Assembly (NCBI GenBank): GCA_030683995.1
Contig: JAUXPH010000018.1
Coordinates: forward strand, 1 to 35,671
DNA: 35,671 nt
Direction: 5' to 3'
From: Lutibacter sp.
GTDB taxonomy: Bacteria; Bacteroidota; Bacteroidia; Flavobacteriales; Flavobacteriaceae
Part shown: piece by piece, positions 1 to 35,671 of the stretch
Numbering within the stretch: position 1 is the stretch's first letter
Layout: each line of letters starts with the position of its first letter
Translations under genes and position numbers: made by a program
The notes under the pieces: generated by a model
What the model was told of the DNA's origin: nothing
The model's input: only the letters and a program-made list of their open reading frames with translations
Database searches by the model: none

Positions 1-167
1 TTCACCCCATTCTTTTTACTATTTTATTTTCTCATTAAAGTTATGAACTTTTTTATTAGTTATGAGTCTCCCCCGGACCCCCTCTTTTCAACATCATCAT
101 TATTATAAATATTATTTATAATACAAATCTAAAGGTCTTCCAACTTTTAATATTTAACTTATAACAT
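1..167. other. Intergenic segment at left edge, no gene seen
   Basis: AT-rich DNA downstream of the T9SS cargo gene. It contains a short C-rich patch (CCCCCGGACCCCC near 70-82) that stands out from its surroundings and resembles the C-rich intergenic repeat after pheS. I see no open frame or clear terminator hairpin. Confidence 0.5.
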
Positions 168-3100
168 TTACTCCACAATCACCTTTTGAACAAAAGGTCC
201 TTTTTTGGTGTTTACTTGAACAATATAAACTGCAGAAGAAAGGTTTATGGGCAATGAAATGGTTCTTGCGTTAAAATTTGCATTCCAGGTTTTTATGATT
301 TGTCCCAAATAATTGCTTAAAATGACGCTTGTAATTTCATCATCGCTGTTATTTTTTATTTGAATTTCTCCAATGGCGTTATTCATAACTACTTGAATAC
401 CTTTTATTAATGGCTTCTTTTCTGCCTGTACCAACACTTCTGCAGAAACATCTTCAGCAACTAATTTTTGCATTTTGAAAGTCAACGCAAACCTCTCTAA
501 ATAATTCCCTGCAACCAAATTAATTTCAAAGGGTTTATGGGAAATGTTGTGAGTTTCACCAGTTAATTTGTCTTTTATATGTACCGAAATGTTTTCATCC
601 ATATTTTCAATCGCATCAATTTTAATGCGTGCCATTCCGGTTTTGCTTACCAATAAGCCTAAATGCAATTCTTGGCCGGAATTAAAATTGTTTACGGCCT
701 GAATCACAAATTTTCCGCTGTCAAAAATCCAGAACATATCTTCTTTGCCAATATCTGCGATGGGCGCGTCATAACCCAAATCGAAATGGTTGGAAGCATT
801 TTCGTCAACACCCACCAAAAGCTGACGATGATAACCGTTTGGAGAATCAAATTGCAGCCAAATTTTTGGTCTTTTATCTAAATTTTCATTGGGTTCTGCG
901 TTGTTTTTTTCATTCCCAGAGGAAGTTTGGACAGATTTTGTATTCACTCCTTTCATAAATACAGAATTCCCGGTTGCTTCTGTTTTAAACAAGCGCTGGC
1001 TGTTTTTAAAAACAATATTGCCGCCATCAATTGTGGATGTTGTGCCCGTTAAACCATTAAGCGCAGCAATCACAAAAAAGCCCTGATTTACAGGAATAAA
1101 TTGTTGAGGCATTTTCCAAGAGGAAATACCAGAAGTTGTATTGATTCGGGTATCACTTGCAATGGCTTTTGCGCCTCCCATTAAAGTATAAGTGGCATAA
1201 CCGCCAACATAATCTTTTAAGTAATGTGAATTTTTTTCTCCGAAATGATCCCAAAAATATAGCGCGCCATTAAAAATATTTTTGGTGTTTCTGCCCGCCT
1301 TGCTATTGATGGTTTCTTTGATATTGTCTTTTATAAATTCATCGGCATCCATTGCAGATGGGTAAGGATTGCCAATAAGCCTGCTATTTCCTGAGCCAAT
1401 TGGCAAGGTAAAATCGCCGTTGTTTGGTTTCCCCCTGAATACATAATTTTGTTGAATTCCAATATTTACCGAGCCAGAAGTTCCTTTCATCGTATAGCCT
1501 TCGCCGGCAAATAGCAAAGTGTTTTCATTGATTGATTTCCACGCACCGTAATTATTGTCCGTTCCATCAAAAGTATGAAGCCAATAGGAACTAACAATGA
1601 TAGGGGAAGTAACTCCGGCATCAGCCGACCAATGCGTCGACTGAAAATTAATGATGCCATTTTTATTTGGTTCAGCAGCCATTGTGCCGTCCATTAAAAC
1701 ATCCACCAATTTATGGCTTGCGTTTGTGTTTGGGATTCCTGTTCCTCTTTGGTTTAATCCTGAAGGCGTTGTGGAACCAACAGATGAAGCCCAATAATTG
1801 TAATTGAAACTGTTTGCCGTGCCTTGCTGGTCGCGTTCAATATAACCTCCGCTGTCTTGGTCTAAAATGCTTTCGGCTGTTTGCACCAATTGCGATTCAT
1901 CTTCCAAATCTATGATGCCATCCAATTCCAAATACCAGGTGTTTTTTAGTTCTTTACTTGTTTTAATCGATAATTTTTTGTTCTTGTCAACAATTAATCC
2001 GACGGTGCTGTGCCGATTTGAGGTTGTTACATTGTTTTTTATATGCACTATGGCCCAATCTTTATTTGTTGCTTCGGAAGCAATGTCCCAAACACCACCG
2101 TGCAACCAAACAGCAACATTGGACCAATCGCCATCTGCTTTGGTTTCATAAGGCAAAGGAGCGGTCTGCGGATAAATATTTTTGAAATTGTACATTTTTG
2201 CTCCAGAACCTACATCAAGTGTTGGCGTTGTTAAGTTGTCAACAATGTCATTTTTATACACATCCATTCTGTAATACCGCACCAAATTGGCACCAATGGT
2301 TGGGGAAATTTCCCTTGGAATCACTGCCCCGCCATTAAATTCGGTTATATGATTCAATTCCTGATATACCATTTTTTGAAGTTCTTCAACGGTTAAAGCT
2401 CTATTAAAAACCCTGACTTCATCAATTTCGCCTTTGAACATATCAGCGGTTGAGTTATAAATATCCGTATTTGAAGGTGCCCGACCAATCCTAAATTTTG
2501 TGTTTGAACTTGTGGGAATGGTTGCCCCCAAACCTGCAGGATTTGTGCCGGCGACTTTTTCCCCATTTATGTATAATTTGACCTTGTCTGTTGCATCTGT
2601 TCCTTTAAAAACTGCCGCAACGTGCGTCCATTTGTTCAGGAATAATGGTGATATTTCCGAAGGGGTTGTGAAAGGTTTATTGTCTGGAATTTCGACTCTT
2701 AACCTTCTGCTGCCATTAATCCGCATCCAAAAATTGGTTTGTCCCATTATTGCTCCGTGGTCTTTAAAATTTGGATCCAATTTTACCCAGGCCATCATAG
2801 TGGCTTCTGTTAAACCGCTAACTATATTTGTTCCATTGTCTTCTTCGATATAATCATTTCTTCCATCGAAATACAAATGCAATTTTCGGTTTAGATCTCT
2901 GGGCGAACCAAAAACAGCTGTGTTTGTGTCAAAAGCATCCAATATTCCGTCACGGTCAATATCTGTGTTGCCATCAATTTTCCCATCGCCATTATAATCT
3001 AAACTCGCATATAAAGTACCAGCAATATCAAATGTTGTTCCGTTGGATTTGGTGTCCATATAATCTGCGATTCCATCGTTGTCGGTATCTTTTACATAAT

Positions 3101-3899
3101 TTTTCCAGCCTGTTCCTGTTAAACCCTGACCTATATTTCCGTATTGGTTTATCCCTTTGCCATAATCGTAAATATCTAAAATGCCATCGCCAAATTGTTC
3201 CAAAATACCGTCGCCATTGGTGTCTTTATTTCTGAATAATTCCGATTCCGGACCGTCGCCAACGCCATCGCCGTTGATGTCGCCGTCACCATTAATAAAG
3301 TTATTTACCAAGATATCTGCAATAAGAATTCCCGCGTTACTGTTGCCTGCACCAGATTCGTCCACATCAAAAATACTGTCGTTGTCACTGTCTAAATCCA
3401 AGTAGTTTGGAACGCCGTCGCCGTCAGTGTCAAAAGGCACAAATCCTTCCGTTAAATCGTGCATTCCGTTTCCATTGGCATCTATCCAAGTGGCGCAACC
3501 TGTTAATGTTCCGCGACCTTCGCTTAAATATCCCAAACCAGCTTCAACAACATCAGGAATGCCATCATTGTCAGAATCCAAATCAAAAATATCTGGAATT
3601 CCATCATTATCGGTATCGCAAGGAATTCCAACCATTGAAAAAGGAGAAATTCTGCAAAAATAATCCTCATCTATATCTTTAATGCCATCATTGTCGTCAT
3701 CAATATCAACATTATCAAAAATACCATCGCCATCACTGTCGAAAAAGACTTCTACACCAATATTAAATGCAGCTTTCTTGATTGTCCCGCTTTTTTTACG
3801 AGAAAGTAATTTCTCCAAAGTTTCCGGGATAATGATGGTTTGTGAAAATAAGTTAAATGCACATAAAAATATAGCATAAAGCAGTAATGTGTTTTTCAT
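168..3899 (-). CDS. T9SS cargo protein with thrombospondin type 3 repeats and LamG domain
   Basis: A 1243-residue exported protein. Residues 1-20 form a signal peptide ending in FSQ. Residues about 54-325 hold many Asp-rich calcium-binding TSP3-type motifs such as DSDGDGIFD, DTDNDGIPD and DSDNDGIPD. Residues about 339-515 look like a LamG/concanavalin A-like jelly roll (it starts LYFDGRNDYIE and has WTHVAAVF and IDEVRVFNRAL). The middle, about 585-1000, is a beta-rich region with Trp- and Gly-rich segments that I cannot assign. The last 80 residues match a type A T9SS sorting domain (SNYLGQIIKTW ... AVYIVQVNTKKG, ending VQKVIVE). The protein is probably exported by the T9SS and attached to the cell surface or released. 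TSP3 and LamG domains suggest calcium-stabilised adhesion or glycan binding, but no ligand can be named. It appears to be a single-gene unit. Confidence 0.9.
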   Translation of the reverse strand: MKNTLLLYAIFLCAFNLFSQTIIIPETLEKLLSRKKSGTIKKAAFNIGVEVFFDSDGDGIFDNVDIDDDNDGIKDIDEDYFCRISPFSMVGIPCDTDNDGIPDIFDLDSDNDGIPDVVEAGLGYLSEGRGTLTGCATWIDANGNGMHDLTEGFVPFDTDGDGVPNYLDLDSDNDSIFDVDESGAGNSNAGILIADILVNNFINGDGDINGDGVGDGPESELFRNKDTNGDGILEQFGDGILDIYDYGKGINQYGNIGQGLTGTGWKNYVKDTDNDGIADYMDTKSNGTTFDIAGTLYASLDYNGDGKIDGNTDIDRDGILDAFDTNTAVFGSPRDLNRKLHLYFDGRNDYIEEDNGTNIVSGLTEATMMAWVKLDPNFKDHGAIMGQTNFWMRINGSRRLRVEIPDNKPFTTPSEISPLFLNKWTHVAAVFKGTDATDKVKLYINGEKVAGTNPAGLGATIPTSSNTKFRIGRAPSNTDIYNSTADMFKGEIDEVRVFNRALTVEELQKMVYQELNHITEFNGGAVIPREISPTIGANLVRYYRMDVYKNDIVDNLTTPTLDVGSGAKMYNFKNIYPQTAPLPYETKADGDWSNVAVWLHGGVWDIASEATNKDWAIVHIKNNVTTSNRHSTVGLIVDKNKKLSIKTSKELKNTWYLELDGIIDLEDESQLVQTAESILDQDSGGYIERDQQGTANSFNYNYWASSVGSTTPSGLNQRGTGIPNTNASHKLVDVLMDGTMAAEPNKNGIINFQSTHWSADAGVTSPIIVSSYWLHTFDGTDNNYGAWKSINENTLLFAGEGYTMKGTSGSVNIGIQQNYVFRGKPNNGDFTLPIGSGNSRLIGNPYPSAMDADEFIKDNIKETINSKAGRNTKNIFNGALYFWDHFGEKNSHYLKDYVGGYATYTLMGGAKAIASDTRINTTSGISSWKMPQQFIPVNQGFFVIAALNGLTGTTSTIDGGNIVFKNSQRLFKTEATGNSVFMKGVNTKSVQTSSGNEKNNAEPNENLDKRPKIWLQFDSPNGYHRQLLVGVDENASNHFDLGYDAPIADIGKEDMFWIFDSGKFVIQAVNNFNSGQELHLGLLVSKTGMARIKIDAIENMDENISVHIKDKLTGETHNISHKPFEINLVAGNYLERFALTFKMQKLVAEDVSAEVLVQAEKKPLIKGIQVVMNNAIGEIQIKNNSDDEITSVILSNYLGQIIKTWNANFNARTISLPINLSSAVYIVQVNTKKGPFVQKVIVE

Positions 3900-4382
3900 A
3901 ACAAAACAGTTTAAAAGGTGAAATAAAATTATTAGCTATTTTTTGGGAAAAGTAAAATTTAGGGCATCAAAGGGGAAAATAGCTAAAGCATCAAAAAAAT
4001 TGATGGATTTGGTAGTGAGGAAATAAAATAGGTGATTTAAAGAAATGCCTAAAAATAGGGGCTTTTGATGTAATTGTGATGATCTTTTTCATAAAATAGC
4101 ATTTTTTAGAATAATAAATATATATAATATTTACTTAACTTATACATTGATAGATAATTAAATTAAAAGAAATCAAATTTATATTAAAAAAAAGCCTAAA
4201 GTTTAGAGCGCCTAAAGTTGGAAAATTTTTTGATTTTTTGGGTTTTTAAATCGCAATACGCAAAGAAAATTTGCAAGGAGCGCAAAAAAAATAAATTATT
4301 CATTATTAATTCAACCCACGTTAAGGATTGCGCTTTAAAATGGTGGGCAAGCCCAAAGTATTAATTTTTATATTCGCTTTTT
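3900..4382. other. Gene-free intergenic region with a decayed repeat
   Basis: About 480 AT-rich bases between the TonB receptor gene and the T9SS cargo gene, both on the minus strand. It should hold the promoter of the cargo gene at the low end, but I find no clean TAnnTTTG there. A direct repeat GCCTAAAG occurs twice around 4194-4218. The part nearest the receptor gene carries the composite repeat listed at 4248-4338. No open frame of interest was seen. Confidence 0.6.
4248..4338 (+). repeat. Decayed copy of a composite intergenic repeat
   Basis: This stretch shares, in the same order, several words with 20025-20254: AAATCGCAATNCG, AAAATTTGCA, a CGCAAAG-type word, AATTCAA and CGTTAAGGAT. 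After CGTTAAGGAT the two copies diverge. This copy is short and ends near GGCAAGCCCAAAG, whereas the other has a full hairpin array. I read it as a truncated relative of the element at 20160-20254. Confidence 0.5.
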
Positions 4383-6836
4383 TTACAACTTCAACAGTAA
4401 ACTTCCCACGAAATTACGGCCCGGAGAACTTATGGAAGAGGCAAATTCTTTATAGTGAACATCAAAAATATTATCGATTCTAAATGATATGGAGACCTTT
4501 TCTGAAAACTGATAATTGGTATTTAAATTTAAAGTGCTCCATTTTGGGCTTCCATAATAATTAGCCGTTTCGGAAATAAAAGGCGTTTGTTCAATATTGT
4601 CGATGCCTTCTTCCAAATTGTAATCGCTTAATTTTTTGGCTGCGTTAAATCGGTAATTTAAACTGGTTAAAAATTTGTTTTGGGTATAACTCACCTCCAA
4701 ATTCCCAAATAGCGGCGGAATGGAGGATAGCGGCATTTTTGTATCGTAACTTTTTCCCTTGGTGTATGTTAATGATCCGTTTGTTTTAAAATGATTGAAA
4801 ACCGTTCCCTGAAAACCTATTGTTCCACCTTTAATATAAGCGTTTTTATTGTTGATATTTGCCATGGTTGTGGCCGTTACGCCATCATACACCAAGGTAT
4901 TTTGGCCGTTTATTTCAAATGGGCCGCGCGCAATGTAATTATGAAGCAACATATAATAGGCATTGGCGCTTACCAAAAACTTTTTATTGTTGAAATAGCG
5001 CAGTATTCCGACTTCTGAATTGTACACATATTCAGGTTTCAGGTAAATATTTGGCACCGTAACTTGTCCGTTTTTATATCGAATTTTGCCAATATCATCA
5101 ATATTGGGAGAACGAAAACCCGAGGAAACAATGGTGTTAAATTGCCAATTGACATCGGGCTTGTAAACATAGCCTGCGGTAGCCGACAATGATTTATTAT
5201 CGGTATAAATAGCCATATCGGGCAAGGTCATGAAGGTGTCATCGATCCAAAGTGCTTTTAAAAACGTAGAAGTAAGCCGAATTCCGGTATTAAGGGTTGA
5301 TTTGCTGCTTAAGTTTTGGCGATAATTGGTGTAAAAGGCGGCGCTTGAGTATTGACTTCCGCCATCGGGATAGCGTGATTGGATGACAAAACTGTTTTCA
5401 AATCCGGTAATTTCATTGCCATTAACCGCTATTTTTTTGCCAATTGCATTTGAGCTTACATCATTGTGCGTAAATTCAAAACCGTAGGTTAGATTTCTGT
5501 CTTTTGATTCATTTAGCGGAATGGAGAAATCGCCGTTAAAACTGTAAACATCCACATTTTCAGTGCGATAAAATCGGTCTAAACTATTCATTCTTCGCTC
5601 AATACGTGATTCTTCGATTTGTTGAAATGCAAAAACCAAACTCCCTTTTTCGAGCCACGAATACCCTGGATTGAATTGTAACCGGGAAGAAGCCAAAAAC
5701 CTGTTTTGGGGTCCATAGTACGCTTCGGCATAGCGTAGTTTTCCGTTGGAAACCTCTGCTAAATTGTCAAAATTCGGGATATCGGATGATGTTGAATATT
5801 GAATGTTGAAATTAATATCCGTATTTTTACTGAGCGGAACATAAAATTTTTGCAATAGGTCCAATTGGTTGTATCCTGTGTTTTTTTGCAAATTTGGATT
5901 TGGATTTACAACGCCCGCCGGATTGTAAAATGTATTGGTATTGTTGGAATATTGATACACCTTTCCCCAATTGTCAAATCCGTGATTTCGGGTTTTCCCC
6001 ATTTTTAAATCGCCAAAATCCGAATAAGAAAAGGCTGTAAACGTCGCCCATTTTTTAAAACTTGCCTCAGCATCAAAATGAATTGTTTTTTCGTTATTTG
6101 CAGAACTGTACTTCGAAAAAATGGAAGTATTCAATGTGTTTTCTGTATTTATTTCGGGAGTTTTGGTGAAATAGTTAATGACACCACCCAACGCATCAGA
6201 TCCATAAATAACGGAAGATGGTCCGTAAATAATTTCGGTACGCTCTAAAACTGTTGGAGAAACGGTGATAGAACTTTGCAGATGTCCGCTTCTATAAATT
6301 GCGTTGTTCATACGAACACCGTCAACTACCAATAAAACCCGGTTTGCTTCCATTCCTCTAATAACCGGACTTCCGCCGCCCATTTGGGTTTTTTGCACTT
6401 TTATTCCAGGCAAATGCGCCAGTAAATCGGCTGAGGTTTGCGGTGCCATTTTTCTAATTTCCTCTCTTGATGTAATCGCTATGGTTTCAGCAATTCGGCT
6501 TCTTGTTTCTTTTCCTCTTGAAGCGGACAATACCACTTCATCCAATTGTTCTGCCCTATTGGATAAATAAACTGTAAAATCGATAATGCCTAAATCCCTT
6601 TTTAGGATTTCAAATTCAATAAAAGATAAATGGTTGAATGAAAGCACATCGGATTCTTTAAAAATTGACAAATCCGCAATTCCGTATTTATTGGTATAAA
6701 TAATCAAATCTCTGGTGTCATTGTAAATGGTCACATTATTAATTGGAAAATTGGTTTCGCGGTCGAAAACCTTAACCTGTTGTGATTTTGCGGATAGCGT
6801 AATTAGAAAAAGAAATAATAGTAATGAAAACCTCAT
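4383..6836 (-). CDS. TonB-dependent outer-membrane receptor
   Basis: An 817-residue outer-membrane gated porin that should import a ligand using TonB-ExbBD energy. Residues 1-18 are a signal peptide (ending SAKSQQ). About 20-95 is a carboxypeptidase-D-like regulatory extension typical of Bacteroidota. A TonB-box-like LDEVVLSASRG follows, then a plug with RGMEANRVLLVVDGVRMNN and GPSSVIYGSDALGGVI. The rest is a 22-strand barrel ending in an aromatic/hydrophobic strand (RNFVGSLLLKL). The plug wording and a later FRSPN motif resemble haem/haemoglobin receptors (FRAP/NPDL family). However, the usual histidine between those motifs is not visible, so the substrate is open. The gene begins two bases after the recO stop, so the two are likely cotranscribed. 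Confidence 0.9.
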   Translation of the reverse strand: MRFSLLLFLFLITLSAKSQQVKVFDRETNFPINNVTIYNDTRDLIIYTNKYGIADLSIFKESDVLSFNHLSFIEFEILKRDLGIIDFTVYLSNRAEQLDEVVLSASRGKETRSRIAETIAITSREEIRKMAPQTSADLLAHLPGIKVQKTQMGGGSPVIRGMEANRVLLVVDGVRMNNAIYRSGHLQSSITVSPTVLERTEIIYGPSSVIYGSDALGGVINYFTKTPEINTENTLNTSIFSKYSSANNEKTIHFDAEASFKKWATFTAFSYSDFGDLKMGKTRNHGFDNWGKVYQYSNNTNTFYNPAGVVNPNPNLQKNTGYNQLDLLQKFYVPLSKNTDINFNIQYSTSSDIPNFDNLAEVSNGKLRYAEAYYGPQNRFLASSRLQFNPGYSWLEKGSLVFAFQQIEESRIERRMNSLDRFYRTENVDVYSFNGDFSIPLNESKDRNLTYGFEFTHNDVSSNAIGKKIAVNGNEITGFENSFVIQSRYPDGGSQYSSAAFYTNYRQNLSSKSTLNTGIRLTSTFLKALWIDDTFMTLPDMAIYTDNKSLSATAGYVYKPDVNWQFNTIVSSGFRSPNIDDIGKIRYKNGQVTVPNIYLKPEYVYNSEVGILRYFNNKKFLVSANAYYMLLHNYIARGPFEINGQNTLVYDGVTATTMANINNKNAYIKGGTIGFQGTVFNHFKTNGSLTYTKGKSYDTKMPLSSIPPLFGNLEVSYTQNKFLTSLNYRFNAAKKLSDYNLEEGIDNIEQTPFISETANYYGSPKWSTLNLNTNYQFSEKVSISFRIDNIFDVHYKEFASSISSPGRNFVGSLLLKL

Positions 6837-6838
6837 AA

Positions 6839-7555
6839 TTAGCTAAATACAGCTTTTAAAACAGTTAATGATTTTGGCTTTTTAAAGCCACTCAAATGAA
6901 ATTCAAAATATTGGATTAATATTGACAATACGGTTTGCCTGTTTGCGGCACTAAAATCAACCTCATGCAACACATCAAAATTTATGCCCAAGAGCTTCTT
7001 AAATTGCACTAAATTTTCACCTGAAACCGCGTTAATTTTTTTCTGATTTGTGAAACTTCCTTCCAGCAAATCAAAGTAAGCGGTATTCACATCTGTCATC
7101 TCAGGGTAAAATCCCAAAAATTTGGTAAAGTTCAACAGAAAAAGCAAATGAAAATTCGAACAATTATTATGAGTTTCCAGCCATAAAAAAGAAGTCTCCA
7201 GGTATTGGTATAACTGGCTGTTTTGTTCTTCCTCACGAATGGAAAAATGAATTATTTCCGACAAAAATAAAGCAATGGTCTGTTTTTTTATGGTTGAATA
7301 TATAGAATGGTTGAAGTTAAGCACTTCAACATCTTTAATAAAATTTAAAGCCCCTTTGTTGTTGTGATTTGCCGTTAAATTAAGCACCATTAAAGGTTGA
7401 AAATAAGCCAGTTTTACGGTCGATTTTTTGGAGGTTAAAATGCCTTTGAGCATATATGTTTTAATGCCGTATTTTTCGGTGTAACAAGTTGCAATTAAAC
7501 TTGTGTCGCCATATTTTATGGTATTAATGACTATTGCTTTGGTAGTTTGAATCAT
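6839..7555 (-). CDS. recO: DNA repair protein RecO
   Basis: A 238-residue recombination mediator that, with RecR, helps load RecA on SSB-coated single-stranded DNA and anneals complementary strands. The N-terminus has the RecO OB-fold pattern (TTKAIVINTIKYGDTSLIATCY, shown in part, then KTYMLKG). The C-terminal part is helical and ends with LSGFKKPKSL. The Cys zinc site of some RecO proteins is not seen, which is common in this family. Length is normal (about 240). The start gives the conserved MIQTTKAIV opening. It is the first gene of a likely two-gene unit with the TonB receptor. Confidence 0.92.
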   Translation of the reverse strand: MIQTTKAIVINTIKYGDTSLIATCYTEKYGIKTYMLKGILTSKKSTVKLAYFQPLMVLNLTANHNNKGALNFIKDVEVLNFNHSIYSTIKKQTIALFLSEIIHFSIREEEQNSQLYQYLETSFLWLETHNNCSNFHLLFLLNFTKFLGFYPEMTDVNTAYFDLLEGSFTNQKKINAVSGENLVQFKKLLGINFDVLHEVDFSAANRQTVLSILIQYFEFHLSGFKKPKSLTVLKAVFS

Positions 7556-7693
7556 CGCTAATTGTTGAAGGATTTAATTTGCTGAAGAATCCTGTGTAAA
7601 TATATTGCTTTTAAACAATCAACAATCATAAAATAAATAGGTTTTCTTTAAATAAGGAATGGCATAAAATTCGGAACCATTCTAAAATTTAGC

Positions 7694-7747
7694 GCAAAAA
7701 AAAACCTTAAACATTTTAATATAAAGTTATATTTAAAATGTTTAAGG
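7694..7747 (-). terminator. Long AT-rich hairpin with T tract
   Basis: The arms CCTTAAACATTTTA (from 7705) and TAAAATGTTTAAGG (to 7747) are reverse complements. They extend inward with TATA/TATA around a short loop, giving a stem of roughly 18 pairs with one mismatch. On the minus strand it is followed by about nine T. It therefore looks like an intrinsic terminator for minus-strand transcription, either from the kinase operon 340 bases upstream or from a small RNA. Confidence 0.6.
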
Positions 7748-7819
7748 AATAAATAAATCAACCCCAAAGACTTATTTAATATTTTTAGTGTAAAGTGCCA
7801 AAACCCCTCTTGACATTAA
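7705..7819 (-). ncRNA. Possible small RNA (low confidence)
   Basis: Inferred from two signals only. A minus-strand TATCTTTG at 7826-7833 fits the Bacteroidota -7 element TAnnTTTG. A strong hairpin with a T tract lies about 75-115 bases downstream. A transcript would start near 7819 and end at the T run below 7705. There is no TTG at the usual -33 distance, and no conserved sequence is known to me. Alternatively the hairpin simply terminates the upstream regulator-kinase operon. Confidence 0.25.
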
Positions 7820-7825
7820 TACAAA

Positions 7826-7833
7826 TCAAAGAT
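7826..7833 (-). promoter_or_regulatory. TAnnTTTG -7 element (minus strand)
   Basis: Plus-strand CAAAGATA reads TATCTTTG on the minus strand, a full match to the Bacteroidota -7 consensus. No TTG is found at the expected -33 position, so activity is uncertain. Confidence 0.3.
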
Positions 7834-8088
7834 ACCATTGATACCCATTACTTTTTGTGAAACTTTGCGAAATTGCATAAAAAATATACAAATGGTATGT
7901 TTTTTATTACAAATGGATATTTAATATAAACTAATTTGATTGTTTTTAGCAAAATTTATGTAGCAACTTAACAATCAACCATTTCAATAGTTTGAAAAAC
8001 ACTTTCAATTACGAGATACCTTTTAACAACATTATCCTTTTTATAATTGAATTATTTTGTGCAATGATTTCAAAAAACGTGTTTTGCC

Positions 8089-9414
8089 TTATGCTGATGG
8101 AAAGCTTATGGAAACTTGCGTGCCTGTATTTAAGCCTACAGAGATATCTTTGGTTTCAATAGTTACGCTTTTATTTTGATGCAACACCCTAATTCTGTTT
8201 TCTGTTGTTTCGGTACCAAAAAATCTTTTCTTTTGCGTTATTTGATCAAGTTCCCTAGCTTTATTAATCCCAATTCCATTATCGCGAATAATGCAAATTA
8301 CATTTCCTTTAACTTCTTTAATGCTTAATTCAATTTCCTTATCGCCTTCTTTTTTCATAATTCCGTGCCAAATGGCATTTTCAATAAAGGGCTGCAAGAA
8401 TAATGTGGGCACTTTTATATGATCCAATTTTAGATTTTCATCCACCGTGACAATATAATCAAAACCGCCATTTACACGCATTTGTTCAAGTTTTACATAT
8501 AAGGCCAAAACCGCCAATTCTTCGGTAAGTGATGAAGTTGGACTGGAAGAACTATTTAAAATAACACGAATAAGTTTAGAAAACTTTGTGATATAATCTG
8601 ATGCTTTTTCAATGTCATTTTTTAATACGAAATTGTTGATTGAATTTAAGGAATTAAACAAAAAATGCGGATTCATCTGACTTTGCAGCGCGGTCATTTT
8701 AAGTTCCTCCATTTCCTTCAATTTTACTGCTAATTTAACTTCGGCGTTTTTGCTTTTTTGTTCAATTCTTTTAATAATCAATCCGAGTAGTACCGAAAAT
8801 ATAATGCTTTGAAGCAAAGCGCCCAAATAAACAAAAAACATAGGTTCAACACCTTTGCTGATAAAAAATTCCCTGCCCACAAACGCCTCCATAAAACTAA
8901 CATTCGCCAATACAACATATATTAATGAACCGATTACAAAATAATAGGAGAATTTATCGTTGATTCTGGTGAGTATGATATAATATGAGACGAAAGTAAA
9001 TATTGTTAAAGCGGGAATTATTGCCGTAAAGGCTTTGACTTGAAATTCATAGCCAAAAAAGAATTGAATAAGCATAAAAATAGGCGCCAATAACACCAAA
9101 ACTTTTATTTCGAGTTCAAAATACTTATCCCATTTTATTAAATGTGTCCTTGTATCCAAAAGATCTCTCGCAAAAGCCACATAGGCGGCATAGGCCAAAA
9201 ACTGGATTGAAAAATTTAAATAGGCATAAATTGGCTTAATCTCTTCAGAAACAATATGTTGCAATAAATAAATGGTTAGCGCCAATAAAAACAAACTATA
9301 ATACAGGTAAAGTTTACTTCTATTTTGAAAGAAAATTAAAAAGTGGTAAAGAAATAAGACGAATAACCCCCCTCTGACCCAAGAAAATATTTCAGAATAA
9401 AAATCTAAAAGCAT
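8089..9414 (-). CDS. LytS-type sensor histidine kinase
   Basis: A 441-residue membrane kinase. The first about 215 residues are a series of hydrophobic segments (about seven membrane spans, resembling 7TM-DISM-type sensors). A short coiled linker leads to the His_kinase domain with QMNPHFLFNSLNSINNF (His250 is the likely phosphoacceptor). The HATPase_c part has FLQPFIENAIWHG and IRDNGIGI. It should phosphorylate the LytTR regulator encoded just upstream. The two frames overlap by one base (TAATG), a sign of translational coupling. The stimulus is unknown. It is the last gene of a two-gene operon on the minus strand. Confidence 0.92.
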   Translation of the reverse strand: MLLDFYSEIFSWVRGGLFVLFLYHFLIFFQNRSKLYLYYSLFLLALTIYLLQHIVSEEIKPIYAYLNFSIQFLAYAAYVAFARDLLDTRTHLIKWDKYFELEIKVLVLLAPIFMLIQFFFGYEFQVKAFTAIIPALTIFTFVSYYIILTRINDKFSYYFVIGSLIYVVLANVSFMEAFVGREFFISKGVEPMFFVYLGALLQSIIFSVLLGLIIKRIEQKSKNAEVKLAVKLKEMEELKMTALQSQMNPHFLFNSLNSINNFVLKNDIEKASDYITKFSKLIRVILNSSSSPTSSLTEELAVLALYVKLEQMRVNGGFDYIVTVDENLKLDHIKVPTLFLQPFIENAIWHGIMKKEGDKEIELSIKEVKGNVICIIRDNGIGINKARELDQITQKKRFFGTETTENRIRVLHQNKSVTIETKDISVGLNTGTQVSISFPSA

Positions 9415-10154
9415 TAGCTGTCTAAGTATAATCGTTTAAACAATTCAATTTTTCTGTTTCTGCTTATGCTTGCCGTTAACCCATTGGTCATTATCAATTC
9501 CCCACCCAAACCTTTTAGGTATTCTTTAACGTGATTTAAATTTACCAAATAGGAATTGTGAACTCTAAAAAACTCGGGAAACATAAATTTTTTCTCCACC
9601 TCTTTAAGTGTTTTCGACACCAAAATTTGTTGCTCCGATTTTAAATAAATGGTGGTGTAACTTTTATCTGATTTCAACATTACAACGTCATCTTTGTCCA
9701 ATAAATAAACCTTGCCGTCTGCGGAAATATTAATTTTATCATTATTGTCATTGATATTGTTCAACAACAGTTGCAACTTGTTTTCCAATAAATCCCCTTT
9801 TTTGGATTTATTAATTTTATCCATTGCAGCCAATAACTCATCCTTGTCAACTGGCTTCAGTAAATAATCTATTGCAGAAACTTTGATTGCTTTTAGGGCA
9901 AATTCGTCGTGGGCAGTGGTGAAAATGAGATTAAAATCTTTGTTTTGCAGTTTTTCGATCATCGTAAAGCCATCCATCTCTGGCATTTGTATGTCTAAAA
10001 ATACCACATCAGGCTTTTCATTATTAATGATTTCTATTGCCTTAATTGGTGAATTGCAAGTTTTAACAACAACGTTTTCAATGTAGTTGTTTAATTTCCA
10101 CTCTAATGCTTCTAAAGCATCATTTTCGTCATCAACTAGTAAAATTTGTAGCAT
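9414..10154 (-). CDS. LytTR-family response regulator
   Basis: A 246-residue transcription regulator. The N-terminal receiver has LLVDDEND (acidic pair at residues 8-9), phosphoacceptor Asp54 in FLDIQMPEMDG, a TTAHDEFA switch region and LLKPVDK. The C-terminal LytTR DNA-binding domain (about 145-245) has FFRVHNSYLVNLNHV and SISRNRK. I chose the ATG at 10154, which gives MLQILLVDDE. A longer frame can only begin with TTG at 10190, and that codon lies inside the probable -7 element. It partners the overlapping LytS-type kinase. Targets cannot be deduced. Confidence 0.93.
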   Translation of the reverse strand: MLQILLVDDENDALEALEWKLNNYIENVVVKTCNSPIKAIEIINNEKPDVVFLDIQMPEMDGFTMIEKLQNKDFNLIFTTAHDEFALKAIKVSAIDYLLKPVDKDELLAAMDKINKSKKGDLLENKLQLLLNNINDNNDKINISADGKVYLLDKDDVVMLKSDKSYTTIYLKSEQQILVSKTLKEVEKKFMFPEFFRVHNSYLVNLNHVKEYLKGLGGELIMTNGLTASISRNRKIELFKRLYLDS

Positions 10155-10184
10155 GTTAAATGTGTTGACTTTGGTTAAATTTGT

Positions 10185-10194
10185 ATGCAAGATA
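10185..10194 (-). promoter_or_regulatory. Probable -7 element before lytTR gene
   Basis: The minus strand reads TATCTTGCAT, with TTTTTG 19 bases further upstream. It lacks one T of the TAnnTTTG consensus. The same ten bases occur upstream of the receiver/PPDK_N gene (27170-27179). Its position about 34 bases before the ATG at 10154 supports that start. Confidence 0.4.
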
Positions 10195-10369
10195 CAACTT
10201 TTGGATACATCTTCAAAAAGTTGCGTTTTTTTTATTTATTTAATTCAAAAACGTGATTATTCATAAAATTATTTTTATGTGCTGATAAGGATTTCTACTC
10301 ATTTAAATGTTGTTTTTTTAATTGAAAATTTATCTAAATGGCTTAAAATTAAAACAATGTTTGGTGCTT

Positions 10370-11026
10370 TTATCTTTTAATGAGTAAAACATAAAAAAAT
10401 ACGGCCACAAAATGTGAAAAACTTCCCAACAACACAAAAATATGAAAAATTGCGTGGTTGTATTTAATTTTTTTTATACTATACAAAATGGCGCCAATGG
10501 TATAAAAAATGCCTCCGCTTAACAACCACATTAAACCTTCAAAAGAAAAGTTCATTATTAAAGGCTTCACTGCAAAAATGATTAACCATCCCATTAAAAC
10601 ATAAGCAAAAGTGGAAATTTTATCATATTTCCCCGTAAAAATAAGCTTTAATACAATACCTAAAAGTGCCAATCCCCAGGAAACGCCAAAAATGGCCCAG
10701 CCAACCCAGCCTTTTAAAACAACCAAGGTAAATGGGGTGTAAGTCCCCGCTATTAAAACATAAATTGCCGAGTGGTCAAAAATGTTTAATCTGTGGCGTA
10801 ACTTCGGATTTTCGGAATAATGATAAAAAGTTGATGCCGAGTACAATAAAATTAAACTTGCACCATAAATACTAAAACTTACAATATGATAAGCGCTGCC
10901 GTTTAGGCTTGAATAGGTAACCAATAACACCAAGGCAACAATGCTTAATACCAAGCCGATGGCGTGAGAAATAACATTGAATTTTTCCTCTTTGGGTTCG
11001 TAAAATGTTGTGTTGTTTTCCTTCAT
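10370..11026 (-). CDS. Hemolysin III / PAQR family membrane protein
   Basis: A 218-residue protein with about seven membrane spans. It carries the family signatures near the N-terminus (NVISHAIGLVLSIVAL), STFYHYSENPKLRHRLNIFD with DHSAIYVLIAGTYTPF, and the C-terminal FHIFVLLGSFSHF. The conserved Ser, Asp and His residues resemble the metal-dependent hydrolase site of the CREST/PAQR superfamily. Bacterial members (YqfA, hemolysin III) are linked to membrane fluidity or membrane-lipid processes; lysis activity should not be assumed. It follows plsC by 25 bases on the same strand, which fits a membrane-lipid theme. Confidence 0.88.
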   Translation of the reverse strand: MKENNTTFYEPKEEKFNVISHAIGLVLSIVALVLLVTYSSLNGSAYHIVSFSIYGASLILLYSASTFYHYSENPKLRHRLNIFDHSAIYVLIAGTYTPFTLVVLKGWVGWAIFGVSWGLALLGIVLKLIFTGKYDKISTFAYVLMGWLIIFAVKPLIMNFSFEGLMWLLSGGIFYTIGAILYSIKKIKYNHAIFHIFVLLGSFSHFVAVFFYVLLIKR

Positions 11027-11051
11027 TTTTGCTTAATGTAAAAAGTGAAAT

Positions 11052-11810
11052 TTAAGTGCTTAATTCCCTTTGTTTTTCATCATTAACCAACTCATTGTAA
11101 ATAACCTCAAATGTTTGTTTTTTTAATATATTGCCATCTTTTATGGTGAGTCCTTTTGTGTCAATAACTGAATGAATCTTCACGCGTAATTTTCCCGGAC
11201 CTCCGCTAAAAAAAGTATAAGAAAACAGTTTTTTGCAGTCGTACATGGTAATGGGCACAATGGGTATTTGATATTCAATCGCTAAGCGGAATGCGCCATT
11301 TTTAAAATCGCTTAACACCACACTTTCATCATTGGGCACCAATCCTTCCGGAAAAATACAAATATCGAGTCCGCCATTAAGTCTTTTTCTGGCTTTATCA
11401 AAAACAGCATTCCTGCTTTTCGAATCGCTCCTGTCGACAATAATGCACGTTCTCTTATAAAAAAAACCAAAAATCGGAATTTTGGTCAACTCTATTTTCC
11501 CCACAAAAACAAAGGGATTTTTGGTAATCGCCAGCATCACAAAAACATCAATCATAGAGGTGTGATTGGGGCAAAACATAAAACTTTTTTCCTTTTTTAA
11601 AACTTGATCTTCAATAACATCTGTTTTAAAACCCATCACGAACAGGATTGTTTTTGCCCATGCCCTTGCAATTTTAAAAAATATTGGATACATTTTTTCA
11701 GAAGAAGTAACTATTAGCAATACGGGAAAAATAGGTACGATGGTCAATATTACCCAAGCATAAAACCAGATGCGCCAAACAAGAATAAAAAAATATCTAA
11801 AAAGTTTCAT
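11052..11810 (-). CDS. plsC: 1-acyl-sn-glycerol-3-phosphate acyltransferase (PlsC family)
   Basis: A 252-residue membrane acyltransferase that should add the second acyl chain to lysophosphatidic acid, making phosphatidic acid. An N-terminal hydrophobic stretch (about 8-35) anchors it. The catalytic motif is NHTSMID (His83, Asp88) and the phosphate-binding motif is FPEG (153-156). FVGKIELTKIPIFG and IPIVPITMYD are the other conserved blocks. It precedes the hemolysin III gene by 25 bases. A TATTTTTG element at 11924-11931 on the minus strand could drive it, which would place the GC-rich palindrome at 11832-11871 in its leader. Confidence 0.9.
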   Translation of the reverse strand: MKLFRYFFILVWRIWFYAWVILTIVPIFPVLLIVTSSEKMYPIFFKIARAWAKTILFVMGFKTDVIEDQVLKKEKSFMFCPNHTSMIDVFVMLAITKNPFVFVGKIELTKIPIFGFFYKRTCIIVDRSDSKSRNAVFDKARKRLNGGLDICIFPEGLVPNDESVVLSDFKNGAFRLAIEYQIPIVPITMYDCKKLFSYTFFSGGPGKLRVKIHSVIDTKGLTIKDGNILKKQTFEVIYNELVNDEKQRELST

Positions 11811-11831
11811 ATTTGACTTTTTTATTTTTTT

Positions 11832-11871
11832 CGCAACCTCTGCTGGCAGTCTGCCCGCGGAAAGGTTTGCG
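11832..11871. repeat. GC-rich imperfect palindrome
   Basis: Outer arms CGCAACCT and AGGTTTGCG and inner arms GGCAG and CTGCC fold into one long hairpin with bulges. It is much more GC-rich than its surroundings, lies between divergent plsC and trpS, and has no T tract. It looks like a REP-type dispersed element rather than a terminator. Confidence 0.5.
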
Positions 11872-11923
11872 ATTAATCATTATTTTAAAATTCGAAAATT
11901 TGGAATACCCAATTCATAGGCAT

Positions 11924-11931
11924 CAAAAATA
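11924..11931 (-). promoter_or_regulatory. TAnnTTTG element upstream of plsC
   Basis: Plus-strand CAAAAATA reads TATTTTTG on the minus strand. It lies 114 bases before the plsC start. No -33 TTG is seen at standard spacing, so this is tentative. Confidence 0.3.
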
Positions 11932-11970
11932 GTAATTTAAATTCTATTCTTATTTTCTTTTTGAAATATG

Positions 11971-11978
11971 TATTTTTG
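11971..11978 (+). promoter_or_regulatory. -7 element of trpS
   Basis: TATTTTTG matches TAnnTTTG and lies 18 bases before the ATG at 11997. It falls inside the possible TTG-started extension (11961), which argues that translation begins at 11997. Confidence 0.55.
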
Positions 11979-11996
11979 CTTTCAAAATTTGAAATA

Positions 11997-12965
11997 ATGT
12001 CAAGAATATTAACAGGAGTCCAAAGTACCGGAACACCGCATTTAGGAAATTTATTGGGCGCTATTATCCCTGCAATTCAAATGGCGAATGATCCAAAGAA
12101 CGATTCGTTTTTATTTATTGCCGATTTGCACTCGTTAACCCAAATAAAAAACGGAGAAGAAATGCGTCAAAATACCTACAGCACTGCCGCAACTTGGCTT
12201 GCATTTGGTTTGGATGTAAACAAAACCGTGTTTTATCGCCAAAGCGATATTCCTGAAGTAACTGAACTTTCCTGGTATTTAAGTTGTTTTTTTCCATACC
12301 AACGTTTAACGCTGGCTCACGGTTTTAAAGATAAAGCCGACAGGCTGGAAGATGTAAATGCGGGATTGTTCACTTATCCAATGCTGATGGCTGCCGATAT
12401 TTTATTGTATGATGCGGAAATAGTTCCGGTTGGAAAAGACCAGTTGCAGCATTTAGAAATGACGCGTGATGTTGCCAACCGGTTTAACCATCAAATGGGC
12501 GATACGCTAGTTCCGCCTGAAGCCAAAATACAGGAAGGCACGATGTATGTTCCTGGAACTGACGGCGGAAAAATGAGCAAATCCACCGGAAATATCATCA
12601 ATTTATTTTTGTCGGATAAGGAATTGCGCAAACAAATTATGAAAATCCAAACCGATTCCACACCGCTTGAAGAACCTAAAAATCCGGATACTTGTAATTT
12701 ATTTGCCTTATATAAATTGATCGCTTCACCAGCCCAAATTGCTGAAATGAAGATAAATTATGAAGCTGGAAATTACGGTTACGGAACCGCAAAACAAGCT
12801 TTTTATGAATTGTTGGTTGCTAAATATGCTGTTGAAAGAGAGCGTTACAATTATTATATGAGCAACCTAAAAGAAATTGATGAAGCTTTGGAAATTGGTG
12901 CCGTAAAAGCAAGAGCCGTTGCTGCTGATGTTTTAAAAAGAGTAAGAAAAAAGCTCGGTTATTAG
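11997..12965 (+). CDS. trpS: Tryptophanyl-tRNA synthetase
   Basis: A class I aminoacyl-tRNA synthetase of 322 residues that charges tRNA-Trp with tryptophan in the cytoplasm. The opening SRILTGVQSTGTPHLGNLLG holds the HIGH-equivalent (TPHLGN), and GGKMSKSTGN is the KMSKS loop. LMAADILLYDAEIVPVG, shown in part, and DQLQHLEMTRD are typical TrpRS blocks. An extension to TTG at 11961 would add 12 unconserved residues and span the probable -7 element, so ATG 11997 is preferred. It stands alone, convergent with ccsA. Confidence 0.96.
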   Translation: MSRILTGVQSTGTPHLGNLLGAIIPAIQMANDPKNDSFLFIADLHSLTQIKNGEEMRQNTYSTAATWLAFGLDVNKTVFYRQSDIPEVTELSWYLSCFFPYQRLTLAHGFKDKADRLEDVNAGLFTYPMLMAADILLYDAEIVPVGKDQLQHLEMTRDVANRFNHQMGDTLVPPEAKIQEGTMYVPGTDGGKMSKSTGNIINLFLSDKELRKQIMKIQTDSTPLEEPKNPDTCNLFALYKLIASPAQIAEMKINYEAGNYGYGTAKQAFYELLVAKYAVERERYNYYMSNLKEIDEALEIGAVKARAVAADVLKRVRKKLGY

Positions 12966-13002
12966 TTTTTTTATTCTTTTATCAGTAAAATTGCCTGCTT
13001 TT

Positions 13003-13806
13003 TTAATATTGTGTATAGGTATGGATGCTTGTATTTGCAACCGGCAAATAGTTTACGCCAAACCAACAAACCAGCAACACCACAAAAGCAAGTGCCAAAA
13101 TAGAAATTGCCTGTTTTGAATTGTTCGGATGAAAATGCCGGTAATGGATGTAAATTAAATAGCCCATCCAGGTTAAAAATGCCCAAACTTCTTTAGGGTC
13201 CCAAGACCAATAATGTCCCCAGGCTTCTTTTGCCCATAAGGCGCCAAAAAGCAATCCAAGCGTTAAAAAAGAAAAACCGATATAGACCAAATTGTCTGCC
13301 AATTTTAAAGTTTCTATGTTGAAGTTTCCCTTTAAATTATCGTACCAGCCTTTCATGGCAACAATGCTGGAAGCCGCCAATACCGCATATGAAAATAAGT
13401 AAACCAACACATGCGGAATAAACCACGGACTTTGCAATGCCGGCATAAGTGTTTTTGAATAGGTTTCCGGATTCAAATAGTTAATGGCCAAAAACATTCC
13501 TGCCATAGCAATACTGTAGGCTAAAAACCATTTATATTTCCAACGAATGTAAGTCACAAAACCAACCATCGGCAAAAATGCGGCATACCATAAACGCGTT
13601 TCGCCTAAAGTTCGCATTGGCGGACGGTCTAACGCTATCCAAAGTTTAACAATAAACAAAATTAATACCGCCCAACCTGTCATAAATAATAGCGTTGCAA
13701 CTTTTGATACGGCTTCTTTTTTGTAAGAAATCAATAAAAACAGCAATCCGATTATCCATAAGATTACGATGATTGAACTGTATAAAGGAAAATCTATCCA
13801 AGTCAT
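13003..13806 (-). CDS. ccsA: Cytochrome c biogenesis protein CcsA (haem handling)
   Basis: A 267-residue integral membrane protein of system II cytochrome c maturation. With CcsB/ResB it moves haem across the membrane and attaches it to CXXCH sites. It has about eight hydrophobic spans and the tryptophan-rich haem-binding signature WGHYWSWD (196-203) followed by PKEVWAFLTW. Probable haem-ligand histidines include His131 (IPHVLVY) and one near the C-terminus. It is the last gene of the nrfHA-ccsBA run, two bases after ccsB. Its job is therefore probably to mature NrfH and NrfA, though it may serve other c-type cytochromes. Confidence 0.93.
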   Translation of the reverse strand: MTWIDFPLYSSIIVILWIIGLLFLLISYKKEAVSKVATLLFMTGWAVLILFIVKLWIALDRPPMRTLGETRLWYAAFLPMVGFVTYIRWKYKWFLAYSIAMAGMFLAINYLNPETYSKTLMPALQSPWFIPHVLVYLFSYAVLAASSIVAMKGWYDNLKGNFNIETLKLADNLVYIGFSFLTLGLLFGALWAKEAWGHYWSWDPKEVWAFLTWMGYLIYIHYRHFHPNNSKQAISILALAFVVLLVCWFGVNYLPVANTSIHTYTQY

Positions 13807-13808
13807 TT

Positions 13809-15056
13809 TTATTGATTTTTAGTTATTTTATTTCCCATCCAAAACATATAAAATGCACCTGCAATCATCATAAAAATTCCGATATAAACAAACGGCAGCC
13901 AAGGATCTCTAACCAATTCCAGCACAGAAAGGTCTGACCATTTTCCCATTTTGTCATCATAACTAAGTTGGTAAATTTTATAACCTCCAAAACTAAAAGG
14001 TTTATTCACTTCTAAAACGGTGCTGATTCGTTCACCTTCCTGGGTTAAAATATCGATGTCCGAACTAAATTTTTTCGTTTCCGGAATGGTCATTACCAAT
14101 GAAAATTTCTCATCTATTTTAAGCGACTCATACGGATACATAAAACTGCCACTACTGATCCAGCCACTAACTATTGAGTCGTTTTTAATATTTTTAACTT
14201 TAATATATGCTGATGGAGGTGATCCTATGTCGTTAACAGGTTCGTATCTGTCACCTATTCTTCCCGATGATTTATAAAACTGGTCAATGGTAACTTCAAA
14301 ATTATTAAAAACATACGTTTCGCCTTTTTCAACCAGGTAAAGGTTATTTCCTTTGTTATCGGCAATACCGCCCGTGCTATTTTCAATTAGTGCAAGTTTT
14401 GGATTGTATTCATCAATAATAAAATCTTTTAAATAAAAGGCAAAAGGCAATTCGATTCTATTTTTTTGTGCATCTGTCGCAATCCAGCTTGGTTTTCCTT
14501 CAAAGGTATTAATTGAAAGCCTTTGCATATCTCCAGTGCCTAAAACTCCTGCGATTAGCGCTATAAACAACCCTAAATGATTAAGTATAAAGCCAAAATT
14601 AGCCCATTTAAATTGTAAAATTCTTTTGATTGAAATTAAACCTAAGCAAGTTAAAAATTGGAACAAGATCAGTAAAAAAGCCCAATTGCTTGTGATGTGA
14701 TTTAGGCCTAAATTATTAATCAAGTTATTTTGGGAAGTAACCTGAGGAATAATTCCCATAATCATCACCATCACAGTCACCAAAGAAATACTGGAAATTG
14801 ATGCGGGAACTTTGGTGAGCCATCTTATCAATTGGGTTGATGAAAACCATTTGTATAACACAAACAGCAGCAAAACATACCCAACTAAAAAGAAGACGTT
14901 ATATGGATACGACAATGTAAGAACATTATCAGATGCAATAAATACTTCTAAAAAAAAGCCTGTAACAATTAAACCAAATCCGATAAAAAAAGATTCAACA
15001 TAACCCCATGGATTTTCCCAAAGATTACGTTGAATATTTAAATGATTTTCACTCAT
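13809..15056 (-). CDS. ccsB: Cytochrome c biogenesis protein CcsB/ResB
   Basis: A 415-residue ResB-family membrane protein, partner of CcsA in system II cytochrome c maturation. There are hydrophobic spans at about 18-40, 52-70, 88-108 and 150-172. A large periplasmic domain (about 175-385) follows, then a final span near 390-408 (LPFVYIGIFMMIAGAFYMFW). The arrangement matches Ccs1/ResB proteins, and the periplasmic part contains the typical FGGYKIYQLSYD block (the ResB-type redox/haem chaperone region). It lies 83 bases after nrfA and two bases before ccsA, on the same strand. Confidence 0.88.
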   Translation of the reverse strand: MSENHLNIQRNLWENPWGYVESFFIGFGLIVTGFFLEVFIASDNVLTLSYPYNVFFLVGYVLLLFVLYKWFSSTQLIRWLTKVPASISSISLVTVMVMIMGIIPQVTSQNNLINNLGLNHITSNWAFLLILFQFLTCLGLISIKRILQFKWANFGFILNHLGLFIALIAGVLGTGDMQRLSINTFEGKPSWIATDAQKNRIELPFAFYLKDFIIDEYNPKLALIENSTGGIADNKGNNLYLVEKGETYVFNNFEVTIDQFYKSSGRIGDRYEPVNDIGSPPSAYIKVKNIKNDSIVSGWISSGSFMYPYESLKIDEKFSLVMTIPETKKFSSDIDILTQEGERISTVLEVNKPFSFGGYKIYQLSYDDKMGKWSDLSVLELVRDPWLPFVYIGIFMMIAGAFYMFWMGNKITKNQ

Positions 15057-15139
15057 AGGAGTTTAAATATAATTTTTGTAGCTATGAGCGTTGAGATACT
15101 TTTTATAAAGTTCTCAAAACATACTGCACATCTTTATTT

Positions 15140-16630
15140 TTAATATTTCGCTTCTCTTTCTTTTGCTGTTGCTTTCCATTTTGGCACCAACTCTTTTTTG
15201 AAAGTCGCTTTTTCAGCTTTTAATTTTTCCATGTCTAAACCAATGAATTTTTGGGCAGCGGCTTTTGTTTCAATGGCCGGGTAAGGCACTTCGCCTTTAA
15301 ACCCTAATTGCATCAATAATTTCGCCAATTTAATTCTGGTTTCTTGGGTAATCATAATTCCTTTACCCAAAACCCGGCCCATTTCAACCGGTGCGTGGAA
15401 TGAACCTCCGTGAGAAGATGCCACAAAATCCCAACGCCATTGACCTAAACGAATGCCTTGTAAAATGTCTTTCATTTGAACTTCTGTAGCTCCTAACTCC
15501 CAGCATTTACCAGCTTCTACGTGTGCACGAACCAGTAATTTTTCCAATTCTATGCGATTAGACGCTATTTTGTCTTGATTATCAAATACATTTTTAATTA
15601 ATTCCTCTTTTTCTTCCCTATGGCAAACCTGACAAGAATTGGCTACATTGTTTAAAGGAGATTGAATATGGTGATCGGTAAATTTTTGTCCGCCTTCTGT
15701 TTTGTATGGCATATGGCAATCTGCACAAGAAACACCCCTTTTGGCATGAATACCCATTTTATAAATTTCATAATCCGGATGCTGCGATTTTAGCATTGGG
15801 GCCTTGCTAAGTCCATGCACCCAGTCAACATGCTTAATTTTGTCGTAATATACTTCCATGTCTTCAATGGTTTGTCCGCCATCCCAAGGAAGTGTTAAAT
15901 ACTGAATTCCTTCTTTTCCCGGAATATCCGATTTGAAATAATATTCTACGTGACACTGTGCGCAAACCAATGAGCGCATTTCGTTATGCGTTGCTTTTGC
16001 AATGTCTTTTCCTTGTCGTTGGAATGCTTCAATCAAAGCCGGTTGCGTTATGGTCAATTTCATTGATTTTTCATCGTGACAGTTCGCGCATCCAATAGTA
16101 TTTACAATTTGCATCCCTTTACTTGCCCATTTTCCTTTATAGTAATCATCAACCCCAATTTCATTTATCAATCTTGGTACATCGGGAGATTTACACGTCC
16201 AACAAGTAGAAGGCATTGGTCCGTCTTCTGGTCCGGTTGGGCCTCCTGTACGCAATGTGTTGTGCATATCATCAATTGCATGAACGTGACCGCGACCTGC
16301 ATTATAATCTTTAGAAAAACCGTATCCTGCCCATAAAACAACATATTCAGGGTATTTTGCCAACATGTCCACTTTTGCGGCACTGTTGTATTTAGAGCTA
16401 AATGAAGTGTCGGCGGTTCTGTAGTAAGATTCAAATTCACGCGGGAAATTTTCTCCCCAAACTTCATTTCTAGGCTCTAATTTATTGATTTTAGTTAATG
16501 GCGTATAGGCAAATTTAGCTTCCATTTTACGCTCTGTTATTGATGAAACTAACAGCCCTAACAAAAACACCACTACTAAAGATGCTAAAAAAAGCACCCA
16601 ATTTTTCCAAGGTTTTCTTATATTACTCAT
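15140..16630 (-). CDS. nrfA: Ammonia-forming cytochrome c nitrite reductase NrfA
   Basis: A 496-residue pentahaem enzyme that reduces nitrite to ammonium with six electrons on the outer face of the cytoplasmic membrane. A hydrophobic segment at 11-31 is an export signal or anchor. The catalytic haem site is CWTCK (143-147), the Lys-ligated form diagnostic of NrfA. Four ordinary sites follow: CANCH 181, CAQCH 223, CADCH 302 and CQVCH 333. Active-site and calcium-site residues are present: Arg113 (RGH), Glu229-Tyr230 (HVEYYF), Lys281, Gln283 and His284 (KSQHPDYE). Nothing is missing. It lies 12 bases after nrfH and 83 before ccsB. Confidence 0.98.
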   Translation of the reverse strand: MSNIRKPWKNWVLFLASLVVVFLLGLLVSSITERKMEAKFAYTPLTKINKLEPRNEVWGENFPREFESYYRTADTSFSSKYNSAAKVDMLAKYPEYVVLWAGYGFSKDYNAGRGHVHAIDDMHNTLRTGGPTGPEDGPMPSTCWTCKSPDVPRLINEIGVDDYYKGKWASKGMQIVNTIGCANCHDEKSMKLTITQPALIEAFQRQGKDIAKATHNEMRSLVCAQCHVEYYFKSDIPGKEGIQYLTLPWDGGQTIEDMEVYYDKIKHVDWVHGLSKAPMLKSQHPDYEIYKMGIHAKRGVSCADCHMPYKTEGGQKFTDHHIQSPLNNVANSCQVCHREEKEELIKNVFDNQDKIASNRIELEKLLVRAHVEAGKCWELGATEVQMKDILQGIRLGQWRWDFVASSHGGSFHAPVEMGRVLGKGIMITQETRIKLAKLLMQLGFKGEVPYPAIETKAAAQKFIGLDMEKLKAEKATFKKELVPKWKATAKEREAKY

Positions 16631-16642
16631 TGTTTTATTGTT

Positions 16643-17242
16643 TTATTTTATTGAATCATTTAACTGTTTTATTAACCACGCTGGTATTGTTTCTTGATGT
16701 TCTTCCGGTATTTTTCCATAATATTTTACTGAAGATAAACTGTGAACGCTTCCGTGTGGAACTTCTTGATGACACGTCCAACATTTTCTGTCAGTTCTGT
16801 TTTCTAAATGATTTTCAACAAATCCGCTTAATCTTGCGTCGGTTACTTGGTCTTGATGGCATCTAATGCAATTGCTTTGAACAACTTCAACACCCGCATC
16901 CTTCATTCTGATTACTTCAGGCTCTCCACGTGATGTAAAAACCGATGCATGATACAAACCGTCTTTAGCTTTGAATGCGTATTTTTTGAAAAAATTATCT
17001 TGCGGCACGTGACAATCGTTACAAGAAGCCCATTGTCTATGCGAACTATTTTGCCAAGTGGTGTATTGTGGTGTCATTACATGGCAATTGGCACAGGTTT
17101 TTGGATCGTCTGATAAATAGGATATAGCCTTTGATTCAATAAGCGCATACAATGTAAGCCCAGTCAAGGCGCCCAATAAAATGATTACGGGCAATCGCCA
17201 TTCGAGAGGTGGTATTAATTTTCTGAATATACTCATAATCAT
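16643..17242 (-). CDS. nrfH: Cytochrome c nitrite reductase small subunit NrfH
   Basis: A 199-residue membrane-anchored tetrahaem quinol dehydrogenase of the NapC/NirT family that passes electrons from menaquinol to NrfA. A single hydrophobic anchor spans about 17-37. Four haem sites follow: CANCH 50-54 (continuing VM, fitting the unusual first haem of NrfH), CNDCH 74-78, CIRCH 125-129 and CWTCH 154-158. The start could be the third codon (MSIFRKL). It is the first gene of nrfH-nrfA-ccsB-ccsA. The 291-base upstream region carries an FNR-like palindrome. Confidence 0.97.
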   Translation of the reverse strand: MIMSIFRKLIPPLEWRLPVIILLGALTGLTLYALIESKAISYLSDDPKTCANCHVMTPQYTTWQNSSHRQWASCNDCHVPQDNFFKKYAFKAKDGLYHASVFTSRGEPEVIRMKDAGVEVVQSNCIRCHQDQVTDARLSGFVENHLENRTDRKCWTCHQEVPHGSVHSLSSVKYYGKIPEEHQETIPAWLIKQLNDSIK

Positions 17243-17379
17243 TAATTAAAGTTTCTTGTTTTGAAGAGTCGCAGCAATAATCCATAAAACCATTGAATTT
17301 ATGATTCGTTCCTTAGAAAGGGGTAAATGCTTAAATTTCATATCGTTTAAATTGAGTAATATTTTAGCAATATTTATTA

Positions 17380-17387
17380 CAAAAAAA
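17380..17387 (-). promoter_or_regulatory. -7-like element of nrfH
   Basis: The minus strand reads TTTTTTTG, matching TAnnTTTG at five of six fixed positions. It is centred 33 bases downstream of the FNR-like palindrome. The T-run makes the match weak alone; the spacing identical to hemG is the main support. Confidence 0.35.
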
Positions 17388-17410
17388 CAATATAATTTGA
17401 GGATAAAAGA

Positions 17411-17422
17411 TGATTAAAATCA
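17411..17422 (-). promoter_or_regulatory. FNR/CRP-type palindrome upstream of nrfH
   Basis: TGATTAAAATCA has the TGAT-N4-ATCA core of FNR-family operators (TTGAT-N4-ATCAA). It is centred about 174 bases before the nrfH start and 33 bases from a -7-like element, near the -41 position of an activated promoter. nrf operons in other bacteria are activated by FNR-family proteins. Which regulator works here is unknown. Confidence 0.5.
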
Positions 17423-17533
17423 GTTAATGAGATAATTTTGTCTTTTATATATTTTTAGCTATTTAAGCATTGGTGTTTGAAGTTTTTTTGGTTTCAGTTT
17501 TCAGGTTTCAAAAACTTTAACTTTTAACTTTTT

Positions 17534-18571
17534 TTACGGTGCCGGATTTGGCTGCAGTTCGTGAATTTCGTCTATTTTTTTCAAGATTTCTTCGGAAAGC
17601 ACCACTTCAATACTTGAAATATTCTCTTTTAGTTGTTGTATTGTTGTTGCACCGATAATGGTGGAAGTCAAAAATGGCTGCTGATTTACAAAAGCCAAGG
17701 CCAAATGCGCCAAGCTCATTTTTAATTCCTTTGCCAATTCGGCATATTTTTGGACCAATACTTTTGATTGTTCGCTGCTGTATCTGGAATATGTTGGAAA
17801 CAAATTCAAACGAGAATTTTCTGCAGTGTTTTCAGTAAGGTATTTGCCGGATAATGTTCCGAAACCCAATGGTGAATAAGCCAATAAACCAACATTTTCA
17901 CGATGGGCAACTTCGGCCAAATTAATTTCAAATGTTCTGTTCAATAAGGAATACGGATTTTGGATGGTTTTGCATCGGGTTAAATGATGGTGTTTGCTTT
18001 CCTCCAAATGACGCATCAATCCCCAAGAAGTTTCATTGGAAACTCCGTAATGCCGAATTTTTCCTGCCGCAACAAATCCGTCCAAAACTTCTATGACTTC
18101 TTTAAAATTATCCTCCCATTTTTCATTGGCGTCATGTTTGTAATTCCGTTTTCCGAAATAATTGGTATTTCTTTCCGGCCAGTGCAATTGGTAAAGATCA
18201 AGGTAATCGGTTTGCAGGCGATTTAAACTTTTTTCCAAAGCATCTTGAAGCACTTCTTTTGAAAACCCTAAATTTTCTCGGAGATATTTAAAATAATCAT
18301 TGGGTCCCACAACTTTGGAAGCCACTACTAAATCTTCCCTTTTTTGATTTTTTAACCAGCTTCCTATAAATCCCTCGGTGCTTCCCTGCGTTTCTTTTTT
18401 CCCGGGAATTGAATACATTTCGGCAGTGTCAATAAAATTTACGCCTTTTTCAACCGCATAATTCAATTGTTCGTGAGCATCACTTTCCGTATTTTGTTGT
18501 CCGTAAGTCATAGTTCCCAAACAAATTTTACTCACTTTTATGTTGGTATTTGGTATGGTTGTATATTTCAT
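17534..18571 (-). CDS. tas: Aldo/keto reductase, Tas-like
   Basis: A 345-residue TIM-barrel NADPH-dependent oxidoreductase. It is strongly reminiscent of E. coli Tas along its whole length: KICLGTMTYGQQNTESDAH near the N-terminus, DTAEMYSIPG (Asp/Tyr of the catalytic tetrad), ETQGSTEGFIG, VASKVVGP (Lys), YQLHWPERNTNYFGK (His), IQNPYSLLNRTFE, and a C-terminus LQPNPAP. Tas-type proteins reduce aldehydes or ketones, but the physiological substrate is not settled. It is probably transcribed alone from a TAGTTTTG element at 18595-18602. The DNA between it and nrfH shows no clear terminator. Confidence 0.88.
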   Translation of the reverse strand: MKYTTIPNTNIKVSKICLGTMTYGQQNTESDAHEQLNYAVEKGVNFIDTAEMYSIPGKKETQGSTEGFIGSWLKNQKREDLVVASKVVGPNDYFKYLRENLGFSKEVLQDALEKSLNRLQTDYLDLYQLHWPERNTNYFGKRNYKHDANEKWEDNFKEVIEVLDGFVAAGKIRHYGVSNETSWGLMRHLEESKHHHLTRCKTIQNPYSLLNRTFEINLAEVAHRENVGLLAYSPLGFGTLSGKYLTENTAENSRLNLFPTYSRYSSEQSKVLVQKYAELAKELKMSLAHLALAFVNQQPFLTSTIIGATTIQQLKENISSIEVVLSEEILKKIDEIHELQPNPAP

Positions 18572-18594
18572 TTTATCAAAAATTTATGGAGTAT

Positions 18595-18602
18595 CAAAAC
18601 TA
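18595..18602 (-). promoter_or_regulatory. -7 element of tas-like gene
   Basis: Plus-strand CAAAACTA reads TAGTTTTG on the minus strand, a full TAnnTTTG match, 24 bases before the ATG at 18571. No clear -33 TTG is present. Confidence 0.45.
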
Positions 18603-18616
18603 ATCTTTTTAAGAAG

Positions 18617-18652
18617 AAAAAACGCTCTTGAAATTTTCAAAAGCGTTTTTTT
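18617..18652 (-). terminator. Intrinsic terminator after pgk
   Basis: AACGCTCTTGAAA and TTTCAAAAGCGTT form a stem with one mismatch, flanked by A and T runs. It lies 20 bases downstream of the pgk stop on the minus strand and upstream of the tas-like promoter. It would work in either direction. Confidence 0.8.
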
Positions 18653-18672
18653 ATCATTTTATGTTTAACGGG

Positions 18673-19860
18673 TTATTTCAGTATCGCTTCAATTCCCGGT
18701 AATACTTTTCCTTCTAAACTTTCCAACATCGCGCCGCCGCCGGTTGATACATAACTCACTTTGTCTTCAAAACCAAACTGTTTCACCGCCGCCACAGAGT
18801 CGCCACCGCCAACTAAAGAAAAAGTGCCATTTTTTGTGGCTTCAGCAATAGAATTTCCTAAAGCAATGGTTCCATTGGCGAAACTTTCCATTTCAAAAAC
18901 ACCTACAGGTCCGTTCCAAAGTATGGTTTTAGATTCCATAATCACCTTATGAAAAAGCTCCCTCGATTTTGGTCCGGCATCCAATCCTTGCCATCCATCA
19001 GGAATTTTATCGATATCACATATTTCCGTATTTGCGTTATTGTTAAAATCATCGGCTGCAATTACATCTACAGGAATATGAACCTGAACGCCTTTTTCTT
19101 TGGCTTTCTTTAAGATTTCAAGCGCCAATTCCTGTTTGTCGTCTTCACAAATAGAATTTCCAACTTGACCTCCAAGGGCTTTCACAAAGGTAAAACTCAT
19201 ACCTCCGCCTAAGATTAAATGATCAACTTTGTCTAAAATATTTTCGATAATCGTTATTTTTGAAGACACTTTTGCGCCTCCTAAAATTGCCAATACCGGT
19301 TTTTCACTGTCTTCCAACACTTTTTTGATGCTGATAATTTCTTGGGCCAACAAACTGCCGAAACATTTATTTTCGGGAAAGAATTTCGCCACAATAGTGG
19401 TAGAAGCGTGCGCTCTGTGCGCCGTTCCAAATGCATCATTTACATACACATCGCCTAATTTCGCAAGCTGCTCAGCAAATGCCTCATCGCCGTCTTCTTC
19501 TTCAGCATGAAAACGCAAATTTTCAAGCAACAAAACTTCGCCCATTTTTAAATCTTCTGAAGCTTTTTTCGCTACTTTCCCTACACAATCCGAAACAAAT
19601 TTCACGGGAACCCTAAGTATTTCAGAAACCTCATCAACAATATGGCCTAAAGAATATTTTGACTCAACGCCATTTGGCCTTCCCAAATGCGACATTAAAA
19701 TAACCGCACCGCCATCTTTTAAAATTTTATCAATTGTCGGTTTTGCGGCTTCAATTCTTGTGGCATCGGTCACCTTAAACTTATCATCTAACGGCACGTT
19801 GAAATCAACGCGAATCAGTGCTTTTTTATCCTTAAAATTAATGTCTTGTATTGTTTTCAT
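18673..19860 (-). CDS. pgk: Phosphoglycerate kinase
   Basis: A 395-residue glycolytic enzyme converting 1,3-bisphosphoglycerate and ADP into 3-phosphoglycerate and ATP. N-terminal substrate-binding blocks are [11 protein letters not shown] and MSHLGRPNG. The hinge and nucleotide parts are [19 protein letters not shown] and the C-terminal [13 protein letters not shown]. The frame extends to 19884, but the sequence before MKTIQDINF is not conserved and would start inside a perfect -7 element, so ATG 19860 is chosen. A strong terminator follows. Confidence 0.97.
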
Positions 19861-19881
19861 CTCTAATAAAAATTTATACCA

Positions 19882-19889
19882 CAAATATA
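19882..19889 (-). promoter_or_regulatory. -7 element of pgk
   Basis: Plus-strand CAAATATA reads TATATTTG, a perfect and typical Bacteroidota -7 sequence, 21 bases before the ATG at 19860. No TTG at -33 is evident. Confidence 0.6.
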
Positions 19890-20024
19890 AGGGAATTTAG
19901 GCTTGGGGTTGTGGTTTTTTACGAAAGCGATTTCATTGCAAAGAGTTAAATGTTGATAAGTTATATGTTAAAAAAATTTAAGGGAATTTAATTTTTCTAA
20001 GATAAATGCCAAATAATAATTATA

Positions 20025-20100
20025 AAATCGCAATTCGAACAAAATTTGCATTTAACCGCAAAGCCCGCAAAGAAAATTCGCAAAGTGCGCAATTTTGTTA
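20025..20100. repeat. CGCAAAG-type intergenic repeat
   Basis: The words CGCAATTCG, TTTGCA, CCGCAAAG, CCGCAAAG and CGCAAAGTGCGC follow one another. Similar words occur at 4252-4292 and 28866-28910, always between genes, so I treat this as a member of a dispersed family. Confidence 0.55.
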
Positions 20101-20159
20101 TGGTTAACATTTGATTACGTCATTTACAAAATCAAAAATCGTGAATCGTAATTCAAACT

Positions 20160-20254
20160 GCGTTAAGGATAGAGTGGTCTGTTTGAGCTATTTTTTTGTT
20201 GCTTTTCGCAACTAAAAAAAGCGAGTAACGATAGCCCGACCCGCAGGGTAACGC
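20160..20254 (+). ncRNA. Structured intergenic element, Flavo-1-like
   Basis: The outer arms GCGTTA (20160) and TAACGC (ending 20254) pair. Inside, GTTGC-ttttc-GCAAC is extended by a T7/A7 run into a long hairpin. The tail ATAGCCCGACCC-gca-GGGT makes a small hairpin before closing. From memory, the signature of CGTTAAGGAT at the start and ATAGCCCGACCC...GGGTAACGCCC at the end is a common dispersed element of flavobacterial genomes. It resembles the Flavo-1 RNA motif. I cannot run a covariance search, so the name is tentative. Confidence 0.45.
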
Positions 20255-20365
20255 CCAAAATAATTATATAGAAATTACAATAATTATAAGAATTTAACCG
20301 AAAAAATTAAAAGATTGGGTTTGGAAAAGATTTAAAAAAAGAAAAAAAGTTTTACTTTCGCTTCA

Positions 20366-21505
20366 ATGGAATTTTCAGAAATTTTAGGACAGACGCATTT
20401 GAAAAATCACTTGATGAAATCGACCGATAACGGCCGTATTTCTCATGCGCAACTATTTATTGGCAAGGAAGGCACGGGAACTTTGCCGATTGCCATTGCC
20501 TATGCCCAATATATTTTGTGCAAAGGCAGCGGCGACGTGGAATCATGCAATTTGCGGTGTTCAAAATTAATGCATCCCGATTTGCATTTTGCATTTCCTG
20601 TGGCAACAAACGAAGTGGTTAAAACCAGGCCGGTAAGCAACTTGTTTTTGGAAGAATGGCGCAGTTTTGTGGCGTTAAATCCGTACGGAAATTTATTTGA
20701 ATGGCTGCAATCCATCGGCGTTGAAAACAAACAAGGCCAAATTGGCGTTGACGAAGCCGAAGAAATTGTAAAAGCCTTAAAACTGAAATCTTATGAAGGC
20801 GGTTTTAAAATTATGATTATTTGGATGGCCGAAAAAATGAACGCTTCCGCTTCAAACAAATTGTTGAAACTGCTTGAAGAACCACCTGAAAAAACGGTAT
20901 TTATTTTGGTTGCCGAAAATGAAGACCAAATTATATCAACCATAAAATCGCGTTGCCAGGTGTTGCATTTTCCATTATTGTCGGAAAATGACATTGTAAA
21001 AGGCTTGGTTGAAATGGAAGGAACCGACCCGCCAATTGCGAAACAAATTGCCATTCAGGCCGATGGCGATTTCAACAAAGCAATGCATTTATTGCACAAC
21101 GACACTTCCGACGAACAGTTTGAACAATGGTTTATCATTTGGGTGAGAGCCGCATTTAAAGCAAAGGGAAACGCCGCTGTTATCCAGGAACTTATTGGGT
21201 GGAGCGATACCATTTCAAAAACCGGAAGGGAAACCCAAAAACGATTTTTAAGCTATTGCCTGCAATTTTTTAGGCAGGCGTTATTGCTGAATTACAATGC
21301 GGATTCGCTGGTGTTTTTACAACCGAAAACGCCCAATTTCAACCTGGAAAATTTTGCACCTTTTGTGCACAGCGGCAATATTGTTGAAATTGACAAGGAA
21401 TTAAATGAAGCCATTTATCATATTGAAAGAAATGGTAGCGCCAAAATAATTTTGCTCGATTTGTCCATAAAATTAACCCGTCTTCTGCATATTAAAGAAG
21501 CCTAA
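20366..21505 (+). CDS. holB: DNA polymerase III subunit delta' (clamp loader)
   Basis: A 379-residue AAA+ clamp-loader subunit that helps load the beta sliding clamp. The nucleotide loop GKEGTGT (33-39) is degenerate, as usual for delta'. Cysteines at 52, 61 and 65 are what is left of the zinc module. NKLLKLLEEPPEKTVFIL and the sensor motif SRC (195-197) are clear. The C-terminal part is helical. It leads a likely operon with the DoxX-family gene and an unknown gene (gaps 15 and 10 bases). Confidence 0.92.
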   Translation: MEFSEILGQTHLKNHLMKSTDNGRISHAQLFIGKEGTGTLPIAIAYAQYILCKGSGDVESCNLRCSKLMHPDLHFAFPVATNEVVKTRPVSNLFLEEWRSFVALNPYGNLFEWLQSIGVENKQGQIGVDEAEEIVKALKLKSYEGGFKIMIIWMAEKMNASASNKLLKLLEEPPEKTVFILVAENEDQIISTIKSRCQVLHFPLLSENDIVKGLVEMEGTDPPIAKQIAIQADGDFNKAMHLLHNDTSDEQFEQWFIIWVRAAFKAKGNAAVIQELIGWSDTISKTGRETQKRFLSYCLQFFRQALLLNYNADSLVFLQPKTPNFNLENFAPFVHSGNIVEIDKELNEAIYHIERNGSAKIILLDLSIKLTRLLHIKEA

Positions 21506-21520
21506 AAACACTGAAAAATA

Positions 21521-21916
21521 ATGTCTATTTTCAACAATCATTCTGCCGAAATTTTGGTTTTGCTGTTTTTGATCATCACTTTTTTGCAATCGGGCATTGA
21601 TAAAATTACCGACTGGAAAGGAAATGTAGATTTTATTACCGGTCATTTTAAAAATTCACCGCTTCAAAAAACGGTTCCGTTATTGATGCTTACGGTGTTA
21701 ATTTTTGAAATTGCCGCAAGTATTTTAATGCTTATTGGCGGTTATTATATTTTTGCTGATGGTGATGGAACTGTAGCTAAAGTTGGTTTGGAATTCGCTG
21801 CCATTACTTTAATTATGTTGTTGATCGGACAGCGATTGGCGAAAGATTATGCCGGCGCTATGTCATTGGCCGTTTATTTTATTTTAACTATTTTCGGAAT
21901 CTATTTGTTGAATTAA
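21521..21916 (+). CDS. DoxX-family membrane protein
   Basis: A 131-residue protein with four hydrophobic segments (about 8-25, 50-72, 85-105 and 110-130). It has the family-like LFLIITFLQSGIDKITDWKG, where FL/SG-DK is the common DoxX pattern, with a short loop GHFKNSPLQ. DoxX-like proteins are small inner-membrane proteins of mostly unknown function, some tied to redox or thiol stress. It sits between holB and an unknown gene in the same direction. Confidence 0.8.
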   Translation: MSIFNNHSAEILVLLFLIITFLQSGIDKITDWKGNVDFITGHFKNSPLQKTVPLLMLTVLIFEIAASILMLIGGYYIFADGDGTVAKVGLEFAAITLIMLLIGQRLAKDYAGAMSLAVYFILTIFGIYLLN

Positions 21917-21926
21917 AACCTTAATC

Positions 21927-22451
21927 ATGAAATTATTAGGAATCGGATCTCGAATTAAACACGAGGAATTTGGATTGGGCGTGATAACCAATGTGAGCGC
22001 CAAAGACTATTGGGTGACTTTTATTGAAAACGGATTGGAAACCATTGCCATCGACAGCAAATTTGAAGTGATTGAATGTGTTGAAGATGAAGTGGATACC
22101 GTTAGTTTTTACGATGTTGAAACTACCTTAAAAAATATGCTGAAACAGTGGTCGGATATTTCTGAAGTCGTGCATTTGGGCGACCGATGGAAAGGCGGAA
22201 AATTAATTATGGAACCGAAAGACCCAAAATTAGCCAGTAAAGAAATTATGATTGATGTGTTTTTTCATAAAATTGTGATGGTAAGAGACCGATTGAGGGT
22301 GATGGAACAAAAAATAAATTCGAGTAAATTGGATGATCTGGATAAAGTTGATTTGCAACAATACATTACCCGAATTTACGGAAGTTTAACTACTTTCAAT
22401 ATTTTGTTTAAACTAAAAGAGCAACAATTTGAAGGTTCAAAATCGGAATAA
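21927..22451 (+). CDS. Conserved unknown with Tudor-like N-terminal domain
   Basis: A 174-residue protein I cannot name. The first about 48 residues (GIGSRIKHEEFGLGVITNV ... DYWVTFIENGLETIAI) resemble the small beta-barrel seen at the C-terminus of UvrD/PcrA helicases (G-x-R-V-x-H-x-x-F-G-x-G-x-V). That fold often contacts RNA polymerase or nucleic acid. The rest is mostly helical and charged (KNMLKQWSDISEVVHLGDRW, KIVMVRDRLRVMEQKI). Soluble, no signal peptide. It is the last gene of the holB operon, ending before a bidirectional terminator. Role unknown. Confidence 0.75.
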   Translation: MKLLGIGSRIKHEEFGLGVITNVSAKDYWVTFIENGLETIAIDSKFEVIECVEDEVDTVSFYDVETTLKNMLKQWSDISEVVHLGDRWKGGKLIMEPKDPKLASKEIMIDVFFHKIVMVRDRLRVMEQKINSSKLDDLDKVDLQQYITRIYGSLTTFNILFKLKEQQFEGSKSE

Positions 22452-22475
22452 TTCGAATTAAAAATAGTCAACCAT

Positions 22476-22513
22476 AAAAAAAGCCGGCCTAAAATTATTT
22501 TAGACCGGCTTTT
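22476..22513. terminator. Bidirectional intrinsic terminator
   Basis: AAAAGCCGGCCTAAAA and TTTTAGACCGGCTTTT pair with one mismatch around a short TTA loop, flanked by A and T runs on both sides. It separates the convergent holB operon and gdhA and should serve both. Confidence 0.85.
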
Positions 22514-22529
22514 GCATATTAAATGTATG

Positions 22530-23867
22530 TTAGATAATTCCTTGATCCAGCATCGCATCGGCAACTTTTATAAAGCCGGCGATATTTGCGCCTTTAACAT
22601 AGTTGATAAACCCGTCATTTTCAGTTCCGTATTTAGAACAAGCCGTATGGATAGAAGACATTATTTGGTGCAATTTTGCATCAACCTCTTCTTTTGTCCA
22701 GTTTAATTTCATGGCATTTTGTGACATTTCCAAACCAGACACGCCAACCCCACCTGCATTTGCTGCTTTACCAGGAGCAAATGGCAATCTGTTTTTATGG
22801 AATAAATCAACAGCTTCAGGAGTACAACCCATGTTTGATACTTCAACAATGTATTTTACGCCATTTTTAATCAATAATTTGGCATCCTCGCCGTCCAATT
22901 CATTTTGGGTTGCACTAGGCATTGCAATATCAACGGCAACTTCCCAAGGTTTTTTTCCCGAGAAAAATTTAGCTTCCGGAAATACTTCTGCGTAAGGAGA
23001 AACTATATCATTGTTTGAAGCTCTTAGCGCCAATAAATAATCAATTTTTTCGGCATCCAAACCTCTTTCATCATAAATATATCCGTCAGGGCCAGAAATG
23101 GTCACCACTTTACCGCCAAGTTCGGTAACTTTTAGGGCAACACCCCAAGCCACATTGCCAAACCCTGAAACAGAAACTGTTTTTCCTTTAAAAGTGTCGT
23201 TATTTGTTGAAAGCATTTCATTTGTGAAATACGTTGCGCCAAAACCTGTTGCTTCCGGTCTGATCAAACTTCCTCCCCAATTTAAACCTTTACCTGTGAA
23301 AACACCAGTATTTTCAAATTGCAGTTTTTTGTACATTCCGTACATAAAGCCAATTTCTCTACTGCCAGTTCCAATATCTCCGGCCGGTACATCTTGGCTA
23401 GGGCCAATAACGCGCCATAACTCTAACATAAAGGCTTGGCAAAAACGCATAATTTCAGCATCTGATTTTCCCTTCGGATTAAAATCAGATCCTCCTTTTG
23501 CGCCACCCATTGGCAAAGTTGTTAAAGCATTTTTAAATGTTTGCTCAAATCCCAAGAATTTAAGGATGCTTAAATTTACGCTTGGATGAAGACGAATACC
23601 GCCTTTGTATGGTCCAATTGCATTGTTATATTGCACTCGGTGTCCTAGGTTAATTTGAACATTCCCTTCATCATCAACCCAAGAAACCCTAAAAGTCAAA
23701 ATACGGTCAGGTTCAACCAATCTTTCAATAATTTTAGCGGCCTCATATTGAGGGTTTTCATCATAAATTGTTTGAATGGATTCTAACACTTCATGAACTG
23801 CTTGTAAGTACTCCTTTTCACCCGGATGTTTGGTTTCAAGGTTTGTCAATATATTTTTTACATTCAT
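22530..23867 (-). CDS. gdhA: NADP-type glutamate dehydrogenase
   Basis: A 445-residue hexameric glutamate dehydrogenase that assimilates ammonium into 2-oxoglutarate to give glutamate. The length and the block GGIRLHPSVN, the catalytic Lys124 in PMGGAKGGSDFNP, Asp164 in DVPAGDIGTGSRE, and the dinucleotide loop SGFGNVAWG all fit the NADP-dependent biosynthetic type. It is transcribed alone. It could use ammonium made by NrfA, although the genes are far apart and show no shared signal. Confidence 0.95.
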   Translation of the reverse strand: MNVKNILTNLETKHPGEKEYLQAVHEVLESIQTIYDENPQYEAAKIIERLVEPDRILTFRVSWVDDEGNVQINLGHRVQYNNAIGPYKGGIRLHPSVNLSILKFLGFEQTFKNALTTLPMGGAKGGSDFNPKGKSDAEIMRFCQAFMLELWRVIGPSQDVPAGDIGTGSREIGFMYGMYKKLQFENTGVFTGKGLNWGGSLIRPEATGFGATYFTNEMLSTNNDTFKGKTVSVSGFGNVAWGVALKVTELGGKVVTISGPDGYIYDERGLDAEKIDYLLALRASNNDIVSPYAEVFPEAKFFSGKKPWEVAVDIAMPSATQNELDGEDAKLLIKNGVKYIVEVSNMGCTPEAVDLFHKNRLPFAPGKAANAGGVGVSGLEMSQNAMKLNWTKEEVDAKLHQIMSSIHTACSKYGTENDGFINYVKGANIAGFIKVADAMLDQGII

Positions 23868-23921
23868 AATAATATAATTTAAACGTAGGTATAATTTATT
23901 AAATATTTAAATAATCAGGTG

Positions 23922-23929
23922 CAAAATTA
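23922..23929 (-). promoter_or_regulatory. -7 element of gdhA
   Basis: Plus-strand CAAAATTA reads TAATTTTG, a full TAnnTTTG match, with TTG 23 bases upstream (slightly long spacing). It is 55 bases before the ATG at 23867. Confidence 0.45.
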
Positions 23930-24012
23930 CAGATAATATATTAATTCTTAAACAAAAAAGGGGCAATAATTATTAATTTTCGCGTTTTTCTCAAACGTTT
24001 TCGTTGAACAAA

Positions 24013-24045
24013 TAAAAAAAGCGCAAAAAAGGTGATTTTTGCGCT
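24013..24045 (-). terminator. Terminator after the receiver/PPDK_N gene
   Basis: AGCGCAAAAA (24020-24029) and TTTTTGCGCT (to 24045) form a perfect 10-pair stem. On the minus strand it is followed by a run of seven T. It lies about 70 bases downstream of the stop of the 1010-1014-residue gene. Confidence 0.8.
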
Positions 24046-24094
24046 ATAAATTTTATTGAAATACCAATTTCTTTTACCTTTTAATTTTTAGAAC

Positions 24095-24114
24095 GGACAG
24101 GGCGCAACCTGTCC
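24095..24114. repeat. Small hairpin directly after a stop codon
   Basis: GGACAGG-gcgcaa-CCTGTCC is a perfect 7-pair hairpin. Its last base touches the stop codon (24115-24117) of the receiver/PPDK_N gene. There is no T tract, and a separate terminator lies further on, so it looks like an inserted palindromic repeat. Confidence 0.5.
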
Positions 24115-27100
24115 CTAAATAAAACCATCAGGAAGTTCGTCATCATTTAATTTTAAAGAGGTGTTTTGGACCTTATTCAATTTAAATCCTTCTTTAAAAA
24201 TGGCTGCTTTATTGCTTTTTCCCTCAATAATAACAGTGAGCGGTTCTTTAAAATGCACGTGTCTTAAATATTCATCATCATAACTCGCCCTTTGTTTATT
24301 TAAATACTCCAAATCGAAAAACCCATCATCAATAAAAGGGTTTATGGTTAGATAACCCACTTTAAATGAGGTTAAATTTTGGAAAAAATGTGTTCCCTGG
24401 CTTGGATCAATCCTAAAATTATTTAGACCGGCTTCCACAATTACTTTTGCTGATGCTATTTGGGGCCAAATCACAGGAATTCCCAACCATGGATCGCTTG
24501 AGCCCCATCTTCCGGGTCCCACTAAAATATAGTTTTTGTCTATTTCCGCAAATTTTTTATTAATTTGTTCAACTGCCGCCGCTATCTTTCTTGTGTTTGC
24601 CGAGTTGAACGTTTCGGGTTTAATATAAACAATATCGTGAATATTCTCATAATTTCCATTTCCCAAGGCCGATTCCGAGTAAATGATGGTGTCTTCAACA
24701 TTAAAGTCTTCCGGAAGTGTGCTCAAAGTTTCAATGCTCTCAATAATGGGCCTGATTTGCAAAAAACTAAATTCTTTAGGTTGTCCTTTTGGAACATCCA
24801 AATTCACCGCAAATTCCATTTCAATGGGATTTCGCATTTCACGTTGACCGATGCGCAATAAATCCTGTAAAATTTCAGGCAAAGGAAAGGTGTTGTATTT
24901 TAAAATATTGTCAAAAGTAATCACACGAATTCCGTCGTGTAACACGCCCGGTTTAATGATATTGTTTTGCAAATCGTAGGTTGAAGCCACAAATTTTAGC
25001 GAACCATGCTTTTCGGCATTTCTAATGGTAATTTTCTTTTTGTTGATGGCTTCGCTGGTTGAGGCAACATAACTGTCGGGATTCATATCCAATCCAAAGA
25101 AATATTGCTGTGTGTCGCGTTGCGTGGAACCCGGAGATGAGAGTTGCAGCACCTTTTTCGGATGGTAGGGTGAAAATCGCAAGGTATTTCCTCCGCCAAC
25201 AATAATTTCACCCAAACCTAAAGCAATATTTGCGGTTCCTTCATTGGGCAATTCCTGGTCAATCGGATAAAAATTGATGGAACGCGCCACTCCGGAAATG
25301 TTCGGATAATAAACATCATTATATTGTTTTCCGGTAACTTCCTGTAAAATAACCGCCATTTTATCCTCTTCAATGGTATGGGAAGTGGCTTTTAAATAGA
25401 CTTTACTGTTTTGAAAAAATGCAGATGCCATCACCGATTTAATGGCGCTGGCCACCATCTCAACCATTCTGGTTTTGTCGGTGTTTGGAATCATATAAGT
25501 CGCAAACACACCTGCAAAAGGCTGATAATGTGAATCTTCCAAAACGCTTGAGGAACGCACCGCTATTGGTGATTTGGTTACATTTAAAAAAACCCGAATG
25601 TCTTCCATCACCCATTTTGGCAATGATTTTGAGTTAAATTTATTTAAAATTTCTTCATCATCATTACAATTGGCCACAAATCCAATGAGGTCGTGTTTCT
25701 CCATAAACTCATCAAACACTTCCGTACTCAGCACCACGGTACGCGGTATGGAAATATTGACGTCTTTGAATTTATTGAACAATTTATGGCGTTTTAAAAA
25801 AGAATCAATAAACGCCAATCCACGTCCTTTTCCACCCAAAGATCCTTCCCCGATTCTTGCAAAACCCAAATATTCATCATACGTGTTTTTGCTGAATTTT
25901 GAAATAACGCCTCTAGATCTGTATATTCTGTAGGCTTTAATCGCTCTGATTAAAAAATCCCTGATTTCTTCAGGATCCTCAAAATCTTCATATTCTACAT
26001 TGCTGAATAAATTGGCCAAAGGAAAAAGCGCCCTCGATCTTAACCATTTTGAATATTCACTTCTTTTGGCGTGGTAAACTATGGAATCAAGTGTTACTGT
26101 AGTTAAAACTCTTTGAAAACTGTTTAAATCTTCCACGGTTGCCAAAACTTTCATTTGAATGGGATCCCAAAATTCAAAGGCCCCAAAAGAAAAATATTTG
26201 GTGATATATTTTTTTATTTCCTTCCCTAATGTTTCTGAATGTTTGTATAAAAATTTTCCTTTTAACTCTAGTGCTTTTTTCTCATTATTTTGATCGGAAG
26301 ATTGCACTAAAAATGGAAAATAGCGTTCATGACTTCTTACATATTTTAAAAATACAAACCCGGCTTCAGGATCTCGTTTTCCTTCTTTAAAATAACTTAC
26401 ATCTGAAATAACGCCCAACAAATTGTGTTTGTATTTTTCAAAAAGAAACAATCCTTCTTCATAATTTGTGGCCAGCAAAATTTTTGGCCGGCCTCGCATC
26501 AACATCATTGCCCTGTGTTCATTAAGGCCTTCCGACATAAATGAACGGGTTTGTTTTAAAATAATTTTATACATAATTGGCAAATACCTCGAATAAAATT
26601 TCAAGGAATCTTCCACCAGCAAAATAGCCTTCACGCCAATTTGATTGATGTCTTTTTCGGCATTCATCCGGTCTTCGGTAAGTTTAATAATCGCCAAAAA
26701 AATATCGACATTCCCGTTCCAGTGAAACACAAAATCGATAATTCCAGTATTTTCACTGAGCACTTTTTTCCTTAATTCAGAAGAATAATGACTAAGTGCC
26801 GCAATGGGAATGTTTGGAAAAGCTTCTTTGATCAATTTTGAAGTTTCAAAAGCCTTGATATTGCCAATGTCCAGCCAAGTGATCACCAAATCAATTTTAT
26901 CGGAATTCATCATCCCAATGGCCCTTTTGGCGGAGTTGGCGTGAATAAAACTTGGCGGATATCTTAAATTCAGCGCCATATATTCATTAAAAATTCGCTC
27001 ATCTATCCGTCCGTCTTCCTCCAACATATAAAAATCGTAGTTAGAGCAAACTATAAGCACTTTGTTAATTCTGTTTTGCATCAACTGGTTAAATGCAACC

Positions 27101-27159
27101 TCTTCAAACTCATAATTTTTTAAATCGGGCAGCGGATTCCTGTTCATTTTTATCGGCAT
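24115..27159 (-). CDS. Two-receiver protein with PEP/pyruvate-binding (PPDK_N) domain
   Basis: A soluble 1014-residue protein (ATG 27147, codon 5, is also possible). Residues 33-160 are a degenerate receiver (DLVITWLD near 90-97; the usual KP is replaced by HWNGN). Residues about 176-320 are a second receiver with its key residues: Glu183-Asp184 (VEDS), Asp253 (VISDVSYF), Ser287 and Lys306. From about 430 a PPDK_N nucleotide-grasp domain begins: GSLGGKGRGLAFID (439-452), IAVRSSSVLEDSHYQPFAGV (532-551), VILQEVTGKQY and EFSFLQIRP (796-804). The C-terminal about 200 residues contain GPGRWGSSDPWLGIPV (881-896) and SQGTHFFQNL. Neither the phosphohistidine swivel domain nor the PEP-binding barrel of PEP synthase is present. 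It may be automatically annotated as PEP synthase, which it cannot be as such. Function unknown; a phosphorylation-controlled ATP-grasp enzyme is one inference. Confidence 0.82.
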   Translation of the reverse strand: MPIKMNRNPLPDLKNYEFEEVAFNQLMQNRINKVLIVCSNYDFYMLEEDGRIDERIFNEYMALNLRYPPSFIHANSAKRAIGMMNSDKIDLVITWLDIGNIKAFETSKLIKEAFPNIPIAALSHYSSELRKKVLSENTGIIDFVFHWNGNVDIFLAIIKLTEDRMNAEKDINQIGVKAILLVEDSLKFYSRYLPIMYKIILKQTRSFMSEGLNEHRAMMLMRGRPKILLATNYEEGLFLFEKYKHNLLGVISDVSYFKEGKRDPEAGFVFLKYVRSHERYFPFLVQSSDQNNEKKALELKGKFLYKHSETLGKEIKKYITKYFSFGAFEFWDPIQMKVLATVEDLNSFQRVLTTVTLDSIVYHAKRSEYSKWLRSRALFPLANLFSNVEYEDFEDPEEIRDFLIRAIKAYRIYRSRGVISKFSKNTYDEYLGFARIGEGSLGGKGRGLAFIDSFLKRHKLFNKFKDVNISIPRTVVLSTEVFDEFMEKHDLIGFVANCNDDEEILNKFNSKSLPKWVMEDIRVFLNVTKSPIAVRSSSVLEDSHYQPFAGVFATYMIPNTDKTRMVEMVASAIKSVMASAFFQNSKVYLKATSHTIEEDKMAVILQEVTGKQYNDVYYPNISGVARSINFYPIDQELPNEGTANIALGLGEIIVGGGNTLRFSPYHPKKVLQLSSPGSTQRDTQQYFFGLDMNPDSYVASTSEAINKKKITIRNAEKHGSLKFVASTYDLQNNIIKPGVLHDGIRVITFDNILKYNTFPLPEILQDLLRIGQREMRNPIEMEFAVNLDVPKGQPKEFSFLQIRPIIESIETLSTLPEDFNVEDTIIYSESALGNGNYENIHDIVYIKPETFNSANTRKIAAAVEQINKKFAEIDKNYILVGPGRWGSSDPWLGIPVIWPQIASAKVIVEAGLNNFRIDPSQGTHFFQNLTSFKVGYLTINPFIDDGFFDLEYLNKQRASYDDEYLRHVHFKEPLTVIIEGKSNKAAIFKEGFKLNKVQNTSLKLNDDELPDGFI

Positions 27160-27169
27160 TTATTTTCAA

Positions 27170-27179
27170 ATGCAAGATA
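27170..27179 (-). promoter_or_regulatory. TATCTTGCAT element before the PPDK_N gene
   Basis: The same ten bases precede the lytTR gene (10185-10194). It is 11 bases before the ATG at 27159 and 23 before the ATG at 27147. If it is the -7 element, the second ATG would be the better start. No -33 TTG at usual spacing was found. Confidence 0.3.
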
Positions 27180-27245
27180 TCATTTTCACCTTGAATTTTA
27201 ATGTTTTTCAAGATATTTATTCAATTTTATAAAAATAAAATTGTG

Positions 27246-27253
27246 TAAATTTG
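27246..27253 (+). promoter_or_regulatory. -7 element of pheS
   Basis: TAAATTTG is a full TAnnTTTG match, 19 bases before the pheS ATG. The region upstream is very AT-rich and no clear -33 TTG at usual spacing is present. Confidence 0.55.
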
Positions 27254-27272
27254 CAACCTAATTTTCTGTATA

Positions 27273-28292
27273 ATGTTAGCTAAAGTAAAAGAACTGATTG
27301 GAGAAGTATTGGCTTTTGATACCACTTCCAAAGAGGAGATTGAATCTTTCAGAATTAAATTTTTAGGCAAAAAAGGCTTGCTTAACGATTTATTTGTTGA
27401 ATTTAAAAACGTGGCGCCTGCCGAACGAAAAGATTTCGGACAAGCATTAAACACTTTGAAAGATGCTGCGCAAAACAAAGTTGACCAGTTAAAAGAAGCT
27501 TTAGAAAACTCAAACGACCAAAAAGGAATTTATGGTGATTTAACGCGCCCTGCCGAACCTATTGAACTGGGTTCGCGCCATCCAATATCGTTGGTGAGAA
27601 ACAAAATTATTGAGGTGTTTTCACGCATTGGCTTTACCGTTTCTGAAGGTCCGGAAATTGAAGATGACTGGCACAATTTTACGGCCTTAAATTTACCCGA
27701 ATACCATCCGGCACGTGATATGCAGGATACTTTTTTTATTGAAAAAAATCCAGATATTTTATTGCGAACGCACACCTCATCGGTACAGGTGCGTTATATG
27801 GAAAGCCATAAACCGCCAATTCGCACCATTTCTCCGGGACGCGTTTTTAGAAATGAAGACATTTCGGCCCGTGCGCATTGCATTTTTCACCAGGTGGAAG
27901 GTTTGTATATTGACACCGATGTTTCTTTTGCCGATTTAAAACAAACCCTGCTGTATTTCACCAAAGAAATGTTCGGGAAATCAAAAATACGCTTGCGTCC
28001 TTCTTATTTTCCGTTTACGGAACCAAGCGCTGAAGTTGATATTTATTGGGGACTGGAAACCGAAACCGATTATAAAATTACCAAAGGAACCGGCTGGCTC
28101 GAAATTATGGGCTGCGGTATGGTAGATCCCAATGTGCTAAAAAACACCAATATCGACCCTGAAATTTATTCTGGCTACGCTTTTGGAATGGGCATTGAAC
28201 GCATTGCGATGCTGTTGTACCAAATTCCTGATATCAGAATGTTTTATGAAAATGATGTTCGTTTTTTAGAACAGTTTAAATCAGTATATTAG
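27273..28292 (+). CDS. pheS: Phenylalanyl-tRNA synthetase alpha subunit
   Basis: A 339-residue class II synthetase subunit that charges tRNA-Phe as an alpha2-beta2 complex with PheT. The N-terminus is a coiled-coil tRNA-binding arm (about 1-85). The catalytic core has [17 protein letters not shown], class II motif 2 ([20 protein letters not shown]) and motif 3 ([13 protein letters not shown]). Length is normal. pheT is not adjacent, which is frequent in Bacteroidota. A C-rich repeat begins right after the TAG stop. Confidence 0.97.
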
Positions 28293-28316
28293 GCCCCCTA
28301 ACCCCCGAAGGGAGGA
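28293..28316 (+). repeat. C-rich intergenic repeat touching the pheS stop
   Basis: GGCCCCCTAACCCCCGAAGG followed by GAGG starts at the base after the pheS TAG. CCC-CGAA-GGG can fold. From memory, near-identical strings are frequent at gene ends in flavobacterial genomes. No protein role is seen. Confidence 0.5.
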
Positions 28317-28327
28317 TTGAACGTTAA

Positions 28328-28350
28328 AAAAATGTATGGTATACATTTTT
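28328..28350 (+). terminator. AT-rich hairpin, probable pheS terminator
   Basis: AAAAATGTAT and ATACATTTTT form a perfect ten-pair stem with a GGT loop. It lies 36 bases after the pheS stop, and its 3' arm ends in T5. This is weak in GC but the best terminator candidate here. Confidence 0.5.
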
Positions 28351-28364
28351 AGTGATAAGGCCAG

Positions 28365-28376
28365 CTGGCGCGCCAG
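28365..28376. repeat. Perfect GC palindrome CTGGCGCGCCAG
   Basis: A 12-base perfect palindrome in otherwise AT-rich DNA, inside the wider imperfect palindrome AAGGCCAGCTGG...CCAGGCTT (28358-28380). It is possibly a remnant of a dispersed repeat or a protein-binding site. Confidence 0.35.
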
Positions 28377-28435
28377 GCTTTAAAATAATGCAGAAACTCA
28401 ATGAAAAGATGCAGAACTAAATTCAGCACAAAAAA

Positions 28436-28837
28436 ATGAAAGCCGACATTCAAATTCCTGAAGTTACTGAGGTTTTTATGGCCATTGTGAAAGAATACAA
28501 TGACATTTTTCAGTGCGAAGATTGGAATGCCTATATCATTAACAACAAAGATGTTGATTTGGAAATGGTGTTGGTGGTTTCAAAAGGTTATGATGAAGGT
28601 GAACTGATTGAAACTTCATTGCTGCGCCATAAAATTGATAAACTTCCGGCAAAATCCTTTGCAAAAGTTGAGTTGATGCAGGAAGAAGTTTTAAAATTGT
28701 CCAATTTTTTTAATGTGACCTTTTTTGAGGGAAATGCGATGTTCGACAAAAAATACCTGTTTAAAAAAGGAACCATCAGAGAAAGCGCATTGCGTATGAT
28801 TCCTTTGTTGAATAAAAAAGGAATTTTGGTAAAATAG
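28436..28837 (+). CDS. Conserved protein of unknown function
   Basis: A 133-residue soluble protein that I do not recognise by family. Codon use is like its neighbours, and the reading frame is clean from MKADIQIPEVTEV to NKKGILVK. The composition suggests mixed alpha/beta with a segment LEMVLVVSKGYDEGELIETS. No signal peptide, membrane span or cysteine pair is seen. It is flanked by repeats on both sides and probably transcribed alone. A frame on the opposite strand (28588-28947) is a shadow of this gene. Confidence 0.7.
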   Translation: MKADIQIPEVTEVFMAIVKEYNDIFQCEDWNAYIINNKDVDLEMVLVVSKGYDEGELIETSLLRHKIDKLPAKSFAKVELMQEEVLKLSNFFNVTFFEGNAMFDKKYLFKKGTIRESALRMIPLLNKKGILVK

Positions 28838-28865
28838 TTAAAGCATCTTTTAAATTCAATAAAGA

Positions 28866-28996
28866 ACTTAAACGCAAGGGGCGCAAAGAAAAAAACGCAA
28901 AGAACGCAAAAACAGATTAAAATCAATGGCAATCTAATTGCGACCATTGCGAAAAAACTTTGCGTCCCGATAGATTATCGGGATTGCGGTTAAAAG
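28866..28996. repeat. Large imperfect inverted repeat, CGCAAAG family
   Basis: The left arm has CTTAAACGCAAGGGGCGCAA followed by AGAAAAAAACGCAAAG. The right arm has TTGCGAAAAAACTTTGCGTC and ends TTGCGGTTAAAAG, roughly the reverse complement of the left arm. A perfect small hairpin TCCCGATA-gat-TATCGGGA (28965-28983) is embedded in the right arm. Related words occur at 20025-20100 and 4252-4292. Confidence 0.6.
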
Positions 28997-29029
28997 ACGT
29001 AATTAACCAGTTTCTCATAAATGAAATTT

Positions 29030-29125
29030 TTCTCCGTGTAACTTTGTGATTCTTGGTGTAGCTTTGTGTAATAGCCGTGACACAGAGTTACACAGAGGCA
29101 AAAACACAGAGATTCACAAAGTTTT
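29030..29125. repeat. Large inverted repeat, CACAGAG/CTTTGTG family
   Basis: The left arm reads CTCCGTGTAACTTTGTGATT ... GTAGCTTTGTGT. The right arm reads ACACAGAGTTACACAGAGGC ... CACAGAGATTCACAAAG. The arms are imperfect reverse complements around AATAGCCGTG. Such CACAGAG-type repeats are, from memory, widespread between genes in many bacteria. No T tract at either end. Confidence 0.65.
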
Positions 29126-29180
29126 ATTGAAAATTTAATTCATAATCATTAATATTTTAAAAATTTCACACCGATTTAAT

Positions 29181-30257
29181 ATGAAATCCTCACTTCTTCT
29201 CGTATTGTTTTTTTATTTTTCTATGGCTTCGGCCCAAAACATTCCATTATACGTTGGCACCTATACGGATGCCGACAGTGAAGGAATTTATCTTTACGAT
29301 TTTAACCTGAAAACCGGCGAACTCACCAATAAAAAACTAGCTGTTGAAGCTGTGAATCCATCATACATTACATTTTCATCCGACAAAAAACAACTTTATT
29401 CGGTTGGTGAAGTTGACAATTTTGAAGGCACCAAAAGCGGTTTTGTAAATGCTTATGCTGTTTCAAAATCGGGAATGCTTAATTTCATCAATAATGTGAG
29501 CAGCAACGGCTCGCATCCTTGCCATATTCAATTGAATAGCGACAATTCCAAAGTGGCCGTTTCCAATTATACCGGCGGAACAATTTCTGTGCATTCACTT
29601 TCAAAAACCGGCGAAATTTCACAAGCAACACAAGTGATTGACCATTATAAAAGAAGTGAGCAATCACATGCACATTCGGCCAAATTTTTTAAAAACAACC
29701 TGTTTGTTGCAGATTTAGGTTTAAATACTTTTTCTCAATATCATTTTGCTGCAAATGATAAAAAATACTTGATAAAAACAAGCTATAAAATTGAAAATAA
29801 TGCCGGGCCGCGCCATTTTGAAATTTCAAAAAAAGGAAAATTCATTTATGTGATCAACGAATTGAATTCCACAATTTCTGTATTGAAACAACAAAAAGAC
29901 CATTACGTTTTTGTTCAAAACATCAGCACATTAGCTGATGGATTTGACGGAAAAAGTTTTTGTGCCGACATTCATTTATCAAAAGACGGACGTTTTTTAT
30001 ACGGCTCTAACCGTGGTGAAAACAGCATTGTTGCATTTAAAATACATAAAAAAAGCGGAGCGCTTCAAAAAACACAAACCATAAGCACCAACGGCGATTG
30101 GCCACGCAATTTTACCTTATCGCCAGAAGGAAATTATTTGTTGGTCGCCAACCAAAGAAGCAAAAACATCAGCGTATTTAGCGTAAATAAAAATTCAGGA
30201 AATTTAACTTTTTTACATAGCATAGTTTCTCCAACGCCATCTTGCTTGTTATTTTAG
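29181..30257 (+). CDS. Exported lactonase-family seven-bladed propeller protein
   Basis: A 358-residue protein of the YbhE-type 6-phosphogluconolactonase (lactonase) family. Residues 1-18 are a signal peptide (MKSSLLLVLFFYFSMASAQ). The mature part is a beta-propeller with repeated blade motifs: LYVGTYTDADSEGIYLYDF, NPSYITFSSDKKQLYSVGE, GSHPCHIQLNSDNSKVAVSN, GPRHFEISKKGKFIYVINEL and GDWPRNFTLSPEGNYLLVAN, the last three carrying the conserved H/R substrate-pocket residues. A cytoplasmic pentose-phosphate enzyme would not be exported. This one probably hydrolyses another lactone in the periplasm, or has another role. Confidence 0.85.
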   Translation: MKSSLLLVLFFYFSMASAQNIPLYVGTYTDADSEGIYLYDFNLKTGELTNKKLAVEAVNPSYITFSSDKKQLYSVGEVDNFEGTKSGFVNAYAVSKSGMLNFINNVSSNGSHPCHIQLNSDNSKVAVSNYTGGTISVHSLSKTGEISQATQVIDHYKRSEQSHAHSAKFFKNNLFVADLGLNTFSQYHFAANDKKYLIKTSYKIENNAGPRHFEISKKGKFIYVINELNSTISVLKQQKDHYVFVQNISTLADGFDGKSFCADIHLSKDGRFLYGSNRGENSIVAFKIHKKSGALQKTQTISTNGDWPRNFTLSPEGNYLLVANQRSKNISVFSVNKNSGNLTFLHSIVSPTPSCLLF

Positions 30258-30326
30258 TTTTTTAATTTGAAAAAGAGGTGTTACCTGATTGTCTTTTTAA
30301 TAAAATAGTAAACGCCTTACAATAGG

Positions 30327-33176
30327 CTATATTTTCAATAAATAGTTTTTTAGTTTGGAATCTAAATCCTCTTTGCTAATTGGTTTTGACATAAAATCAT
30401 CACAACCCGCTAAAAAGGCTTTTTCTTTTTCCTCGGGCGATGAATAGGCTGTTTGCGCAATTATTGGCAGGTTTGGACGAAATTCTTTTATGATTCTTGT
30501 CGCTTCGCGTCCATCCATTTTAGGCATTTTTATATCCATTAAAACCATTTCAATGGCTGAATTGCTTTTGCACAATTCAACCGCTTCCAAGCCGTCTTTG
30601 GCGTGAATTATAATGCAGGGAAATTTAAGTTTATCCTCCAGCAATATTTCCAAAACCATATAATTCACATCTTCGTCTTCGGCGATTAAAATGGTGTATT
30701 TCTTCTTATTCTCCATTTCTTTTTCTTCTACTTTCTCATTTTCAATCTTTTGAGTTAAGTTTACTGGTTTGTAAGGTATGGTGACAAAAAAAACGGCGCC
30801 TTTGCCAAGTTGTGAAACCACCGTTATTTTCCCTCCCAGCAGCTCCGCATTTTCTTTGGCGATGGAAAGTCCCAGTCCCAATCCGCCCACTTTTTTGGAC
30901 AATTCTTTTTCTGCCTGTGAAAATCGCTCGAAAATCATTTTTTGTTTTTCAGGCTTAATGCCAATTCCGCTGTCTTTTACAAAAATATTCAGTTCGGCTG
31001 GCTTAATGTCCGTATTTAGTTTATACCCCAATTCCACAATACCTTCATTCGTAAATTTTAAGGCGTTTTCCAACAAATTGCTCAACACTTTATTCAGCTT
31101 GTTATTATCGGTGAGTATGGCGCTTTCCTTATCTGAAAGTTCGTTTTTCAAAACCAATGGAATGTTCTTTTTAGTGGCTTTCATTTCAAAAACAGTAAAT
31201 AATTCGAACAATAAATCATTGAGGCAAACTGGTTGCTCTTCCGCCTTAATTTGTTTGGTTTCCAATACAGAAATCTCCATCAAATCATCAATAATATGCA
31301 ATAACTGGTGGGTGCTGTTTTTAATGATTTCAATAAATCTTTTTCTTTTTTCTTTAGGCAAGTCGGGGTTTTCCAATAAATCTGTAAAACCTAAAATACC
31401 ATTCATTGGTGTCCGAATTTCGTGGGACATATTTTGAATGAATTCTGTTTTTAGCTGATTGCTTTCTTCGGCTTTTTCTTTGGCTATTAATAGGTCTTGC
31501 TCAGCTTGTTTACGCTTGGTAATGTCCCTCCAAACGCAATGAATTACTTGATTATTTGGCTCGTTCTCAATGGTGGTCAGTAAAACTTCAACGGGGAATG
31601 TTTCTCCATTGCTTTTGGTGTGCCACCACTCAAAACGATGTGTTCCCTTTTCTAATACAATTTTTATGAGTGCTTCTGCTTTTTCAAAAGAATTTAATCC
31701 GTCTGGCTGAAATTTTGGCGATAATTCTGAAGGCTGAAGGTTTAAAACTTCTTCAAATACTTTATACGAAAGCATATTTAAAGTCGCCTGGTTACATTCC
31801 ACAAAAACGCCATTTTTAATGATCAATATGGCGTCGCCTGATTTTTCAAAAAGTTCCCGAAATTTTTTCTCGCTTTTTTCAATTTCATGGGTTGCTTTCC
31901 GCAATTTTTCTTCCGCTTCCTTATTTTTGCTGATATCTTCTTTGATGGCTAAATATGAAGAAATTTCGCCTACTTCATTTTTAATGGGGGTTATAGTTGT
32001 TCTTTCCCAGTAAAGATTTCCATTTTTGGCTTTGTTTTGAAATTCTCCTATCCATATTTTTCCTGCGGTTATTGTTTGCCATAAATTACTGTAAAATTCT
32101 TTTGGCTGCTTTCCTGAGCTTAAAATTCTTGGGTTTTTCCCTAAAACTTCAGCGGCGGCATAGCCCGTTATTTCGGTAAACTTAGGGTTTGTGTATTCTA
32201 TGTTTCCATGAACATCTGTTATAATTATGGTGTTGGCACTTTGTTCAATAGTAATTGAGAGTTTTTTATTGGCGGCTTCAGATTTTTTACGTTCCGTAAT
32301 ATCTCTAACAGCGGCAACTCTAAGTTTATCATTATTTTCCGAAAAAAAAACTCTTGCCTCTATTTCCACCGGAAAAATAGCGCCGCCTTTTTTAATGCCT
32401 TCTATTTCAAAAGGCAGAACGTAATTTTTCGCAATGCTTTTGGAAATAATTTGATGGTGTTTTTTAGGAAAAAGAAGTTCAATAATATTTTTTCCAAGCA
32501 GTTCTTCGTTCCTGTACCCAAACATTTTTCCAAATGCAAGATTGGCATCAACAGCAATGCCTAAATTATGAATTAAAATTCCTTCAAATGTTAGGTTAGA
32601 TAATTGTTTAAATTTTTCTTCGCTTTTCTCGGCTTTTTCTTTTGCAAGTTTTAACTCCTCAGCTTTTGTGTTTAATTGATTCTCCAATAGCATATTTTCA
32701 AGCATTTTCTCAACTTTTATTGCAATTATTTTCAGAATGGTTTCAACAGTTTTGGCATCTTTTAATGGCTTAGTGTGCATAAGGGCTATTAACCCAAAAG
32801 GTTCTTTTTTTGAGTTCCACAAAGGAATACCCACATAACTGTCAATGTTTTTTTGAGCCAGAAAATCATCCTTAAAAAAAATAGTATTTACTTTGGTTGG
32901 GTAGCAACAAAACTTTTTATTGATAATAGTCTCACAAGGGGTATTTGCCAGTTTATAAACAATATTTGGCATTAAAATGCCTTTTTCATAAAACACAACG
33001 GTTTCTGAAATTGATGGCGTTTTTAGTGAATACTTATCAATTAACACATAGTCAACGCCAAATAACTCGGCTAAAAAAACGGCTGTTGATTTTAGAAATT
33101 TTGTGTGATTGGTTTCATAGCCATTTTCTGAAATGAAGGCCAAGGTATCTTCAATATATTTTACTGGCACGCTCAT
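30327..33176 (-). CDS. Hybrid sensor histidine kinase (GAF-PAS3-HisKA-HATPase-REC)
   Basis: A 949-residue cytoplasmic kinase without membrane spans. A GAF domain covers about 20-160 (ANTPCETIINKKFCCYP, IDSYVGIPLWN), then a coiled coil to 190. Three PAS domains follow at about 190-298, 303-418 and 436-556, each ending in a PAC-like motif (VRDITERK, IKEDISKNK, WRDITKRK). HisKA has His585 in NMSHEIRTPMNGILG. HATPase_c has LLENALKF, VKDSGIGI and GGLGLGLSIAKE. A C-terminal receiver (about 827-949) has AEDED and Asp881 in MDIKMPKMDG. It probably senses a small molecule or redox signal and passes phosphate to an unlinked partner. No DNA-binding regulator is adjacent. Confidence 0.94.
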   Translation of the reverse strand: MSVPVKYIEDTLAFISENGYETNHTKFLKSTAVFLAELFGVDYVLIDKYSLKTPSISETVVFYEKGILMPNIVYKLANTPCETIINKKFCCYPTKVNTIFFKDDFLAQKNIDSYVGIPLWNSKKEPFGLIALMHTKPLKDAKTVETILKIIAIKVEKMLENMLLENQLNTKAEELKLAKEKAEKSEEKFKQLSNLTFEGILIHNLGIAVDANLAFGKMFGYRNEELLGKNIIELLFPKKHHQIISKSIAKNYVLPFEIEGIKKGGAIFPVEIEARVFFSENNDKLRVAAVRDITERKKSEAANKKLSITIEQSANTIIITDVHGNIEYTNPKFTEITGYAAAEVLGKNPRILSSGKQPKEFYSNLWQTITAGKIWIGEFQNKAKNGNLYWERTTITPIKNEVGEISSYLAIKEDISKNKEAEEKLRKATHEIEKSEKKFRELFEKSGDAILIIKNGVFVECNQATLNMLSYKVFEEVLNLQPSELSPKFQPDGLNSFEKAEALIKIVLEKGTHRFEWWHTKSNGETFPVEVLLTTIENEPNNQVIHCVWRDITKRKQAEQDLLIAKEKAEESNQLKTEFIQNMSHEIRTPMNGILGFTDLLENPDLPKEKRKRFIEIIKNSTHQLLHIIDDLMEISVLETKQIKAEEQPVCLNDLLFELFTVFEMKATKKNIPLVLKNELSDKESAILTDNNKLNKVLSNLLENALKFTNEGIVELGYKLNTDIKPAELNIFVKDSGIGIKPEKQKMIFERFSQAEKELSKKVGGLGLGLSIAKENAELLGGKITVVSQLGKGAVFFVTIPYKPVNLTQKIENEKVEEKEMENKKKYTILIAEDEDVNYMVLEILLEDKLKFPCIIIHAKDGLEAVELCKSNSAIEMVLMDIKMPKMDGREATRIIKEFRPNLPIIAQTAYSSPEEKEKAFLAGCDDFMSKPISKEDLDSKLKNYLLKI

Positions 33177-33279
33177 AATTTATGAATATGGGGATTTAAT
33201 TAAATTTATGACAATTGCAACTTTTTCTTTTTGCTAAATATAAATAAAAAATTAATTGAATTAAAATTTCATGAATTAA

Positions 33280-33810
33280 TTACTGTAATTTGATGAGTTC
33301 TAGCCCAAATTCATTCACTTTTTCCCAGTTGGTGTATTCAATTTCGGCATCGATATTTGTAGGTCCTTTGGTCATCCACATAATTAACTGAATCATTTTT
33401 CGGTCGAAAAACGAATATTTTTTATAGTCCAATTTGCCTGCAAAAACCTTCACAATAGTTGGTTTCCAATCAATGGTTTTAAAAAATTTCACCACATACG
33501 GATTTGTGTCAGGATCGCTTTTTTCGGGTTTCCGGGCAACCAAGTTTACAGAGAAGAAAGCTGTTTTTATGGCGTCAAGTTTTTCCTTATTTGTGTTTAT
33601 GAATTCAATTATTTTAGGGTTGTGAACGCCGTATCTAATGCTAGCGCCAATAACAAGTTTGCTGTATTTGGTGATGTCTTCGCTAAAATCGTCAATTGAA
33701 ATTAAATCAATTTCTTGATTATTTTGTTGAAGCACTTCTTTAAGTTTATTGCAAATCTTCAGTGTTTGTCCGTCAACTGTTGAATATATAATTCCTATTT
33801 TGGGTGTCAT
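33280..33810 (-). CDS. hemG: HemG-type protoporphyrinogen oxidase (flavodoxin fold)
   Basis: A 176-residue FMN protein that oxidises protoporphyrinogen IX to protoporphyrin IX and hands electrons to quinones, a step of haem synthesis that can work without oxygen. The phosphate loop is YSTVDGQT (9-16). GASIRYG (55-61), FFSVNLVARKPEKSDPDTNP (85-104) and LIMWMTKGPTN (142-152) match E. coli HemG closely, including the inserted loop that separates HemG from plain flavodoxins. The FNR-like palindrome and a -7-like element upstream suggest oxygen-dependent control. It is likely transcribed alone. Confidence 0.92.
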   Translation of the reverse strand: MTPKIGIIYSTVDGQTLKICNKLKEVLQQNNQEIDLISIDDFSEDITKYSKLVIGASIRYGVHNPKIIEFINTNKEKLDAIKTAFFSVNLVARKPEKSDPDTNPYVVKFFKTIDWKPTIVKVFAGKLDYKKYSFFDRKMIQLIMWMTKGPTNIDAEIEYTNWEKVNEFGLELIKLQ

Positions 33811-33868
33811 TGATATTGTTTAAAATTAATTTTTATGTTAAGTTTTTCAAGCTAATTTTAAATGCTTG

Positions 33869-33876
33869 TAAATTTA
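33869..33876 (-). promoter_or_regulatory. -7-like element of hemG
   Basis: The minus strand reads TAAATTTA, one base off TAnnTTTG. It is centred 33 bases downstream of the FNR-like palindrome and about 60 bases before the hemG ATG. Confidence 0.4.
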
Positions 33877-33899
33877 TAAAAGGCGCAATTGCTTTTTTA

Positions 33900-33911
33900 T
33901 GATATATATCA
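33900..33911 (-). promoter_or_regulatory. FNR/CRP-type palindrome upstream of hemG
   Basis: TGATATATATCA, read TTGATATATATCAT on the minus strand, matches nine of the ten fixed bases of TTGAT-N4-ATCAA. It lies 90 bases before the hemG start and 33 bases from the -7-like element, the same distance as at nrfH. Confidence 0.5.
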
Positions 33912-33944
33912 ATCAAAAATAGCCAAAAATTTGAAATTTAATTA

Positions 33945-33974
33945 CAAAAAAACCAGTCAATACTGACTGGTTTT
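33945..33974 (-). terminator. Intrinsic terminator after the cold-shock gene
   Basis: AAAACCAGTCA and TGACTGGTTTT form a perfect 11-pair stem with a four-base loop, followed on the minus strand by T-rich DNA. It lies 27 bases after the stop of the cold-shock gene. Confidence 0.9.
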
Positions 33975-34001
33975 AGTTTTTTCAAAGACAAGGAATAAAT
34001 A

Positions 34002-34193
34002 TTAAATTACTTTTACATTTACTGCGCTTAAACCTTTTTTACCTTCTTCAAGTTCAAATTGAACTTCATCGCCATCGCTAATTTTGTCAATTAATCCGGT
34101 AATGTGTACGAAGTAGTCTTTTTTTGAAGTTTCCTCTGTGATAAATCCAAATCCTTTAGCTTGGTTGAAGAATTTTACTGTTCCTTTTTTCAT
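34002..34193 (-). CDS. Cold-shock domain protein (CspA family)
   Basis: A 63-residue single-domain RNA/DNA chaperone. MKKGTVKFFNQAKGFGFI contains RNP1 (KGFGFI, 13-18), and DYFVHI (26-31) is RNP2 with Tyr in place of the more common Ile/Val. The length is at the short end of normal. It should bind single-stranded RNA and melt structures. A strong terminator follows. Whether it is cold-induced or a constitutive growth form cannot be told from this sequence. Confidence 0.94.
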   Translation of the reverse strand: MKKGTVKFFNQAKGFGFITEETSKKDYFVHITGLIDKISDGDEVQFELEEGKKGLSAVNVKVI

Positions 34194-34296
34194 TGTTAAA
34201 TAATTTATTAAAGCACTAAAGTACTAATATTTGTGCTTGTTTTTGAATTTTTTTGAGTTATTTTGAAAAAAAAAACATTCGTGGTGCAATTTGTGT

Positions 34297-35292
34297 CTAA
34301 TCCAATACGTCTGTTAATTCTTTAAAAATTTGTTTTGGGTTTTTATTTTCATATAATATTCCATAAACTGCATCAATAATCGGTGTTTTTGCCTTGTTTT
34401 TTTCATTGATTAAAAAGGCGCTTTTTGTGGCGTAATAACCTTCTGCAACCATACTCATTTCCATCATAGCGCTTTTTACGGTGTAGCCTTTTCCTATCAT
34501 ATTGCCAAACATTCTGTTTCGGCTAAAAACTGAATATCCGGTCACCAATAAATCGCCCAAATAAGCCGAGTTGTTGATATTGCGCTTCATTCTGTGCACT
34601 TTTCTTATAAACCGCTTCATTTCACGAACAGAATTTGACATTAAAACCGCCTGAAAATTATCGCCGTAACCCAATCCGTGCGCCATTCCTGCCGCTATGG
34701 CAAAAATATTTTTAAGCATCGCGGCATATTCAGTGCCAATAATATCGTCTGATGTTTTTGTTTTTAGGTAATGGCTTGACAAGTATTTGCTTAAAAGATC
34801 GGCTTTTTCAGCATCCTTACAAGCAATTGTTAAGTATGATAAACGCTCCATAGCAACTTCTTCCGCGTGGCAAGGACCGGCAATAACGCCAATATTTTTA
34901 AACGGAATTTTAAAAAATTTGTTAAAATGCTCGCCAACAATCAATCCGCTTTCCGGAACAATTCCTTTAATGGCTGAAAACACAATTTTTGAAGAAATGC
35001 TTTGCGTTATTTTATCCAATTCTTCTTTCAAAAATGCCGAAGGAATGGCAAAAATCAATATATCGCCATAACGCACCATATCATTCATATCATTTGATAA
35101 ATACAATTTTTTTACGTCAAGTGCCGCAGAACTCAGGTAATTTGGATTGTGTTCATTTTCCTTAATATAATCAATGGCTGTTTGATTTCGCATATACCAG
35201 CCAACTTGATCCATATTTTCACACAACATTTTCACTATGGCCGTTGCCCAACTTCCGCCGCCAAAAACGGCAATTTTAGGGTTTGTAATCAT
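34297..35292 (-). CDS. gpsA: Glycerol-3-phosphate dehydrogenase [NAD(P)+]
   Basis: A 331-residue cytoplasmic enzyme that reduces dihydroxyacetone phosphate to sn-glycerol-3-phosphate, the backbone for phospholipids and so for PlsC. The Rossmann loop is FGGGSWATAI (10-19). IFAIPSAFLKEEL, IAGPCHAEEVA (GPS-x-A-x-E-type), EYAAMLKNIFAIAAGMAHGL with the conserved Lys, and MVAEGYYATKSAF follow. Typical length. The promoter-like TACTTTTG is at 35314-35321. There is no terminator visible before the cold-shock gene 103 bases downstream, so readthrough is possible. Confidence 0.95.
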   Translation of the reverse strand: MITNPKIAVFGGGSWATAIVKMLCENMDQVGWYMRNQTAIDYIKENEHNPNYLSSAALDVKKLYLSNDMNDMVRYGDILIFAIPSAFLKEELDKITQSISSKIVFSAIKGIVPESGLIVGEHFNKFFKIPFKNIGVIAGPCHAEEVAMERLSYLTIACKDAEKADLLSKYLSSHYLKTKTSDDIIGTEYAAMLKNIFAIAAGMAHGLGYGDNFQAVLMSNSVREMKRFIRKVHRMKRNINNSAYLGDLLVTGYSVFSRNRMFGNMIGKGYTVKSAMMEMSMVAEGYYATKSAFLINEKNKAKTPIIDAVYGILYENKNPKQIFKELTDVLD

Positions 35293-35313
35293 ATCTTAAC
35301 CTTTTTTAGAGAC

Positions 35314-35321
35314 CAAAAGTA
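35314..35321 (-). promoter_or_regulatory. -7 element of gpsA
   Basis: Plus-strand CAAAAGTA reads TACTTTTG, a full TAnnTTTG match, 21 bases before the gpsA ATG. No -33 TTG at standard distance is evident. Confidence 0.5.
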
Positions 35322-35435
35322 AAAAAAACTTACTTAAATGTGCTCCAAAAACTGTGAAACTAACATTTTTGAACTCGCTTAAATTAAATTGTTGGTTTAA
35401 ATTATTAGTTTCGTACTTTTAAATCCTATCCCCAA

Positions 35436-35469
35436 CCCTTTCCATCCCGAAAGCGATCGGGAGAAAGGG
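35436..35469. repeat. Two-part palindrome
   Basis: Outer arms CCCTTT and AAAGGG and inner arms TCCCGA and TCGGGA around AAGCGA fold into a GC-rich hairpin. The TCCCGA...TCGGGA core is shared in type with the hairpin at 28965-28983. Confidence 0.5.
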
Positions 35470-35517
35470 AGTTTGATTTAATTATTGGGGAAAAATATTT
35501 ATTATCTTTAAGCCCAC

Positions 35518-35629
35518 TTTTAACTTTTAACTTTTAACTTTTAACTTTTAACTTTTAACTTTTAACTTTTATCTTTTAACTTTTAACTTTTAACTTTTAA
35601 CTTTTAACTTTTAACTTTTAACTTTTAAT
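35518..35629 (+). repeat. Tandem heptamer array, 16 units of TTTTAAC
   Basis: Sixteen contiguous 7-base units. Fourteen are exactly TTTTAAC; unit 8 is TTTTATC and unit 16 is TTTTAAT. There are no spacers. A two-unit relative lies at about 17518-17530. It is in gene-free DNA at the right edge, with unknown neighbours beyond. Confidence 0.97.
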
Positions 35630-35671
35630 ATTTACTTTAGTTGAGCGGACTTAAACGATTTTTTAAAGACA

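Follow-up and report, generated by a model that had tools for sequence, protein, structure and literature searches.

The gene at positions 24115 to 27159 of the window (the whole stretch of Lutibacter sp. DNA analyzed here, 35,671 nucleotides), on the minus strand, is a genuine gene of 1014 codons and a member of a conserved family. Its product joins two receiver (REC) folds to the ATP-grasp domain of PEP synthase, PPDK_N, followed by a C-terminal domain resembling a phosphohistidine domain. Linkage of this family to glutamate dehydrogenase (GDH) genes recurs across three architectures and two phyla, and we consider it highly probable that the family is functionally tied to GDH or to the pathway of GDH. 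The fuller reading that we favor, a GDH-regulating phosphotransferase under phosphorelay control, seems to us, taken whole, somewhat better than an even bet.

Domain architecture of the 1014-residue protein

The order REC-REC-linker-PPDK_N-C-terminal domain can be given with high confidence. The sole Pfam match above its cut-off is PPDK_N (PF01326; residues 440-807, 128.5 bits, cut-off 27); the AlphaFold model of the whole protein has a pLDDT of 84.9, and a single-sequence search of solved structures returned no match at E <= 1. With the 1014-residue query, a search of predicted proteins gave at least 7,997 scored matches. Among the 120 matches listed, identity was 78-94% over 98-100% of the query, and the organism, where given, belonged to the Flavobacteriales. 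The listed records go by the names PEP/pyruvate-binding domain-containing protein, phosphoenolpyruvate synthase, and hypothetical protein, so the warning of an earlier, sequence-only reading that the protein would easily be mis-annotated as PEP synthase was apt. The window also holds two plus-strand open reading frames, of 174 (21927-22451) and 133 (28436-28837) residues, without a Pfam or NCBIfam match.

A full-length relative (E <= 1e-40) was found in 26 of 198 sampled Bacteroidota genomes, 33 genes in all, and a scan of reference genomes confirmed at least 571 relatives among 596 stretches, the best 80 of which were kept as loci. Residue conservation was counted in 131 proteins from these 80 reference loci and 20 context loci, classed by length and architecture in a set that leaves out fragments and proteins of other lengths. 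Two-receiver forms of about 1000 aa account for 79 plus 21 of the set, and longer paralogs, of 1130 aa and more, for another 21; of the rest, 5 are short and receiver-less, and 5 carry a nucleotidyltransferase at the C terminus. The first three groups (79, 21, and 21) make up the 121 sequences used for receiver-residue counts.

AlphaFold predicts two receiver folds, at residues 31-327. The first (residues 31-175; 26635-27069, minus strand) is degenerate, lacking the phospho-Asp and Lys; Asp42 and Trp147 are conserved in it. Its Response_reg match is below the cut-off (E 5e-4), the PF00072 profile giving 20.5 bits over residues 73-144 of the 1014-residue protein and 41.3 bits on one homologue (cut-off 30.2). 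The second (residues 176-327; 26179-26634, minus strand) has an extended first helix and carries Glu183, Asp184, Asp253, Ser287, and Lys306. All 121 receiver-bearing sequences keep Glu183, Asp253, Ser287, and Lys306, and in 8 of the 121 Asp184 is replaced by Asn. We assigned receiver membership on the fold together with the Asp-Asp-Ser/Thr-Lys site present in domain 2, and conservation marks Asp253 (codon 26401-26403, minus strand) as the presumed phosphorylation site. The sequence-only reading had proposed just such a pair, a degenerate receiver followed by one with all phosphorylation residues, at residues 33-320; the predicted folds and the conserved site bear it out. Tandem-receiver regulators (PleD, 3luf) likewise have two N-terminal receiver folds, but the output of the PleD type is GGDEF, whereas here it is a PPDK_N phosphotransferase core.

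The receivers are followed by a linker of two strands plus helices (residues 328-420; 25900-26178, minus strand). It is weakly similar to DUF5752 (residues 333-407, E 0.006, below the cut-off) and contains a nearly invariant His363, present in 77/79, 21/21, and 21/21 sequences of the three receiver groups.

The product of 30327-33176 on the minus strand, about 3 kb from the gene, is a hybrid PAS histidine kinase that includes a receiver of its own and is a possible partner kinase or phosphodonor of the receiver-PPDK_N protein. Elsewhere, in L033, L034, and L036, two family copies are separated by a PAS histidine kinase plus a LuxR-type regulator (identified in L033).

The PPDK_N domain spans residues 421-807 (24739-25899, minus strand). 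Lys444, Arg535, Glu782, and Gln801 are present in 131/131 family sequences; Glu780 is Asp in 5 of the 131, and Arg803 is Lys in 21. From work on PPDK, we take these Lys, Arg, Glu, and Gln positions to be those of the nucleotide site. With the profile match above its cut-off and the site residues kept, the earlier statement that the protein retains the nucleotide-grasp part of PEP synthase stands.

The C-terminal domain

The C-terminal domain (residues 808-996; 24172-24738, minus strand) was modeled alone as residues 806-996, and several of the nearest solved folds of that model are swivelling phosphohistidine domains. Sequence comparison found no such relationship: the PF00391 profile had no match to the 1014-residue protein at E up to 10, hhalign of this domain against a phosphohistidine domain gave a probability of 0.1%, and its other alignment modes gave no match to PPDK His domains. 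When the C-terminal alignment was searched against the sequences of solved structures, 7 rows came back (best E 0.06), and no phosphotransferase was among them. The absence of a phosphohistidine domain, as first proposed, thus holds for sequence profiles and is doubtful at the level of fold. Judging from the model, and with medium strength, the last ~170 residues resemble a swivelling phosphohistidine domain that has diverged very far.

His924 (codon 24388-24390, minus strand) is present in 131/131 family sequences, residue 923 is Ser or Thr in 131/131, and in both models, of the whole protein and of the C-terminal domain alone, a helix (924-931) starts at His924. Gly883, Arg884, Trp885, Gly886, Asp889, Gly893, Ser920, Gly922, Phe925, and Phe926 are also found in 131/131. 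Together with the PPDK_N site residues, His924 is kept across all five architectures, bar the substitutions at Glu780 and Arg803. From its invariance and its position in the models, we lean, by a modest degree, toward His924 as the phospho-carrier.

PPDK and PEP synthase (PF01326 + PF00391 + PEP barrel) share the ATP-grasp domain with its site residues; the domain after it probably has one swivelling fold in them and in the family, and shows a conserved [S/T/C]-His where a helix begins. Unlike them, the 1014-residue protein has tandem receivers in front and no PF00391 match. It also has no PEP/pyruvate TIM barrel: no profile for one was matched, and the protein stops about 200 residues past PPDK_N. 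Rifampin phosphotransferase Rph (PDB 5hv1, 5fbu) differs in having no receivers; its His domain, at 755-867, lies at what we take to be the far C terminus, behind the drug-binding domain.

Linkage to glutamate dehydrogenase

The gene that follows downstream, likewise on the minus strand, encodes a 445-residue GDH (22530-23867; NF010633, 831 bits, cut-off 743). A terminator-like hairpin of 10 pairs followed by a T run (24020-24045, minus strand) lies between the two genes, and a simple operon with GDH was set aside on that account. A strong terminator-like hairpin of 16 pairs (22479-22513, minus strand) is seen just past the GDH gene.

In the 198 Bacteroidota genomes, GDH lies within 1 kb of 28/33 full-length genes and within 5 kb of 29/33, the four unlinked genes being in genomes G074, G014, G132, and G019. 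At a random place about 1% per gene would be expected, an estimate that allots 13 kb to each of three GDH genes in 3.5 Mb, and kinship among the genomes is not removed from this comparison. Linkage occurs in at least one genome of all eight taxonomic families that have the gene (f1, f13, f15, f18, f29, f33, f37, and f39). A GdhA-type GDH (E < 1e-100) is encoded in 26/26 genomes with the gene, compared to 35/172 without it (Fisher p 5e-16, uncorrected for kinship).

The other architectures behave in the same way. Among Bacteroidota, 8/9 receiver-less short forms have GDH within 5 kb, and 13/18 forms with PPDK_N plus nucleotidyltransferase are GDH linked, six of them within 400 bases, so that a short form cannot fit between. 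The GDHs adjoining short and nucleotidyltransferase forms are only about 31-36% identical to that of the window, and the linkage therefore covers two GDH subfamilies. In a second phylum (13 genomes), to which genome G199 belongs (locus L113, titled Candidatus Delongbacteria), 11/18 full-length genes (two of the 18 being fragments), 9/9 short genes, and 8/8 nucleotidyltransferase genes have a GDH within 5 kb; 12/13 genomes have the C-terminal domain, with GDH linkage in 9 of those 12. The sequence-only reading had listed gene neighborhood and taxonomic spread among its checks, and it is in the neighborhood that GDH emerged.

Arrays of the type GDH-gene-GDH-gene occur in several genomes. Parabacteroides distasonis has gdhA as the divergent neighbor, at a distance of 195 bases, and another GDH 3.5 kb further on; in Gillisia limnaea DSM 15749 (L056), the family gene adjoins GDH. 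Across 100 context loci, 20 of them hand-picked from the relatives in the 198 genomes, some for two copies or short forms, GDH cluster neighbors occur in 54 and the next commonest cluster in 11; members tested of the latter are the beta subunit of 2-oxoacid:ferredoxin oxidoreductase. No GDH alignment column separated 59 linked from 35 unlinked enzymes by the rule that one residue should occur in 90% or more of linked but no more than 25% of unlinked sequences.

The form with PPDK_N and nucleotidyltransferase spans several phyla, in two of which GDH linkage was examined; the names listed for it are Delongbacteria, Calditrichota, KSB1, Neomarinimicrobiota, Anaerolineae, and Bacteroidota. A conserved cluster, with a distant GDH, the short receiver-less PPDK_N form, and then the nucleotidyltransferase form, is seen at L047:3139-9565 and in L038, L046, L049, and L050, the contig in L050 ending before any GDH. 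A member of a phosphoesterase cluster is present in L046, L047, L049, and L050, i.e., 4/5 nucleotidyltransferase-form loci; the protein in L046 is a calcineurin-like phosphoesterase, which could provide an opposing activity.

Linkage is weaker in the reference genomes. For the best 80 of at least 571 reference relatives, GDH is within 5 kb in 38/80 loci, and in 24/44 of those whose family genes are flanked by 3 kb or more on each side. It is not adjacent in Bacteroides muris (8 kb flanks) or in a Prevotella record (12 kb flanks); in a Bacteroidaceae MAG (L123), GDH is divergent, 1.3 kb from the family gene, and in Mediterranea (L132) the contig extends just 1.5 kb beyond the gene on its upstream side, too little to judge linkage. 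All 10 genomes searched behind GDH-unlinked loci, a sample outside of which the Prevotella record and L125 fall, have a GDH. A 2-oxoacid:ferredoxin oxidoreductase gene or pair is near the family in 11/80 loci, no more than about 400 bases away in 10 and 3 kb away in L075; these genes lie upstream of the family at L060:1399-4265 and in 10 other loci, and one alpha subunit tested matched TIGR03710 with 658 bits (cut-off 483). Either GDH or the oxidoreductase is found in 47/80 loci and neither in 33.

Proposed mechanism and alternatives

In the scheme that we favor, a histidine kinase would phosphorylate Asp253 of the second receiver, as its conserved site suggests. The change in the receiver would be passed on, releasing PPDK_N to bind ATP, in keeping with the conserved nucleotide-site residues, and the ATP-grasp domain would then place phosphate on His924 of a swinging C-terminal domain, in the manner of PPDK and PEP synthase, a step to which the fold and the invariance of His924 point. 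From there the phosphate might pass to GDH or a partner, or the binding of the domain to GDH might be altered, in place of the pyruvate/TIM barrel, and GDH activity would be switched with nitrogen status; for both of these last events the suggestion comes from the gene neighborhood only. The sequence-only reading had described a two-component-controlled phosphotransfer or ATP-dependent enzyme of unknown substrate. The first part is supported by the receivers and PPDK_N, and the second is now narrowed by the neighborhood to GDH or the glutamate/2-oxoglutarate node. That node, and GDH in particular, is the most likely site of action. We suggest GDH as the direct phosphate acceptor only tentatively, as a view with somewhat less than even prospects. 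Bolder again, and in our judgment rather doubtful, is the complete picture of a two-component-switched ATP-grasp/phosphohistidine machine that covalently modifies GDH, with a nucleotidyltransferase sister system, the whole being a dehydrogenase-modifying family of Bacteroidota and several other phyla.

An unlikely though serious alternative is a metabolic enzyme: PPDK_N together with His924 would transfer phosphate to a small molecule that GDH or the 2-oxoacid oxidoreductase makes or consumes, be it 2-oxoglutarate, glutamate, or something derived from them, and the receivers would do no more than gate this reaction. PPDK-type domains do mostly serve small-molecule phosphotransfer, as in PEP synthase and rifampin phosphotransferase, and the neighbors include 2-oxoacid enzymes; however, no barrel or other recognized small-molecule domain lies past PPDK_N, and the receivers, together with the nucleotidyltransferase of relatives, look regulatory. 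The tight gene linkage in the face of no visible acceptor residue in GDH would also suit a partner that controls GDH by phosphorylation-dependent binding, its ATP-grasp and His domains acting as a nucleotide sensor with no transfer to GDH. We think this improbable, since conservation of the nucleotide-site residues and His924 in every architecture argues for catalysis. It is more improbable still that the association with GDH is passive, an old synteny maintained by chance or through shared transcription and of no functional meaning: the unlinked genes of B. muris, the Prevotella record, and 20/44 well-flanked loci fit such a view, but the association is seen again and again, with either of two GDH subfamilies, in three architectures, and in two phyla, and it persists where order and orientation have changed. 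That the protein is an ordinary PEP synthase or PPDK whose annotation match was lost, as the names of some database records would have it, is contradicted by length and domain content (no PF00391 match, no barrel) and has next to no chance of being correct; in a PF00391 search of the protein's own genome, the only match was a separate 910-residue protein.

Other roles were rejected. PADLOC gave no match for the 1014-residue protein or the short form that would indicate anti-phage defense; on a relative it matched the nucleotidyltransferase region (best E 4e-6). A phage origin was dismissed, as the PHROGs match was to the receiver region only (E 0.014), and so was plasmid cargo, there being only 3 plasmid records, all typed non-mobilizable.

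Relation to known control of GDH

GDH is a main route by which ammonia enters biomass in many Bacteroidota, and to our knowledge the way it is switched in them has yet to be settled. Baggio and Morrison are said to have described, in 1996, a trans-acting gene or genes downstream of gdhA in Bacteroides thetaiotaomicron, a system in which GDH activity is likewise tied to a neighboring gene; because the B. muris family gene is not beside GDH, we do not claim it as theirs. Reversible inactivation of GDH in Bacteroides fragilis was reportedly described in 1987. GlnE and isocitrate dehydrogenase kinase are enzyme-modifying regulators of metabolism, comparable in mode if GDH is modified, and a GDH-linked relative carries a nucleotidyltransferase domain; we know of no PPDK_N core in either regulator. 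A literature search of titles and abstract openings, with subscription papers mostly beyond reach, returned no paper on the family or on a receiver-PPDK_N protein. The family is assembled from known parts, and its likely GDH role appears new.

At least 571 relatives, some recorded as PEP synthase, are probably not PEP synthases, which bears on metabolic models built from annotation. For the control of GDH, the family supplies a candidate gene, a candidate switch residue (Asp253), and a candidate phospho-carrier residue (His924), and with these named, GDH switching becomes directly testable. If GDH is the target, these findings suggest an undescribed switch on nitrogen metabolism.
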